Shown: positions 1-64,000 of the stretch, piece by piece | Numbering within the stretch: the first letter of the stretch is position 1 | How the letters are laid out: each line of letters begins with the position of its first letter | DNA from: Prevotella sp. E9-3 | Lineage (GTDB): Bacteria; Bacteroidota; Bacteroidia; Bacteroidales; Bacteroidaceae | NCBI RefSeq assembly: GCF_022024015.1 | Contig: NZ_CP091786.1 | Coordinates: 3,162,001-3,226,000, forward strand | Direction of reading: 5' to 3' | Length of the DNA: 64,000 nt | Program-made: the position numbers and the translations under genes | The notes under the pieces: generated by a model | The model's input: the letters and a program-made list of their open reading frames with translations, nothing else | Told to the model about the DNA's origin: nothing | Databases searched by the model: none

Positions 1-59
1 CAAGCTCGGCTATAATTATAACAATTCTCGGATATATTTTACCAATAATTAGTTTTAGT

Positions 60-341
60 GACAAAGAAACGAAGAATTGGGGCGGAACAGAACTCATGTT
101 GGACCGCAAAAGAAAGCACGCTGAAATAAATTATAGCTAAAATTCAGAAAATTATAGCTATAATCGGGGAAATTATAGCTATAATTTGTTTTAGAGTATA
201 TCGCGCTGCTGGCAAAGAGAACAAAAACTGGGACGTAACAGAACGGCTATCGAGCTGCAACAGAAATAAGGCTGAAATAAATTTTGGCCATTATTCATTG
301 AATTTTGGCCAAAATTTGAAAAATAATGGCCAAAATTTATT
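60..341. repeat. Two tandem 151-bp units with phased palindromes
   Basis: Two diverged units lie 151 bp apart. The markers CGGAACAGAAC at 83 and CGTAACAGAAC at 234 show the offset, as does GCTGAAATAAATT just before each array. Each unit ends in three 16-bp near-palindromes at an exact 21-bp period: 129, 150 and 171 with core TATAGCTATA, and 280, 301 and 322 with core TTTGGCCAAA or a variant. The spacers are 5 bp and not conserved. The first and third elements of the second unit are exact reverse complements of each other. No protein-coding gene is visible in 1-699. The function is unknown; phased protein-binding sites or a small structured RNA are both possible. Confidence 0.8.
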
Positions 342-422
342 TTAACAGTTATAGCGTTGACCCGTGATAAATGATTTTTTGCCACGCAATATTAACAAAA
401 AAGCAAAAACTTTTTAATTCTA

Positions 423-454
423 TTTGGATATTAAAAGAAGATTTTCTATTTTTG
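423..454 (+). promoter_or_regulatory. Bacteroidetes-type promoter for the first secreted protein
   Basis: TTTG at 423-426, a 20-bp spacer and TATTTTTG at 447-454 match the Bacteroidetes -33/-7 consensus. It lies downstream of the palindrome units and would start an mRNA near 461, leaving a leader of about 240 nt before the start codon at 700. Confidence 0.65.
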
Positions 455-460
455 CAACTT

Positions 461-699
461 GAATAGTAATATAGCAGAAACTACATAACTCATAATATTT
501 ACCACAAATTACTAACGAATTCCTTTTAAATAGAAGAGAAAACATCCTGTGCCCTATTCTGGCCTTACCACTAAGACTGGGAGGCAGCAATAAGAGGTCC
601 GCAGACGGGCACTACCAATAACTAAAACTACAATTCAAAACTTCAACCATGCGCTAACGGACCGGAAGGCGCAAACATTATTACTAATAAAAACATAAC
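461..699 (+). other. Long, possibly structured 5' leader
   Basis: Predicted untranslated leader of the gene at 700. GTGCCC at 549-554 can pair with GGGCAC at 607-612, enclosing a weaker inner helix between a GCCT-TA-CCA arm and a TGG-GA-GGC arm. A two-codon ORF (ATG CGC TAA) lies at 649-657. I recognise no known riboswitch class. The other leaders in this cluster are much shorter. Confidence 0.35.
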
Positions 700-3582
700 A
701 TGAAAAGAAATTTACTTAAATCCGCACTATTAGCACTGATGGTGTTAGTAGGAGGAAATGCTTGGGCTCAAGCCACCACCTATTTCTCGCAGGATTACGA
801 GGCTGACGGTGCTACTGCCGACTGGACAACCGGCACAGCTGGCCGTTTCACGCCAGTTATTCTGGAAGATGACGGAAACCACTACTTGTCTGTAGATCAA
901 GGAACAAGACAAAACAACGGTTGCGTCCTTACAAGCACCAGTCTGCAGGACAAAGTAGCAGCTGGCACAGACTTCACCATGACATTCGACGTGAAGATTG
1001 GTTCGTCAAATAATCAGTCACCTGTAGAGTTTAACATCTATGATGCTGCTAACAGCGCAAAGATTCTCGGACTGGTGGCAACGGGTGTAAATGCAACCGA
1101 ATACATCATCAATGGCAATAGCACCCAGAAGGCTGCCATCTCTGCCGGTAGCAAAGGTATTTCCGACCTAACTTGGATGGAAGTCAAGCTGAGCCGCAAT
1201 GGATCGCTGACTTATCTCACCATCACCGACAAGGCTACGAGCAGCGTTGTGTTCGCGCGTGACATGATCACAACTCTGAGCGAGACCGGTGGCCTGGGAA
1301 AAATGCAGTTCATTACAAAACGCTACAATGCCAACTTCGCCATTGACAATGTCGTGGTACGCGAGATTCAGGATGGCGATGTTCCCGCAGCTACTCCTAC
1401 CAACTACACCATCAAGTTTGTTGACCAAAGCAGCAACACCATCAAGAATGACGTTGTAATAGGCACAATTGTAGGCACAGAAGTGTCGGCTGCAGCCGAT
1501 TATACTGCTGCAATCTATGTTAACGACAAAAAGTATATCTACGTTTCTGGTAACAATGCCATCACCACAGTTGAGAACGAAGCCAACAATGTCATTACCT
1601 TAGTATTCCGCGAGGCTGCCACATGGAACTACACCGTTAATGCAACCGGTGCTGAGTCGGCTGTCATCAAGGAACTTGCCTCGGGTAAAGCTTTCGAAGA
1701 AGACGCTGTCACAGTGCCTTATCCTCTTTATATCAATGTTAATGGCACACTGTGGACAAAGGAAGCTACCAATCAAGAGTATCGTGCATCAGTGATTCTA
1801 AACAACGAGAACACAGTTGCCAACTGGGCATACACTGCCACAGAAAAAAACAATGTTATTTACTGCTCTGAGGGTGAAGACATCAGCGGAATGACGATCA
1901 GCACAAACGGCAACCTCCCCATCCGTGGATCTAACGCAAAGGGTGGAGTATCTTCTGAAGATGTCGTCATCACCACTCTGTCCGCAGGCAAATATAAACT
2001 GCACGTAGGAACATTCACCAGTAAGAGCAGTGAACAGAATATATATATTGGCTATGGTGAGACTCAGATTGCATTCGCATCTAAGGGCAACCTGTCCGAG
2101 ACAGCATCAAACGAGATTGTACTGACTGCCGAGACCGAAATCAAGTATTTCGGCACCACCAGCTCGGCCGATGCCCAGCTTGACTACCTCTGGATTGAGA
2201 AGACTGGCGACATTTTCGATCCTGAAACTGCTATCGTTAACCCCAGCTTCGAAGCCGACGGCGAGAAAGCTGCATCTAACGGTGCTTTAGAACTGACAGG
2301 CTGGACCTTTGATGGTGTAGGCACACAGTTCAATAACACCGAGCTTCGCCCTGCAGGATCTGAAAGCACCACATCACAGTTCGGTACCTCCGATCCAAGC
2401 GAGGGTAACTATTCACTCTTCATCCGCCAGGGATGGAATGGCAATGGCAACGTAATTACTTTGACATCTGATGCCATGGCAACTCTTCCCGCTGGTGCTT
2501 ATATCCTCTCAGTGGACTACAAGCAGTACTATAGCTATGACAAAGACAATCAGGCAAATCAGAACACCAAACTTGGTCTTTCAGTTGTTGACGGCGAAAA
2601 TACAGTCGCTTCAACTACCTCGCCTGCTGCCGATGGTGTAATAGGCGGTAATGTAAACACCTATTTCAACGACACTGACTGGAGCACGTTGGAACTGCCA
2701 TTCACTCTTGATCAGGAACTTGTTGACGGCAATGTGGTCATCACTTTCAATATGTGTGGCGCCCGCCGTTCTGACTTCTTCGTTGACAACGTGAAACTGA
2801 TTCAGGTTCCTGCCATCGACGGTGCTCTTGCCGAGCTTAAGAAGGCTATTGACGCTGCTCAGGCACTGGCCGATTCTTACGCTATTGGCGAAGTAATGTT
2901 TACCTATCCTGCAACAGAGATTACTCCTCTCACCAATGCTATATCTACTGCTCAGGGAGTCTATGATGCCGCAGAATCTGTAGATGCTGTGACCACTGCA
3001 ACCCAGACTCTGAATGCATTTGTTGCTACATTTGCTCCTGCAATGAACAAGCCTGAGGCTGACAAGACTTACACCTTCCGACTCCGTCTTGATGTCGAGA
3101 CTCCTCTCTACATGGCACTTGCTGAAAGCGGTATCACCATCGCCGAGCAGGCCACTGCTTTGAAATTTATTGAGACCGAGAACAATGGCGAATACTACCT
3201 GTCAAATGCAGACGGCACTCTCTTCGTAGGTCTGGCAGGAAACAATGCATGGACCATGTCAACAGCTGCCGACAAAAAGGCTGCTTGGACATTCACAGCT
3301 CTGCCCGATGGTGCTCATCGCATCAACAACCTCGTTACCAAAGGTCGTTTTGTAGGTACTAATGCCGCAGAGAAAGAAGCCGGTAAGCCTTGCTATGCTG
3401 ACAAGCAGACCAGCAACGGAAACGTGGATTGGATTATCGAAGTTACCAAAATTCCTACTGGCATCAAGACCATGAAGGCAGGTCGTGAGTCTGAGGAAAT
3501 CTACAACCTGAACGGACAGAAGGTGATGAAGGCTCAGAAGGGTCTGTACATCATCAATGGCAAGAAGGTGGTGGTCAAGTAA
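700..3582 (+). CDS. Large secreted modular protein with C-terminal sorting tail
   Basis: A 960-residue protein of unknown function with a clear signal peptide (about residues 1-25, ending near AWAQA). The N-terminal part looks like a beta-sandwich, possibly concanavalin/LamG-like. A carbohydrate-binding-like segment starts near residue 510 (IVNPSFEADG). A helical FIVAR-like stretch rich in Ala follows near 710-790. The last 30 residues (core YNLNGQKV, GLYIINGKK) look like the secretion sorting tail common in Prevotella. No catalytic motif is recognised. It is probably exported and surface-attached or released. It shares its FIVAR-like region and its entire 3' end with the next gene, so the two are partial paralogues. 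Confidence 0.75.
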   Translation: MKRNLLKSALLALMVLVGGNAWAQATTYFSQDYEADGATADWTTGTAGRFTPVILEDDGNHYLSVDQGTRQNNGCVLTSTSLQDKVAAGTDFTMTFDVKIGSSNNQSPVEFNIYDAANSAKILGLVATGVNATEYIINGNSTQKAAISAGSKGISDLTWMEVKLSRNGSLTYLTITDKATSSVVFARDMITTLSETGGLGKMQFITKRYNANFAIDNVVVREIQDGDVPAATPTNYTIKFVDQSSNTIKNDVVIGTIVGTEVSAAADYTAAIYVNDKKYIYVSGNNAITTVENEANNVITLVFREAATWNYTVNATGAESAVIKELASGKAFEEDAVTVPYPLYINVNGTLWTKEATNQEYRASVILNNENTVANWAYTATEKNNVIYCSEGEDISGMTISTNGNLPIRGSNAKGGVSSEDVVITTLSAGKYKLHVGTFTSKSSEQNIYIGYGETQIAFASKGNLSETASNEIVLTAETEIKYFGTTSSADAQLDYLWIEKTGDIFDPETAIVNPSFEADGEKAASNGALELTGWTFDGVGTQFNNTELRPAGSESTTSQFGTSDPSEGNYSLFIRQGWNGNGNVITLTSDAMATLPAGAYILSVDYKQYYSYDKDNQANQNTKLGLSVVDGENTVASTTSPAADGVIGGNVNTYFNDTDWSTLELPFTLDQELVDGNVVITFNMCGARRSDFFVDNVKLIQVPAIDGALAELKKAIDAAQALADSYAIGEVMFTYPATEITPLTNAISTAQGVYDAAESVDAVTTATQTLNAFVATFAPAMNKPEADKTYTFRLRLDVETPLYMALAESGITIAEQATALKFIETENNGEYYLSNADGTLFVGLAGNNAWTMSTAADKKAAWTFTALPDGAHRINNLVTKGRFVGTNAAEKEAGKPCYADKQTSNGNVDWIIEVTKIPTGIKTMKAGRESEEIYNLNGQKVMKAQKGLYIINGKKVVVK

Positions 3583-3584
3583 AA

Positions 3585-3613
3585 CCCCTCCCCTAACCCC
3601 TCCCGAAGGAGGG
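3585..3613 (+). repeat. C-rich imperfect palindromic repeat (solitary copy)
   Basis: Directly after the stop codon: two CCCCT blocks, the core AACCCCTCCC and a GGAGGG closing arm. The same family is found at 7007-7035 and forms both ends of the DUF559 unit at 17301-17803. It resembles REP- or MITE-like elements. Confidence 0.7.
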
Positions 3614-3623
3614 AAATATAAAG

Positions 3624-3660
3624 CGGCACTCATTGCAGAAGCGATGAGTGCCGTTTTTTT
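3624..3660 (+). terminator. Rho-independent terminator of the GCGGCACTCAT family
   Basis: A 13-bp stem pairs 3624-3636 with 3641-3653 around an AGAA loop and is followed by seven T. Nearly the same hairpin follows the next three secreted genes. Confidence 0.9.
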
Positions 3661-3730
3661 GCAGTGAAGCACGAAATGTAAAAAAACAATAAATAACAGA
3701 CGTCATATTATCACTTATCACATTTTTTTG

Positions 3731-3738
3731 TATCTTTG
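3731..3738 (+). promoter_or_regulatory. Probable -7 element
   Basis: TATCTTTG matches the Bacteroidetes -7 consensus TAnnTTTG about 110 bp before the next start codon. No convincing -33 element is seen at the expected distance. Confidence 0.45.
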
Positions 3739-3848
3739 CCCTGAAGTGTGGGCCTACAGAAAGTCCCAACCGACTAATAACCTATTTTTCTCTCTCGCTA
3801 CTTATTATATATATAATACATTTATTATTAACTTAAACTAATTATTTT

Positions 3849-6800
3849 ATGAAGAAAACATTACGTTTTATGCTCGTCAGTCTGCTGACGATGCTGTGTG
3901 GAACAGTGATGGCAGAGCAGGTTACCATGAAGTACTCTGGTACTACAACAACAAACATGACCTGCGATGGCAACGAAGCTGCCACGTTTGGCCTTAATGC
4001 CAGCGAATGGTCTGTAACCGCAGATAAGGGTGCAGGCTCCAATGCTCCTGGCTTAAACAAAGCTGGCGATTTCCGTTTATATTGGCACGCTGCCGGTTCT
4101 AATACCATTACCGTGTCATCACTTACAGAAGCCACCATCAACAACATCTCAATGACATTCAATGGAACTTCTTACAGCAAAGTTACGGTGACTGTAAATG
4201 GAAATCCCGTAACAGCCGATGATGAAGGAGTTTACACCATCAACAGCACATCGTTCGTACTGGGCAATGGTAACACTTCGAATGTGCAAGTTCGCATCAA
4301 AGAAGTAGTTATCGACTACACACCTGCAGGCAGCCCGTCTGACACCCGCACAGAAACAACCATCAGTGCAGGTAACAACCAAGAGGGTATCGTGGGCACT
4401 ACGATGAACCTGCCCGCTGCAGTAGTAAAGGCTGGCGAGACCGCTATCGATGGGGCCGTCGTCACCTGGACCAGCAGCGACGTAGAAGTAGCCAAAATTG
4501 ATGGTACAACCCTGCAACTGCTTAAAGCAGGCACAGCAACCATTACAGCATCGTTTGAGGGTGATGAAAACTACAAGCCCTGCCAGGATAGCTTCACGCT
4601 GACTGTCAAGGAAGCTCCTGTCAACATTGCAAATATCGCTGCTGCTACAGCACTTGAGAATAACAAGGAGTTCATCTTCACCGGTGAGGCTCTCGTGGTG
4701 GCCAAGCCTACCGCTAAGTACGTGTACGTCAAGGATGCTACCGGCTCAAGCCTCATCTATGACACAACGGGCGAGAAGACCACAGCCGCTGAGGTGGGTA
4801 AGACTATTGCTGCTAACTGGACAGGAAAAGTGAGTATTTACAAAAATCTGTTCGAGCTCGTTCCCGACAATGCCCTCGTGATGAAGGATGGCGACGCCGC
4901 TGAGGTGACCTATCCGGAGGTGACTGCTGCTGACATCACGGCAGAGCACATTAACGAGGTGGTGACGCTGAAGGGCATCACCGGCTACACCGTTGACGGA
5001 AATAATCTGACTATCAACATCGGCGAGACCGAGATTGTCGGCTACAACCAATTCGGTCTGGAGATTGCCGCCGCCGAGGAAGGCAAGACCTACGAAATGG
5101 TAGGAGCTATCAGCTGCTATAACAGCAATATCCAGTTCCAACCTATTGAGATTAAGGAAGAGGCAGGAATTGAAGTACCAGAAATTGTGAATGCCGGATT
5201 CAACCCCGAGGCTGATCCCCTCGGCTGGGACAAAGTCACTTCAGCGCAGTACTATGATCTCGGCATGGGCCTCATCGGTACCTATCAGGTACGCGGTGAA
5301 CACCCTGCAGCCACCGTTGACGAGACCCACCTCGCTACGGAGTTCGCTGCTGGTTTGGAGTGCCGCTGGCAGACCAACTATGCAGCTTTCACGCAGACTA
5401 CTGCTGAGCTGCCCGCAGGCTCTTACAAACTGACCTTCGACGTGGAGAACACCAATGCCACCACCACAAAAGCCAACTATGAGAACCGCTTCTTTGTGAA
5501 GGTAGGCGAGACCACATACACCGACGAGAGCACGGAATGGATGGACGGCAAGAGTGCATGGACCACCCACACCATCGCCTTCACTCTCACCGAGGCCAGC
5601 CCCATCACCATCAGCCTGGGCTACGGAACCGGCTCTAACAACTTTGGAGTTGGCAACACGCCTGCCCTCTTCGTCAGCCACCTGACGCTGGAAGCTATCA
5701 ATTCGATCGAAATAGCATTGATCGATCTCCAAGCTGCTATCGATGCTGCTCAGGCAAAGGCTGCTACCTACACTGTCGGTGAGGCGTTATTCACCTATGC
5801 TGAGAGCGAAATCAAGCCGCTGAACGATGCTATTGCAACAGCCCAGGCTGCCTACACTGCTGCCGAGTCTGCCGAAGCCGTGAAGAGCGCCACGGAGACC
5901 CTGAACGCATTTGTTGCTACATTTGCTCCTGCAATGAACAAGCCTGAGGTCAACAAGGAGTACACCATCATTAACAAAGCTACAAGCCTCATGCTGAGTG
6001 TAGCTAATGGAAAGGTTTCAATCGAGAACAAGGCTATCGTACTCTTCACAGAAGTAGAAGGCGGATGGGTGATCTCTAACAATGCTGAGACTCCTGAGTA
6101 CATTCTCAAAACTTCTGAAGATAACTGGACATTGTCAACTACCACAACCAAGGAAGATGCATACGTTGTAAACTTCAACCTTGCAGATGGTGCTTACACC
6201 ATTCAGGGTGCTAAGGGTCTGTTTGGTACCGACAACACCGCTGCCGGTTCTGCTATATATGCAAACAAGGCTGTAGCCAACAACGGTCTGTGGACCATCG
6301 AAGAGTGGGTAGAGAAGAGCGACCTTGATATTGCAAAAGATCAGGCTCTGGCCACAATCAATGCTCTGCCCGTAGGCAATAAGTTGTTCTACTACATTGA
6401 AAACGACATCAATACTTGTATAACTAATGTAAACAATGCAACAACGATAGATGAAGTAAACAGCGCTGTTGCTACTGCCAAGGCTTCACAGAACCTGCCT
6501 GTTGCAGACGAGGAGTACTGCATCCTGAATAAGGCTGCAAACAGCCTGATGCTCAATGTAGCCGACAACAGCGTGAATATTGCAAAATTCGCAACAATCC
6601 ACATCATCGGTGTAGAAGGCGGATGGGTAATTTCGAATGCAGATAAATCGGCTTATATCTTCAAGACCACTGGCAACAACTGGACTCTGGAAAATACTAA
6701 CGACATCGCTAACGCATACGTTGTGAACTTCAACATCGTTGATGGCGGATACACCATCCAAGGTGCTAAGGGTCTGTTCGGTACTGACAGTACAGATGAA

Positions 6801-7004
6801 GGCTCTGCAGTATATGCAGACAAGAATCTGCAAAAGAACGGTCTGTGGGATATCGTAACTAAGGCAGAAGGCAAGGTTACTGGTATCGAGACCATGAAGG
6901 CTGAGACTGCTCAGAAGGGTATCTTCAACCTGAACGGACAGAAGGTGATGAAGGCTCAGAAGGGTCTGTACATCATCAATGGAAAGAAGGTGGTGGTGAA
7001 GTAA
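3849..7004 (+). CDS. Large secreted protein with Ig-like, OB-like and duplicated C-terminal modules
   Basis: A 1051-residue protein with a signal peptide (about 1-22). A bacterial Ig-like domain at roughly 165-260 shows the typical VTWTSSD and AGTATITA motifs. It is followed by an OB-fold-like segment (about 260-440), a carbohydrate-binding-like region, a FIVAR-like helix region (about 620-690) and a tandem duplication of about 155 residues (each copy with EGGWVIS and TIQGAKGLFGTD). The last 27 residues equal the sorting tail of the preceding protein. No catalytic motif is seen, so an adhesin or substrate-binding role is a guess. It has its own promoter and terminator. Confidence 0.75.
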   Translation: MKKTLRFMLVSLLTMLCGTVMAEQVTMKYSGTTTTNMTCDGNEAATFGLNASEWSVTADKGAGSNAPGLNKAGDFRLYWHAAGSNTITVSSLTEATINNISMTFNGTSYSKVTVTVNGNPVTADDEGVYTINSTSFVLGNGNTSNVQVRIKEVVIDYTPAGSPSDTRTETTISAGNNQEGIVGTTMNLPAAVVKAGETAIDGAVVTWTSSDVEVAKIDGTTLQLLKAGTATITASFEGDENYKPCQDSFTLTVKEAPVNIANIAAATALENNKEFIFTGEALVVAKPTAKYVYVKDATGSSLIYDTTGEKTTAAEVGKTIAANWTGKVSIYKNLFELVPDNALVMKDGDAAEVTYPEVTAADITAEHINEVVTLKGITGYTVDGNNLTINIGETEIVGYNQFGLEIAAAEEGKTYEMVGAISCYNSNIQFQPIEIKEEAGIEVPEIVNAGFNPEADPLGWDKVTSAQYYDLGMGLIGTYQVRGEHPAATVDETHLATEFAAGLECRWQTNYAAFTQTTAELPAGSYKLTFDVENTNATTTKANYENRFFVKVGETTYTDESTEWMDGKSAWTTHTIAFTLTEASPITISLGYGTGSNNFGVGNTPALFVSHLTLEAINSIEIALIDLQAAIDAAQAKAATYTVGEALFTYAESEIKPLNDAIATAQAAYTAAESAEAVKSATETLNAFVATFAPAMNKPEVNKEYTIINKATSLMLSVANGKVSIENKAIVLFTEVEGGWVISNNAETPEYILKTSEDNWTLSTTTTKEDAYVVNFNLADGAYTIQGAKGLFGTDNTAAGSAIYANKAVANNGLWTIEEWVEKSDLDIAKDQALATINALPVGNKLFYYIENDINTCITNVNNATTIDEVNSAVATAKASQNLPVADEEYCILNKAANSLMLNVADNSVNIAKFATIHIIGVEGGWVISNADKSAYIFKTTGNNWTLENTNDIANAYVVNFNIVDGGYTIQGAKGLFGTDSTDEGSAVYADKNLQKNGLWDIVTKAEGKVTGIETMKAETAQKGIFNLNGQKVMKAQKGLYIINGKKVVVK

Positions 7005-7006
7005 AA

Positions 7007-7035
7007 CCCCTCCCCTAACCCCTCCCGAGGGAGGG
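7007..7035 (+). repeat. C-rich imperfect palindromic repeat (solitary copy)
   Basis: Nearly identical to the copy at 3585-3613 and also placed right after a stop codon. It is part of a block of about 130 bp shared by the two genes. Confidence 0.7.
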
Positions 7036-7044
7036 AAATATAAA

Positions 7045-7080
7045 GCGGCACTCATTGCATGGAAGAGCGGTGAGTGCCGC
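7045..7080 (+). terminator. Terminator-like hairpin of the GCGGCACTCAT family
   Basis: GCGGCACTCATTGC pairs with GCGGTGAGTGCCGC across an 8-nt loop. Only a weak T run follows, so termination may be less efficient than at 3624. Confidence 0.75.
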
Positions 7081-7130
7081 TTGCTGTTTAAAGGAATAAG
7101 GGCTATGATTATTCAAAATATAGAGTAATG

Positions 7131-7162
7131 TTTGTTCAAATCAATAATTTGTAGTACTTTTG
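7131..7162 (+). promoter_or_regulatory. Promoter of the first C10 protease
   Basis: TTTG at 7131-7134, a 20-bp spacer and TACTTTTG at 7155-7162. A start near 7168 gives a leader of about 45 nt. Confidence 0.75.
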
Positions 7163-7213
7163 CAGCCGGACAATGATTCAAAATTACCCAAAATTACCAA
7201 CCTTATTATTTAA

Positions 7214-9562
7214 ATGAAGAAATCATTATTCTTATTGATTAGCCTGCTGCTATGCCAGCTGACATGGGCTGACAATGTGACGAAAGAAGAGGCTATAGAA
7301 AAAGCCCAACTGTTTCTGAACGGAAGAGCACCACATAATAGTGCTTTCAGACTGCGCGCTCCCGGCGTTCAGCCTCAACTAAAACTGGCAAAGGCCGAGA
7401 AACATTTCTATGTGTTCAACGTAGACAATGAAGAAGGCTTTGTGGTGGTGAGCGGCAACGACCAGACACCTGCCATCTTAGGCTATTGCGATGAAGGTTC
7501 GTTCAACACTGAAGAGATGCCTGAGAACATGAAGGCATGGCTGCAGGGATATGCCGACCAGTTGGAATGGCTGGAGAAGCATCCAAACGCTGCTGTCAAA
7601 GCTCCACAACTGGACAACCACGAAGCCATTGCTCCAATGCTGACAACGACATGGAACCAAGGCGCACCATACAACAACCTCTGCCCATTAGATAATGGTG
7701 AGCGTTCGCTAACTGGTTGTGTGGCTACAGCTATGGCTCAGGTGATGGCCTATCATAAGTATCCTGCCAGAACCAAGAAGACGATTCCCGGCTACACCAC
7801 TGAGACGAAGAAAATCAGTGTGAGTTCCATCGGTATGACGACCATCAACTGGAACAATATGCAGAACAACTATACCGGCAGCGAGACAAGCACCCAGAAA
7901 ACGGCTGTGGCCAAACTGATGCAACTGTGCGGAACTTCCGTAAAGATGGATTACACTGCAAACAGTAGCGGTACCTTTTCAGAGGTTGTAGCCGATGCCT
8001 TCAAAAACTACTTTGACTATGATGCCGCAACCACTTTGTATTATCGTGATGACTTTCGCGCACGCGAGTGGGACAATATTATATATAATGAACTGGCCAA
8101 CAATCGTCCGGTGTACTATGCCGGACAGTCAATAGGCGGAGGTCATGCATTCGTGATAGACGGTTACGACAAGGACGGACTGTACCACGTGAACTGGGGA
8201 TGGGGCGGAAGCAGCAACAACTATTTCCTTCTTTCTATCCTCGATTCAGGCAACAACAGCGGTGCTGGTGCCAGTTCGAGTACCGATGGCTATAGCTTCA
8301 GCCAGAGTGCCTTAATCGGCGCCCAGCCCAACACTGGCCAGCCGTTTGAAGAGGAAGTAGTGATGAGCATCAGAGGCATCAAAGCAAAAACCACAACCGT
8401 GACAAAGAGCAATGGTACATTCTATCTGAAGGTTAATGCTGATGGAGTATATAATATCACCGGCAGTACCTATACGTTCAACGTAGGACTGGGCATATTC
8501 AATGAAAACGGAGAACTGAAATATGCTGAATACAATTTCGATTCAGAAGTGCAAAGCGGATGGGGATGGAACAGTCTGGAATTAGAAATTAATGTGCCCG
8601 CCCTACCCGACGGCACCTATGAGATTACTGCCATAAGCCGTGAAGACGGCGCACAGGAATGGAACCGCAACAAAGGCGGAAACTTAATATTCCTCACCGC
8701 TACCATAGCAGGCAACGAGATGACTGTATCCAATTCTGAAATAGACTTGGACGGAGCTATCGAAGTAAGCGGAAATATGGAAGTGGGTAGCAAGCTGAAA
8801 TCAGTTACTACCTTCAAGAATAACGGTTCGTTTTTCCACGAAACGCTCTTCCTGAGAGTGAACGGCGAGAATGTGGGTGCACAAAACTTTGAAGTGAATG
8901 CCGGCAAGAGCGAGACAATGGAGATGAGTTTCACTCCAAAGAGCGAAGGCGAAAACGAACTGGAAGTGGGCTACTTCACCTGGAACTATAACCAGAATAC
9001 TGGCTGGGAGGAAGTGTTCCACAAGACGGCCTCAACAACCATAACTGTGCTCCCGGCCAAGAGCTATACCTTGAAATTCAGCAACGGAAAAGTGACCAAT
9101 GCCGTAAGCAACATAATCAATGACAATGTGGCCAAACTGCAGGTAACGGTTCGCAACAATGGCAGTAATGACTATAATGATGTGATCAGAACCTATATTC
9201 TGAAAGAAGGTGACAACAACTATTACTACTCTGAAGGATCAATAGAGACTGCGTTAGAACTGGAGACAGGCAAGTCGAAGACCATCACTATTGATGCTCC
9301 ACTTACCTCCAACGGCAAGTATTGGTTTATCATCGTTTACAAAACCAATGGCAACTTTATTGAAATAGGCGATTCGCAAAAACGGTATGGCGACCTGTTT
9401 GGCTATACAGTAACGATTCCCGAAGAGGTTTCTGCTATCAGCGAAACGATGGCAGAGGTGAAGGCAAAAGACAAGGCAATATACAGCCTCAGCGGCCAAA
9501 GGGTAAAGAAAGCCCAAAAGGGCCTCTACATCATTGACGGCAAAAAGACTATAAGACTATAG
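7214..9562 (+). CDS. Secreted C10 cysteine protease (streptopain/interpain-like)
   Basis: A 782-residue protein with signal peptide (1-19) and an inhibitory propeptide containing the Spi-like segment FYVFNVDNEEGFVVVSG. The catalytic domain has the nucleophile Cys169 in LTGCVATAMAQ, His311 in GGGHAFVIDGYD and the motif HVNWGWGG. Beta-sandwich repeats follow (about 380-720), and the tail ends in the GLYIIDGKK sorting signal. By family this is a papain-fold endopeptidase activated by self-cleavage; interpain A of Prevotella intermedia is the best-known relative from this genus. It has its own promoter and a tandem paralogue downstream. The substrate cannot be told from sequence. Confidence 0.92.
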   Translation: MKKSLFLLISLLLCQLTWADNVTKEEAIEKAQLFLNGRAPHNSAFRLRAPGVQPQLKLAKAEKHFYVFNVDNEEGFVVVSGNDQTPAILGYCDEGSFNTEEMPENMKAWLQGYADQLEWLEKHPNAAVKAPQLDNHEAIAPMLTTTWNQGAPYNNLCPLDNGERSLTGCVATAMAQVMAYHKYPARTKKTIPGYTTETKKISVSSIGMTTINWNNMQNNYTGSETSTQKTAVAKLMQLCGTSVKMDYTANSSGTFSEVVADAFKNYFDYDAATTLYYRDDFRAREWDNIIYNELANNRPVYYAGQSIGGGHAFVIDGYDKDGLYHVNWGWGGSSNNYFLLSILDSGNNSGAGASSSTDGYSFSQSALIGAQPNTGQPFEEEVVMSIRGIKAKTTTVTKSNGTFYLKVNADGVYNITGSTYTFNVGLGIFNENGELKYAEYNFDSEVQSGWGWNSLELEINVPALPDGTYEITAISREDGAQEWNRNKGGNLIFLTATIAGNEMTVSNSEIDLDGAIEVSGNMEVGSKLKSVTTFKNNGSFFHETLFLRVNGENVGAQNFEVNAGKSETMEMSFTPKSEGENELEVGYFTWNYNQNTGWEEVFHKTASTTITVLPAKSYTLKFSNGKVTNAVSNIINDNVAKLQVTVRNNGSNDYNDVIRTYILKEGDNNYYYSEGSIETALELETGKSKTITIDAPLTSNGKYWFIIVYKTNGNFIEIGDSQKRYGDLFGYTVTIPEEVSAISETMAEVKAKDKAIYSLSGQRVKKAQKGLYIIDGKKTIRL

Positions 9563-9596
9563 GAACTATAGATACTATAGGAACTATAGATACTAT
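9561..9596 (+). repeat. Tandem 18-bp direct repeat
   Basis: Two exact copies of an 18-bp unit beginning AGGAACTATAG (9561-9578 and 9579-9596). The first overlaps the last two bases of the stop codon. It sits directly before the terminator. Confidence 0.8.
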
Positions 9597-9606
9597 AAAA
9601 AAAACA

Positions 9607-9639
9607 GCGGCACTCATCGCAAAAAACGATGGGTGCCGC
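9607..9639 (+). terminator. Terminator hairpin of the GCGGCACTCAT family
   Basis: A 13-bp stem pairs 9607-9619 with 9627-9639 across an A-rich loop. It is preceded by an A run and followed by CTTTATTT. Confidence 0.85.
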
Positions 9640-9685
9640 CTTTATTTGTACACAATTCTCCAGAACAACTTTTTCCTCAAAAAAG

Positions 9686-9716
9686 TTGGTAATTAATTAT
9701 AAATGAGCTATCTTTG
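9686..9716 (+). promoter_or_regulatory. Promoter of the second C10 protease
   Basis: TTG at 9686-9688, a 20-bp spacer and TATCTTTG at 9709-9716, about 55 bp before the start codon. Confidence 0.75.
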
Positions 9717-9771
9717 CACAGATTAAAATTACATGTCAATCATTTTCTTATCTTTTAAACACTATTAATCT

Positions 9772-12700
9772 ATGAACAGGAAGACTCTACTTTTTCTTTG
9801 CCTGCTTCTCAGCCAGCTGACATGGGCAGTCACCGTGACAAAAGAGGAAGCCCAACAGAAAGCGCTTCAGTTTCTCAGTAAGCATACTAATGCTACCGAC
9901 AAAGGTGGGAGGTTGCATTTGCCTGCTATGAACAGGAAACTTAATCTAGCCAAGGATGCTAGTAGTTATTATGTTTTCAACGTAGGTGAGCGCGATGGAT
10001 TCGTCGTTGTGAGCGGAGATGACCGTGCACCAGCCATTTTGGGCTATTGCGACGAAGGCTCGTTCAACACTGAGGATATGCCCGAGAACATGAAGGCATG
10101 GCTTCAGGGATATGCCGACCAGATTGCATGGCTGAAGCAGCACCCTAACCAAGCCGTGAGAGCTTCTGAACTCGACGAGCATGAAGCTGTAAAGCCACTG
10201 CTCAACTGCACATGGAATCAGGGCAGTCCCTATAATAGCCTGTGTCCGTATGACGGTAACGCCCGCTCGGTGACAGGCTGCGTGGCCACAGCCATGGCCC
10301 AGGTGCTATACTACCATAAATACCCAGCACAAACTATTGCCACCATCCCAGCCTATACCACATATACAAAAGGCATCAACGTGAGCAGTATCGGTATAAC
10401 AACCCTGAACTGGACCAACATGCTGAGCAACTATACCGGTAATGAAACCAATGAGCAGAAAGATGCCGTAGCCACGCTGATGAAACTATGCGGAGCTTCG
10501 GTAGAGATGGACTATTCCAGTAATGAAAGCGGTGCCCAATCGTCCTTGGTGCCCATAGCCTTCAAGAATTATTTCGATTACGATGCTGCCACCTATTTGG
10601 CTGATCGAGGTAACTTCCGTGCACGTGAATGGAACAACCTTATTTATAACGAATTGGCAAACAATCGTCCGGTGTACTATAGCGGACAGTCAACAGGCGG
10701 AGGTCATGCCTTCGTGATAGACGGTTACGACAAGAACGGACTATTCCACGTGAACTGGGGTTGGGGCGGTAATAGCAACAACTACTTCCTGTTGTCAATT
10801 CTCGATCCAGGCAGCAATAGCGGCATCGGTGCCAGTTCGAGTACCGACGGCTATAGCTTCTATCAGGATGCCTTAATCGGCGCACAGCCAAACACAGGCG
10901 TTGCTCCAAAGACAGAGGTAAAGATGACAACCTACAGTCTCAATCTGGGCAACGAGTCGGCCTTTAAGCTGACTAACGGCGTGTACAACATTTATTTTAC
11001 CGCCGAAATGTACAATTTAACAGGTGACACTTACGAATTCGAAATTGGTGTGGGGGTCTATGACTCTAACCATGAACTGGTTTTCGCCGAGAGTTGCAGG
11101 AATGTCGAACTGGACGACTCATGGGGATGGCGAGCTACCGAACTTAGTGCCGAAGCCGTCCCTGCATTGCCCAACGGCCATTACACCGTCTGTGTGGTGA
11201 GCCGCGAGAACGGCTCCAGCATCTGGCTGAAAAACGCAGGTTCTGACAAATATTACCTGACAGCTACCGTCAGCAACAACACCCTGACGCTACAGACTCC
11301 CACTATCAACCTGAGCGGCATCATGGAGGTGAGCGGCACCCTTGAGAAGGGCCGTCTTCTGACCACGAAGACAACTATTCAAAACAACGGAACGTTCTTC
11401 AACGAGCAACTCTACCTACAGGTGAACGGTGAGGACGTGGGCGGTCAGTACTTTGAGGTGGAAGAAGGTACAAGCGATGCTATTGAGATGTCATTCACCC
11501 CGAAACAGACTGGTTCCACGAAACTAGCCATAGGCTACAAGACCTATTATTATGTAGAGAACGAAGGTTGGCATGAGGAATTCAACGAGATTGCCTCAAA
11601 AACTGTAACCATTGCTGCTGCTAAGAACTACAATCTCAGTTTCAGTAACGGCCAGGTACTGAATGCCGATGCCAACGGCATCATCGGCGAGAACAGAGCC
11701 AAACTGCGTGTCAGCATCAAGAACAACAGCACGTATACCTACGACGACGACATCCGCACATATGCATGGAAGAAGAACGGAGACGGCAGTACCTTCAATT
11801 ATGCCAAAGACATACTAACCCCCATCAGTATTGCAGCAGGCGCTACCAAAACCGTCGATATCGTTGTTGACGAGCTTGACAACGGCATTTATTGGTTCAT
11901 CCTGGTTTATAAGAACAACGGCGAGTTCACCAGTTACAATAATGTCGATGAATGCTACAGGGATTTATATAACTATACCATTGCCGCTGCTGCCTCCAAC
12001 TACACCGTTACCTTCATCAATGGAGCAAAATGGCAGAACGTATATGCCTATACATTTAATCCCGAGAAGAACGGCTCATGGCCCGGCGAACTCATTCAGA
12101 AGACTGGCACCCAGACCATAAATGGCGAAAACTATGAGGTATATACCTACACCTTAGCATCTGAGGAAGCGCCCGGTTATATCATCTTCAATAACGGCAA
12201 TGGAGGTGATGGCAATCAAACCGAGGATCTCGTCTTCGAGAACGGCACTGTCTATAGCTACGATGTGGACGATACTCCCAATCCCGGACCAAGTATGACA
12301 GGCGATGGTACACTGAACAATCCATACACCGTGACCGATGCCATTACTGTAGCAGGCAAACTGGCTGCCAATGTAAAGAGTACCGAGAAATATTTCATTA
12401 AAGGTACGATTTCGAAAATCCGATACTCGTTTAGCGAACAATATGGCACTGCCGTCTTTTACATTTCGGACGATGGAAGCACGAGCAGTGACCAGTTCCA
12501 GATTTACAATGCCTATTATCTGGAAAACAAACCATGGATAGAAGGCAATGTCCAGATTCAGGTGGGCGACGAGGTCATCATGCACGGCTATGTGACCAAC
12601 TACAACGGCACGACTCCTGAAACAGTTGCCAAGGAGGCCTACATCTATTCACTGAACGGCAAGACCAAAGAAGAACTAGAAGACGGAACCTACTATCTGC

Positions 12701-14637
12701 GCAACGTAAGCACTGGTAAGTTCTGGGGTGCTGCCAACAAGTGGGGAACACAGGCTTCGCTTGTAGATGAATACCAGTATGCCACACTGAGTAATCTTGG
12801 TAACGGCACTTATAAACTCCAGTCAATGGTGTCAAACGGCGGCAATACCATCTATTTCAACGGCGAATGGATGGACAGCGGTGACATCATGCCACTGACT
12901 ATCACCAAAACCAATGACGGTCTGTACACTATTTCCAATGGTAACAACTACTTTGGCTATGACGGTACATCTACCCTGCTGGCCAAGAACCTCACTGCCG
13001 ACGACAAGAAGGCCCTGTGGCGCATTATGACAGAGAATGAGATAATGGAAGAGCAGCAGGCCATCCTGGCCACTGCCACGGCAGACCACCCTGTCGATGC
13101 TACTTTCCTCATCAGGGATGCAGACTTCGGACGTAACCGTACTGACTGGAATCAGGCTTGGTCACTGAGTAATTGCAACAACTGGTACATCGGTGGTCCT
13201 GGTCTTGACATCACCAACTACTGTGCCGAATCATACCACTCGACATTCTACCTGGATCAGTATATCTATGATGCGCCCAACGGTGTCTATCGTCTGCAAG
13301 CTCAGGGCTTCTTCCGCCAGGACGGAAGCGATAACGAAGACCTGCCATATTTCTTCATTGAAGGCGACGAAAATAGAGAGACGGCACAGTTCCCTCTGCT
13401 CACGGGTACCGAAAATTCCATGGAAGATGCCGCCATGTCTTTCCAGAATGGTGAATACAACTGTACACCAATGTTTGTCGAGGCAGGCAACTGGGGCCTC
13501 ACTGTAGGAGCCTACCTGAACAGCAACGTCATGCTGTGGTGCACCTGGGACAACTTCCGTCTGACCTACTACGGCTCAGAAGCCAACGTGAACGATGTGA
13601 AGAATGCTTCGCTCATTACGGAATACGAAGCGGCACTGGCAGCTGCCCGTGCTCTACTGACCGACAAAGAGTATATCATCGTCACGGGTACAGAGCGTAA
13701 CGACCTCAGCAATACAATCAACACTTACAGCAATGTGGAGCACGCCACTGATGCACTCAACGAGGCTATCGATGAATTGACAAATGCAGTTACCACATTC
13801 AAACTGGCCAAACTCTCATACGAAAAACTGGCCTACCTGCAGCAATTCACTGGTACTTTCCCGTATGCCAGCACCCAGAAGACCGCTACCGTAGAAGCAC
13901 ACAAGGACTACAAGCCAACAAGTGCTGCCGATGCCGAAACAAAGTACGAAGAATGGATATTAGACTACAGGAGCTACGCAGAGTCGAGTGCCCTGCTTGA
14001 AAGTAAGGCCGAATCTACCAACCTGACCTATCTGATCCACAACCCAAATGCCGAGGAAGGGACGGATTACTGGACTCTGGAACGCATGGGATCGGTAGGT
14101 TACATTCAGATACTCAACAACGAGCCACTAACCGATGCCAATGGAAATTCTGACTATAGTTATTTCGACGGCGGTGCTTGGAACATTGAGGGATGGGATG
14201 TTACACTCTATCAATACATCACCCTGCAGCCCGGCAAGTACCTGCTGACTGTAACAAGCCGTGCTTCCGGTGGTCTGAGCAGCTTCACTCTGTTTGCCGA
14301 CGAGAAAACAACAGAGATGGCTCATATCGGTTCTGTAGGAGGTCTGTTCAACAACGGATGGAACGACGCTTCAGTTGAATTCGAGATTGCAGAAGAATCA
14401 ACCATAAAGATTGGTGTCAGGGGCGTAACAGAACACATACAGAACTGGATGTCGTTCACACGCTTCCGCCTGATGAGTTTCCCATCTTCCGCAACGACAG
14501 GCATCACTGAGACGAACAATGAAATGTCTGAAAAGGACTACTACGACCTTCAGGGCCGCAAGGTGAATACTTCCACAAAGGGACTGTACATCGTCCGCAA
14601 GGCTGATGGTTCCAACAAGAAAACACTTGTCAAGTAA
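9772..14637 (+). CDS. Giant C10 cysteine protease with carbohydrate-binding-like C-terminal half
   Basis: A 1621-residue secreted protein. The first 750 residues parallel the preceding protease: signal peptide, propeptide, Cys170 in VTGCVATAMAQ and His312 in GGGHAFVIDGYD. Added after this are a starch-binding-like segment (about 745-840), an OB-fold-like domain starting GDGTLNNPYTV (about 843-960), a module of about 300 residues (about 965-1265) that recurs in the 2035-residue protein near 56 kb, a helical linker, and a jelly-roll-like domain near 1420-1580. The tail (YYDLQGRKV, GLYIVRK) is a sorting signal. It probably arose by tandem duplication plus domain gain, which may direct proteolysis to a glycosylated target; that last point is inference. 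Confidence 0.9.
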   Translation: MNRKTLLFLCLLLSQLTWAVTVTKEEAQQKALQFLSKHTNATDKGGRLHLPAMNRKLNLAKDASSYYVFNVGERDGFVVVSGDDRAPAILGYCDEGSFNTEDMPENMKAWLQGYADQIAWLKQHPNQAVRASELDEHEAVKPLLNCTWNQGSPYNSLCPYDGNARSVTGCVATAMAQVLYYHKYPAQTIATIPAYTTYTKGINVSSIGITTLNWTNMLSNYTGNETNEQKDAVATLMKLCGASVEMDYSSNESGAQSSLVPIAFKNYFDYDAATYLADRGNFRAREWNNLIYNELANNRPVYYSGQSTGGGHAFVIDGYDKNGLFHVNWGWGGNSNNYFLLSILDPGSNSGIGASSSTDGYSFYQDALIGAQPNTGVAPKTEVKMTTYSLNLGNESAFKLTNGVYNIYFTAEMYNLTGDTYEFEIGVGVYDSNHELVFAESCRNVELDDSWGWRATELSAEAVPALPNGHYTVCVVSRENGSSIWLKNAGSDKYYLTATVSNNTLTLQTPTINLSGIMEVSGTLEKGRLLTTKTTIQNNGTFFNEQLYLQVNGEDVGGQYFEVEEGTSDAIEMSFTPKQTGSTKLAIGYKTYYYVENEGWHEEFNEIASKTVTIAAAKNYNLSFSNGQVLNADANGIIGENRAKLRVSIKNNSTYTYDDDIRTYAWKKNGDGSTFNYAKDILTPISIAAGATKTVDIVVDELDNGIYWFILVYKNNGEFTSYNNVDECYRDLYNYTIAAAASNYTVTFINGAKWQNVYAYTFNPEKNGSWPGELIQKTGTQTINGENYEVYTYTLASEEAPGYIIFNNGNGGDGNQTEDLVFENGTVYSYDVDDTPNPGPSMTGDGTLNNPYTVTDAITVAGKLAANVKSTEKYFIKGTISKIRYSFSEQYGTAVFYISDDGSTSSDQFQIYNAYYLENKPWIEGNVQIQVGDEVIMHGYVTNYNGTTPETVAKEAYIYSLNGKTKEELEDGTYYLRNVSTGKFWGAANKWGTQASLVDEYQYATLSNLGNGTYKLQSMVSNGGNTIYFNGEWMDSGDIMPLTITKTNDGLYTISNGNNYFGYDGTSTLLAKNLTADDKKALWRIMTENEIMEEQQAILATATADHPVDATFLIRDADFGRNRTDWNQAWSLSNCNNWYIGGPGLDITNYCAESYHSTFYLDQYIYDAPNGVYRLQAQGFFRQDGSDNEDLPYFFIEGDENRETAQFPLLTGTENSMEDAAMSFQNGEYNCTPMFVEAGNWGLTVGAYLNSNVMLWCTWDNFRLTYYGSEANVNDVKNASLITEYEAALAAARALLTDKEYIIVTGTERNDLSNTINTYSNVEHATDALNEAIDELTNAVTTFKLAKLSYEKLAYLQQFTGTFPYASTQKTATVEAHKDYKPTSAADAETKYEEWILDYRSYAESSALLESKAESTNLTYLIHNPNAEEGTDYWTLERMGSVGYIQILNNEPLTDANGNSDYSYFDGGAWNIEGWDVTLYQYITLQPGKYLLTVTSRASGGLSSFTLFADEKTTEMAHIGSVGGLFNNGWNDASVEFEIAEESTIKIGVRGVTEHIQNWMSFTRFRLMSFPSSATTGITETNNEMSEKDYYDLQGRKVNTSTKGLYIVRKADGSNKKTLVK

Positions 14638-14662
14638 CACAACTAGCTGAAATAATAATTAG

Positions 14663-14696
14663 GCGGCACTCATCGCAAAAAAACGATGGGTGCCGC
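14663..14696 (+). terminator. Terminator hairpin of the GCGGCACTCAT family
   Basis: A 13-bp stem pairs 14663-14675 with 14684-14696 across an A-rich loop. It is the fourth member of the family and separates the secreted-protein cluster from argR. Confidence 0.85.
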
Positions 14697-14748
14697 TGTT
14701 GATTTATTATGTTACAAAACAGGTTTTTATGCAAAATATGCAAAAATA

Positions 14749-14780
14749 TTTGGCAGAAAACAGAATATTTACTAATTTTG
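14749..14780 (+). promoter_or_regulatory. Promoter of the argR operon
   Basis: TTTG at 14749-14752, a 20-bp spacer and TAATTTTG at 14773-14780. The predicted transcript start near 14786 lies downstream of the in-frame ATG at 14690, which rules that codon out as the argR start. Confidence 0.75.
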
Positions 14781-14791
14781 CACTCCAAACC

Positions 14792-14830
14792 TGTATAAAT
14801 ATTCCAATTTTTACGAATAAAGAGTATTCG
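14792..14830 (+). promoter_or_regulatory. Candidate ArgR operator (two ARG-box-like sites)
   Basis: TGTATAAATATTCC (14792-14805) resembles the ARG-box core TGAATWWWWATTCA. A second site, CGAATA-N5-TATTCG (14814-14830), is a perfect inverted repeat. Their centres lie about 23 bp apart, between the transcript start and the argR start codon. Paired sites suit a hexameric ArgR and autoregulation. Confidence 0.45.
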
Positions 14831-14836
14831 ACGACA

Positions 14837-15313
14837 ATGAAAATCAAGAACAACAGACTGGAAGCACTAAGGCTGATTATCTCAAGTCAACAACTGGGAA
14901 GCCAGGAAGAATTGCTGACAGCCCTTCAGAGAGAAGGATTCAAACTGACTCAGGCCACACTGAGCCGAGACCTGAAACAACTGAAAGTGGCCAAGGCTGC
15001 AACGATGGGTGGTAACTATGTGTACGTGCTGCCCAACGAAACAATGTACAAACGCGTGGCAACTCCCTCAACAGTGCGCGAGATGATGACGATGCCTGGT
15101 TTTGTGAGTATCACTTTCTCGGGCAATATGGCTGTGATCAAAACTCGCCCCGGATATGCCAGCTCCATCGCCTGGAACATTGACAACAGTTCGCTGGATC
15201 AGGTGTTGGGCACCATAGCTGGAGCCGACACCATTTTCGTTGTACTACAAGAAGGTGTGCCACAGGAAGAGATAATCGACGCACTGAGTACCGTTATTCC
15301 CAACATGAAATAA
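14837..15313 (+). CDS. argR: Arginine repressor ArgR
   Basis: A 158-residue protein of normal ArgR length. Residues 1-70 form the winged-helix DNA-binding domain (TQATLSRDLKQL is the recognition-helix region). Residues 80-158 form the oligomerisation and arginine-binding domain, with GADTIFVV near the arginine-contact region. I chose the ATG at 14837 because it gives the family length and lies after the promoter. It heads a GNAT-argG-argC gene string and probably represses it, and itself, when arginine is plentiful. Confidence 0.93.
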   Translation: MKIKNNRLEALRLIISSQQLGSQEELLTALQREGFKLTQATLSRDLKQLKVAKAATMGGNYVYVLPNETMYKRVATPSTVREMMTMPGFVSITFSGNMAVIKTRPGYASSIAWNIDNSSLDQVLGTIAGADTIFVVLQEGVPQEEIIDALSTVIPNMK

Positions 15314-15343
15314 ACGACGATCTGATTTTTTTAAAAGAAAAAG

Positions 15344-15973
15344 ATGGATAAGGATAATATTGAAGTGATGGTGGCTGGTCCCGAGCATGAGACCTATGTG
15401 GACACCATCTTAAACACTATTGCCGAAGCTGCCAAAGTGCGCGGTACGGGTATAGCCAAACGCACCCACGAATATCTGGCCAAGAAAATGATGGAAGCAA
15501 AGGCTGTTATCGCTATCAGCAAGGCAGATGGAAGGTTTGCAGGTTTCAGTTATATAGAAACCTGGGGCAACAAACAGTATGTAACCACAAGCGGACTGAT
15601 TGTCCACCCCGACTTCCGAGGACTGGGACTGGCCAAGCGAATTAAAGACTTAACATTTACACTGGCCCGAACCCGTTGGCCACACGCCAAGATATTCTCA
15701 CTCACCAGCGGTGCTGCAGTGATGAAAATGAATACTGAACTGGGCTATAAACCTGTAACTTTTGCCGACTTAACCGACGACGAGTCTTTCTGGAAAGGAT
15801 GTGAAGGATGTATAAACGTTGACGTGCTGCATCGCACCGGACGCAAATACTGTATCTGCACTGCCATGCTATTCGACCCAGAAGAGCATCTGCCCGCAAA
15901 ACTCAGCGAGGAAACCATCTCGCGTATCAAACATTTGGAAGAAATTGAAGAACAAGAACGAAATAACAATTAA
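15344..15973 (+). CDS. GNAT acyltransferase, probable first step of arginine synthesis
   Basis: A 209-residue GNAT-fold protein. The acyl-CoA binding motif is seen in VHPDFRGLGLAKRI (about residues 87-100). It lies between argR and argG, 30 bp after argR, in a cluster that also carries a succinylornithine-type transcarbamylase. From this context it may acylate glutamate (acetyl or succinyl transfer) in place of a classical ArgA or ArgJ; this is inference. The C-terminal third contains several Cys residues (EGCINVDVL, KYCICTAM) of unknown role. Confidence 0.75.
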   Translation: MDKDNIEVMVAGPEHETYVDTILNTIAEAAKVRGTGIAKRTHEYLAKKMMEAKAVIAISKADGRFAGFSYIETWGNKQYVTTSGLIVHPDFRGLGLAKRIKDLTFTLARTRWPHAKIFSLTSGAAVMKMNTELGYKPVTFADLTDDESFWKGCEGCINVDVLHRTGRKYCICTAMLFDPEEHLPAKLSEETISRIKHLEEIEEQERNNN

Positions 15974-15975
15974 TC

Positions 15976-16077
15976 TTTTAGGAAAGAAATTGGAATAATT
16001 AGCAGAAATTACAACCAGAAATAGAAATCTTATTAGTTGGAATAATTATTATAATTATAGTAATTTCTTTCCTAAAA
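15976..16077 (+). promoter_or_regulatory. Long inverted repeat in the argG leader
   Basis: Perfect 16-bp arms (15976-15991, starting TTTTAGGAAAG, and 16062-16077) are separated by 70 bp. Between them the 12-mer TTGGAATAATTA occurs twice (15990-16001 and 16037-16048). The 3' arm ends 15 nt before the argG start. It could be an mRNA switch that hides the start region, or an operator. No promoter consensus is seen inside. Confidence 0.5.
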
Positions 16078-16092
16078 AAAACAAAAAAGACT

Positions 16093-17298
16093 ATGAGCAA
16101 GAAAAAAGTTGTAGTAGCTTTCAGCGGTGGTTTGGACACATCCTATAATGTGATGTATCTGACAAAGGAGTTAGGTTATGAAGTTTATGCAGCCTGCGCC
16201 AACACAGGCGGTTTTTCGGCCGAACAGTTAAAGAAGAACGAAGAGAACGCCTACAAACTGGGCGCAGTGAAATATGTGACTCTCGATGTTACTCAGGAAT
16301 ATTACGAGAAGTCTCTGAAATATATGATCTTTGGTAATGTGCTGCGCAACAACTGCTACCCCATATCAGTATCCAGCGAGCGCATCTTCCAGGCTATTGC
16401 CATTGCACGCTATGCCAAAGAGATTGGTGCCGATGCCATAGCACACGGTTCAACAGGTGCGGGCAACGACCAGATTCGTTTCGACATGACTTTTCTGGTG
16501 ATGGCTCCCGGCGTGGAAATCATCACACTGACACGCGACCGCAACCTCACTCGTAAGGAAGAGGTGGACTACTTGAACGCCAACGGCTATTTCGCTGACT
16601 TCACCAAGCTGAAATATTCGTATAACGTAGGTATCTGGGGAACCTCTATCTGCGGCGGCGAACTGCTCGACCCCACACAGGGTCTGCCCGAAGAGGCTTA
16701 TCTGAAGCATGTGACCAATTCTGAGAAGGAGTCGCTGCTGAAGATTGAGTTTGACAAAGGTGAGATTGTTGCCGTGAACGGTGAGAAGTTCAGCGATCAT
16801 ATCAAAGCCATCCAGAAGATTGAGGAGATTGGCGCCAGCTATGCCATTGGTCGTGACGCCAACGTGGGCGATACGATTATAGGCATTAAAGGCCGTGTAG
16901 GTTTTGAGGCTGCCGCTCCCAAGCTCATCATTGAGGCTCACCGTTTGCTGGAGAAGTCAACGCTCAGTAAGTGGCAGCAGTACTGGAAGGATCAGGTGGC
17001 CAACTGGTATGGCATGTTCCTCCACGAGAGTCAGTACCTGGAGCCTGTGATGCCCGATATCGAGGCAATGCTCACCTCAAGTCAGCGCAACGTGACCGGC
17101 ACTGCCATTCTGAAGCTTCGTCCTTATGGATTTGAGACGGTGGGCATTGACTCCGCTAACGACCTGACAAAGTCGAAGCTCGGCGAGTATGGCGAGACCC
17201 AGACCGGCTGGACCGCCGACGAGGCAAAGGGCTTCATTAAGGTCAGCTCTACCCCACTGAGAGTGTACTACGGAATTCACAAAGACGAAAAAAGATAA
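16093..17298 (+). CDS. argG: Argininosuccinate synthase
   Basis: A 401-residue full-length enzyme that condenses citrulline and aspartate with ATP. The N-type ATP pyrophosphatase loop is FSGGLDTS (residues 9-16). Further conserved motifs are AHGSTGAGNDQIRFD and SICGGELLD. In the succinylated pathway of Bacteroidetes, citrulline is released before this step. It lies downstream of the GNAT gene and immediately before the DUF559 unit, whose left inverted repeat starts 3 bp after the argG stop codon. Confidence 0.96.
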   Translation: MSKKKVVVAFSGGLDTSYNVMYLTKELGYEVYAACANTGGFSAEQLKKNEENAYKLGAVKYVTLDVTQEYYEKSLKYMIFGNVLRNNCYPISVSSERIFQAIAIARYAKEIGADAIAHGSTGAGNDQIRFDMTFLVMAPGVEIITLTRDRNLTRKEEVDYLNANGYFADFTKLKYSYNVGIWGTSICGGELLDPTQGLPEEAYLKHVTNSEKESLLKIEFDKGEIVAVNGEKFSDHIKAIQKIEEIGASYAIGRDANVGDTIIGIKGRVGFEAAAPKLIIEAHRLLEKSTLSKWQQYWKDQVANWYGMFLHESQYLEPVMPDIEAMLTSSQRNVTGTAILKLRPYGFETVGIDSANDLTKSKLGEYGETQTGWTADEAKGFIKVSSTPLRVYYGIHKDEKR

Positions 17299-17300
17299 AA

Positions 17301-17803
17301 AGCCTACCCCTAACCCCTCCCAAGGGGAAGGGGACTTTTTTGTCAGATGATTTCGTATGAAAGAGCGTAAGAGTTTCAAATACGAAATGGCAGATTCATT
17401 GCTTTACCCTCGTTTAAAAGAGTACGCATCCAAAAACAGAATGAATCCCACTGAAGCAGAGAGCATCTTATGGAATTATCTAAAAGGAAATTTTGGGGGA
17501 TGCCATTTCAGAAGACAACATATAATAGGACCATATATTGCAGACTTCGCTTGTCTTTCACACAGACTCATTATTGAGTTGGATGGCGGGTATCATCAGT
17601 TGCCGGAACAGCAGATAAGTGATAATGAACGCTCTTTGTGGTTAGAAAACAAAGGCTTTTTTATTCTTAGGTTTACCAACGAAGAAGTCATTGGAGCTAC
17701 AGAAATAGTCTTAAACAGAATAAAAAAATTTATCATAAATGAACAATTATAGCAATACTAATATAAATTCTCCCCTCCCCTCGGGAGGGGTTGGGGGTAG
17801 GCT
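17301..17803. mobile_element. DUF559 nuclease unit bounded by inverted repeats
   Basis: A left repeat (17301-17334, starting AGCCTACCCC and containing AACCCCTCCC) and a right repeat (17771-17803) are inverted copies that match at about 31 of 34 positions. Each is also internally palindromic. They enclose one gene, the DUF559 nuclease. The unit fills the argG-argC interval exactly, from 3 bp after argG into codon 22 of argC. Solitary copies of the same repeat family occur at 3585 and 7007. It is likely a small mobile or once-mobile unit; no target duplication is evident. Confidence 0.65.
17357..17752 (+). CDS. DUF559 protein, Vsr-like endonuclease fold
   Basis: A 131-residue protein of the DUF559 family, related to very-short-patch repair and PD-(D/E)XK nucleases. 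The typical core is seen: NPTEAESILWNYL, FRRQHIIGPYIADF, then IIELDGGYHQ with the likely catalytic Asp and Glu. The biochemical function of the family is not settled. It is unrelated to arginine synthesis and is enclosed by inverted repeats. Its last codons overlap the start of argC by 14 nt, so it may affect argC translation. Confidence 0.85.
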   Translation: MKERKSFKYEMADSLLYPRLKEYASKNRMNPTEAESILWNYLKGNFGGCHFRRQHIIGPYIADFACLSHRLIIELDGGYHQLPEQQISDNERSLWLENKGFFILRFTNEEVIGATEIVLNRIKKFIINEQL

Positions 17804-18815
17804 CCGGGTAGGTATTTTAGGTGCTGCTGGCTATACCGGAGGCGAACTTATTCGTTTGTTGCTCAACCACCCCGAGGCAGATATTGTGTTTGCAAACTCT
17901 GAGAGTAATGCCGGCAATCTGGTGAGTGACGTGCATGAAGGACTGATGGGCGATACCGATCTTAGGTTCACCGACCAGATGCCCTTTGACAAGGTTGATG
18001 TGGTGTTCTTCTGCTTCGGTCACGGAAAGAGTGAGGCATTCCTCAAGGAGCACAGCATACCTGAGAACGTGAAGATTATTGATTTGGCACAGGACTTCCG
18101 TATCGCCGGCGACCACGACTATGTATATGGTCTGCCGGAGATTCATCGCGAACAAATTGCCAAAGCTCAACATCTGGCTAACCCTGGCTGCTTTGCCACC
18201 TGCATTCAATTAGGACTGCTGCCACTGGCAAAGACAGGACTGATTACACACGATGTGTCGGTGAATGCCGTTACCGGATCTACTGGTGCTGGACAAAAGC
18301 CAGGAGCAACCACTCACTTCTCATGGCGACAGGATAATTTCTCTACCTACAAACTATTCAGTCACCAGCATCTGCACGAGATTTGTCAAACGATGAACGA
18401 ACTGAAGCCTGCCGATGCGCCTCATGTGGTGGACACACTGAATGAGGGATTCGATGCCAACGGCATAACCATCGACTTCATTCCCTATCGTGGCGATTTC
18501 GCCCGCGGCATCTTCTGTACAGAGGTAGTAACCTTGGACAAGCCCATGGATGCAGAAAAGGTGGTTGCACTGTACAAAGATTTCTACGGTGATGCTGCCT
18601 TTACGCACTATAGCGACAAGGCACCGGACCTGAAGCAAGTGGTGAACACCAACAAAGCACTAGTTCATGTTGATGTGTTCGGGCGTAAGATTGTGGTAAC
18701 CAGCATCATCGACAATCTGTTGAAGGGCGCTGTTGGTCAGGCCGTTCAAAACATGAACATCATGTTCGGACTTGACGAAACCGCCGGACTGAAACTAAAA
18801 GCCTCAGCATTCTAA
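17739..18815 (+). CDS. argC: N-acyl-gamma-glutamyl-phosphate reductase with repeat-encoded N-terminus
   Basis: A 358-residue ArgC that reduces N-acylglutamyl phosphate to the semialdehyde with NADPH. The conserved part starts at RVGILGAAGYTGGELIRLL (about residue 24), the Rossmann motif. The catalytic Cys lies in NPGCFATC. Residues 1-22 are not ArgC-like; SPLPSGGVGGR is encoded by the right inverted repeat of the DUF559 unit. No in-frame ATG or TTG is nearer to the conserved part, so translation must start inside the DUF559 gene. The enzyme probably still works, since no stop or frameshift is seen. Confidence 0.93.
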   Translation: MNNYSNTNINSPLPSGGVGGRLRVGILGAAGYTGGELIRLLLNHPEADIVFANSESNAGNLVSDVHEGLMGDTDLRFTDQMPFDKVDVVFFCFGHGKSEAFLKEHSIPENVKIIDLAQDFRIAGDHDYVYGLPEIHREQIAKAQHLANPGCFATCIQLGLLPLAKTGLITHDVSVNAVTGSTGAGQKPGATTHFSWRQDNFSTYKLFSHQHLHEICQTMNELKPADAPHVVDTLNEGFDANGITIDFIPYRGDFARGIFCTEVVTLDKPMDAEKVVALYKDFYGDAAFTHYSDKAPDLKQVVNTNKALVHVDVFGRKIVVTSIIDNLLKGAVGQAVQNMNIMFGLDETAGLKLKASAF

Positions 18816-18899
18816 AAAAAAGCCGATTTCATCGAAAATAACGCCAAGAAAGTCGTGATTAAGCAACATCCATACAGACGCCAACCGTCTGATGCCTAT

Positions 18900-18933
18900 C
18901 GGGAGTGCGCAACCTTACGCACTCCCGCTTTTT
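18900..18933 (+). terminator. Terminator after argC
   Basis: CGGGAGTGCG (18900-18909) pairs with CGCACTCCCG (18918-18927) and is followed by CTTTTT. It ends the argR-argC transcript. Confidence 0.88.
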
Positions 18934-19050
18934 ATTGCCTACTATTACATATTTATACACGAAGTAACAAGAAAAAAGAAAAAAACGTCAAGAAACGACA
19001 TTTTTACGCAAAAAGGAAAAAGAAGATGACGATTTGTCAGTAATTTGCCG

Positions 19051-19058
19051 TATCTTTG
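19051..19058 (+). promoter_or_regulatory. Probable -7 element of argD
   Basis: TATCTTTG lies 27 bp before the argD start and after the argC terminator. No good -33 match lies at the usual spacing; TTTG at 19033 is too near. Confidence 0.5.
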
Positions 19059-19084
19059 CAACGGATTAAAAGCAATCGAACACA

Positions 19085-20215
19085 ATGAAACTATTTGATG
19101 TATATCCGCTTTTCAATGTCAACATCGTCAAGGGCGAAGGTTGCAAAGTTTGGGATGACAAAGGACAGGAGTATCTGGATCTCTATGGCGGCCATGCTGT
19201 AATTTCAATTGGCCACTGTCATCCGCACTATGTTGAGAAAGTGGGCCAGCAGTTGCAGACGCTGGGATTCTATTCAAACTCAGTACAGAACAAGTTGCAG
19301 GTGGAACTGGCCGAGCGATTGGGCAAGGCGAGTGGTTATGAGGACTATCAGTTCTTCTTAGTGAATAGTGGTGCCGAAGCCAATGAGAATGCTTTGAAAC
19401 TGGCTTCGTTCAAGAATCCATCATGTAACCGAATTCTTTCGTGCGAGAAAGCTTTCCACGGCCGCACATCACTGGCAGTGGAGGTGACGAACAATCCAAA
19501 AATTGTGGCACCCATCAACGACAACCACCATGTGCGTTTCCTGCCGTTGAACGATGTGGAGCCTTGGATTCGCGAACTGTCGCGTGGAGGTGTAGCTGCC
19601 GTTATCTTAGAGTGCATTCAGGGTGTTGGCGGCATTCAGATGGCCACTCCAGAGTTTGCACAGAAACTGGCATATGCCTGCAAACGCTATCACGCCACAC
19701 TGATTTGTGATGAGATTCAGTGCGGATATGGACGTAGCGGAAAATTCTTCGCTCATCAGTGGCTGGGCATCAAACCGGATATTATCACCGTTGCCAAAGG
19801 TATCGGCAACGGATTCCCCATGAGCGGTGTACTCATTTCACCAGAATTTCAACCTGTTTACGGACAATTAGGTACAACCTTCGGTGGCAACCACCTGGCT
19901 TGTACGGCTGCACTGGCTGTGCTGGATGTGATTGAACAGGAGCACCTGATAGAGAATGCCGGCGAAGTGGGCAACTACCTGATGGAGAAAATCAAGGGAT
20001 TGAACCACCCAAAAATAAAGGATGTGCGCGGACGCGGACTGATGATTGGCATTGAACTGGCTGAAGACCAGAAGCCTGTGCGCGAACGCCTGGTATATGA
20101 GCAGCACGTGTTCACCGGATGTTCGGGACAGAATCTGCTGAGACTATTGCCACCACTTACTTTTACAAAGGAACTTGCCGACGAATTCATTGACAGACTT
20201 CAGAAGGCTCTTTGA
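19085..20215 (+). CDS. argD: Acyl-ornithine aminotransferase (PLP enzyme)
   Basis: A 376-residue class III aminotransferase of usual ArgD length. The PLP lysine lies in TVAKGIGNGFPMSG, and the cofactor Asp in LICDEIQCGYGRSG. It converts the acylglutamate semialdehyde to acyl-ornithine using glutamate. In a pathway with a succinylornithine transcarbamylase the substrate is probably the succinyl form; this is inference. It heads a second transcript, and proC follows after 10 bp. Confidence 0.94.
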   Translation: MKLFDVYPLFNVNIVKGEGCKVWDDKGQEYLDLYGGHAVISIGHCHPHYVEKVGQQLQTLGFYSNSVQNKLQVELAERLGKASGYEDYQFFLVNSGAEANENALKLASFKNPSCNRILSCEKAFHGRTSLAVEVTNNPKIVAPINDNHHVRFLPLNDVEPWIRELSRGGVAAVILECIQGVGGIQMATPEFAQKLAYACKRYHATLICDEIQCGYGRSGKFFAHQWLGIKPDIITVAKGIGNGFPMSGVLISPEFQPVYGQLGTTFGGNHLACTAALAVLDVIEQEHLIENAGEVGNYLMEKIKGLNHPKIKDVRGRGLMIGIELAEDQKPVRERLVYEQHVFTGCSGQNLLRLLPPLTFTKELADEFIDRLQKAL

Positions 20216-20225
20216 CTATAGAAAT

Positions 20226-21005
20226 ATGATGAAAATAGCTGTTATTGGCGCAGGCGCCATGGGAGGTGCTACAGTAGAAGGATTTATTAAGAGTTCGGCC
20301 TTCAACAATGAGGATATTACCGTTAGTGATCCATCGCAATTGGTAATTGACAAGTTTGCAAAGCAGGGTATCAGTGTCACTACTGACAATAATATTGCCG
20401 CTGAAGGAGCTGATGTGGTGATTGTATGTGTAAAGCCTTGGCTCGTTGAAGAGGTGTTGAAAGGTATTAAAGACAGTTTGAACCCTGAGAAGCAATTGCT
20501 GGTGGTAATAGCTGCCAGTGTGAAGGCTGCCAGCATTCAGGAATGGCTGGGGCAACAATGTCCTCCACTATTCATCTGTATTCCCAATATTGCCATAGCA
20601 CAGTTGGCCTCAATGACATTCCTCGTACCAGTAGGAACGGAACCGTCTCAAACGGCAACAGTGAAGGGAATATTTGACGAACTGGGCCAGACCATCATCA
20701 CTGACGAGAAGCATCTGAGCGCCGGAACGGCACTGGCCTCATGCGGCATTGCCTATGCCATGCGCTATATTCGCGCAGCTTCGGAAGGCGGCGTAGAACT
20801 GGGATTCAAAGCCAACGACTCAAAGCAGATTGTGATGCAGACACTGCTGGGTGCAGTAAAGCTGTTGGAAGCCAGCGGCATGCATCCCGAAGAAGCAATA
20901 GACCTGGTGACTACACCTGGCGGACTGACCATTAAGGGACTGAACGAAATGGAACATGCCGGGTTCACATCGGCAGTTATTCGCGGATTGAAAGCAGGAA
21001 TGTAG
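20226..21005 (+). CDS. proC: Pyrroline-5-carboxylate reductase
   Basis: A 259-residue enzyme that makes proline from pyrroline-5-carboxylate with NAD(P)H. The Rossmann motif IGAGAMGGATVEGF is near the N-terminus and the conserved block SCGIAYAMRYIRA sits in the C-terminal dimer domain. I start it at 20226 (Met-Met-Lys) because the homologous region begins there; the upstream in-frame ATG lies inside argD. It is co-transcribed with argD. Confidence 0.94.
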   Translation: MMKIAVIGAGAMGGATVEGFIKSSAFNNEDITVSDPSQLVIDKFAKQGISVTTDNNIAAEGADVVIVCVKPWLVEEVLKGIKDSLNPEKQLLVVIAASVKAASIQEWLGQQCPPLFICIPNIAIAQLASMTFLVPVGTEPSQTATVKGIFDELGQTIITDEKHLSAGTALASCGIAYAMRYIRAASEGGVELGFKANDSKQIVMQTLLGAVKLLEASGMHPEEAIDLVTTPGGLTIKGLNEMEHAGFTSAVIRGLKAGM

Positions 21006-21010
21006 TAAGT

Positions 21011-21066
21011 GAAGAATGAAGAATGAAGAATGAAGAATGAAGAGTGAAGAATGAAGAATGAAAAAT
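21011..21066 (+). repeat. Heptamer tandem repeat GAAGAAT
   Basis: Eight consecutive 7-bp units: six exact GAAGAAT and two single-base variants, between proC and the XRE-cupin gene. It is purine-rich and contains no gene. Copy number may vary by slipped-strand replication. Confidence 0.9.
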
Positions 21067-21081
21067 TAAGAATTGAAAGAT

Positions 21082-21639
21082 ATGGACGAACAACTAAAGC
21101 AAATAGGTGAGAGACTACGCGGACTGCGCGAAGTGCTCGACATTCCTGCAGAGGAAATTGCTGAGACTATCGGCATTGACGTTGAGAAATACTTAAAGAT
21201 AGAAGCTGGCGAAAGCGATATTACAATATCAAAATTGATGACCATTGCCCACAAATATGGAGTGAGCGCTGAGGAACTGATGTTTGCCGAGGCTGCCCAC
21301 ATGAAGTCGTATTTCGTGGTGCGCAAAGGACAGGGCATGAGCGTTGAACGCACAAAGGCCTATAAGTACCAATCGCTGGTGAGCGGTTTTGTAAACCACA
21401 AAGCAGACGTGTTCATTGTTACCGTAGAGCCAAAACCAGGAGCACATACCATTTACAAGAATACTCACCCTGGACAGGAGTTCAACTTGGTATTGGAAGG
21501 AAAGATGGAACTATACCTTGCCGGCAAGACAATCATTCTGGAAGAGGGCGACAGCATCTATTTTGACTCTTCCAAACCCCACGGCATGCTGGCAGTAGGA
21601 GACAAAGCCGTAAAGTTCTTGGCATTTACAGTAGAATAA
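21082..21639 (+). CDS. XRE-family regulator with cupin domain
   Basis: A 185-residue protein with a helix-turn-helix domain (about 5-62, IGERLRGLREVLDIPAEEIA) and a C-terminal cupin barrel (about 105-183, PGAHTIYKNTHPGQEFNLVLEG). Such proteins bind DNA and sense a small ligand with the cupin. It is followed after 8 bp by an AMP-forming acyl-CoA synthetase, so it may control that gene or sense its product. I chose the ATG at 21082 over the upstream TTG because it starts a normal XRE domain. Confidence 0.88.
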   Translation: MDEQLKQIGERLRGLREVLDIPAEEIAETIGIDVEKYLKIEAGESDITISKLMTIAHKYGVSAEELMFAEAAHMKSYFVVRKGQGMSVERTKAYKYQSLVSGFVNHKADVFIVTVEPKPGAHTIYKNTHPGQEFNLVLEGKMELYLAGKTIILEEGDSIYFDSSKPHGMLAVGDKAVKFLAFTVE

Positions 21640-21647
21640 ACTAGACT

Positions 21648-23312
21648 ATGGTAGAAAGATTTTTAAAGCAGACACACTTTGAGTCTGTAGAGGATTATAA
21701 CAAGAATCTGGAGTTCATCATCCCAGAACACTTTAATTTTGCATACGACGTGATGGACGAATGGGCCAAAGAAGCACCAGAGAAGTTGGCCCTGCTTTGG
21801 ACAAACGACCAAGGAGAAGAGATACGTGCCACCTATGCACAACTGAAAGATCAGAGCGACCAGGCTGCCAGCTATCTGCAGTCGTTGGGCATTGGCAAGG
21901 GTGATCCTGTGATGCTGATTCTGAAACGCCGATATGAATGGTGGATTGTGATGCTGGCACTTTGCAAGATTGGTGCCATTGTGATTCCTGCCACTCACAT
22001 GCTGACGAAGAAAGACATTATCTATCGCAACACACGTGCCAGTATCAAGGCCATCATCTGTGTGGACGATGCCTATGTATGCGAGCAGATTCGTCTGGCT
22101 ATGCCCGAGAGTCCTTCTGTAAAAGAATATATCACCATCACCGACCACGGAAAGCCCATCCCTGAGGGCTTCCGCGACTATCAGTCAGAGGTGGTAAAGG
22201 CGCCTAAGTTCGACCGACCCGCCTTCGTAAACAACAACGAAGACACCATGATAATGTATTTCACCAGTGGTACCAGCGGTGAGCCCAAAATGGTGGCTCA
22301 CGACTACCTCTATGCTATGGGGCACCTGACAACGGGAGTGTTCTGGCACAATTTGCACGAGGGCAGTCTGCACCTCACCGTGGCAGATACCGGTTGGGGT
22401 AAGGCTGTTTGGGGAAAGTTCTATGGTCAGTGGTTTGCAGGAGCAACGGTATTTGTGTTCGACCATGAGAAATTCAATGCCGACACGCTACTGCGTCAAA
22501 TGGAGAAATATAAGGTGACAAGTTTCTGCGCTCCTCCTACCATATACCGTTTCATGATTCGTGAGGACTTATCGAAATACGATCTCTCTTCACTGGAATA
22601 TTGCTGTACAGCCGGTGAGGCTCTGAACCCAGCTGTTTATGAGAAGTTCTACGAGAAGACAGGCATTCGCATGATGGAAGGGTTCGGGCAGACAGAGACT
22701 ACGATGACACTGGGAACCTTCCCGTGGATGGAGCCCAAACCTGGCAGCATGGGCATACCCAACGGACAATACTGTATTGACCTGTTGCGGGCCGACGGTA
22801 CATCGTGCGAAGATGGTGAAAAGGGTGAGATTGTCATCCGTGTAGGTGATAAGAAGCCTATCGGATTGTTCAAAGGCTATTATCGTGATGAAGAAAAGAC
22901 TCGAGAAGCCTGGCACGATGGCATCTACCATACAGGCGATATGGCCTGGCGCGACGAAGATGGCTACTACTGGTTTGAAGGCCGTATTGATGATGTCATC
23001 AAATCGTCAGGCTACCGCATTGGTCCGTTTGAAGTAGAGAGCGCACTGATGACCCACCCTGCTGTAGTGGAGTGTGCTATCACCGGTGTACCCGACGACA
23101 TCCGTGGTATGGTTGTCAAGGCTACTGTTGTACTCGGCAAAGAGTGGAAGGACAAAGCTGGCGATGATCTGGTAAAGGAACTACAGCAGCATGTAAAGAA
23201 GGTGACCGCTCCTTACAAATATCCGCGCATTGTGGAATTCGTAGATGAACTGCCGAAGACCATCAGCGGAAAGATAAGAAGAGTTGAAATCAGGGAAAAG
23301 GATAAGAAATGA
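21648..23312 (+). CDS. AMP-forming acyl-CoA synthetase
   Basis: A 554-residue ANL-superfamily enzyme. The phosphate-binding loop is YFTSGTSGEPK (about residues 204-214). Further motifs are GFGQTETT, YHTGDMAWRDEDGY and the C-terminal PKTISGKIRR, whose Lys is catalytic. It activates a carboxylic acid as the adenylate and transfers it to CoA. It resembles medium-chain and acetate-type enzymes; the substrate is not certain. It is coupled to the XRE-cupin gene upstream and overlaps proB by 4 nt. Confidence 0.9.
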   Translation: MVERFLKQTHFESVEDYNKNLEFIIPEHFNFAYDVMDEWAKEAPEKLALLWTNDQGEEIRATYAQLKDQSDQAASYLQSLGIGKGDPVMLILKRRYEWWIVMLALCKIGAIVIPATHMLTKKDIIYRNTRASIKAIICVDDAYVCEQIRLAMPESPSVKEYITITDHGKPIPEGFRDYQSEVVKAPKFDRPAFVNNNEDTMIMYFTSGTSGEPKMVAHDYLYAMGHLTTGVFWHNLHEGSLHLTVADTGWGKAVWGKFYGQWFAGATVFVFDHEKFNADTLLRQMEKYKVTSFCAPPTIYRFMIREDLSKYDLSSLEYCCTAGEALNPAVYEKFYEKTGIRMMEGFGQTETTMTLGTFPWMEPKPGSMGIPNGQYCIDLLRADGTSCEDGEKGEIVIRVGDKKPIGLFKGYYRDEEKTREAWHDGIYHTGDMAWRDEDGYYWFEGRIDDVIKSSGYRIGPFEVESALMTHPAVVECAITGVPDDIRGMVVKATVVLGKEWKDKAGDDLVKELQQHVKKVTAPYKYPRIVEFVDELPKTISGKIRRVEIREKDKK

Positions 23313-24073
23313 AAAGAATCGTTGTCAAGATAGGCTCGAATGCCCTGACTCGTCCAGACGGACGTCTCGATGTAACACGTATGTCGGCATTGGTTGACCA
23401 AATAGCTTGGTTGCGCCAACACGACTACGAGGTTATTCTGGTGTCGTCGGGTGCTGTGGCTTGTGGTCGCCGTGAACTGAAAGCTACGCATGAGTTGGAC
23501 TCCGTTGAACAACGCCAGCTATTCTCAGCCATGGGACAGGCCAAACTCATCGGGCTCTACTATGACCTCTTTCGTGAGTACCACATCCACGTGGGACAGG
23601 TACTGACCATGAAAGAGAACTTTGAACCCGGCGAGCAATACAAGAACCAGCAAGCCTGTATGCGGGTGATGCTGGAGAACGGCGTACTGCCTATCGTCAA
23701 CGAAAACGATACTGTAAGTGTTACCGAACTGATGTTTACCGATAACGATGAGCTGTCGGGACTCATTGCTCAGATGATGCAGGCTGAAACACTTGTACTG
23801 CTCAGTAACATTGATGGCATTTACACTGGCAATCCTACCGATCCATCCTCACTATTAATAAAAGAGGTGGCACCTGGTACTGACCTTTCGCAATATATTC
23901 AAACTGAAAAGAGTTCAGCCGGCAGAGGTGGCATGCAGTCGAAATATGCCACAGCCACTAAAATTCAGCAGGCTGGCATTAAAGTGATTATTGCCAACGG
24001 AAAGCGTGAGAATATACTCATAGACCTGATAGAGAAAGAAACTGAGACCCCTCACACGGAATTTCTTCCATAA
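23309..24073 (+). CDS. proB: Glutamate 5-kinase without PUA domain
   Basis: A 254-residue amino-acid kinase that phosphorylates glutamate as the first step of proline synthesis. It starts RIVVKIGSNALT and contains the conserved LLSNIDGIYTGNP and GGMQSKYATA motifs. Enterobacterial ProB is about 367 residues with a C-terminal PUA domain; here only the kinase domain is present. No downstream frame contains a lost PUA domain, so this is a natural short form. It overlaps the acyl-CoA synthetase gene by ATGA. Confidence 0.92.
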   Translation: MKRIVVKIGSNALTRPDGRLDVTRMSALVDQIAWLRQHDYEVILVSSGAVACGRRELKATHELDSVEQRQLFSAMGQAKLIGLYYDLFREYHIHVGQVLTMKENFEPGEQYKNQQACMRVMLENGVLPIVNENDTVSVTELMFTDNDELSGLIAQMMQAETLVLLSNIDGIYTGNPTDPSSLLIKEVAPGTDLSQYIQTEKSSAGRGGMQSKYATATKIQQAGIKVIIANGKRENILIDLIEKETETPHTEFLP

Positions 24074-24108
24074 GAATGGCGAAATATTAAATAGGTCAAT
24101 TTAAAGTG

Positions 24109-24143
24109 AACCCCGAAAGTCAGACGAAAGACTTTCGGGGTTT
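24109..24143. terminator. Terminator between convergent proB and AEC transporter
   Basis: A 13-bp perfect stem pairs 24109-24121 with 24130-24142 around an 8-nt loop, with T-rich sequence after it. It lies between two converging genes and could act in both directions. Confidence 0.85.
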
Positions 24144-24193
24144 ATTATTTGTGCCATCCGATTATCTGTTCAAAAAACTATATGATGCCCCAA

Positions 24194-25105
24194 TCACTGC
24201 CAAAGCATAACCAAAAGAGGGATGGTAATCATAGAAAGGAGTGTGGTAAGAAAAGTAATCTCGCTCATCAGTGTAGTATCGCGCCCATAACGCAAACAAA
24301 GAATGGTACCATAGGTGGCCACCGGCATTGCTATGACCACTGTGTTAATACCAACTACGAAAGGATCGAACCCAAGGGCCATACACATAAAATAGACAAT
24401 CAAAGGGAGTACACACAAACGAAGAATCGATGTGAGATGAACAACAGGAGTGCCCAAAAGAGCACGCAAGGGCAAGTTAGACATTGACGAACCAATGATA
24501 AGCAATGCTGCAGGAACTGTAATATTGCCAATCATCGTGAGAGGCTGACTAATAAAGGACGGTACATTTTCAATACCCAATGCCACAATAAGCATAGCAG
24601 CATAGGCAGAAAGCATCGGAGTTCCATAAAGAACCTTACGGTTGAATTTCTCCCGTCCTACGGCTTGGCCACCAGTAATCATCATGGTTCCGATGGTGAA
24701 CACAGCAAAGGTATTCACGACATTGAGTACGGCAGCATAGAACACCGCCTGCTGACCGAATATGCTGGCAACAACAGGATAGCCCATAAAGCCAACATTG
24801 CCAAAAATCAAGGCAAAGCCAACGACTCCTCGATCTTCACTATTCTTGGTTAGAAAACGAGACAACAGATAAGCAAGCAATGTGAGCACAACATAGGTAA
24901 AAGCGCTGATGCCTAATAAAGGCAGGATTAAACTGCGATCAGGCAATTCACCACCCATAGCAGATGAAAGAATTAGCGACGGGCATGTAATATCGATAAC
25001 CAATTTTGAAAGGCGCTTATCGAAAGTGCCTCCCATATATCCCAACTTTCCAGCTACGTAGCCAACAACTACTATAGCAAAAAGTGTTAGCATTACTACA
25101 GACAT
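24194..25105 (-). CDS. AEC-family (auxin efflux carrier-like) transporter
   Basis: A 303-residue membrane protein with about ten hydrophobic segments and conserved Asn-Pro-Gly-type kinks typical of AEC permeases (FGNVGFMGYPV; IGSSMSNLPLRALL). Family members export small carboxylates, amino acids or related metabolites; the substrate is unknown. The start at 25105 fits the -7 element at 25142-25149, which would place the transcript start after the longer in-frame ATG at 25144. It is the only minus-strand gene inside the arginine/proline block. Confidence 0.82.
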   Translation of the reverse strand: MSVVMLTLFAIVVVGYVAGKLGYMGGTFDKRLSKLVIDITCPSLILSSAMGGELPDRSLILPLLGISAFTYVVLTLLAYLLSRFLTKNSEDRGVVGFALIFGNVGFMGYPVVASIFGQQAVFYAAVLNVVNTFAVFTIGTMMITGGQAVGREKFNRKVLYGTPMLSAYAAMLIVALGIENVPSFISQPLTMIGNITVPAALLIIGSSMSNLPLRALLGTPVVHLTSILRLCVLPLIVYFMCMALGFDPFVVGINTVVIAMPVATYGTILCLRYGRDTTLMSEITFLTTLLSMITIPLLVMLWQ

Positions 25106-25141
25106 ATCGAATGAAATTATATGATCTTGAAAATGAGAGTG

Positions 25142-25149
25142 CAAAATTA
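25142..25149 (-). promoter_or_regulatory. -7 element of the AEC transporter
   Basis: On the minus strand this reads TAATTTTG, 37 bp before the chosen start. A -33 element is not clear. Confidence 0.5.
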
Positions 25150-25229
25150 CAAATAATGGTCAAAAATTCCATGAATTTCGCCATTAATATTAAAATAACG
25201 GCAAAAATTCTTTGTTAAAGTTCAAAAAC

Positions 25230-25285
25230 AATAAGTGTTATTTGCACTTATTCTTTCTCTTTTTATAAAGAAAATAGTAACTTTG
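25230..25285 (+). promoter_or_regulatory. proA promoter region with operator-like inverted repeat
   Basis: TAACTTTG at 25278-25285 is a good -7 element 32 bp before proA. Upstream, AATAAGTG (25230-25237), 7 bp and CACTTATT (25245-25252) form a perfect inverted repeat overlapping or just above the expected -33 region. It does not match an ARG box. Confidence 0.55.
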
Positions 25286-25316
25286 CACTCAGACCAAAAC
25301 CAATAAGACAAAATCG

Positions 25317-26558
25317 ATGCAACTAAAAGATACATTTGAACGTGTGAAACGTGCCAGTAAGCGTTTGACACTACTCAACGACAAGCAACGCAACGACATT
25401 CTTGAAGCCGTTGCCGATGCTATTTCAACCCAAAAAGAAAGAATACTTAAGGCCAATGCAGATGATTTAGAAAAAATGGAAAAGTCTAATCCATTATACG
25501 ATCGCCTGCAACTGACCGAGAAACGCCTGGAAGATATAGCGGCAGACATGCGCAACGTGGCTACGCTCCCATCTCCTCTTGGGCACATCACCAAACAGAA
25601 GACACTTCCCAACGGACTGAGGCTGTGCAGGGTTAGTGTTCCCTTTGGCGTTATCGGAATGATATACGAAGCACGCCCCAATGTGACGTTTGATGTTTTC
25701 TCACTTTGCTTTAAAAGTGGAAATGCCTGCATTTTGAAAGGGGGAAAAGATGCCGATCATAGTAATCGAGAAGAAGTGGCCTTGATTCATGAGGTATTGG
25801 AAAAATACGGTATTGATAAGGACATAGTGGCTCTACTGCCTGCCACCCACGAGGCCACTGGCGAAATGCTGAATGCTGTAGGCTACGTGGACTTGTGCAT
25901 CCCCCGAGGTGGTCGCAAATTGATTGATTTCGTAAGAGATACAGCACGTGTACCTGTCATTGAAACTGGAGCCGGTGTTGTGAACACATATTTCGACAAG
26001 GACGGAGACGAGAAAATAGGAAAAGACATCATTCTCAATGCCAAAACCCGCCGCGTATCAGTGTGCAATGCGCTTGACTGCCTAATCATACACAGCGAAC
26101 GCATCAATTCGCTGCCTGCACTATGCAAGCAGCTGGCGCAAAAGAATGTCACAATCTATGCTGACGAGGAGGCCTACAACGCACTAAACGGGAATTATCC
26201 CTACTTGGAGCATGCCTCAGAAGCATCCTATGGTACTGAGTTCATGGACTATAAGATGGCTATTAAAACTGTTAACTCGTTAGAAGAAGCGTTGGAACAT
26301 ATCGACAAATATGGTTCAGGCCACAGCGAGGCTATCATCACTGAAAACGCTGAAACTGCGCATTGCTTCGAAATGCATGTAGATGCAGCCTGTGTATATT
26401 GGAATGCACCTACCTCATTTACCGACGGAGCACAATTCGGCCTTGGAGCCGAGATAGGCATCAGCACTCAGAAACTTGGTCCAAGAGGTCCTATGGCGCT
26501 TGAAGAGATAACGACCTATAAATGGCTCATCGAAGGTGAAGGACAGGTGAGACCATGA
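25317..26558 (+). CDS. proA: Gamma-glutamyl phosphate reductase
   Basis: A 413-residue enzyme that reduces glutamyl phosphate to glutamate semialdehyde with NADPH, the second proline step. The catalytic Cys is in [31 protein letters not shown] and [14 protein letters not shown] are family signatures. It is full length and heads an operon with a histidine kinase and argF'. Its stop codon overlaps a possible upstream start (26555) of the kinase. Confidence 0.95.
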
Positions 26559-26620
26559 TAACAAAAGAGCTATTCAGATTTTTTTATTCCCTTAACCACA
26601 AGACAATGATGCTTTATAGC

Positions 26621-28645
26621 ATGAAAAAATATAGATTTCTCATCACGTTACTCCTGAGCATTACAACTCAGGCGTCACTCTGTAACCATACAACCGACTC
26701 ACTAAAAAATATCATTAGCAACGCATCCGATGAGCAAAAAGGCAAAGCTATGGTAGAACTCTATCTTACATACTATAAAATAAATGAGATAGACAGTAGT
26801 TTAGCAGTTATCGATGATCTAATAGAGTTCCGGCAACAACAAGACAGTACCTTACTGGAAGCTAATGCCCGGTGGAGTCGCATTGCTCTATTGAACAATT
26901 CAGCCCGCTTTATAGAACTGGCTGAAGACGCTGAAAAGCAAATGATATGGTTCAAGGAACATAAGCTCTGGGACAGATATTATCAGATATGGCAACGAAA
27001 ATGCTCGGCACTTCACGATCAGGGGAAGGTTCAAACATCACTGAGAGAGGCAAAAATAATGAAAGAAGATGCCGAACAAAGAGATGATGACATAGGGCGT
27101 GCAATGGCCTACAAGCAGATGGGCGTAGTGTACTTTGACCTACACCAATTTGATCAGGCTGGCGATGCATTTAAACGAAGCATACACTACTTGCTGAAAG
27201 AAGGTAATACAACAGGAATGATTAGCGGGTTGTACGACTTTCAGTGTAAAGTATTCGACAGACAACAAAAATATCAGGAGGAGAAAGACAGTACAGACAA
27301 ATGGCTGAAACACTTAGACCTTTTGAGTAAAATAAATGGAGCGAATCTTGTAAACGGACCATACTGCAGTGCATGGGTAACACGAGCAACTGCATTCATG
27401 GGAATGGGACAGATAGACTCAATGATTTATTCATTGAACAAAGCTGAAGAATACTATAATTCCTATCCTACCAGCCTGTGCAAATACTATCTGTATATAC
27501 TTCATGCACGCTTAAGCATGGAGCAAGGAGATCCCCAAAAGACGCTGGCATATACAGACAGTCTAGAGGGAATTATGGAAGGACCTACAGATGCTCGCCT
27601 CGTGCTCAGGGCAAAAGCCTTGATGGCATTAGGACGATTTGAAGAAGCTGTTCCTCTTTATCAACAGCTCTACGAAAGAAAAGATTCTATCTACTCTAAA
27701 GATATGCGCATGCAACTCGACGAGCTGAACACTCTTTTCCGCGTAGATGAGTTAAAAATGCAAAACGAACTGGACCACCAACGCTCTATCATTGGAGCTA
27801 TCGCTCTTGCATTGTTTGCTATCATCTGGATAGTGTTTAATCATCATAGAGCAAACAAGAAACTAAGACGCGAACACTCACTGCTTATTGACAGCAATAA
27901 CAAATTGGAGCAAAGCTACAAAGAGTTGACTGAAGCAAATGCGCGTGCAGAGGAATCATCAAGAATGAAAACGAATTTCATCCACCAGATATCACACGAG
28001 ATACGCACTCCGTTGAATGTGTTATCAGGTTTTACGCAAATTATTACCACACCTGGCATTCAACTCGATGATTCCACGAAATCAGACATAAGTAAACGCA
28101 TCACAGAAAATACTGAACGCATCACCGGTCTGGTAAAGAAAATGCTGGAACTGAGTGAAGCTAACAGTCAAGCCATCATTGCATGTGAAGATAATGTCAC
28201 AGCTGTTCAGATAGCCATACAGGCCACTCAAGAAAGCGGAATAGAGATGGCTGGGCATCTAAACTTTAACTTACAGATAGATCCCGAATTGGAGAATTTT
28301 TCATTCCGTACCAATGTTAAACAAGCCACGAGGGCTCTCTCACTACTTCTTGATAATGCTCAGAAATTTACAAAAGAAGGCTCTGTACGACTCGTGGTAA
28401 GCAGAATACAGGACAAAGCCACTATACAATTCAGTGTAGAAGATACGGGAATCGGCATTCCTGAGAATGAGGCTGAGCATATCTTCGACGAATTTGTACA
28501 ACTCGATGACTACTATGTCGGTACTGGAATCGGACTCACAATAGCTCGGAGCATAGTACGACGAATGGGAGGAGATATCAAATTAGACACAGATTATAAA
28601 GAAGGAGCACGCTTCTTAATGACAATTCCTACAACAAAACAATAA
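26621..28645 (+). CDS. TPR-containing sensor histidine kinase
   Basis: About 674 residues. It has a signal peptide (MKKYRFLITLLLSITTQA), a periplasmic helical TPR-like region (about 60-370), one membrane segment (about 390-408), a coiled coil, a HisKA domain with HEIRTPLN (about 458) and a complete HATPase domain with DNAQKF, DTGIGIP and GTGIGLT. I prefer the start at 26621 because it begins a signal peptide; an ATG at 26555 overlaps proA and would add 22 residues. No response regulator is adjacent. It sits between proA and argF' with 8 bp to argF', so it is transcribed with amino-acid biosynthesis genes; its signal is unknown. Confidence 0.88.
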   Translation: MKKYRFLITLLLSITTQASLCNHTTDSLKNIISNASDEQKGKAMVELYLTYYKINEIDSSLAVIDDLIEFRQQQDSTLLEANARWSRIALLNNSARFIELAEDAEKQMIWFKEHKLWDRYYQIWQRKCSALHDQGKVQTSLREAKIMKEDAEQRDDDIGRAMAYKQMGVVYFDLHQFDQAGDAFKRSIHYLLKEGNTTGMISGLYDFQCKVFDRQQKYQEEKDSTDKWLKHLDLLSKINGANLVNGPYCSAWVTRATAFMGMGQIDSMIYSLNKAEEYYNSYPTSLCKYYLYILHARLSMEQGDPQKTLAYTDSLEGIMEGPTDARLVLRAKALMALGRFEEAVPLYQQLYERKDSIYSKDMRMQLDELNTLFRVDELKMQNELDHQRSIIGAIALALFAIIWIVFNHHRANKKLRREHSLLIDSNNKLEQSYKELTEANARAEESSRMKTNFIHQISHEIRTPLNVLSGFTQIITTPGIQLDDSTKSDISKRITENTERITGLVKKMLELSEANSQAIIACEDNVTAVQIAIQATQESGIEMAGHLNFNLQIDPELENFSFRTNVKQATRALSLLLDNAQKFTKEGSVRLVVSRIQDKATIQFSVEDTGIGIPENEAEHIFDEFVQLDDYYVGTGIGLTIARSIVRRMGGDIKLDTDYKEGARFLMTIPTTKQ

Positions 28646-28653
28646 GAATCAAT

Positions 28654-29619
28654 ATGAATAGCTTTATCAACGTACAAGACCTCGGCCCGTTAGACAAGGC
28701 ACTGGCCGAAGCATTTGAGATTAAGAACGACCGTTTCAAATATCAGCAGTTGGGCAAGAATAAAACGCTCATGATGATATTCTTCAACAACTCACTGCGT
28801 ACGCGTCTTTCTACACAAAAAGCAGCAATGAACCTCGGAATGAATGTTATCGTCCTCGACGTGAATGCAGGTGCATGGAAACTAGAAACCGAACGAGGCG
28901 TAATTATGGATGGTGACAAAAGTGAACATTTGCTGGAAGCTATTCCTGTGATGGGATGTTATTGCGACCTTATCGGCGTACGCTCATTTGCTGGTCTCTC
29001 TGACCGCGAATACGACTACGCAGAGACTGTGTTACATCAATTCATAAAATACTCAGGACGCCCGGTTTTTGCTATGGAGACCGCAACAGTTCATCCATTA
29101 CAAGCTTTTGCTGATCTGATAACAATCGAAGAGCATAAAACTGTAAAGAAGCCAAAAGTGGTACTAACATGGGCGCCTCATTGCCGTGCACTTCCTCAAG
29201 CTGTGCCAAATAGTTTTGCAGAATGGATGAACGCAGCTGAGGATGTCGATTTAGTGATTACTCATCCAAAGGGGTATGAACTCGACCCAAAATTCGTAGG
29301 CAATGCACGCATAGAGTATGATCAAAAGAAGGCTTTTGAGGGTGCAGACTTTATCTATGCCAAAAACTGGTCAAACCCAGGAGTTACTGTTCCTTCAGAT
29401 TATGGAAAAATAACTTGTGAAGACCGCTCATGGACAGTGGACACAGAACACATGTCATGGACGAACAATGGTAAATTCATGCATTGCTTACCAGTACGAC
29501 GTAACTTAATTGTTACTGATGACGTGATAGAATCCGAGAACTCACTAGTCATTCCAGAAGCTGCCAACCGAGAAATAAGTTGTTCGGTTGTGCTAAAGCG
29601 CATGCTTGAAGCTCTATAA
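28654..29619 (+). CDS. argF': N-succinylornithine transcarbamylase
   Basis: A 321-residue transcarbamylase that transfers a carbamoyl group to an acylated ornithine. The carbamoyl-phosphate motif SLRTR (residues 47-51), HPLQ and HCLP are intact. The sequence closely resembles the Bacteroides fragilis succinylornithine enzyme as I recall it. That enzyme has Pro90 where acetylornithine enzymes have Glu; here residue 90 is Ser (MDGDKSEHLLEA). Ser at this position was reported to allow succinylornithine use in mutants of the Xanthomonas enzyme. A succinyl substrate is therefore likely. Confidence 0.9.
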   Translation: MNSFINVQDLGPLDKALAEAFEIKNDRFKYQQLGKNKTLMMIFFNNSLRTRLSTQKAAMNLGMNVIVLDVNAGAWKLETERGVIMDGDKSEHLLEAIPVMGCYCDLIGVRSFAGLSDREYDYAETVLHQFIKYSGRPVFAMETATVHPLQAFADLITIEEHKTVKKPKVVLTWAPHCRALPQAVPNSFAEWMNAAEDVDLVITHPKGYELDPKFVGNARIEYDQKKAFEGADFIYAKNWSNPGVTVPSDYGKITCEDRSWTVDTEHMSWTNNGKFMHCLPVRRNLIVTDDVIESENSLVIPEAANREISCSVVLKRMLEAL

Positions 29620-29697
29620 ACCCAATGATAGTACTTTAATTATAATCACCAGAAGAATTGATTATAAGGAAGAATCACATTGAATAAAGCGAAATAA

Positions 29698-29727
29698 AAA
29701 GGCACTCTTCTTGCGAAGAGTGCCTTT
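29698..29727. terminator. Bidirectional terminator between argF' and rplQ
   Basis: GGCACTCTTC (29701-29710), a TTGC loop and GAAGAGTGCC (29715-29724), flanked by AAA and TTT that extend the stem. It ends both converging operons. A smaller inverted repeat (TTATAATCA/TGATTATAA, 29640-29667) precedes it. Confidence 0.9.
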
Positions 29728-29760
29728 AAAGTATGAAGTAATAAAATAATTACTCTGAGA

Positions 29761-30276
29761 TTATTCAGCCTTAGGAGCTTCCTCAGCTTCGGCAACAGGA
29801 GCCTCAGTTGCTACAGCTTCTGCAGCGGGTGCTTCCTGAGCAGGAGCCTCTGCCTTGGTAGACTTGCGTGAACGACGAGTTGCCTTCTTCTTGGTATCAG
29901 TGGTCTTAGCCATTTCTGGATCAAAGTCAACAAGTTCGATAAAACAAATCTGAGCAGCGTCACCCTGACGAGTACCAAGCTTGATAATACGTGTGTAGCC
30001 ACCGGGACGGTCACCAACTTTCTGTGAAACTTCTCCAAAAAGTTCTTTGATAGCTTCCTTGTTCTGGAGGTAGCTGAATACTACACGACGTGAATTGGTG
30101 GTATCCTCCTTAGCCTTAGTAATCAGGGGCTCCACATACTTTTTCAAGGCCTTAGCCTTTGCTACAGTCGTAGTGATTCTTTTGTGCATAATCAACGAGA
30201 TAGCCATGTTAGCCAACATGCTGCTACGATGAGATGCAGTACGACCGAGGTGGTTGAATTTTTTGTTATGTCTCAT
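29761..30276 (-). CDS. rplQ: Ribosomal protein L17 with acidic Ala/Glu tail
   Basis: 171 residues. The first 115 or so are a normal L17 of the large subunit, starting [13 protein letters not shown]. After a basic stretch ([12 protein letters not shown]) there is a low-complexity tail of about 35 residues of Ala, Glu and Pro. E. coli L17 has 127 residues. Last gene of the long ribosomal operon. Confidence 0.95.
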
Positions 30277-30349
30277 TTTACTTTTTTCTTTTTATTGGGC
30301 ATGTCATACATGATAGCTAATAGCGAACTAGTAACTAGCAGCTAAACAC

Positions 30350-31342
30350 TTACTCCTTGTCCAGTTTGTACTTTGAAATATCAGTTCCAAACGACAGATT
30401 CAGACTCTCGAGCAAATCATCAAGCTCAGTGAGCGATTTCTTACCAAAGTTACGGAACTTCAAGAGGTCAGTCTTATTATACTGTACGAGATCACCGAGG
30501 GTCTCAACATCGGCCGCTTTCAGACAGTTCAATGCACGAACAGAAAGGTTCATGTCAACGAGCTTTGTCTTAAGCAACTGACGCATGTGCAATACTTCCT
30601 CATCAAACTCCTGATTACCTTCAACATCGGTTGTTTCAAGTGTAATCTTCTCATCAGAGAAGAGCATGAAGTGATAGATGAGAATCTTAGCAGCCTCTTT
30701 TAGGGCGTCTTTTGGGTGAATGGAACCGTCCGTTGTAACTTCCAGTATGAGTTTATCATAGTCGGTTTTCTGCTCAACACGATAAGGCTCAACTGAGAAC
30801 TTAACATTACGGATAGGTGTGTAGATTGAGTCGATTGCAATCACATTAACATCGGTACAGAACTCACGGTTCTCGTCAGAAGGAACGTATCCACGACCTT
30901 TATTAATAGTGAGATCAATCTGCATTGAAGCTTTTGAGTCGAGATGACAAATCACCAAATCGGGATTTAACACTTCAAATCCAGTCAGATACTTGCCGAT
31001 GTCACCGGCCTTGAACTCGGTAGAATTCTCAACGGTGATGCTGACTTTCTCGTTCTCGAATTCTTCTACTACTTGCTTGAACCTTACTTGTTTCAGGTTC
31101 AAGATAATGTTGGTTACGTCCTCCTTCACACCAGGAACGGATGAGAACTCATGCTCAACACCAGCAATTCGGATGGTGTTGATGGCATAGCCCTCAAGCG
31201 ATGAAAGGAGAATGCGGCGCAGGGCATTACCGATGGTTACACCAAAGCCCGGCTCCAACGGACGAAACTCGAACTTGCCGAACTTGTCGTTGGCTTCCAA
31301 CATTACCACTTTATCGGGTTTTTGAAATGCTAATATCGCCAT
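30350..31342 (-). CDS. rpoA: RNA polymerase alpha subunit
   Basis: 330 residues: an N-terminal assembly domain (about 1-230, [17 protein letters not shown]) and a C-terminal DNA- and activator-binding domain (about 250-325, [16 protein letters not shown]). It lies between rpsD and rplQ as in most bacteria. Confidence 0.97.
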
Positions 31343-31354
31343 TAATTTAATGAT

Positions 31355-31963
31355 TTAGTTCTTAGAGTACAACTCAACGATTAACTGCTCCTTAATATTC
31401 TCAGGGATGTCTGCGCGCTCAGGCAAGTGCAAGAACTTACCTGCCTTTTTCTGCTCGTCCCACTCAATCCAAGGATACTTGCTGTGATTAAAGCCAGCCA
31501 AAGCAGCTTCGATAACTTCGAGAGATTTTGCTTTCTCACGAACACCAACAATCTGACCAGGCTTAACAGCATATGAAGGAATATTCACTACCTTGCCATC
31601 AACAACAATATGACGGTGTCCTACGAGCTGACGAGCAGCTGCACGAGTAGGAGCAAGTCCAAGACGGAACACTACGTTATCAAGACGACCCTCCAGGAGC
31701 TGCAGCAACACCTCACCGGTGATACCATCAGCTTTTGCAGCCTTTTCAAACATAATGCGGAACTGGCGCTCAAGCACTCCATATGTGTACTTGGCTTTTT
31801 GCTTCTCTGCCAGCATGACTGCATACTCCGACTGCTTACGACGACGGTTCTGGCCATGCTGTCCAGGAGGGAAGTTTCTCCTAGACAAAACTTTGTCCGG
31901 TCCGTAGATGGCTTCACCAAAACGGCGGGCAATTTTAGATTTCGGTCCAATATACTTTGCCAT
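31355..31963 (-). CDS. rpsD: Ribosomal protein S4
   Basis: 202 residues, with the S4 RNA-binding domain near residues 95-160 ([10 protein letters not shown]). It binds 16S rRNA early in small-subunit assembly. The N-terminal zinc-binding cysteines of some S4 forms are absent (zinc-free form). It is 12 bp upstream of rpoA; whether it regulates the operon here cannot be seen. Confidence 0.97.
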
Positions 31964-32036
31964 AATTACTTATATATTTTTTATTGATTCTTTGTTTGAT
32001 AGTTACTATAGTATATATAGTTACCATAGTATCTAA

Positions 32037-32426
32037 TTATACGCGACGGCGCTTTGGAGGACGGCAACCATTGTGTGGCATTGGTGTAACGTCAACAATT
32101 TCAGTTACCTCGATACCAGCTCCATGCACGGCACGAATAGCTGACTCACGACCATTACCAGGCCCCTTAACATAAGCCTTTACCTTACGCAGGCCCAGAT
32201 CAAAAGCTACTTTAGCACAATCCTCTGCAGCCATCTGAGCAGCATAAGGAGTATTCTTCTTTGAGCCACGGAAACCCATCTTACCAGCTGAAGACCAAGA
32301 GATCACCTGACCCTCATCATTAGCAAGAGATACGATAATATTATTAAAAGAACTATGAACATGAAGCTGGCCCATGGCGCTAACCTTCACGTTTCTTTTC
32401 TTTGAAGCGACTGTTTTCTTTGCCAT
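32037..32426 (-). CDS. rpsK: Ribosomal protein S11
   Basis: 129 residues, full length. The conserved C-terminus [18 protein letters not shown] is present. S11 is part of the 30S platform near the Shine-Dalgarno cleft. Standard neighbours rpsM and rpsD. Confidence 0.97.
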
Positions 32427-32457
32427 AACTGTAAACTTTTAATTGTTAACCTTTACT

Positions 32458-32838
32458 TTACTTCGTGGCCTTCTTCTTATTAGCAACAGTCTTCTTCTTA
32501 CCCTTACGTGTACGAGCATTATTTTTTGTGCTCTGTCCACGAACAGGCAGACCATTACGATGACGGACACCACGGTAGCAGCCAATATCCATAAGGCGCT
32601 TAATGTTCAACTGAATCTCACTACGAAGATCACCTTCTACTTTGAATTCAGCGCCGATAATCTCACGGATTTTAGCTGCCTGATCGTCGGTCCACTCGCT
32701 GACTTTCAGGTCGCGGCTCACGCCGGCCTTATCCAAGATCTTTGCTGAACTACTTCGACCTATACCATAAATATAGGTCAATGCGATTTCGCCACGCTTA
32801 TTCTGGGGCAAATCTACTCCAACAATTCTTATTGCCAT
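32458..32838 (-). CDS. rpsM: Ribosomal protein S13
   Basis: 126 residues. It starts [16 protein letters not shown] and ends in a Lys-rich tail ([14 protein letters not shown]) that contacts tRNA in the P site. It belongs to the head of the 30S subunit. A gap of about 110 bp with a possible promoter separates it from rpmJ. Confidence 0.97.
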
Positions 32839-32897
32839 TTGATAATTTAAATGATAAAAATAATAAAATAAAAATCGATTTTCTGCTAAAAAGCACG

Positions 32898-32905
32898 CAA
32901 AGGTA
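32898..32905 (-). promoter_or_regulatory. Possible internal promoter before rpsM
   Basis: On the minus strand this reads TACCTTTG, a good -7 element, within the only gap over 100 bp in the ribosomal operon. No clear -33 element. It could give rpsM-rplQ and rpoA extra transcription. Confidence 0.4.
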
Positions 32906-32952
32906 AGGAAATAAATTGATATTTCCCTCCTTTGTTATGCTTATTTAACACT

Positions 32953-33069
32953 TTAACCCTGACGCATCTTATACTTAGGGTTTTTCTTGTTGATAACGAA
33001 CAGGCGACCTTTACGACGAACGATCTTACAGTCGGGTGTACGCTTCTTCAATGATGCTCTTGTCTTCAT
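32953..33069 (-). CDS. rpmJ: Ribosomal protein L36, zinc-free form
   Basis: 38 residues from ATG at 33069, starting [15 protein letters not shown] and ending KYKMRQG. The usual zinc ligands (three Cys and one His) are reduced to a single Cys, so this is the C-minus form, which does not need zinc. It lies between infA and rpsM as expected. Confidence 0.93.
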
Positions 33070-33083
33070 ATGGTTTGAAATAT

Positions 33084-33302
33084 TTATTTATATCTGAATA
33101 CGATTCTACCCTTTGTCAAGTCATAAGGGCTCATCTCAACCTTCACCTTGTCACCGGGCAGTATGCGTATATAGTGCATTCTCATTTTACCGGATATGTG
33201 CGCAATAATTTGCACACCATTTTCAAGTTCTACACGGAACATAGCATTCGAGAGACTCTCAATAATAGTTCCGTCCTGCTCGATAGCGGATTGTTTTGCC
33301 AT
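33084..33302 (-). CDS. infA: Translation initiation factor IF-1
   Basis: 72 residues, a single S1-like OB fold ([35 protein letters not shown]). It blocks the A site during initiation. It follows map by 9 bp. Confidence 0.97.
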
Positions 33303-33311
33303 ACTTTGCTT

Positions 33312-34112
33312 TTAGTAAAGTTTACCTTCTAATGATTCTACTTCTTCAAATGATGATAAAATTTCAGCCTTACCTTGACGGATTGCCACTGTATGCTCAA
33401 AATGAGCAGCAGGTTTACCATCTCGTGTGCATATACTCCAACGATCAGGAAGCATATAAATTTCACGCTTTCCCATTGTGACCATTGGTTCTATTGCAAT
33501 ACACATACCAGCCTTAAATGTTACCCCATTGCCGCGTCGTCCATAATTCGGCACAGGAGGATCTTCATGCATTTCACGACCAATACCATGACCAGTGAGT
33601 TCACGAACGATACCATACCCTTTAGCCTCACAATGATCCTGCACAGCAGCGCTGACATCACCTACGTGCTTTCCGGCAATTGCATTATCAATGCCGCGGT
33701 ATAGAGACTCTTTAGTAGTCCGAAGCAATTCTTTAACTTCTTCAGAAACTTCTCCTACACAGAATGTATAGCAAGAATCTCCATTATAACCATTCAAGAG
33801 AGTTCCACAGTCTATAGAGATGATATCTCCCTCTTTAAGCACGGTTTTGTCACTTGGTACCCCATGTACCACAACATCGTTTACCGATGTACAGATACTT
33901 GCGGGAAACGGTCCTCCATATGGATTGGGGAAACCTTTAAAAGTAGGTATTGCCCCATTGTCGCGAATAAATTCATCGGCAATTTTATCCAATTGGAGGG
34001 TCGTTACACCAGGTTTAATATGCTTTGCTAATTCGCCAAGCGTTCTACCAACAAGTTGGTTAGCTTGACGCATCAGCTCAATTTCATCTTCAGTCTTTAG
34101 AAATATCTTCAT
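33312..34112 (-). CDS. map: Methionine aminopeptidase, type I
   Basis: 266 residues. It removes N-terminal Met from new proteins. The metal ligands of the pita-bread fold are seen in SIDCGTLLNGYNGDSCYTF (two Asp), TGHGIGREMHEDP (His), EPMV (Glu) and FEHTVA (Glu). It lies 3 bp after secY. Confidence 0.96.
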   Translation of the reverse strand: MKIFLKTEDEIELMRQANQLVGRTLGELAKHIKPGVTTLQLDKIADEFIRDNGAIPTFKGFPNPYGGPFPASICTSVNDVVVHGVPSDKTVLKEGDIISIDCGTLLNGYNGDSCYTFCVGEVSEEVKELLRTTKESLYRGIDNAIAGKHVGDVSAAVQDHCEAKGYGIVRELTGHGIGREMHEDPPVPNYGRRGNGVTFKAGMCIAIEPMVTMGKREIYMLPDRWSICTRDGKPAAHFEHTVAIRQGKAEILSSFEEVESLEGKLY

Positions 34113-34115
34113 TTC

Positions 34116-35459
34116 TTAATAGGCAGCAACTCCACCACGACCGTGAATGCGACCCGACTCAAGCAAGCCATCATAATGGCGCATGAGCAGATGACTTTCA
34201 ATCTGTTGCAGAGTATCAAGAACGACACCCACCAAGATCAGCAATGAAGTACCACCGAAGAACTGTGAGAAACCGTCCTGTACATCAAGCAAGCTTGCGA
34301 AAGCAGGCATAATAGCTATGAAGGCAATGAAGAGAGAACCAGGGAAAGTGATACGCGACATAATCGTATCGATAAAGTCTGCAGTATCTTTACCAGGCTT
34401 AACTCCAGGAATAAATCCATTATTGCGCTTCATATCCTCAGCCATCTGCGTAGGATTCAGCGTAATAGCCGTATAGAAATAGGTGAATGCAATAATCAGC
34501 AGAGCGAACACCAAGTTGTAGATCCAACTATGATGATCAAGCATAGCGCGCAACAGCCAGCTAGCATTCTCTGGATTTGTCAACTGTATAATCTGCAATG
34601 GGATGAACATAATTGCCTGTGCAAAAATGATAGGCATCACATTGGCTGCAAACAGTTTCAAGGGAATGTACTGACGTGCTCCACCAACCTGCTGGTTGCC
34701 AACAACACGCTTAGCATACTGTACAGGAATTTTTCGAACGCCCTGTACCAGGATAATAGCCGCACATACAACAGCCAAAAGGATCAGTAACTCGGCAAGG
34801 AACATCACCAGACCGCCACCACTAATCGCTGCAAAGCGAGAAGAAACCTCCTGAATGAAGGCCTGCGGCAGACGAGCAATAATACCGATCATAATGATCA
34901 TTGAAATACCATTACCAATGCCTTTATCTGTAATGCGCTCACCCAACCAGAGGATGAACATACTTCCAGCCGCAAGGATGACCGTAGCGGGGAACATAAA
35001 TACCGGCCAGCTGATACCTGTTGCCAGGGCAGCGCCAGCCTGCATCTTCAAGTTAATAAGATAGCTCGGTGCCTGAAACAGCAGGATAGCTACTGTCAGG
35101 TACCGAGTATACATACTAATCTTTTTGCGACCGCTCTCACCTTCACGCTGCATCTTCTGGAAATAAGGTACAGCAACGGCAAGAAGTTGCATAACGATAG
35201 AAGCCGAGATGTAAGGCATGATTCCAAGTGCGAAGATAGACGCATTGGAAAATGCTCCACCAGAGAACATATCCAGCAGCGACATAAGGCCGCCTGCAGT
35301 CTGCTTCTGCAGTGTATCAAGCAAACCAGGGTTGATACCAGGAAGTACGACAAATGATCCAAAACGATAGATAGCCACGAAAAGGATCGTGATACCAATA
35401 CGAGTTCTCAGATCTTCGATCTTCCAAATGTTCTTCAGTGTCTCTATAAACTTCTTCAT
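34116..35459 (-). CDS. secY: Protein translocase subunit SecY
   Basis: 447 residues with ten predicted membrane segments, forming the protein-conducting channel of the inner membrane. Typical motifs include PGINPG in the first periplasmic loop and IPGVKPGKDTADF in a cytoplasmic loop. It carries the export of the many signal-peptide proteins in this window. It lies 7 bp after rplO. Confidence 0.96.
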   Translation of the reverse strand: MKKFIETLKNIWKIEDLRTRIGITILFVAIYRFGSFVVLPGINPGLLDTLQKQTAGGLMSLLDMFSGGAFSNASIFALGIMPYISASIVMQLLAVAVPYFQKMQREGESGRKKISMYTRYLTVAILLFQAPSYLINLKMQAGAALATGISWPVFMFPATVILAAGSMFILWLGERITDKGIGNGISMIIMIGIIARLPQAFIQEVSSRFAAISGGGLVMFLAELLILLAVVCAAIILVQGVRKIPVQYAKRVVGNQQVGGARQYIPLKLFAANVMPIIFAQAIMFIPLQIIQLTNPENASWLLRAMLDHHSWIYNLVFALLIIAFTYFYTAITLNPTQMAEDMKRNNGFIPGVKPGKDTADFIDTIMSRITFPGSLFIAFIAIMPAFASLLDVQDGFSQFFGGTSLLILVGVVLDTLQQIESHLLMRHYDGLLESGRIHGRGGVAAY

Positions 35460-35466
35460 GTTATGG

Positions 35467-35913
35467 TTAGATTATTGTTGCGTTTCCACCTACTGCTTTA
35501 ATAGCCTCTTCAGCCTTCTTTGAGAAAGCGTTGGCCTGAACTTCGAGCTTAGCCTTCAGTTCGCCATTGCCGAGGATCTTAACCAAGTCTTTACCATTGG
35601 TCAGACCAGCGGCAACCAACTCTTCTACCCCGATCTTGGTGAGGTTCTTAGCCTCAGCAAGTTTCTGAAGGGTTGAGAGGTTAACTGCGAAGTACTCCTT
35701 GTGGTTGATGTTCTTAAAGCCGAACTTAGGCAGACGGCGCTGCAGAGGCATCTGACCACCTTCAAAACCAATCTTTCTCTTATAGCCAGAGCGAGCCTTT
35801 GCACCCTTATGACCACGAGTAGAAGTACCGCCGAGACCTGAACCAGGACCGCGACCAATTCTACGACGTGAGTGTGTAGAACCCTCTGCAGGCTTCAAAT
35901 TATTCAGTTTCAT
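35467..35913 (-). CDS. rplO: Ribosomal protein L15
   Basis: 148 residues. A glycine- and arginine-rich N-terminus (RRRIGRGPGSGLGGTSTRGH) reaches into the 23S core. Full length, in its usual place between rpmD and secY. Confidence 0.97.
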   Translation of the reverse strand: MKLNNLKPAEGSTHSRRRIGRGPGSGLGGTSTRGHKGAKARSGYKRKIGFEGGQMPLQRRLPKFGFKNINHKEYFAVNLSTLQKLAEAKNLTKIGVEELVAAGLTNGKDLVKILGNGELKAKLEVQANAFSKKAEEAIKAVGGNATII

Positions 35914-35945
35914 AATCGAATTCTGTTTTAAAAGTTGATGATTTT

Positions 35946-36122
35946 TTAGTCAATAACGGTTACCAGATGATGAACCTTACGGATCATACCGCGGATAGCG
36001 GGGGTATCTTCCTTCTCAACAACCTGAGAGATCTTGTGAAGTCCAAGTGCTTCGAGGGTACGCTTCTGGTCAACGGGATAACCGATTTTACTCTTAATCT
36101 GCTGAATCTTAATAGTTGCCAT
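35946..36122 (-). CDS. rpmD: Ribosomal protein L30
   Basis: 58 residues from ATG at 36122 ([19 protein letters not shown], ending HHLVTVID). Typical small ferredoxin-like L30 between rpsE and rplO. Confidence 0.95.
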
Positions 36123-36138
36123 AGTTTATACCTCCTAT

Positions 36139-36651
36139 TTAACCGTTAAATACTTTATTCATACTGATGCCACGGGTTCCAGCTACGGTGTAAGCATCAC
36201 GCATCAGACTCAGTGCCTCGATGGTAGCCTTTACCAAGTTATGGGGGTTAGAAGAACCCTTAGACTTAGCCAGCACATCCTTAATACCAGCACTCTCCAG
36301 AACGGCACGCATAGCACCACCGGCCACAAGACCGGTACCGGCAGCAGCCGGCTTCAGGAATACCTGAGCTCCGCCGAAGCGAGCCTCCATCTCATGAGGA
36401 ATAGTACCTTTGAGTACAGGAACCTTCACAAGATTCTTCTTAGCTGCCTCAACACCCTTTGCGATGGCTGCGGTAACTTCACCGGCCTTACCCAGTCCCC
36501 AGCCAATTACGCCGTTGCCGTCACCAACAACTACGATAGCTGCGAATGTAAAGGTGCGACCACCCTTCGTTACCTTAGTAACACGGTTGATGGCAACCAG
36601 TCTGTCTTTCAACTCTACGTCGCTATTTACTTTAACTTTGTTCATTGCCAT
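36139..36651 (-). CDS. rpsE: Ribosomal protein S5
   Basis: 170 residues with the double-stranded RNA-binding-like N-domain (about 15-80) and the S5 C-domain. The loop [14 protein letters not shown] region reads [16 protein letters not shown]. It contributes to decoding accuracy and mRNA unwinding. Confidence 0.97.
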
Positions 36652-36657
36652 AATCGT

Positions 36658-37002
36658 TTAGAAATTAAGTCCACCTTTACGTGCTGCATCAGCAAGAGAC
36701 TTCACACGGCCGTGATAGAGATAACCGTTACGGTCAAAGACAACGGCAGAAACGCCAGCTTCCTTTGCCTTAGCAGCAATCAGTTCACCAACTTTCTCAG
36801 CCTGCTGAATCTTAGGCATAGCCTCGAGGCCAAGAGAAGATGCAGATGCAAGAGTTTTACCTTCCAAATCATTAATCACCTGAACGTAGATCTGCTTGTT
36901 AGAGCGGAACACGCTCATACGGGGACGCTCGGCTGTGCCGAAAACGCTTTTGCGAATTCTGTATTTAATCTTGATTCGTCTTTCTACTTTCTTTGTTGTC
37001 AT
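36658..37002 (-). CDS. rplR: Ribosomal protein L18
   Basis: 114 residues, binds 5S rRNA. A basic N-terminus ([15 protein letters not shown]) precedes the conserved [18 protein letters not shown]. Full length. Confidence 0.97.
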
Positions 37003-37025
37003 GATAATTAATCTTTAATCGTTAA

Positions 37026-37595
37026 TTATTTAGCTGAAGCTGACTTACCCGACTTACGACGGATAACTTCACCCTTGAACAAGATACCCTTTCCTTTATA
37101 AGGCTCAGGCATACGGAAAGAACGAATCTTTGCGCAGATAAGACCAAGCAGTTGCTTGTCGGCACTCTCCAGAATAATCTGTGGGTTCTGGTTACGCTCA
37201 GACTTTGTCTCAACCTTTACTTCCTTAGGAAGCTGGATGAAGATGGGGTGCGTATAACCCAGTGAGAATTCGATAAGGTTACCCTGATTAGAAACACGGT
37301 AGCCTACACCAACAAGTTCCATTTCCTTTTTATATCCCTCGCTCACACCAATAACCATATTGTTTACGAGTGCGCGATAGAGGCCATGGAAAGCCTGTTT
37401 CTGCTTAAGATTAACAGGGCTATTCTCATCGATTGAGAAGGTTACCTGACCATTCTCAATTTTTACGAGAATTGACTTGTCGACTTTCTGACAGAGTTCG
37501 CCCTTGGGACCCTTAACGGTAACTACTCCGTCCTTATCCTGTGTTACTGTAACGCCAGCAGGAATACTAATTGGCAATTTTCCTATTCTTGACAT
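37026..37595 (-). CDS. rplF: Ribosomal protein L6
   Basis: 189 residues, two tandem alpha/beta domains. The C-terminal signature PEPYKGKGI is present, near the sarcin-ricin loop contact. Full length. Confidence 0.97.
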   Translation of the reverse strand: MSRIGKLPISIPAGVTVTQDKDGVVTVKGPKGELCQKVDKSILVKIENGQVTFSIDENSPVNLKQKQAFHGLYRALVNNMVIGVSEGYKKEMELVGVGYRVSNQGNLIEFSLGYTHPIFIQLPKEVKVETKSERNQNPQIILESADKQLLGLICAKIRSFRMPEPYKGKGILFKGEVIRRKSGKSASAK

Positions 37596-37609
37596 ATTCT
37601 ATCCTCCAA

Positions 37610-38005
37610 TTAATAAACGTAGCAAAGAACCTCACCACCGATTTTCAAAGCGGCAGCCTCTTTGTCTGTCATTACACCTTTAGACGTAGATAAGATAGCG
37701 ATACCCAGTCCGTTAATAACTCTCGGCATGTCTTTATAACCAGTGTACTTACGGAGACCTGGTGTTGACACTCTCTTGAGAGACTTGATTGCGTTCTCTC
37801 TAGTTGCGGGATCATACTTCAAGGCAACCTTGATAGTTCCCTGAGGGCCATCCTCGATGAACTTGTAGTTCAGGATGTAACCTTTCTCGAAGAGGATCTT
37901 TGTGATTTCCTTCTTCAAGTTAGAAGCTGGTACTTCTACAACACGGTGATGAGCCATGATTGCGTTTCTCAACCTCGTCAGAAAATCTGCTATTGGATCT
38001 GTCAT
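37610..38005 (-). CDS. rpsH: Ribosomal protein S8
   Basis: 131 residues (MTDPIADFLTRLRNAI; C-terminal GGEVLCYVY). It binds central-domain 16S rRNA. In E. coli S8 represses the spc operon; whether it does here is not visible. Confidence 0.97.
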   Translation of the reverse strand: MTDPIADFLTRLRNAIMAHHRVVEVPASNLKKEITKILFEKGYILNYKFIEDGPQGTIKVALKYDPATRENAIKSLKRVSTPGLRKYTGYKDMPRVINGLGIAILSTSKGVMTDKEAAALKIGGEVLCYVY

Positions 38006-38067
38006 AAAAATAAAATTTAATTAATCGGGACTCCCCCGACAATATTAAAAAAATGATTAGCTCTTTC

Positions 38068-38385
38068 TTACCAGCTGGCCTTCTTTACGCCAGGGATGAG
38101 ACCGGCAGAAGCCATCTCACGGAACTGAATACGAGAGAGACCGAACTGACGGATATAACCCTTTGGACGTCCAGTGATCTTGCAACGGTTGTGCAGACGG
38201 ATGGGGTTAGCGTTCTTGGGAATAGCCTGCAGTTTACGAGCAGCCTCGTAAGCTTCCATAGCTCCCTCTTCAGTATTCACATCAGCAGTAGCAATAACCT
38301 TTTTCAAGGCTGCACGCTTTTCAGCATAACGAGCTACCAGCTTGGCGCGCTTTACCTCGCGGGCCTTCATTGATTCTTTTGCCAT
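38068..38385 (-). CDS. rpsN: Ribosomal protein S14, zinc-free long form
   Basis: 105 residues, with the conserved C-terminal [18 protein letters not shown]. It lacks the CxxC pairs of the short zinc form, in line with the zinc-free L36 in the same operon. Located between rplE and rpsH as usual. Confidence 0.95.
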
Positions 38386-38391
38386 ATTCTC

Positions 38392-38946
38392 TTAGTCTTT
38401 TTTAGCGTTCTTGAACGGGAGACCGAAGGCCTTCAGCAGAGCATAACCCTCTTCATCGGTCTTAGCCGTTGTTACGAAGGTAATGTTCATACCCTGAATG
38501 CGGTCTACAGAATCGATATTGATTTCAGGGAAGATGATCTGTTCCTGCACACCGAGGGTGTAGTTACCGCGACCATCAAACTTGCTCTCAATACCCTTGA
38601 AGTCACGGATACGAGGCAAAGCGATGCGAACGAGTTTCTCAAGGAACTCATACATACGCTCACGGCGCAGAGTAACCATCACGCCGATAGGCATCTTTTT
38701 GCGCAGCTTGAAGTTTGCAATATCCTTCTTTGAATAAGTTGCAACAGCTTTCTGACCACAGATGGCAGTGATTTCGTTGATTGCAACCTCAATGATCTTC
38801 TTATCCTGAGTGGCATCGCCCAGACCCTGATTAACCACGATCTTCTTCAGGACGGGAATCTGCATTGCAGAAGTATAGTTGAACTGCTTCATCAATGCTG
38901 GAGCGATCTGCTCAGCATAGGTTTTCTTAAGTTGTGCTGTATTCAT
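38392..38946 (-). CDS. rplE: Ribosomal protein L5
   Basis: 184 residues, a 5S rRNA-binding protein of the central protuberance ([35 protein letters not shown]). Its start codon overlaps the rplX stop by one base (TAATG). Confidence 0.97.
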
Positions 38947-39263
38947 TACTTAATCTCCTCCCCAGACTTTTTGGCGATACGAATTACGTTTTTGCCTTCG
39001 TGTTTGATAGCAACGCGAGTAGCTTTACCGCTCTTCGGATCAATCAGACTCAAATTAGAAATATGGATGGGAGCTTCTACTTTTTCGAAGCCACCCTGAG
39101 GATTCTTGGCGCTGGGCTTAGAGCTCTTATTGACGAAGTTAACTCCTTCAACGATAGCTTTCTGCTTTTCTACCAAGACCTTCAGCACCTTACCAGTCTT
39201 GCCCTTGTCCTCACCGGCCAGAACAATAACGGTATCGTTTTTCTTGATATGTAACTTGCTCAT
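38946..39263 (-). CDS. rplX: Ribosomal protein L24
   Basis: 105 residues with an N-terminal KOW motif ([18 protein letters not shown]). It is an early assembly protein at the tunnel exit. Full length. Confidence 0.97.
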
Positions 39264-39284
39264 TACTTCTATTACTTTAAAATG

Positions 39285-39650
39285 TTAAAGAACCTCAGGT
39301 GCCAAAGATACGACCTTCATGTTTACGGCACGAAGCTCACGAGCTACGGGACCGAAGATACGGCTTCCGCGAAGCTCACCAGCGTTGTTCAGCAGAACAC
39401 AGGCATTATCGTCAAAACGGATGTACGAACCATCGGGGCGACGAATTTCCTTCTTTGTGCGAACAATCAGAGCCTTCGACACTGCACCCTTTTTAACGTC
39501 ACTCGTAGGGATTGCGTTCTTGATGGCAACGACGATAACGTCACCAACGCTGGCATAACGGCGGCGAGTTCCACCCAGTACACGAATGCAGAGAGCTTCA
39601 CGTGCACCACTGTTATCAGCTACTGTAAGTCTTGATTCTGTCTGTATCAT
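39285..39650 (-). CDS. rplN: Ribosomal protein L14
   Basis: 121 residues ([33 protein letters not shown] at the end). It sits at the subunit interface. Full length. Confidence 0.97.
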
Positions 39651-39652
39651 AT

Positions 39653-39919
39653 TTACTTAGCTTTTTCTACGATTTGTACTAATCTCCAGCGCTTTGTCTT
39701 AGACAGAGGGCGGGTTTCCATAACGAGTACGGTATCACCTACCTGGCACTCGTTCTTTTCATCATGAACATGGTACTTCTTCGTCTTCTGTACGAACTTA
39801 CCATAAATAGGGTGCTTCTCTTTGAATTTAGCTGCAATAACAATGGTTTTATCCATTTTGTTGCTGATCACGACACCCTGTCTTGTCTTTCTTAAATTTC
39901 TTGTTTCCATCTGGACCAT
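39653..39919 (-). CDS. rpsQ: Ribosomal protein S17
   Basis: 88 residues, OB fold, binds 16S rRNA. It begins [15 protein letters not shown]; the second Met (39910) is an equally good start, since many relatives begin METRNLRK. Located 2 bp after rpmC. Confidence 0.95.
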
Positions 39920-39921
39920 TG

Positions 39922-40116
39922 TTATTTGTTAAGTTCTCTCTGACGGAGTTCCGTCTTCATACGTGCGATGTCACGACGTGCAGCCTTAATCAGCGATGGA
40001 TTCTCCAGCGGAGTGATGTTGTGGTTCAACTTCATTTGGTTGTACTTGGCAACCTCCGTTTCGATGCGCTCTGCCAATTCTTTGGTCTCGAGCTCTTTCA
40101 ATTCCTTGATCTTCAT
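39922..40116 (-). CDS. rpmC: Ribosomal protein L29
   Basis: 64 residues, two-helix protein near the tunnel exit and adjacent to L23 ([33 protein letters not shown]). Full length. Confidence 0.96.
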
Positions 40117-40123
40117 ACTCTAA

Positions 40124-40552
40124 TTAAGCGTTTTTATCGTAGTCACGTCTTACAACAAACTTGGTCTTTACGGGCAGCTTCTGGGCACCGAGGCGGAGAG
40201 CCTCTTTAGCCACTTCGAAGGGAACGCCCTCAACTTCAAAGAGGATACGACCAGGTGTTACAGGTGCAACCCATCCTGCGGGATCACCCTTACCTTTACC
40301 CATACGTACGTCAGCGGGCTTACGAGTGATGGGTTTGTCGGGGAAGATTCGGATCCAAACCTGACCTTCACGGTTCATATAACGGTTGATAGCAACACGA
40401 GCTGCTTCAATCTGACGGCTGTCGATCCACTTTGCATCAAGAGTTTTGATGCCGAACGAACCGAATGCCAGTGTAGTACCTCTGTGGGCGTTGCCTTTAT
40501 TGCCGCGTCCGTCTTGAGGTCTTCTATATCTAACTCTCTTAGGTTGTAACAT
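40124..40552 (-). CDS. rplP: Ribosomal protein L16
   Basis: 142 residues. The conserved [15 protein letters not shown] start and the [20 protein letters not shown] block are present. It helps shape the A-site tRNA pocket. Confidence 0.97.
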
Positions 40553-40576
40553 GATAGCTTCTTACTTTAAACAGTT

Positions 40577-41299
40577 TTACTTCTTCTTATTACGGAACTT
40601 GCGGCCATCTCTGTTACCACCGTTGGTGCGGCCACCCTGCTTCTCCTGAGTGAAATTAGGAGCGAGGTCAACCTTTCCGTAGATTTCTCCACGGCAAATC
40701 CAAACCTTGATACCGAGCAGACCAACCTTTGTGAGAGCCTCAGCCTGGCAGAAGTCGATGTCAGCGCGGAAGGTGTGCAATGGCGTACGTCCTTCCTTAA
40801 TCATCTCACTGCGGGCAATCTCGGCGCCATTCAGTCGTCCCGAAATCTGAACCTTAATACCTTCAGCACCAGCACGCATTGTGTTGGCAACAGCCTGCTT
40901 AATAGCGCGGCGATAAGCAATCTTGCCCTCAATCTGGCGAGCGATATTCGTGGCAACGATTGTAGCGTCAAGCTCTGGACGCTTTACTTCAAAGATATTA
41001 ATCTGAATATCCTTATCGAAGAGTTTCTTCAACTCGTCTTTCAGATTATCTACATCCTGTCCACCTTTACCAATGACGATACCCGGACGAGCCGTGCAAA
41101 TAGTAATGGTAACCAGTTTCAGTGTACGTTCGATGACAATCTTCGAAACGCTAGCCTTAGCCAGGCGCTCGTTGAGGTACTTACGGATTTTCTGATCCTC
41201 TACCAGGTTATCTCCGAAGTCTTTGCCTCCGAACCAATTTGAATCCCAACCTCTAACGATACCCAGACGGTTGCTAATTGGATTTACTTTCTGTCCCAT
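40577..41299 (-). CDS. rpsC: Ribosomal protein S3
   Basis: 240 residues with a KH domain ([16 protein letters not shown], about 60-110) and a C-terminal S3 domain. It lines the mRNA entry channel. The C-terminus ends in a basic tail. Confidence 0.97.
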
Positions 41300-41303
41300 T
41301 CTA

Positions 41304-41711
41304 TTATTCTTTTACGTCGTTAGTTTTAGCGTCAACAAACAGGGTAACGTGGTTAGAACGCTTGCGGATACGATATCCGCGTCCCTGAGGTGCAGGTCTC
41401 ATTCGCTTCAGTGTAACGCCCTCGTCAACGAAGACGCGAGTAACGAACAGTTCGCCGGCCTCAGCCTTGCGATCGTTCTTCTGTTCCCAGTTGGCAATAG
41501 CCGAACGGAGAAGCTTCTCCACATCGGCAGCAGCAGCCTTCTTCGAGAAACGGAGTACGCCAAGAGCGCGGTTAACCTCCATGCCGCGAATCATATCAAC
41601 GACATAACGCATCTTGCGCGGAGAAGAAGGACAGCCTTTCAGCTTTGCAAAATACTGTGTCTTAAGAGCTGCTTTTCTTTCTTCAGCCTTAATATGTTTT
41701 CTTGCTCCCAT
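41304..41711 (-). CDS. rplV: Ribosomal protein L22
   Basis: 135 residues. The long beta-hairpin lining the exit tunnel is seen near [19 protein letters not shown], the region where macrolide-resistance changes occur in other bacteria; nothing unusual is evident. Confidence 0.96.
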
Positions 41712-41750
41712 TTTTAATATTCAATTTTTAATTTTCAATTTTCCCTGGGA

Positions 41751-42017
41751 TTACTTCTTATTACCGGCGTGACCACCGAAGCGACGTGTGGGTGCGAACT
41801 CACCGAGCTTGTGACCAACCATGTTTTCAGTAATGTAAACAGGGATAAATTTGTTACCGTTATGAACTGCAACAGTGTGTCCCACGAAATCGGGGGAAAT
41901 CATTGATGCTCTGGCCCAAGTCTTAACGACAGTCTTCTTGCCGCTCTCATTCATGGCGAGAACTTTCTTCTCGAGAGCAACGTTGATATAAGGACCTTTC
42001 TTTAATGAACGACTCAT
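41751..42017 (-). CDS. rpsS: Ribosomal protein S19
   Basis: 88 residues ([29 protein letters not shown]). It forms the 30S head with S13. Full length. Confidence 0.97.
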
Positions 42018-42039
42018 AATTTAACTCTTGTCTTTTTGA

Positions 42040-42867
42040 TTACTTCTTGTTAGCTCTTTCAATGATGTACTTGTTTGAAAGCTTCTTAGGTGCGCGTGTC
42101 TTCAGACCCTTAGCGTACAGACCCTTACGTGAACGTGGGTGTCCACCAGACTGACGGCCTTCACCACCACCCATTGGGTGATCATGTGGGTTCATCACAA
42201 CACCACGGTTGTGTGGACGAAGACCCAACCAGCGTGAACGTCCAGCCTTACCAGACTGTTCCAGAGCGTGGTCTGAGTTGCCTACTGCACCAACAGTAGC
42301 CTTACAAGCAGAGAGCACTTTGCGAGTCTCACCTGAGGGGAGTTTAATCACGCAGTAGTCTCCCTCACGAGAAGTCAACTGAGCAAAATTACCAGCCGAA
42401 CGAACGAGCAATGCACCCTGACCTGGACGGAGCTCGATGTTGTGAATCACCGTACCTACAGGGATGTTGGCGAGGGGCAGGGCATTACCAATCTCAGGTG
42501 CAGCCTCAGCTCCAGACATCAGCTGTGCGCCAACTTGCAGTCCATTAGGAGCAATAATGTAACGTTTTTCACCATCTGCATAATAGAGAAGTGCGATACG
42601 AGCAGAGCGGTTAGGATCATACTCGATTGTCTTCACCACAGCAGGAACACCATCTTTCTCTCGTTTGAAGTCGATCAGACGATACTTCTTCTTGTGGCCG
42701 CCACCCATGTAGCGAACGGTCATCTTACCGGTGTTGTTTCGACCGCCGGTAGAACGCTTACCGTAAACGAGAGACTTCTCTGGCACGGATGCAGTAATAT
42801 CCTCGAACGTGCCAATAACCTTGTGTCTTTGACCCGGAGTAACGGGTTTTAATTTACGTACTGCCAT
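42040..42867 (-). CDS. rplB: Ribosomal protein L2
   Basis: 275 residues, a core peptidyl-transferase-centre protein. The conserved loop [17 protein letters not shown] contains the His that approaches the active site. Full length. Confidence 0.97.
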
Positions 42868-42874
42868 TTCTTAT

Positions 42875-43318
42875 TTAATCGATATTGCTATAAAAATCAA
42901 TTTCGTCGCCTTCCTTCAGCGTTACGATAGCTTTCTTGAAAGCGTTCTTCTGACCTTTCACGAGACCAGCCTTGGTATAGCGCTGACTGCGCTTTCCGGC
43001 ATAACGCATCGTGTTTACGCTCAGAACTGTAACGTTGTAGAGTCCCTCGACTTCCTTCTGAATCTCAATCTTGTTAGCCTCAGGCTTAACAATGAATGCA
43101 TACTGGGGACGAGCAGGCTTCTCATAGGTGTAGATAGACTTTTCCTTAGTCTCGTCAGCCTTACCGCTGCGCTTAACTACATAGGAAATCTTCTCCTCTA
43201 CAGCATTCTTATTCTCAATAGTCTTCTTGCCACGAGCGCGAAGCTTTTTAGGGGCAGAAGTCTTTTCCGTGATCTTGGTTGCTTTCTCAGTAACCAGGGG
43301 CTTTATGATAAATGCCAT
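42875..43318 (-). CDS. rplW: Ribosomal protein L23 with internal insertion
   Basis: 147 residues, against about 100 in E. coli. Residues 1-20 (IIKPLVTEKATKITEK) and 70-147 (YAFIVKPEANKIEIQKEV onward) are normal L23. Between them is an extra, highly charged segment of about 48 residues. In E. coli the start of this region holds the docking site for trigger factor and SRP at the tunnel exit. The reading frame is intact and flanked by normal sequence. Confidence 0.93.
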   Translation of the reverse strand: MAFIIKPLVTEKATKITEKTSAPKKLRARGKKTIENKNAVEEKISYVVKRSGKADETKEKSIYTYEKPARPQYAFIVKPEANKIEIQKEVEGLYNVTVLSVNTMRYAGKRSQRYTKAGLVKGQKNAFKKAIVTLKEGDEIDFYSNID

Positions 43319-43333
43319 ATCTTATGTCTCCTT

Positions 43334-43963
43334 TTACTTGTTTAAGATTCCGTCGATAGCCTCCAACGACTTTTCAGTGATAACAAGCACATCAGCGTTC
43401 AAAACCTTGTAGGTATTGAGCGTTGCAGCTTCCATCACCTCAGCGCGCTGCAGGTTGCGAGCCGACAAATATACATTTTTATTAGCTTCTGGCAAAACGA
43501 AGAGAAGCTTCTTACCATCGACTTTCAGATTTTTAGCAATATTTACAATTTCTTTTGTCTTAGGAGCTTCGAAGTTGAAGTCTTCCAATACCAATATTGC
43601 GTTATCCTGAGCCTTGTAGGCCAGAGCCGACTTGCGAGCCAGCTGCTTCACTTTCTTGTTCAGCTTGAAGCTATAGTCACGAGGTGTAGGACCGAATACG
43701 CGACCACCACCACGCAGCAGAGATGAGTTGATATCACCGTGACGTGCACCGCCACCGCCTTTTTGGCGACCCAGCTTACGAGTAGAACCAGCATGTTCGC
43801 TACGTTCCTTAGACTTAGCATTACCCTGACGCTGATTAGCGAGATACTGCTTAACGTCGAGATAAATGACGTGGTCATTAGGCTCAACACCAAAGATAGC
43901 CTCATTCAGGGTTACCTTTCTTCCGGTCTCCTGACCGTTGATATTCAATACACTAACTTCCAT
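43334..43963 (-). CDS. rplD: Ribosomal protein L4
   Basis: 209 residues. The tunnel-lining loop is in the Gly/Arg-rich part ([15 protein letters not shown]). In E. coli L4 also represses its own operon; here the leader before rplC has a hairpin that could serve such control. Confidence 0.96.
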
Positions 43964-43966
43964 TTT

Positions 43967-44581
43967 TTACTTCTCGATTAAAACAGTTGAACCATTGCAA
44001 CCAGCGCAGCTACCTTTCACAAGGAGAAGGTTATGCTCCGGAATTACCTTTAACACACGAAGGTTCTGCGTTGTTACGCGATCGCCACCCATGTGGCCAC
44101 CCATGCGCATTCCCTTGAAAACCTTAGCGGGATAAGAACAGGCGCCGATAGAACCTGGCTTACGCAGACGGTCGTCCTGACCGTGAGTAGCCTGACCTAC
44201 GCCACCGAAACCATGACGCTTCACAACGCCCTGGAAGCCCTTACCTTTTGAAGTACCTACAACGTCAACGAACTCTGTGTCATTGAAGAGCTCAACGGTG
44301 ATTGTATCACCCAGGTTGTAGTCCTCATCAAACTTGAACTCGGCCAAGTGAGCCTTTGGTGTTGTACCGGCTTTCTTGAACACGCCCATCATAGGCTTAG
44401 TTGTGTTCTTTTCTTTAGCCTCGCCAAAACCGAGCTGAACAGCTTTGTAGCCATCCTTCTCAACAGTCTTGACCTGTGTAACAACACAAGGACCAACTTC
44501 GATAACAGTGCACGGTACATTCTTACCGTCGGCACTGAAAACGGATGTCATTCCGATTTTTTTTCCAATCAATCCTGGCAT
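43967..44581 (-). CDS. rplC: Ribosomal protein L3
   Basis: 204 residues from the ATG at 44581 ([15 protein letters not shown]), the normal start. An in-frame ATG at 44695 would add 38 residues unlike L3 and is rejected. L3 reaches the peptidyl-transferase centre ([22 protein letters not shown]). It is the first gene of the operon here; rpsJ, which normally precedes it, is absent. Confidence 0.96.
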
Positions 44582-44797
44582 TTCAGTTTTAATTTTTAAA
44601 TAATAAAATGTATAAAATAAATTTTTCTTTTTAAGTGGCGCTCCAATCCGATGCTCATAAACACACTTAAAAAGGCGGCTCTCACTTCTTCGCATTTGAA
44701 GGTTAAGTTGCTCTTTTATAGCGTATTGTTAGCAGGAATGCCAGCGCAATACTTATTTTGCGGCTGCAAAGTTACGCATATTATTTTGTATAAACAA
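44582..44797 (-). promoter_or_regulatory. Promoter and leader of the ribosomal operon
   Basis: On the minus strand: TTG (44795-44797), a 20-bp spacer and TAACTTTG (44767-44774). The leader of about 180 nt contains a 10-bp perfect stem (44628-44637 with 44664-44673, sequence TTTTTAAGTG) around a 26-nt loop. It may be an autoregulatory ribosomal leader. The remaining 300 bp toward the divergent kinase gene are AT-rich, with an alternating TA tract near 44912-44935. Confidence 0.65.
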
Positions 44798-45036
44798 TAA
44801 CAATCAACACATATTTATGCTTATTTAACTTTTAGAAGGTTCTTTTTAATCTCACATAAAGCACTCTTTCCCTATTTACTCATCTATCATGTTTCCTTTC
44901 CACTTTCATCCTTATATATAATATATATATAATAAATGTAAGGAGGAAGTTGAGGGAGAATTAGTCTAATTGGCCAAAATCAAAGGCAAACCAAACTATT
45001 TTTTATTAAAAATGCATGATATTCAGAAATAATGAT

Positions 45037-45044
45037 TATATTTG
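45037..45044 (+). promoter_or_regulatory. -7 element of the first Cache sensor gene
   Basis: TATATTTG lies 52 bp before the start codon. The -33 position has no good match. Confidence 0.4.
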
Positions 45045-45095
45045 TCACCGATTTTTAGTGAATGGCAAACTAACCGATGAATCATTAAAAACCAA

Positions 45096-46607
45096 ATGAC
45101 ACAAAAGGGTAGAACTATACGAATAACCCTATCGACTAAACTAAGCCTATTAGTTGTTCTTGCCACGACGACGCTTCTCGTGGTATCGCTCAGTGTGATG
45201 CTCTACTATTCACACAATGCCATTAAGATTGAAGCCCTTCACAAAGCCGACCAAAAATTAGAAGGTACCGTCCAGCATATCGACAATATATTATTAAGTA
45301 TAGAGCAGGCATCGGGGAACATGTACTTTAATCTTCTTCCTCATCTCGACCAACCTGAAATGATGACTGACTTCTGCCTTGAGCTGATAAAGTCTAATTC
45401 ATATATTGCCGGATGTGCCATTGCCTTCGAACCTTATTATTATAAAGACCGTGAATTTTTCATGACCTATATCTATCGCACGTATAACGATAGCTTAGAA
45501 TTCTCCAACGTCCCCATTATTCAGTCCGACACTTTTGGTGACTGTCCTTATACCCAACAGGAATGGTACGCCACCCCCGTGAAGACGGGGAAAGCTATAT
45601 GGATGAATCCATTGAAGGGAAAAAAGATTGACGATCCCTTTGTCACCTTCTCGCTGCCCATCCGAAGAACCGACGGTTACATTGTTGGCATCTTGGCTGT
45701 TGACCTGTCTCTCAGCCAGTTGTCGCATATCATCCTCGCTGCCAAGCCTTCACCCAACTCCTATGCAGTACTGTTGGACAGTGACGGTTCATTCATCCTT
45801 CACCCCGACGATTCAAAGCTTCTGCGTGAGAATGTTTTCACCGAGGCCAGTCTCAGTACCAACCATACAATAGAAAAGGCCGCCCAATCCATGGTTTCTG
45901 GTCAGACGGGCTACAAGCCGTTCCGTCAAGACGGCAAAGACTATTACATTTTCTACAAGCCTTTCAAGCGTACATTGGTACCAGGGCGTTCATGCGAGCG
46001 TCTTGCCTGGAGCACTGGTATTGTTTTTCCGAAAGACGATATTTACGGCAGTTACAACCAGTTGTTCTATGTCGTATTGGCAATCACCATCTTCGGACTC
46101 TTGCTGCTTCTTGTTATCTGCCGAACTTTTGCTCACTCCTTATTTCTTCCGTTACGAAAACTTTCCGTTTCGGCACAACGCATTTCAGAAGGGCACTATG
46201 ACGATATTATTCCAGACAGCAATCATCACGATGAAATAGGTAAGTTGCAGGACAATTTCCAGAACATGCAACGTTCACTCTCCAAGCACGTCAGTGAACT
46301 GGAAGAACTCAGCAACACGCTGCACGAACGTGGCATCGGTCTGCGCAAAGCCTATGAGCGTGCTCAAAAAGCCGACCGTATGAAAACCGCCGTGCTCCAT
46401 AACATGACCAATCAGATGATGGTGCCGGCCACAACGATAGCCAATGACGTAAGTACCCTATGTGATAATTATGAGAGCATATCACAAGAGGAGGCCGACC
46501 GGATTGTCACTGAAATCCAGGCCCAAGGCAAGAGTATCACTATCCTTCTGAAGAATCTGCTCAGCAGTTCGGACGAAAACAAGGGAAAGGAGGAAGAGTA
46601 TGCGTAG
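45096..46607 (+). CDS. Cache-HAMP sensor with altered H-box and no ATPase domain
   Basis: 503 residues. Membrane segment (about 12-37), an extracytoplasmic double-Cache-like domain (about 45-325), a second membrane segment (about 329-351), HAMP (about 352-405) and a helical region that aligns with HisKA. Where the next protein has LTHQIRTP, this one has MTNQMMVP: the phospho-acceptor His is Asn439, though His435 lies four residues before. No HATPase domain follows; the protein stops after a charged tail. It overlaps the next gene by 8 nt and probably partners its product. A similar protein begins at 62546. Confidence 0.85.
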   Translation: MTQKGRTIRITLSTKLSLLVVLATTTLLVVSLSVMLYYSHNAIKIEALHKADQKLEGTVQHIDNILLSIEQASGNMYFNLLPHLDQPEMMTDFCLELIKSNSYIAGCAIAFEPYYYKDREFFMTYIYRTYNDSLEFSNVPIIQSDTFGDCPYTQQEWYATPVKTGKAIWMNPLKGKKIDDPFVTFSLPIRRTDGYIVGILAVDLSLSQLSHIILAAKPSPNSYAVLLDSDGSFILHPDDSKLLRENVFTEASLSTNHTIEKAAQSMVSGQTGYKPFRQDGKDYYIFYKPFKRTLVPGRSCERLAWSTGIVFPKDDIYGSYNQLFYVVLAITIFGLLLLLVICRTFAHSLFLPLRKLSVSAQRISEGHYDDIIPDSNHHDEIGKLQDNFQNMQRSLSKHVSELEELSNTLHERGIGLRKAYERAQKADRMKTAVLHNMTNQMMVPATTIANDVSTLCDNYESISQEEADRIVTEIQAQGKSITILLKNLLSSSDENKGKEEEYA

Positions 46608-48513
46608 AACCAGTCTTTCCCTCAAGCTCGGTCTGGGCATTCTCACACTGGTTATCATTGTGTTCACGACATCGCTCGGCACCTTGTTCTATCAGTCACG
46701 CCACATTCTTCGCCAAGAAGCTCAGGAGCGTGCCAGCAGTGTTCTCAACACTACGATGCAACGTTTCACCTGTCATTTAAATGCAGTAGAGACAGCGACC
46801 GAAGTCAACGCCTGGCTGATTACCAAATACCTTCAGCCGGACTCCTTATTGAATATTTCCCGCAACATTGTTCAAAGGAACCCACATGTTGACGGATGTT
46901 CCATCAGTGCCGAGCCGGAAGTCTTCCCACAATTTGGCGGACATTTCTCAGCCTACACCGTACGCGAGTCCGATACCATCACTACCGTCATAGAAGAAAA
47001 ATACGATTACTTCAGCAAAGTATGGTATGCCACCCCGCGCGACAATGCGAAAGCCTGCTGGGTAGTGTATTATGATGAAGCCGACTCTCTTGAGCTGACC
47101 CTTGACGGCATGATTGCGTCTTACAGCAAGCCCCTCTACAACTCCGACGGGAAATTCGTGGCAGTAGTCAGCACCGACCTATCCCTCCGCCGATTGTCAG
47201 AGGTCATCAATGCCGAGCGTCCCTACCCTAATTCCTATTATATCATGACGGGAGCCGACGGTCACTTCATCATTCACCCCGATACCACCCAACTCTTCGT
47301 CAAGACCATTTTCGATGGTGCCAATCCATATCAGAATGCCGACATCATCTCTCTTGGCCATCAAATGACGTCGGGCCATCAGGGGAGCATAGAAGCGAAG
47401 ATCAACGGCGTATCCTGTCTGGTTTCCTACCAACCGGTAGCCGGAACCAATTGGAGTCTGGCCATCATCTGTCCTTACGAAGACATTCTGCATGGCTACC
47501 ACCGACTGGGCATCATCCTCATTCCGCTGGTCATTGTCAGCCTGATAATCATCCTCGTATTCTGCCGGAAGAGCGTAACCCACGCTATTCTGCCGCTGAA
47601 CCAATTGGCACAGCAGTCATACCTCATTGCCAAAGGCAACTACGACGCGCGTCCTATCGGCCACACCCACCGCAGCGATGTCATTGGCCGACTGCAGAAC
47701 AGTTTTGCCACCATGCAGGAATCGCTCTCGCGCCATGTCAACGCCATCCGCCAGGCTGCCGACGAGACAGCGCGACAGAACAAGGAATTGGCTCAGGCTA
47801 CCCTTCTTGCTGAGGAATCAGACCGACAGAAGACCACTTTCATACAGGGTCTGACCCATCAGATACGCACCCCGCTCAACATCATCATGGGATTTGCCCA
47901 AGTGATGCGCGACACCTCCGTGCGCCTGCCTGAAGAAGAGATGAAAGGCGTCATCGACATGATGCGGCACAACGGCCATCTCCTTGGCCGTATGGTACTG
48001 ATGCTCTACGAAAGCTCAGACACTGGTTCGTCCGAAGAGTTGAACAACAAGCAAAAAGAGATGGTGTCCTGCAACGAGATTGCACGCGATGATATAGACT
48101 TCATCTGCCGACATTTCTCCAATATCAGCATTGATTTCCACACCAATGTGCCTGACGATTTCTCCATCCTTACCATACGTCTCTATCTGATGCGCAGCAT
48201 TAGTGAATTGCTATACAATTCTGCAAAATATTCAGACGGCAAGAATATTTCCCTTACTGTAGAACATAAGGGTGAGAGCGTATTCTTCATTATCCAGGAC
48301 ACAGGCCCCGGCATTCCGAAAAACGCTATCGACAAGATGTTCAAGCCTTTCACCAAAATCAACGAGCTGTCGGAAGGTCTTGGCCTTGGTATCCCGCTCA
48401 CCTATCGCCATGTTGTCAATCTCGGTGGTACGCTTACCCTCGACACCGACTACGACAATGGTTGCCGGTTCATTATCGAGCTTCCCATAGGACAGTCTGG
48501 TGAGAATGAATAG
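46600..48513 (+). CDS. Cache sensor histidine kinase
   Basis: 637 residues: membrane segment near the N-terminus, double-Cache-like sensor (PNSYYIMTGADGHFIIHP), second membrane segment (about 305-325), HAMP, HisKA with His420 in LTHQIRTPLN, and HATPase motifs NSAKYSDG, DTGPGIP and GLGLGIP. It is a complete kinase of hybrid-free type. The Cache domain probably senses a small extracellular molecule such as a carboxylate or amino acid. No response regulator is next to it. It is translated with the degenerate sensor upstream. Confidence 0.88.
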   Translation: MRRTSLSLKLGLGILTLVIIVFTTSLGTLFYQSRHILRQEAQERASSVLNTTMQRFTCHLNAVETATEVNAWLITKYLQPDSLLNISRNIVQRNPHVDGCSISAEPEVFPQFGGHFSAYTVRESDTITTVIEEKYDYFSKVWYATPRDNAKACWVVYYDEADSLELTLDGMIASYSKPLYNSDGKFVAVVSTDLSLRRLSEVINAERPYPNSYYIMTGADGHFIIHPDTTQLFVKTIFDGANPYQNADIISLGHQMTSGHQGSIEAKINGVSCLVSYQPVAGTNWSLAIICPYEDILHGYHRLGIILIPLVIVSLIIILVFCRKSVTHAILPLNQLAQQSYLIAKGNYDARPIGHTHRSDVIGRLQNSFATMQESLSRHVNAIRQAADETARQNKELAQATLLAEESDRQKTTFIQGLTHQIRTPLNIIMGFAQVMRDTSVRLPEEEMKGVIDMMRHNGHLLGRMVLMLYESSDTGSSEELNNKQKEMVSCNEIARDDIDFICRHFSNISIDFHTNVPDDFSILTIRLYLMRSISELLYNSAKYSDGKNISLTVEHKGESVFFIIQDTGPGIPKNAIDKMFKPFTKINELSEGLGLGIPLTYRHVVNLGGTLTLDTDYDNGCRFIIELPIGQSGENE

Positions 48514-48520
48514 TAAAAAG

Positions 48521-48562
48521 AAAGGAAACGAGATCAGCACTAATGCTGGTCCCGTTTCCTTA
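48521..48562. terminator. Bidirectional terminator between kinase operon and peptide gene
   Basis: AAGGAAACG (48522-48530) pairs with CGTTTCCTT (48553-48561), and ATCAGCA with TGCTGGT inside, with one mismatch and a CTAA loop. It lies between converging transcripts. Its sequence resembles the hairpin at 58059-58094. Confidence 0.8.
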
Positions 48563-48608
48563 TATTATATAATAAGGTGTAGCGATTCCAGAAGATCAAC
48601 CAATTGTT

Positions 48609-48785
48609 TTATTCATCTTCCCATAAATTCTGTTGTCTGGCATCAGGATCTTTCTGTCCATCTTCATCCACGCCACCATAGCCAATACCCAAGTCGTCGG
48701 CATAGATGCCATTCGAACTACAAAGCATCACGTCATCCACATTTTCCGCCATAGTTGCCTGTGGCTGTATATATACCTTTTTCAT
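48609..48785 (-). CDS. Small acidic peptide of 58 residues, unknown function
   Basis: An ORF from ATG at 48785 to TAA at 48609, starting MKKVYIQPQATMAENV. The middle is Gly/Asp-rich (YADDLGIGYGGVDEDG) and the C-terminus is QQNLWEDE. It has one Cys, no signal peptide and no membrane segment. It lies 24 bp after the cohesin-like gene in the same direction and before the terminator. Similar short MKK-start peptides with acidic ends are, as I recall, frequent in Prevotella, but their function is unknown. Confidence 0.7.
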   Translation of the reverse strand: MKKVYIQPQATMAENVDDVMLCSSNGIYADDLGIGYGGVDEDGQKDPDARQQNLWEDE

Positions 48786-48809
48786 AAGTCTATCGCTTCC
48801 TCCTTTCTG

Positions 48810-49994
48810 TTATTTCACCATGAGTTTCTTACCGTCTCTGATATAGAGTCCATTTTTGGCTTTGCCAATGCGGCGTCCCTGCAGGTCGTAAGTTCCAGTA
48901 GCAATCTGCTGCTGTACGTTCTGAATACCAGTGGGAAGGGCATCGTCTGTAAAATCAAAGCTGATACGGGCAGCAGCATCTTCCACGTTGGTCAATATGT
49001 CGAGCAAATCGAAATAGGCACGATAGGCCTTCATCTGTGTCTTTCCAGCGGAATACCAGAACTTGTTGTCGCTCAAGAAGAGTGTAAACTCGTTTAGAAG
49101 CGTCCCAGCATGATAGGTGCCATAGAACCCGCCATAGACCACACGCTTCTTGCCCGTCTTTCCGTTGTCCACTTCTACCAAAGCATCGTCTTCTGCGGGA
49201 TCAACATCCACGTTTTCCACCGAAAACTCCGTGATGGGTTCCGACACCTTAATAACATAAGGGTGGTTGGCCTCAATCTCAGTAGCGTTTTCAAACGAAA
49301 TGCTGATTGCCGTCACGTTTTCATCATTATCGTAAGTTGACTCTGTGTCACAGAAGTTGCCTAACTGTACGTCATTGCCGAAAGCTGTCTTAACCTGCTC
49401 CGCTGTCATTGCAAAGGGCAGGCAGATGGTGCTCCACTCACCGGCATTAATGGTGCGCTTCACTCGAACGTTCACCCCTTCGGCAGCTTCGGGAACTGCT
49501 GTTGAGTTCTCGTCGAGAACAATCGTATGGATACTGACCACATTTACTTTGAAAGTCACGTCCGGGGCAATATCCTTGTCAGTGAATCCATAACCAAACG
49601 TAATCTTTTTGAGAGTAACATCATAACTGCCAAGCGCCACATCATCTCCCACCTTAACGTCAACACTGAACAGTCCCTCAACATCAGTACCGGCAATCAC
49701 CTCTGCCGAAGACACAGGAATGGTTGCCACTCCATCAATCACCTCACCTACAGTTGCAGAGGCATTCTTCCATTTGGATGAGATGCTATAGTCACCTGTT
49801 GTGGTAAAGCCGGAGGGAAACTCAGCATCAAACTGTAGCGATGTATAAGTGTCGGCCTTGCCACCGCTAAGATTGAGTACAAAAGTCACCGTTTCTCCTG
49901 GCAGTGCTTCTACATCTGCCACTGTCACTGTCTGAGCCGTTCCGTTAGCATAAGCTAAAAGGACGGCCAGCGCACAAATAATCAGTCTTTTCAT
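48810..49994 (-). CDS. Secreted cohesin-like protein with sorting tail
   Basis: 394 residues with a signal peptide (1-20). Residues 22-155 resemble a cohesin fold (VEALPGETVTFVLNLSGG, LQFDAEFPSGF, YDVTLKKITFGYG). A second domain (about 160-350) is a beta-rich module common in secreted Bacteroidetes proteins (GEWSTICLPFAM). The tail TYDLQGRRIGKAKNGLYIR is a sorting signal. Cohesins bind dockerins, and the gene just upstream encodes a dockerin. The cohesin call rests on pattern only. Confidence 0.65.
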   Translation of the reverse strand: MKRLIICALAVLLAYANGTAQTVTVADVEALPGETVTFVLNLSGGKADTYTSLQFDAEFPSGFTTTGDYSISSKWKNASATVGEVIDGVATIPVSSAEVIAGTDVEGLFSVDVKVGDDVALGSYDVTLKKITFGYGFTDKDIAPDVTFKVNVVSIHTIVLDENSTAVPEAAEGVNVRVKRTINAGEWSTICLPFAMTAEQVKTAFGNDVQLGNFCDTESTYDNDENVTAISISFENATEIEANHPYVIKVSEPITEFSVENVDVDPAEDDALVEVDNGKTGKKRVVYGGFYGTYHAGTLLNEFTLFLSDNKFWYSAGKTQMKAYRAYFDLLDILTNVEDAAARISFDFTDDALPTGIQNVQQQIATGTYDLQGRRIGKAKNGLYIRDGKKLMVK

Positions 49995-50010
49995 TTTTTG
50001 TCGTTAATTA

Positions 50011-50601
50011 TTACCATAATATTTTCTTTGCCACATACTGCTGAACGAGCGATGCGTCCTGGGCGTTAACGTCACCATCACCATTCACATCAGCCGCAGC
50101 AACATTAAAGCCTGCTGCATCTGCGCCAAACTTACGGGCTGCATACTGCTGGATGAGCGATGCGTCCTGTGCAGTAATCTCTCCGTCGCCGTTCACGTCA
50201 CCCTTCAGACTGATACCTAAGTCCAGGACAACAGGCTCGCTGGGTGTTCCCTCCACGGCTTGCGAAGCGAACGTAATAGAAACGTTGGCCACGTATTCCT
50301 GTTCATCGGCCACGTTCCATGCCCTAAACGTAATCGTTTCACCAGTAGCTTCATTGCTGCGAATACGCAGTTGAAACACCTGTGTGCCGTCATTGGCCGT
50401 GAGCAATTTGCCAATGCCGCGACACTCGTCACCACAGAATGCGGCTACCTCATAACCACTCTGCTGCACCTTTGACAGCTGCACGTATGCCGTCATGTCA
50501 TACTGGAAGGCATGTGGGTTCACCGACCAGTGCTGGGCAAGTGCGCCTGCTGCCACTCCGAGCAGCAGGCACACGATAGACAATAAGCGCCTTCTCATCA
50601 T
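50011..50601 (-). CDS. Secreted dockerin type I protein
   Basis: 196 residues with a signal peptide (about 1-22). The first domain (about 23-125) contains AAFCGDECRG and resembles the end of the large protein encoded upstream. The C-terminal 63 residues form a dockerin with two calcium-binding repeats (GDVNGDGEITAQDASLIQQY and the matching ADVNGDGDVNAQDASLVQQY). Dockerins bind cohesins in a calcium-dependent way. Its start overlaps the stop of the large gene (ATGA), so the two are translationally coupled. Confidence 0.88.
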   Translation of the reverse strand: MMRRRLLSIVCLLLGVAAGALAQHWSVNPHAFQYDMTAYVQLSKVQQSGYEVAAFCGDECRGIGKLLTANDGTQVFQLRIRSNEATGETITFRAWNVADEQEYVANVSITFASQAVEGTPSEPVVLDLGISLKGDVNGDGEITAQDASLIQQYAARKFGADAAGFNVAAADVNGDGDVNAQDASLVQQYVAKKILW

Positions 50602-53600
50602 TTTCTGATCACTTTTTGGATTGACTTATTCTCTGAGTCACTCACCACATAGACGCCCTTCCCCAAAGGAGTAGAAGGCTGTAGGCGGCGTCCCATCAGA
50701 TCATAGACAGCGGTAGTAGGTGAACTCATGTGTACTAGTTTCACGCCAGTAGGTTCACCTACTTGCAACTCGTAGGGCTGCACCATTGTGCCAAGCACTT
50801 CGGGACGGAAACTTTCCGTATTGCTTACATTTAGCAGCTCGCCAGTCTGAAGGTTCATCACGCAAAACGAGATTTGTTCACCTCCATTGCCATAGACGTT
50901 CATCATCATTGTGCCGCTGACCGTCTGACTGACACCCCGACACTCGTTCTCACAGAAAGCAGCAAGCACCCACTCTGCGGCATCCTCCTGTCGTGAACCG
51001 TTCCACAGCTGGGCTATCACACCCATTACATTAGGATATTTCCGCTTGTCAACAATCCATCCATCAGGGTATTGAACTTCGCATACTGAACGTCGCACAA
51101 TGTTTCTCCTGCTACTTGATTGGGCTGTAGCATTGAGAAAGAGGTTCTTGTCGCTCTGCGAACGATACATATAGCCCAGTCCTGGCTCCATAGTGAGCAG
51201 TGTGCCTTGCCACTCGCCTTCGCTGTAAGTAGCCAGTCCGTCCTGTCCGATAAGCATATCACCTTCTTCAGCCTCAAGTTTACTCAGTGCCTCGGTGGGG
51301 GTCATCGTATTGGCCACAGGATAGCCCATCCAGTTCCATCCCTCATAAAGCGGAATGGAGCGGAAACCAGCATTGAACAGTCGGCCGCTGAATTGTACCT
51401 GGGCGGCATCATCCATCTGCAGTTTATACATCTGTGTAGGCTGCAATTCCTCGAGGTCGCCCATCCATCCGAACCGAGTATCCTTAAACAGTTCTTCTGT
51501 TTGACCCACTATACGCGTAGCCTTTGGCTTCAGCGCATCGAGAGTCAACGTCTCCTGCTGGTTGTGCGACATCCAATTCCAGCCTTGAGCCAGCGTGATC
51601 TTCGTATCCGTATCAACCTGTGAGCCGAACACCTCGAAGGTGAACTCACGCGCGGCCTCTTTCTGCTCCACATTGCCCGCCGAGTCGGTCACGACAACGT
51701 AGAAGCCGTATGAAACGCTTTCTTCAACTTCTATTGCAGCAACAGAATCGATAGGCATATTCGCAGCCGCGAGTTTCCATACTCCGTCAGCATTTTCTTG
51801 AACATAGAGATCATACTTCCAAGGCTTAGACATTTCGTCAGATGCCTCAATCATCACTTTGACTGTAGAATCAGAGGCCATTGCCACATCAGCTATAGAG
51901 CTTTCAGGTAGTGTAGCATCCACGATGTTTGTCCATACAGGTGTCATAATCACCCCTTCTTGATCAAATACAATAGCAGCACGATTACTTACAGACTCAC
52001 CTTCCACCATGCCAGGCTTCAGTTTGATGTCAAAGGTCAACTCGCCTTGTCCGTTGCCATTCACATTGACAGGAAGTACGCCTTGCATAACATCCATCGT
52101 GGGTTCCATCGACATGGGATCCAGAGATTCAATTGTCCATGTGGCAATACCTTTCTGCTCGTCAAGCGATAGGCTAACTTGTGCAATTACATCGATTGCA
52201 GGGCGCAAATCCATCGTTTTCTTCGAGAAATTCTTTTCACCATTGAGTTTCATTTCCTTCTCGCCAATCTTCACACCTGTGGCAGCGAAAGTTGAAAGGT
52301 CGAATCTTGATGTGTCGAGCGTATCCTTCACCACAATTGTATGAGCCGAAGCATTTGCAATTTCTGGATCGTTCTCAAACTCGATAGTATAATACACATC
52401 AGTTGTCCCCTCTTTCATATACTTGCTGCCAGACTCCGCCATGTAGCCGAAGATGTCATTAGGATCACCAGGATTCCATTGATTGCAACCATGAGGGTCT
52501 GGATTGGGACAAGGATCGCCACCGAATGTATTTTGAAATGCGTTTAACCCAGACATGACTTTACCCAACAGTCCAGGGTAAGGAATGCAATGCCCTAACC
52601 AGTTATTGAAAATGTCATTGGGATTTGGCAGGTAATAATCTGGGAAATAATCATAAGGATTATCAAATAACCCACTTGCTGCAAGTTGCTCTCGTTGTGC
52701 TCTGTTGCTTCTATTATGCAAGGCATTGTGAATGCCCCCAAGTACCTGTCCAAGTCCTAATGCCGTAGCACAAGTGCATTCTTCTATCCAGCTTTTGATA
52801 ACTCCTGCATATCCGCACGGGTCTGGCATACAGCTTGTTGCAACATTGCCGCCTATATTGCCACTAGCGCTACCGCCACCAGGCAAGATAATCATTGCCC
52901 CAGAGCCACTGCCAGAACCGCCACCAGAACCACTGCCAGAACCAGAGCCGGAACCGCCACCAGAACCAGCCCCAGAGCCAGCCCCAGAGCCAGCCCCAGA
53001 GCCAGAGCCACTGCCAGAACCACATCCTGAACCGCCGCCATTTCCTCCACTATAGCCTGTACCGTTTTGGGCTAATGTCTGAATAGCATTCATGGTCTCC
53101 GCAGCGTAGAAGCTCCATGGTGTGCCTGTCCATGCATAGACATTATAAGTGGCATGGTTGCCGGCTTTAAACCCTATAACATAGGTCTGTGTTTCTCCAG
53201 GTAGCAAGGTTGGTATCACAGTAGGAACCATTCGTGCTGCAATGCCTTTCTGCTTGAAGTTCTTAATGTCGTGTATAAACACCAAGCCACTGTCAACCAG
53301 CAGTTTATTGGCCTCAACATCAAAGTTCAAGAAACTGAATTCGTTAATCTTCTCCACATTGTCGAAAGCCATATAGAAAGGAATATGCGATAGCGTCAGA
53401 TTACTTGGATTCGTCACCTTAATACTTACAGGATACGGACTTGCCACACTGCGAGGATCAGTTATCTCTATTTGAATGTCACTAAAGTCTGGTATGGCAA
53501 GAGTAACAGCTGATGCTACAGTGATCTCATTCGCATTGCCGTCTTCTTCGAATTGTAACACAAGATCGTAGTTTCCTTTCACCTCAGTTCCATTTAACAC

Positions 53601-56600
53601 AAAGACAAGGGTCGCTTCCGATTTACTCATTGCTGCTACCGTATCAGGCAGTATGATTTGTGCTCCGTTTCTAAGATATGCTGACTTCAATTCCGTGAAA
53701 CCATTGCCACTGATATTCATCATCTGCACACCAGGCAAAACGCCAAACTCATCTGGCGTGTAGCTCAGCAATGCATACTTATCTATATGTTGATAGTCTA
53801 TACTCAGATTATGGCAATTCTGTGCAGTCACGTCGTGAAGAGCAAGATAGTATGTTCCGTCCTCAGATGCATGTGAGCCACCATACTTGACAGCTTCTGG
53901 ACCCGACACAGCATAGAGTTCTTCACCCGAAGGCGAGAATAGCTGCACAGAACAAGGATAGTCGGTCTTGAAGGCCAGACTATCACCTCGCAAAGCCTCC
54001 ACCTTATACCACTTCACTTCATTGTCAGCAGGCCGTGCTGACGTTTTGTGTTCACCGGGATTCAACAGTGTAACATCCGTCACCTCCTGCTTCACGCTCT
54101 CATCCACATATTGCTTCGATGCATCGGTGAACCGTCCAGCAGCATCATAGAAACGGATGTGGATGTCGTTCTTGGCATAGATGACAGGCTTGTCCTGCTC
54201 TATGCGGAACTGGAACAGCGACGAACGCAGTGGCTGGCTCTCCACGGGCAGCAGCGATATCAGCGAGAACGGGTCTTGTCTCTCTGGCAACTTCACCTTT
54301 GTCGCATTGCTATCGGCCTGGTCATTCAGCCAATACCAGTATTCCGTGATGCCATTGCCACCCAACGGGGTCTTCATGAAGAACTGTGTCTGAGCCTTGG
54401 TCGAAACTCCGAAACCGTTGCTGAGCATATAGGTAATGCGATGCAGCCCGTCATCGAGCGATGATACATCAAGGTCGAAATGGTAAGTACCATTGGCCAC
54501 CTGGCCTGCCTCGGTATAGAACTCAGCTCCATCGATGGCATAGACGCACTTCATCTGGGCAAACTCAGCCGAGGTCGTCTCACGCATGAAAAACGACTGG
54601 TAGGCACTTGTGGCGGCACCACTGGGCGTAACCACTTGGATGAACAGGCGATGGAAGCCTTGTGAGAGAGAAGACACGTCGAACTTCCACTCTACAACAC
54701 CACCATTGGCCGACACTTGCTCCTGTTTGTAGAGCTGGTCGTCAATCATGCAAAGACAGGTCAAATGATCTACGCCTACCACTTGAGGAGTCTTGATGAA
54801 CGGACGGGTGATAGGAGTCGAAGCAACCCCTTTTCCGCCATCAGCTTGAATATGCAGCACATGATAGCCGTCCACCAGACTGCTGACATCGAGCAGAATG
54901 GTCTTGTCAAGATCAGTACCAGTGGTCAACGTGGAGAAGTCATTGTCGAACCAGCAACGCCAACTGCTCATAGTGGGCATATATAGTTTGTAGAACTGGC
55001 AAGTCACTATGCCCGACACATTGCCGTTGGTGCCCACCACCTGATAATGCAGCATGTGGAAGCCCTCTGGCAACTGGCTCACGTCGATATCGAATGCGCC
55101 CTGCATCTGTGGCGATGATTGCATCTGGTCAATGGCATCATCGAACCAGTAACGTCCATAATTGGCCGTAGAGTTGATTGTTTTGACGAAGAAACGGGTT
55201 ACGGGTACACTGAGTTCTCCTTCCTCATCGCTCACCTGGAAGTGGAGTGTGTGCAAGGTTTCTTTTAGTTCACTGATGTCGGCATCAAAACTCCACTTGG
55301 GCGAATTGCTCAGACCGGTATGCTCTGTGCGCTCATCGTTGTCGAACCAGTAGCGATACTCGTATGGAAAGTATTGCTTGCGAGCAGTGGTGAGGGCTTC
55401 TATCCATCCCTCTATCTGAGCATTACTCTCATACGTATGGCCTGACATGGCCGATATGATTGCGGCAAGTGTTCCTATCAGTGTCTGATCGCTGCTGCCT
55501 GCTGCACCTACCCTCTCACCATATTTATTATAACAGGCTGCGAGTTGTCCAACAAGCGCAAGACCATCTTTAGCATAAGCCACAGCTGCATCTATCTGTT
55601 GTTCAACTGATTGTTGAGCACTTTCTGCAGAGTTGACATTGATAGTATTAAATGCTGCCAATGCCTCGTTCAGCTGTCGTCTTCCTTCGGTGGTCACGTT
55701 CTCTGTGGTGAGCAGACTATTTACTTCTGCCACCTTTTTGTTGAAACGCACGTCGAAAGTCATTTGCTGATGGTCGGCTTCAGTACCATAGTATAACAGA
55801 GTGAAATTATCCCAGATACACCACAACTGCGTATTTCCCTCCAAACGGGCGCCAAGGGTAAGAATACCGTCTGTCACATTGACAAATATCGGCTGCGTTG
55901 CGTAAAGTCCTTGACTGAAAGAAGCAGAAGCCAAAGCCATCGAGTTTTCTGCTCCCTGCCTTACAGGAAATGTCTGAGTCGCATCGTTCAGAAAGAATAC
56001 AGGCAGATGACTCTCATCTGAACCGTCCTGAGCATAAAAGCCCTGTGCCGTCAGTCCATAGACGCCATTTGGAACATTTAGTGTCTGGCTCATGGTGAAC
56101 GTGGCGTGCCACGACTCCACACAGTAGTTGGTCACATCGCCTTCATTATTCTTATTCGATGCCTCAAAAGTCCATGCATTGTAATGCCGGTTGTTGCGGC
56201 CAAAGTTCGGGTCGGCTATCAGAAACGTTGCATTCATGGGGGCGGCCTGAGTTGCCTGACTGAGTGCAACCGTAGCATCGTCCACAGAGACAATCTCCCA
56301 CTGCACATTGGCTGCTGTGGGGTCAGTCTCGGTTTTGCCTAATACAGTACTGCTGCCGTCATAGCCGTAGTATATCTCGCCATTGCTAATGGTGTAGTAG
56401 CCATTGGCACGCTGCTCAATGGTGAGGGCTATGGGCGTGTCGTTGTCCATGAAGTTACCATTGAAGTAATAAGCCGCTTCGCCATTGTTCACCTGGCTCT
56501 CCAGATGGTACTTACCATCGTCGAGCTGTGTCCACGTCACGTATTCGGGATTGCTGACCAGCGAGGCTTGTGTGCCCCAACTGTTGGCTGCTCCCCAATA

Positions 56601-56705
56601 CTTACCTGTAGCAACGTTGCGCACCAGATAGTTGCCACTATCGAGTGCAAAGCCGTAAGCGCACAGGCTGAGCGTAAAACATAGTAATAATATTCGTCGT
56701 CGCAT
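50598..56705 (-). CDS. Giant modular surface protein of 2035 residues
   Basis: Signal peptide from the ATG at 56705 (MRRRILLLCFTLSLCAYGFA). The upstream ATG at 56738 adds 11 residues unlike a signal. Domains: a 300-residue module shared with the giant C10 protease (about 20-305); five to six repeats of about 60 residues with (Y/C)WFDND and DVSSLxxGxHxL (about 450-800); beta-rich domains; a Gly/Ser/Ala linker (about 1220-1275); a Cys/Pro-rich segment (1285-1430); two GWNWM modules (about 1700-1860); a domain with AAFCENECRG (about 1870-1990) and a sorting tail. No catalytic motif is seen. A scaffold or adhesin is plausible. Confidence 0.85.
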   Translation of the reverse strand: MRRRILLLCFTLSLCAYGFALDSGNYLVRNVATGKYWGAANSWGTQASLVSNPEYVTWTQLDDGKYHLESQVNNGEAAYYFNGNFMDNDTPIALTIEQRANGYYTISNGEIYYGYDGSSTVLGKTETDPTAANVQWEIVSVDDATVALSQATQAAPMNATFLIADPNFGRNNRHYNAWTFEASNKNNEGDVTNYCVESWHATFTMSQTLNVPNGVYGLTAQGFYAQDGSDESHLPVFFLNDATQTFPVRQGAENSMALASASFSQGLYATQPIFVNVTDGILTLGARLEGNTQLWCIWDNFTLLYYGTEADHQQMTFDVRFNKKVAEVNSLLTTENVTTEGRRQLNEALAAFNTINVNSAESAQQSVEQQIDAAVAYAKDGLALVGQLAACYNKYGERVGAAGSSDQTLIGTLAAIISAMSGHTYESNAQIEGWIEALTTARKQYFPYEYRYWFDNDERTEHTGLSNSPKWSFDADISELKETLHTLHFQVSDEEGELSVPVTRFFVKTINSTANYGRYWFDDAIDQMQSSPQMQGAFDIDVSQLPEGFHMLHYQVVGTNGNVSGIVTCQFYKLYMPTMSSWRCWFDNDFSTLTTGTDLDKTILLDVSSLVDGYHVLHIQADGGKGVASTPITRPFIKTPQVVGVDHLTCLCMIDDQLYKQEQVSANGGVVEWKFDVSSLSQGFHRLFIQVVTPSGAATSAYQSFFMRETTSAEFAQMKCVYAIDGAEFYTEAGQVANGTYHFDLDVSSLDDGLHRITYMLSNGFGVSTKAQTQFFMKTPLGGNGITEYWYWLNDQADSNATKVKLPERQDPFSLISLLPVESQPLRSSLFQFRIEQDKPVIYAKNDIHIRFYDAAGRFTDASKQYVDESVKQEVTDVTLLNPGEHKTSARPADNEVKWYKVEALRGDSLAFKTDYPCSVQLFSPSGEELYAVSGPEAVKYGGSHASEDGTYYLALHDVTAQNCHNLSIDYQHIDKYALLSYTPDEFGVLPGVQMMNISGNGFTELKSAYLRNGAQIILPDTVAAMSKSEATLVFVLNGTEVKGNYDLVLQFEEDGNANEITVASAVTLAIPDFSDIQIEITDPRSVASPYPVSIKVTNPSNLTLSHIPFYMAFDNVEKINEFSFLNFDVEANKLLVDSGLVFIHDIKNFKQKGIAARMVPTVIPTLLPGETQTYVIGFKAGNHATYNVYAWTGTPWSFYAAETMNAIQTLAQNGTGYSGGNGGGSGCGSGSGSGSGAGSGAGSGAGSGGGSGSGSGSGSGGGSGSGSGAMIILPGGGSASGNIGGNVATSCMPDPCGYAGVIKSWIEECTCATALGLGQVLGGIHNALHNRSNRAQREQLAASGLFDNPYDYFPDYYLPNPNDIFNNWLGHCIPYPGLLGKVMSGLNAFQNTFGGDPCPNPDPHGCNQWNPGDPNDIFGYMAESGSKYMKEGTTDVYYTIEFENDPEIANASAHTIVVKDTLDTSRFDLSTFAATGVKIGEKEMKLNGEKNFSKKTMDLRPAIDVIAQVSLSLDEQKGIATWTIESLDPMSMEPTMDVMQGVLPVNVNGNGQGELTFDIKLKPGMVEGESVSNRAAIVFDQEGVIMTPVWTNIVDATLPESSIADVAMASDSTVKVMIEASDEMSKPWKYDLYVQENADGVWKLAAANMPIDSVAAIEVEESVSYGFYVVVTDSAGNVEQKEAAREFTFEVFGSQVDTDTKITLAQGWNWMSHNQQETLTLDALKPKATRIVGQTEELFKDTRFGWMGDLEELQPTQMYKLQMDDAAQVQFSGRLFNAGFRSIPLYEGWNWMGYPVANTMTPTEALSKLEAEEGDMLIGQDGLATYSEGEWQGTLLTMEPGLGYMYRSQSDKNLFLNATAQSSSRRNIVRRSVCEVQYPDGWIVDKRKYPNVMGVIAQLWNGSRQEDAAEWVLAAFCENECRGVSQTVSGTMMMNVYGNGGEQISFCVMNLQTGELLNVSNTESFRPEVLGTMVQPYELQVGEPTGVKLVHMSSPTTAVYDLMGRRLQPSTPLGKGVYVVSDSENKSIQKVIRK

Positions 56706-56756
56706 AAGTACAACTATTTGATTGACAACTATGCACAATGAACTCTTAACTATGAG

Positions 56757-57758
56757 TTATTCCGCTCCGTTCACGGTGATATCTACACTCAGTTTGCCGT
56801 CGGCTGTAGATTTAGCAGCAACATTGCATTTCGTAATCTGTGGGTTGGTAGGCGTGCTGTCGAAAGGCATGTTGCCGCCGTAGACACCTACCTGTGTGCC
56901 GTCAATGCCCAAGAGAGTGGTCTTGGCATCATCGGTCAGTTCAAAGAGCTCGCTGTCGTTATAGGAACTTCCCGTCAAAGTCTTAAAAACGTCGGTATAG
57001 CTCTTAATGGCGTTGCTCTGATTGGGCATATTCTTAAAAATGTTATTATTGCCAATTCCTATACAATTGTAGGCAACACATGAAGATCGGATATTATCAT
57101 AAGTAGCATTTGATCCTATCAACACACAATTTTTAAATGAAGAAGAAGATATAGCATCTAGATAACCTCCTTTTATCACGCAGTTCTGAAACTCGTAGTT
57201 ACTATTATAACTATCATTAGAACAAGGCTTCCACACCATACAGTTCACGCAGCTGGCGGTAGAGTTATTAAAGAGAAACAACTCTTCCGCTACTCTGCAA
57301 TGGATAAAGGTGGCATTTTTCAGAGTACCGTTGTTGGAGTAATAAATCTTTTTGAACCTGTCCTTTATAAAAGTCGCATTCTTTAGATTACCTTTGTAGT
57401 AGAGTATGTGATTATGGTAGATACCCTCAATGGTGAGACGTTCGGTGATGTCATCGGCAATATTGATAGTGAAATCACCTGTAATGACGGTCGGTTCTAT
57501 CTGCAGTTTAGTATTGATTTCACTGCCTGCACCACGTAGGGTGATGGCTTTGGTAATATCTACAGATACGAACGAACCACTTGATAGCGTGATAATGTCA
57601 CCATGTGCTGCTGCGTTGTGGGCATCGCGCAAGGCGGTGGCACCATAGAAAGTAGAAATCTCGCCATCGTGGCTAAGTGTTGCAAGCATACTGCTTTGTG
57701 CAAACGTGGCCGTAGCGGCTATCATAGCGGCTACGATTGAAAGGAATAACTTTTTCAT
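56757..57758 (-). CDS. Secreted beta-helix-like protein
   Basis: 333 residues with a signal peptide (1-20). Short strands and Asn-rich turns in a repeating pattern (LKNATFIKDRF, LKNATFIHCRV, FQNCVIKGGY, FKNCVLIGS) suggest a right-handed parallel beta-helix, as in pectate lyase-like proteins. No active-site motif is recognised, and there is no obvious sorting tail. First gene of the operon for the giant, dockerin and cohesin-like proteins; 51 bp to the next start. Confidence 0.75.
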   Translation of the reverse strand: MKKLFLSIVAAMIAATATFAQSSMLATLSHDGEISTFYGATALRDAHNAAAHGDIITLSSGSFVSVDITKAITLRGAGSEINTKLQIEPTVITGDFTINIADDITERLTIEGIYHNHILYYKGNLKNATFIKDRFKKIYYSNNGTLKNATFIHCRVAEELFLFNNSTASCVNCMVWKPCSNDSYNSNYEFQNCVIKGGYLDAISSSSFKNCVLIGSNATYDNIRSSCVAYNCIGIGNNNIFKNMPNQSNAIKSYTDVFKTLTGSSYNDSELFELTDDAKTTLLGIDGTQVGVYGGNMPFDSTPTNPQITKCNVAAKSTADGKLSVDITVNGAE

Positions 57759-57778
57759 AATCTACATTTTTATTTGGT

Positions 57779-58012
57779 TAGTAACTAGTTTTTAATTCTC
57801 TCTCGTAAAACCCTGCACTAAACTAATGGGCATAAGAAAAGCGCAGGCTTTCACCATACGCTCCTCAGGTTTGCGACAACCTACTAGTACTATGGAGAGC
57901 CTGCGCTGTAAAGCACAAGTCTCATTGTACTAGTTATTGCTCTTTTCACTTTTCCGAGGTCGCAATTCGAGGAGCGATTGAGCAAATAAAAATGTATGTG
58001 CATTAATATGCA
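57779..58012 (-). ncRNA. Structured leader with two exclusive foldings (attenuator candidate)
   Basis: The minus-strand leader before the beta-helix gene can form a 9-bp GCGCAGGCT stem (57898-57906 with 57841-57849), inner helices (57854-57858 with 57891-57895; 57867-57871 with 57878-57882) and then TTTTCTTAT, like a terminator. Alternatively, 57959-57976 (CGCTCCTC-N4-TGCGAC on the minus strand) pairs with 57859-57877, which lies inside the first structure. The two folds exclude each other or form a pseudoknot. ACTAGT occurs three times. No known riboswitch class is recognised. Confidence 0.6.
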
Positions 58013-58017
58013 CGTGG

Positions 58018-58048
58018 CAAAGATAAAACAAAAAATCCGAACCGCCAA
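58018..58048 (-). promoter_or_regulatory. Promoter of the cohesin/dockerin operon
   Basis: On the minus strand: TTG (58046-58048), a 20-bp spacer and TATCTTTG (58018-58025). The -33 element lies in the loop of the terminator at 58036-58058. Confidence 0.75.
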
Positions 58049-58058
58049 GCGATTCGGA
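58030..58058 (-). terminator. Second terminator after the lipoprotein gene
   Basis: TCCGAATCGC, a TTG loop and GCGGTTCGGA, followed by TTTTTT on the minus strand. A strong hairpin, overlapping the promoter of the next operon. Confidence 0.85.
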
Positions 58059-58094
58059 GAAAAAAACGAGACCAGCATCAACACTGACCTCGTT
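58059..58094 (-). terminator. First terminator after the lipoprotein gene
   Basis: On the minus strand AAACGAGGTCAG pairs with CTGGTCTCGTTT and is followed by a T run. It is similar to the hairpin at 48521. Confidence 0.85.
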
Positions 58095-58150
58095 TCCTAT
58101 TATATATAATAATGTATAGGGGAATACTAAGAATAACTACCCTTTCGCAA

Positions 58151-59011
58151 CTATTCTTCCAACATCCTGTCCAGTTCAGCCATCTTTTTAATGTCTGCCG
58201 GAGTCAGCGGATGATAGACAGAATAATTGTTTTCATCTTGAGGTATTTCTCCCAGATAAAGTTGGTTGTCCTTGATGGTCCACCAGCGAAGAGTTGTATT
58301 CTTATAGTCCTTTTCGTTGTGAATCTCCAGCACCTTTCCACTATATTTCTCAGTCTGAAAGTCACCGCAATGGCGCGAAGTGGTGGTACACGTACATTCT
58401 TCGCCATGCACTGTATAGAGCTTTGTGTTTATTTTTCCATCCTCGGTAAACTCCATTAACATATAAGTATAGAGTCCGTTGTTATCATGCGCACTAAACC
58501 ACTTACCTACATAGTCGTCACTCCATATTGTGCGATCAATGTCCTTCAGCAGTTCCAGGTCGGCCGTTGTAGGACGGTGCAGAGCAAATACCTGAGCGCC
58601 TTCGCCGTTGGTGACAAGGAGAGAGTCTGCAGTCAGTTCATAGAAATTGGTCTCTACCCCACTATCATAATTCAGGCTGAGAATACCATCCACCTCATCA
58701 ACGCTATATGACAGGTGACGGCGCATACGCTCACTATAATTGTCAATTTCTTGTGGGAAGATTTTGTATGAACGCATCGTCATCACGCCGTTCTCAGTGA
58801 ACGAGATGAGCGAATATCTGATTTCACACTCATCCTCATTATGAATCTCTACCGCTGAAAACCAGTCACCATACAGTGTAGGCTCAACCACGGGGGCTTC
58901 AGTGGTGCCACCACTATTAGTTGTGTCGTCATCACCACAAGAGGTAAATGATGTCACTGTGAGGCCACATGTCAGGAGGGCGATTATAATCCATGAAAAA
59001 TTCTTTTCCAT
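58151..59011 (-). CDS. Lipoprotein with two related beta domains
   Basis: 286 residues. A signal peptide II with the lipobox TSFTSC and an Asp-rich start after the Cys (GDDDTT) suggests outer-membrane export. Two similar halves follow: GDWFSAVEIHN with SFTENGVMTMRSY (about 48-150), and GKWFSAHDNNG with EFTEDGKINTKLY (about 168-275). They look like lipocalin-like domains found in Bacteroidetes lipoproteins. Function unknown. It has its own promoter and two terminators. Confidence 0.8.
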   Translation of the reverse strand: MEKNFSWIIIALLTCGLTVTSFTSCGDDDTTNSGGTTEAPVVEPTLYGDWFSAVEIHNEDECEIRYSLISFTENGVMTMRSYKIFPQEIDNYSERMRRHLSYSVDEVDGILSLNYDSGVETNFYELTADSLLVTNGEGAQVFALHRPTTADLELLKDIDRTIWSDDYVGKWFSAHDNNGLYTYMLMEFTEDGKINTKLYTVHGEECTCTTTSRHCGDFQTEKYSGKVLEIHNEKDYKNTTLRWWTIKDNQLYLGEIPQDENNYSVYHPLTPADIKKMAELDRMLEE

Positions 59012-59109
59012 TGTTTTTAGTCAGACTGAAATTATTAACAGTAGTTTGCCAATCACGTTTTTCTACAGAAATTACTTCTGCGGTATAGATGGTTTTTAAA
59101 ATTCGTTTG

Positions 59110-59140
59110 CAAATATAAGTATTATTTTGTAAAGAACAAA
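59110..59140 (-). promoter_or_regulatory. Promoter of the lipoprotein gene
   Basis: On the minus strand: TTTG (59137-59140), a 19-bp spacer and TATATTTG (59110-59117). Confidence 0.7.
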
Positions 59141-59186
59141 ATATTTAGCCTAAAATTTTAAAAAACAAAAACAAATCGTGAAAAGC

Positions 59187-59217
59187 TTGTCTATTAGACA
59201 GCAATTTAATAACTTTG
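59187..59217 (+). promoter_or_regulatory. Promoter of the HU-like gene
   Basis: TTG (59187-59189), a 20-bp spacer and TAACTTTG (59210-59217). A start near 59223 places the palindrome array inside the transcribed leader. Confidence 0.75.
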
Positions 59218-59245
59218 CAGGTGTAAAGAAATAAGGGCTGTAAGC

Positions 59246-59303
59246 AATTATAGCTATAATTTGGAGAATTATAGCTAAAATTCAAAAAATTATAGCTATA
59301 ATT
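59246..59303. repeat. Triple palindrome array with 21-bp period in the HU-like leader
   Basis: AATTATAGCTATAATT at 59246 and 59288 flanks the variant AATTATAGCTAAAATT at 59267. The period is exactly 21 bp, as in the arrays at 129-186 and 280-337. The spacers (TGGAG, CAAAA) differ. It is preceded by AATAAGGGCTGTAAGCAATT, related to the segment before the other arrays. Confidence 0.85.
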
Positions 59304-59370
59304 TCAAATAGCTTGAGAGCAAGAAGAGTGCAAGAGCATTCATTTTATATAATTATTTTTATTTAAAACC

Positions 59371-59760
59371 ATGATTAAATACACACTATTCAAACAAAAC
59401 AGGAATTTTTTGCCCTCAGCAGGGCAGTATGTAGCACGTGCCGTACACACGCAAGTGGTGGATACGGAAGAGATTGCCGGTATGATTCAAGAGAACTGTA
59501 CGCTAAAGCGTTCGGATGTTCTTGCGGTACTCAGTGAACTGGAAGACGTAATGGTGCGGCTTTTGCAGCGGGGCGACATTGTGAAACTGAACCATCTGGG
59601 CCGACTGAAACTTGAAATTGAGGGGAGTCCGGTGGCCAATGTCGAGGAATTCAATCCGAACAAGCACATCCGCGGCGTTCGCTTGCACCTTATTCCAGAA
59701 AGCAAAAACGGATGCCAACGTCTGTACGATGGCATCCGCTTCGAGGAGTGGCAACCATAA
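59371..59760 (+). CDS. HU-related DNA-binding protein of Bacteroidales type
   Basis: 129 residues, close to the HU/IHF-related family of Bacteroidetes. Helical N-terminal part with QVVDTEEIAGMIQENCTLKRSDVLAVL, then the beta-arm region VRLLQRGDIVKLNHLGRLKLEI. Such proteins probably bend or coat DNA; specific roles are not known. It is monocistronic with a leader holding the triple palindrome array. The stop codon lies in the loop of a small hairpin (GGCAAC/GTTGCC, 59750-59766), 13 bp from the convergent fucosidase gene. Confidence 0.85.
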   Translation: MIKYTLFKQNRNFLPSAGQYVARAVHTQVVDTEEIAGMIQENCTLKRSDVLAVLSELEDVMVRLLQRGDIVKLNHLGRLKLEIEGSPVANVEEFNPNKHIRGVRLHLIPESKNGCQRLYDGIRFEEWQP

Positions 59761-59773
59761 GTTGCCCTCCGTC

Positions 59774-61402
59774 TTACTGTCTTTTCTCTGCTTCAGCAAA
59801 GGTAATGACAAATACTGGAGCAATCTTGTTCACCGGTTGGGATGGCAATGACACCTGCAGTCCGTCGAGGGTTTGCTTGTAAGCCACATCGCCATAGCCA
59901 AGGAGTTTCACATTCTTCACCTTTCCACTATAATACTTGGAGGTGAAGCTCAACGCCTTGAAAGTGAAGGTCGCGGTCTGGGGCCAGCGCATCACCGATG
60001 CAAACAGCGAATCGTTGCGCTGAACATAGCGTACATCGAGAGCCGAATAGTTGTTCTTCTCGTTGAAACCTTGTGCAGTCATCGGGTTAGCTGCCTCAGC
60101 CAAAGGACCTTCACCAAAGGTTTTCCAAGGTCGCGTACCGTAGATACTTACTGAGTTCTGGTCCATCCATTCCTTTATTTCAGCAAGAATGGCACGCTCT
60201 TTATCATCGATGGTACCGTTGGCTTTCACGGGAATACTGAGCAGCAGATTGCCATTTTTCGACACCACATCGAGTAGCATGTCGATCACCTGCTGGGCAC
60301 TCTTATACCTGTTCTTTGCGTAAACATCCTGATTATAGTGCCACTCGCCTATACAGGTACAGGTTTGCCAATACTGCTCTTGAATTTTGTCGGGTGTGCC
60401 ACGCTCCACATCCCAAAGCATGGCCTTTTTATGCTCAGACTTCAGAATCTTTCCCATCGGTACCACAGGCGCCGAACCATCTGACTGCGCATTCTTGTTG
60501 TAGTAATGCTGAAGGATGTTCAGCCCCACCTGATCGTCACATCCGTAGAAAGGAAGCACCGTATCGTCGAAATAGAGCATCTGCGGATGATAGTCGTTGA
60601 TACATTGAAGAACACGGTTCTGAAACTTTTTCTTATAGGCCTCTGAAGGCTGTGAAGCGCCATTGTTCCAGTCCCACTGGTTGTGAATGGTCCCGCTATG
60701 CTCCCAGCCCTTACTGGGAGTATGGCACTGGGCATAGAGTTCCTGCGGGTCGTACCCTTCCCACCATTGTCCTTTTCCATCCTCCTTGGTCAGGTTGCCA
60801 TCGTATTTCTGCGCCCCTTCCAGCCATGTCCACGTATGACTGCCATGCATGGAGATGCCCAATGGCAGTCCATACTTAGCACAAGCAGCCGCCCATTCGC
60901 CCACGATATCGCGCTTAGGCCCCATATTCACCGAATTCCACTCCTGATAGGGTGAGTTCCAGAGGTCGAAATTGTCATGATGCTGCCCCAGGGTGAAGAA
61001 ATAGCGGGCACCCACACTTTTGTAGAGTGCTACCAGTTCGTCGGGATTCCACTGCTCGGCCTTCCAGTCGCGAATCAGTTCCTTCAGTCCATAGTCTTTC
61101 GGATTGCCGTAGTGTTCCAAGTGATATTTGTACTGGCGAGTACCTTCATAGTACATCGAACGGCCATACCAGTCGCCTGCCTCGGCCTGACATTGTGGTC
61201 CCCAATGGGCCCAGATGCCGAACTTGGCATCCTTGAACCATTCCGGACATTCCCATGCTGACAGACTTTCCCAGTTGGCATCATACTTGCCTTGAGCTAT
61301 TTCCACATTGGCTACTGGTTTCTGTGCCATTAAACACAAACACGGCATGGCCATCAGCGTGGTGACAGCCAATACTCTGCTTACTATGAATGAAGATTTC
61401 AT
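59774..61402 (-). CDS. GH29 alpha-L-fucosidase
   Basis: 542 residues with a signal peptide from the ATG at 61402 (MKSSFIVSRVLAVTTLMAMP). The longer frame to 61594 overlaps the AraC gene and is rejected. GH29 features: AKFGIWAHWGP, FFTLGQHHDNFDLWNS and MLYFDDTVLPFYG, with the likely nucleophile Asp in the last. It removes fucose from host or plant glycans in the periplasm or at the surface. The AraC-type regulator directly upstream probably controls it, perhaps in response to a sugar. Confidence 0.9.
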   Translation of the reverse strand: MKSSFIVSRVLAVTTLMAMPCLCLMAQKPVANVEIAQGKYDANWESLSAWECPEWFKDAKFGIWAHWGPQCQAEAGDWYGRSMYYEGTRQYKYHLEHYGNPKDYGLKELIRDWKAEQWNPDELVALYKSVGARYFFTLGQHHDNFDLWNSPYQEWNSVNMGPKRDIVGEWAAACAKYGLPLGISMHGSHTWTWLEGAQKYDGNLTKEDGKGQWWEGYDPQELYAQCHTPSKGWEHSGTIHNQWDWNNGASQPSEAYKKKFQNRVLQCINDYHPQMLYFDDTVLPFYGCDDQVGLNILQHYYNKNAQSDGSAPVVPMGKILKSEHKKAMLWDVERGTPDKIQEQYWQTCTCIGEWHYNQDVYAKNRYKSAQQVIDMLLDVVSKNGNLLLSIPVKANGTIDDKERAILAEIKEWMDQNSVSIYGTRPWKTFGEGPLAEAANPMTAQGFNEKNNYSALDVRYVQRNDSLFASVMRWPQTATFTFKALSFTSKYYSGKVKNVKLLGYGDVAYKQTLDGLQVSLPSQPVNKIAPVFVITFAEAEKRQ

Positions 61403-61435
61403 GATTCGTATTCTTGTTATTGTCATAATATGATG

Positions 61436-61443
61436 CAAAAATA
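61436..61443 (-). promoter_or_regulatory. Possible -7 element of the fucosidase gene
   Basis: Reads TATTTTTG on the minus strand, 34 bp before the start at 61402. It lies in the 76-bp gap after the AraC gene. No -33 match. Confidence 0.4.
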
Positions 61444-61478
61444 TGTACAAAATCAGCGACAGAAACCGATTTTCTCGA

Positions 61479-62360
61479 CTATTGATTGGACAATATCGAC
61501 AACCCGTTCCCTTGACGGTACATTTGGGGCGATTGTCCGACGTATTTTCGGAAGATGCGGTTGAAATAGGAAGTGTCCTCATACCCCACCTCACTGGCCA
61601 GCAATTTCACCGACATGGAAGTGGTGACCAACAGCAGTTCGGCCTTTTCCATACGGCGTATGGCAATATAGGTGACGGGGGTCTGTCCGGTGAACTGCTT
61701 GAACATACGGATATAATGATCCTTCGACATGCAGGCTATCGAGGAAAGTGTTCCGATAGGCAGTGGCTCGTCAAGATGCTGACGAATATAGCGAATAGTT
61801 TTCTGGATGCGCGTATCACCCACCTCGGCACGCAACTTGGAGTGTGCCAGGAATCTAGACAGCAACACGTAAAGGATGCCACGCGACTCCAGTTTGTCGC
61901 TGAAAGAACGATTCTGGTTCATTCGGATGTTGTTCATCAGCATCAGATGATTATCGTACACATCGGGGTTTGACTGAGGGAGTTTCAGGAACGGATTCAG
62001 TTCGCACAACCGGACCATCATGAGCAAATCGTTGGTAACGGCATCTACCTCGAAAGGAATGTCCCAATTATCATACAGACTGTTTTTTCCATCTGCTTCA
62101 TAAATGTGCACATAATAATGAGCAAAAGGACCGGTACACACATAACTATGCATAGTGAACGGAGGAATGAGATACATGTGATTGGGCGTCAGGCTATAAG
62201 TACCTGAAGGCAGAATCACCTGAGCTTCTCCTTCTGTGACGTAATAGAGACGAGCGAAAGGACTGCGCACATTTTTCCAGTTCCAATCGGCATTGTGACG
62301 GGCGAAGCCCACATTCAAAGTTAGCACACTTAGCTGAGCTAACGGCATGTTGTTTTCCAT
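61479..62360 (-). CDS. AraC-family regulator with cupin-like sensor domain
   Basis: 293 residues. The N-terminal half (about 10-165) is a cupin-type sugar-sensing domain (EGEAQVILPSGTYSLTPNHMYLIPP). The C-terminal half (about 185-285) has two helix-turn-helix motifs (IACMSKDHYIRMFKQFTGQTP and the signature SVKLLASEVGYEDTSYFNRIF). It is probably a glycan-responsive activator of the fucosidase gene that follows it. Confidence 0.9.
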   Translation of the reverse strand: MENNMPLAQLSVLTLNVGFARHNADWNWKNVRSPFARLYYVTEGEAQVILPSGTYSLTPNHMYLIPPFTMHSYVCTGPFAHYYVHIYEADGKNSLYDNWDIPFEVDAVTNDLLMMVRLCELNPFLKLPQSNPDVYDNHLMLMNNIRMNQNRSFSDKLESRGILYVLLSRFLAHSKLRAEVGDTRIQKTIRYIRQHLDEPLPIGTLSSIACMSKDHYIRMFKQFTGQTPVTYIAIRRMEKAELLLVTTSMSVKLLASEVGYEDTSYFNRIFRKYVGQSPQMYRQGNGLSILSNQ

Positions 62361-62418
62361 TATACTTACTTTTAGGTTTATAGCAATTACTTATAAAAGT
62401 TTATAGTTATTGTCACCA

Positions 62419-62449
62419 CAAAAGTAAGAAATAGATTTTAAATGCCAAA
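62419..62449 (-). promoter_or_regulatory. Promoter of the AraC-type gene
   Basis: On the minus strand: TTTG (62446-62449), a 19-bp spacer and TACTTTTG (62419-62426). Confidence 0.7.
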
Positions 62450-62529
62450 CAAATTCAGTCATTTCTAACAATTCTTAGCACAATATCGACAATTCCTCTT
62501 AGTTATTACAATAATATAAAAATAATTCA

Positions 62530-62537
62530 TATCTTTG
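62530..62537 (+). promoter_or_regulatory. -7 element very close to the start of the third Cache sensor
   Basis: TATCTTTG ends only 8 bp before the ATG at 62546, so the transcript would start within a few bases of the start codon. No clear -33 element. Confidence 0.5.
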
Positions 62538-62545
62538 CATAGAAA

Positions 62546-64000
62546 ATGTACAATTTAATAAGAAATAGCATACACAGGCCCCTTTCCTTCCGCATCAGCC
62601 TGTTAGTGGTCTCGTCCGTGGCAATACTCCTGCTCACGGCTTTGTTTCTTGTGCTCGGCTATTCTTACAAAGTTGTAAAGAAAGAGGCTGAACTGAATGC
62701 CAACGAAACACTTGACTACACCATTCAGCGTATTGACAACGTGCTACTGAGTGTAGAGCAATCGTCTGGAAACCTATATTGGGACATCGTGGTAGATTTG
62801 GATTATCCCCAAAAGTTGCATACCTATGCCCGGAAACTGGTAGAGACAAATCCATACGTCATAGGATGTGCCATCGCCATGAAGCCTTACTACTACAAGG
62901 ACAATGTACGACTGTTCATGGCCTACTACTACAAGAAGACTAACAAAGACGGAGGAAAAGACATTGTACGGTCGGCCACCTTTGCCGATAGCGACTACGA
63001 CACACAGGAGTGGTACCTGAAGCCCATGCAGACAGGCACGCCCTGCTGGATAGACCCCATCAAGACAGCCAGCAAGGAAAACGAAGCCATCACCACCTTC
63101 AGTCTCCCGCTATACGACAAGGACAGAAAAGTGGTTGGCGTGCTGGGAGTAGATGTATCGACAGTACTTCTTTCAAACATTATCCATGATGCAAAGCCCA
63201 CTCCAAATTCCTATGCAGTGCTGACAGACAAAGACGGATTGTTCCTTATTTATCCTGACAGTTCATGGCTGTTCCATCAGGACCGATACGAAGAACGATT
63301 CATGAATGCGGACGCCACTGTCAAGGAAACAGCAATGGACATGAGGGCAGGCAAAACGGGCTATCGCCTTATTCACACCAGCAAAGGCGACTGCTATGTG
63401 TTCTACAAGCCTTTCACCCGATCGGAAGCTTTCTGGCGCGTTCGCCAGGACCTTAATTGGAGCGCTGCAGTCGTATTCCCCGAGGATGATATCGTGGGCG
63501 ACATCAACCACCTGCGCAATGTGGTCATCCTCATCGCCATCATCGGACTGCTGCTATTGTTCATCCTATGCAGAATCATTCTGCGTCGCCTGTTGTCGCC
63601 ACTACGCATACTGACCCGTTCGGCTACACGCATAGCAAGAGGACAATACAACGAGACAATCCCAGAAAATGCCCATAGCGACGAGGTTGGCACGTTGCAA
63701 AAGAACTTCCGCAGGATGCAGTTGTCACTATCGGAACAGATTAGCAAACTGAACAACGTGACGGCTACCCTACAAGAAAAAGGTAAAGGTTTGGAGGAGA
63801 CCTACGAAAAGGCAAAGGAGGCAGAAAACATGAAGACTGCCGTATTGCACAATATGACCAATAAAATGTTGGAGCCGGTCAACACTATCAGTTCCGACGT
63901 AGAAGCGCTGCGCACCCGTTACCAGACGATGAGCGATGAGGAAGCGGCAAAGTATGACAAGAATATTCAGAAGCAGAGCAAGGTAATCACAAAACTGCTC
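62546..64000 (+). CDS. Cache-HAMP sensor with altered H-box, cut by the window end
   Basis: An open frame of 485 codons from ATG at 62546 with no stop before the window end. It is a close relative of the protein at 45096: membrane segment (about 12-40), double-Cache-like domain with YYYKDNVRLFMAYYY and PNSYAVLTDKDGLFLIYP, second membrane segment (about 328-350), HAMP, and MTNKMLEP in place of the HisKA H-box. His435 and Asn439 have the same numbers in both proteins. A complete kinase gene probably follows outside the window, as at 46600; this is inference. Confidence 0.88.
   Translation, partial: MYNLIRNSIHRPLSFRISLLVVSSVAILLLTALFLVLGYSYKVVKKEAELNANETLDYTIQRIDNVLLSVEQSSGNLYWDIVVDLDYPQKLHTYARKLVETNPYVIGCAIAMKPYYYKDNVRLFMAYYYKKTNKDGGKDIVRSATFADSDYDTQEWYLKPMQTGTPCWIDPIKTASKENEAITTFSLPLYDKDRKVVGVLGVDVSTVLLSNIIHDAKPTPNSYAVLTDKDGLFLIYPDSSWLFHQDRYEERFMNADATVKETAMDMRAGKTGYRLIHTSKGDCYVFYKPFTRSEAFWRVRQDLNWSAAVVFPEDDIVGDINHLRNVVILIAIIGLLLLFILCRIILRRLLSPLRILTRSATRIARGQYNETIPENAHSDEVGTLQKNFRRMQLSLSEQISKLNNVTATLQEKGKGLEETYEKAKEAENMKTAVLHNMTNKMLEPVNTISSDVEALRTRYQTMSDEEAAKYDKNIQKQSKVITKLL

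Follow-up and report, generated by a model that had tools for sequence, protein, structure and literature searches.

Selfish genes residing inside essential genes are, to our knowledge, generally thought to need splicing, in the form of inteins or introns. Among such systems, the nearest characterised fold to that of the nuclease studied here belongs to I-Bth0305I, a mobile intron protein according to its PDB name, which we take to be of the EDxHD/Vsr-like class. Inverted ends are in turn common to the classical TIR transposons and MITEs, and two further kinds of element are palindromic. REPtrons are described in the excerpted text of PMC3733652 as an enzyme gene (RAYT) flanked by palindromic repeats that are found elsewhere in the genome singly or oppositely oriented. 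Rickettsia palindromic elements (RPEs) are palindromic inserts located in frame in unrelated metabolic genes, and the excerpted account (PMC10969869) gives their size as about 150 bp and makes no mention of a nuclease.

The locus analysed here lies in a 64,000-nt stretch of the Prevotella sp. E9-3 genome (contig NZ_CP091786.1, positions 3,162,001 to 3,226,000; the window, hereafter), in which an initial annotation had pointed out a DUF559 gene between inverted repeats as a possible minimal mobile unit. Its features are the following.

16093..17298, plus strand: argG, the upstream host gene (from argG alignment in relatives)
17301..17334, plus strand: left arm, a REP-like palindrome with its C-rich head outward, directly 3′ of the argG stop codon
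17357..17752, plus strand: DUF559 (PF04480) nuclease gene, 131 aa, Pfam E-value 1.2e-30
17739..18815, plus strand: argC as now read; it begins with an ATG at 17739, within the DUF559 3′ end, and has lost its native start codon
17770..17803, minus strand: right arm, the inverted copy, translated as ...SPLPSGGVGGR in the ArgC N-terminus
3583..3613, plus strand: lone repeat copy
7005..7035, plus strand: lone repeat copy

A unit thus consists of a palindromic REP-like arm, a DUF559 nuclease gene and an inverted arm, and appears to work like a homing element, to be built like a REPtron and to insert like an RPE. As in a REPtron, the gene is flanked by inverted REPs that occur singly elsewhere in the genome, but the enzyme is a DUF559 nuclease instead of an HUH tyrosine transposase and insertions are often inside coding frames. 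The parallel with REP elements and their RAYT transposases drawn in the initial annotation holds as an analogy; the E9-3 genome gave no Y1_Tnp match, however, and the fold points to homing endonucleases. The likeness to RPEs, one of description and not of sequence, lies in palindromic inserts in frame in coding genes (such as gltB); unlike RPEs, the larger DUF559 unit carries a nuclease. It also departs from TIR transposons and MITEs in that host codons were replaced and no target-site duplication was present at the one resolved site, in MetH. Finally, the units share with homing elements a known homing-class fold and lateral same-site spread (at L028/L078, see below), and spread into uninterrupted alleles, as with I-Bth0305I, would be implied for them; however, the DUF559 insert is found without a self-splicing intron or intein to house it, translated with its host and flanked by palindromic arms. 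As far as sequence can tell, the unit would therefore be without the defining feature both of a homing element (intron or intein) and of a REPtron (HUH transposase). The open-licence PMC papers searched yielded no description of arm-flanked DUF559 elements.

Within the window, the protein scored 106 bits against PF04480 (cut-off 20.6), which places it in this family, and the DUF559 gene indeed lies between inverted repeats. The arms, annotated as matching at about 31 of 34 positions, stand as an inverted pair and measure 32 nt (17301-17332 and 17772-17803) at 91% complementarity. They had also been called palindromic, and both fold into hairpins (-10.1 kcal/mol for the left arm as DNA), albeit modestly when compared with shuffles (ssDNA z of -2.3 for the left and -2.0 for the right arm). 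With up to two mismatches allowed, the arm core CCTAACCCCTCCC occurs at four sites of the window (3592, 7014, 17309 and, on the minus strand, 17783) versus a mean of 0.62 in shuffled windows, with none of 100 shuffles reaching four, so that the lone copies annotated at 3585 and 7007 are real members of the repeat family. These two copies have common flanks on both sides (the end of a coding frame before and identical bases after them) and therefore look like parts of a duplicated stretch. Overlooked earlier was that translation of the right arm yields the beginning of ArgC: the argC frame (ORF 17739-18815) opens before the DUF559 gene has ended and runs through the right arm into an ArgC core without a start of its own. 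In the window, the element would have entered between argG and argC and taken over the argC start.

Comparison of 30 argC loci revealed this junction to be variable among relatives. Of the 26 loci with argG upstream, five (the window's own among them) carried a DUF559 gene between argG and argC and 21 did not, and the four loci without argG in view were devoid of DUF559 there as well. At all five filled junctions the arm continues into the ArgC core and the sole ATG of the frame precedes the arm. Some empty junctions are compact, with overlapping stop and start codons (L120, L122 and L124). An apparent tRNA gene (by eye) takes the place of DUF559 at L106, L108 and L114, and several other relatives seem to hold a short ORF there, from which the junction may accommodate several kinds of insert. 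The nearest kin of the window nuclease on the DUF559 tree (L016, L025 and L035) are located one junction upstream, before argG, and at L016 the argG start has likewise been lost, with the left arm (by eye) giving the stop of the preceding acetyltransferase gene.

The association of arms and nuclease extended to a sample of 150 genomes of the genus, 87 of which contained PF04480. The 94 loci studied comprised five from E9-3 itself, 29 best matches, 40 loci chosen mainly for long frames and 20 with short frames; 93 of these gave a DUF559 match in our script (L026 and L072 being one place that is present twice), and the weak L005 fell below threshold and was left out. Inverted palindromes flanked DUF559 genes far more often than control stretches, with an arm score of at least 20 in 67 of the 93 loci versus 5 of 1997 control windows taken from the same loci, and a score of at least 14 in 76 versus 21. 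Among the 17 loci scoring below 14, palindromic arms were undetectable in the best local match of five (L014, L069, L071, L080 and L087), and the matched pieces of the other 12 resemble the arm repeat family by eye. A chance origin of the arm arrangement was ruled out by the core shuffles and the control windows.

Moreover, when loci of the same genome were compared (21 genomes with at least two fetched loci each), the right flank that best matched a left flank was its own in 42 of 52 loci. Arm similarity rose with DUF559 identity over 2482 pairs with different site labels from 73 loci (Spearman 0.37, with 0 of 500 permutations as high), and one nuclease clade has reversed arms (9 of 10 measurable), compared with the usual orientation in 61 of 66 others. 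At the genome level, arm cores had a median of 40 in the 77 genomes with a DUF559 match at E ≤1e-25 and of 1 in the other 73 (Mann-Whitney p 2e-15, kinship ignored), the exceptions being 14 of these 73 with at least 10 arm copies and 12 of the 77 with fewer than 5 copies of the counted arm pattern. These data show that arms and nuclease belong together. Site labels were clustered on the DUF559 tree (106 columns, many weak forks), requiring 31 changes versus 65.8 in shuffles and a minimum of 16, and three changes apiece were needed for the gmk, acyl-CoA dehydrogenase, argC and degT labels, so that the elements can be seen both to have persisted at sites and to have moved from one to another. 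The longest downstream ORF was on the DUF559 strand in 78 of 92 loci, and open-frame lengths reached at least 250 in 48 of 150 among the matches listed. Tandem arms were seen at one or both ends of the elements at L017, L030 and L039.

In the E9-3 genome itself (3.73 Mb, one contig), four strong DUF559 matches and a weak one (L005) were found. The strong ones are all located within or between genes read as co-oriented. Apart from the window's own, these are:

L001: 42-nt arms at 93%, between apparent etfA and acyl-CoA dehydrogenase genes
L002: 32-nt arms at 97%, with the frame continuing into SufD
L003: in frame inside a DegT aminotransferase, with palindromes present and no long matching pair

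The arms are also scattered through this genome on their own. With one mismatch allowed, the core CCCYRACCCCTCYC occurred at 55 sites versus 5 for its reversed control, and 13 of the 15 neighbouring arm pairs within 600 nt were convergent, 11 of them with no DUF559 between. The gltB gene (L128, C1:64000-68700) contains eight in-frame arms of alternating orientation, so arranged that four convergent pairs enclose host sequence; all eight are absent from seven relatives. Two of these arms were added in full to the length of the gene, four were partly added and partly substituted for host residues, and the last two took the place of host residues while leaving the length unchanged or nearly so. 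A Vsr endonuclease-like gene (by eye; L139, C1:2335200-2336600) itself has an in-frame arm.

The more striking part, overlooked by the initial annotation, is the insertion of the units in frame into host genes. Pfam showed DegT (L003 and L071) to be split by DUF559, helicases (L072 and L062) to contain it and LeuRS to have it at one position in L050 and at another in L043; in an ABC-F protein (L023) it separates the two ABC domains, and in L038 it follows most of an epimerase domain. Beyond the genus, Pfam located it inside MetRS (L168), IleRS (L178), CinA (L186) and LeuRS (L201). Many further copies sit in MetH, just before the B12-binding segment, as assigned by NCBIfam for L199 and L217 and by eye for the others; L217, from a Flavobacterium MAG, carries two DUF559 insertions at different places of one MetH. 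N-terminal fusions with the arm as linker concern SufD, SpoU, IspF, guanylate kinase, ArgB and RNase H. Sites were used repeatedly at gmk (15 loci), argC and the MetH linker, and separate nuclease clades were found at one and the same site. In each in-gene case read, an open frame spans both arms and the nuclease; all of these cases were recognised by their open frames, a criterion that frame-breaking insertions would escape. With the reading frame preserved, the arms either form Pro/Gly-rich linkers or provide stop and start codons. No intein domain appeared in the Pfam tables of the scanned in-gene cases, and none of the four loci submitted to Rfam (L003, L004, L028 and L247) matched a family.

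Empty sites were read in MetH, for which 110 of 121 genomes from the genus of a Flavobacterium frigidimaris genome gave a match. Of the best 30 loci, one was filled (L247), 28 were readable and empty and one was unreadable; 27 empty sites have one linker length and L266 has a different linker, one residue shorter. In L247, eight linker codons (24 nt) have been replaced by the arms and DUF559, and at this site, the one examined at base level, there is no target-site duplication. Another 16 MetH places, chosen mostly for longer frames, added 10 filled, five empty (two of them already counted) and one unreadable site. The MetH query had one match only in all 11 filled genomes, and the left borders of the filled genes differ by several codons. 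The units are thus patchy between relatives and, where codon resolution was attained (one site), replaced a few host codons without duplicating the target.

Transfer of the element itself was examined by comparing filled sites. In L028 and L078, which are one site in two genomes of the genus, the elements differ at 12 of 594 positions and the flanks at 422 of 2442 (98% versus 83% identity, Fisher p 1.3e-28), as expected for transfer of the element itself. At least one recent sharing between diverged genomes thus involved the element without its surroundings. The element likewise tends to be more alike than its flanks in L001/L082 and L016/L025. Over 218 same-site pairs, it exceeded all measured flanks in 24, some of these 24 aligning poorly; the other 194 show no such excess, so that most shared sites are in keeping with vertical descent, events of long ago or separate arrivals. 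For MetH, the nuclease distance of L217/L277 (0.065) was smaller than the host distance (0.142), and over all pairs host and nuclease distances correlated (Spearman 0.56), in agreement with frequent vertical descent or with exchange among close relatives. In the one MetH case examined for co-conversion, 60-nt windows showed no clear rise in divergence beyond the junction, and no co-conversion was seen past ~20 nt, so that this case gives no homing tract. On the level of sequence, the empty sites and the identity island nevertheless lend good support to the mobility of the DUF559 units, and with it to the minimal mobile unit originally suggested.

The nuclease itself was modelled at a pLDDT of 86 for the DUF559 domain. 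A fold search with this model retrieved the Neisseria NGO0050 endonuclease-like protein as nearest (3hrl; E 1e-6, 39% identity over the aligned part), a protein of the same fold that is represented by a structure only and whose entry title names no mobility. The catalytic domain of I-Bth0305I came second (3r3p, E 3.8e-4) and Vsr further down (0.026), and a profile search agreed (5.8e-31 for 3hrl and 3.7e-6 for 3r3p). Residues D43, E54, D56 and H60 are invariant in an alignment of 22 domain sequences. In four pairs with dS between 0.08 and 0.47, dN/dS ranged from 0.05 to 0.18; the ratio scattered in closer pairs (0, 0.26 and 0.69, the latter two on few changes) and was saturated in wider ones. 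The nuclease is thus under purifying selection, and the DUF559 protein is probably kept active. A known defence gene was set aside as an identity for the window protein, as it gave no match in PADLOC.

We consider that these observations are best explained, with a probability of roughly 0.6, by a selfish homing-type nuclease element with REP-like, linker-encoding ends, of which the window holds one copy of a widespread family. The DUF559 protein, as a relative of I-Bth0305I, would cut or nick the uninterrupted allele, and sometimes new sites, after which repair would copy the element in, with the arms as the ends that are recognised or used in this repair. Cutting of the uninterrupted allele followed by such copying would make same-site spread homing-like, and splicing would be unneeded, as hosts would tolerate the insert in the form of a loop, a terminal domain or a gene coupled to them in translation. 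We give about even odds to the bolder view that this is a new selfish class which invades proteins without splicing. Its palindromic ends would have a double role, as DNA ends for mobility and, once translated, as flexible Pro/Gly linkers or stop/restart signals, which would open core genes such as those for LeuRS, IleRS, MetRS and MetH to colonisation. Its nuclease would also scatter the bare convergent arm pairs in coding sequence, and such pairs would write linker peptides into the proteome.

The bare arms are also what speaks for another view, in which the palindromes are mobile units moved by some other enzyme, as in REP/RAYT systems, and DUF559 is a passenger caught between convergent copies. 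REPs do occur alone and in convergent pairs, 11 of 13 in E9-3 without DUF559, gltB holds four such pairs in frame, and the 14 of 73 genomes with at least 10 copies manage without a strong DUF559 match. However, a search of the E9-3 genome for Y1_Tnp (PF01797, the RAYT family) gave 0 matches, the arms track nuclease clades across sites (one clade even having them reversed), and it is the same kind of gene that is found between the arms in several phyla, so that we regard a passenger role as unlikely. Long persistence at some sites (for instance the 15 gmk loci), purifying selection on the nuclease and its co-orientation with neighbours (78 of 92) would equally suit a host-serving repair or defence domain that has been domesticated as a fusion to metabolic genes, with the repeats being incidental. 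The many hosts of unrelated function, the empty sites in near relatives, the element-only transfer in L028/L078, the presence of separate clades at one site and the window protein's lack of a PADLOC match all argue against such domestication, making it improbable in our judgement.

A selfish nuclease element also accounts better than short-tract homologous recombination for how the units spread. The L028/L078 island could stem from a short imported tract, and L016/L025 has a graded right shoulder, as recombination between related strains might produce without any nuclease activity of the units themselves. Yet, at a resolution of 100 nt, the borders of the L028/L078 island fall approximately at the element ends, and recombination leaves unexplained both the arrival at new, non-homologous sites and the coupling of nuclease and arms; we hold it to be at least as improbable as domestication. 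That the inserts are removed from the RNA as introns, so that the hosts are never interrupted, seems very improbable indeed: some arms may have the length needed for base-pairing around the insert in the RNA, but the frames are open through arms and nuclease (though the cases were found by their open frames), and the four loci tested matched no Rfam family.

If the selfish-element reading is true, it would explain many Bacteroidota "endonuclease domain" genes and fusions of obscure function, as well as the recurrent Pro/Gly-rich peptides in the fusions found. Core enzymes seem to tolerate an in-frame nuclease domain whose ends double as linkers. Domain insertion by mobile DNA thereby becomes open to direct testing, and the units may be of use as a natural means of inserting domains in frame.

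Similar units are widespread in Bacteroidota and were also found in an Ignavibacterium record, four alphaproteobacterial records and one Deinococcus record. A scan of named GTDB species genomes confirmed at least 583 DUF559 stretches, the best 80 of which are, by title, mainly from the Prevotella group, Flavobacteriaceae, Chitinophagales, Cytophagales and Ignavibacterium; in this wider named set, an arm score of at least 20 was reached by 43 of 81 matches versus 4 of 1533 controls. The MetH of L198, titled Nitrotoga, is closest to a Flavobacterium-group one among those compared, and its label may reflect contamination. In a viral collection (L293-L350), 14 of 58 DUF559-like loci scored at least 20; the best have long GC-rich inverted palindromes, several being very similar and in small contigs, and these contigs may be mis-binned bacterial DNA. 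Of 41 plasmid records with a match, 10 (non-Bacteroidota) were fetched, and strong arms were absent from five and reached a score of at least 20 in the other five, which belong to Sphingomonas, Qipengyuania, Azospirillum lipoferum, Sphingobium and Deinococcus. The Sphingomonas plasmid unit is located between sufB and sufC, and that of Deinococcus between paaD and paaZ.
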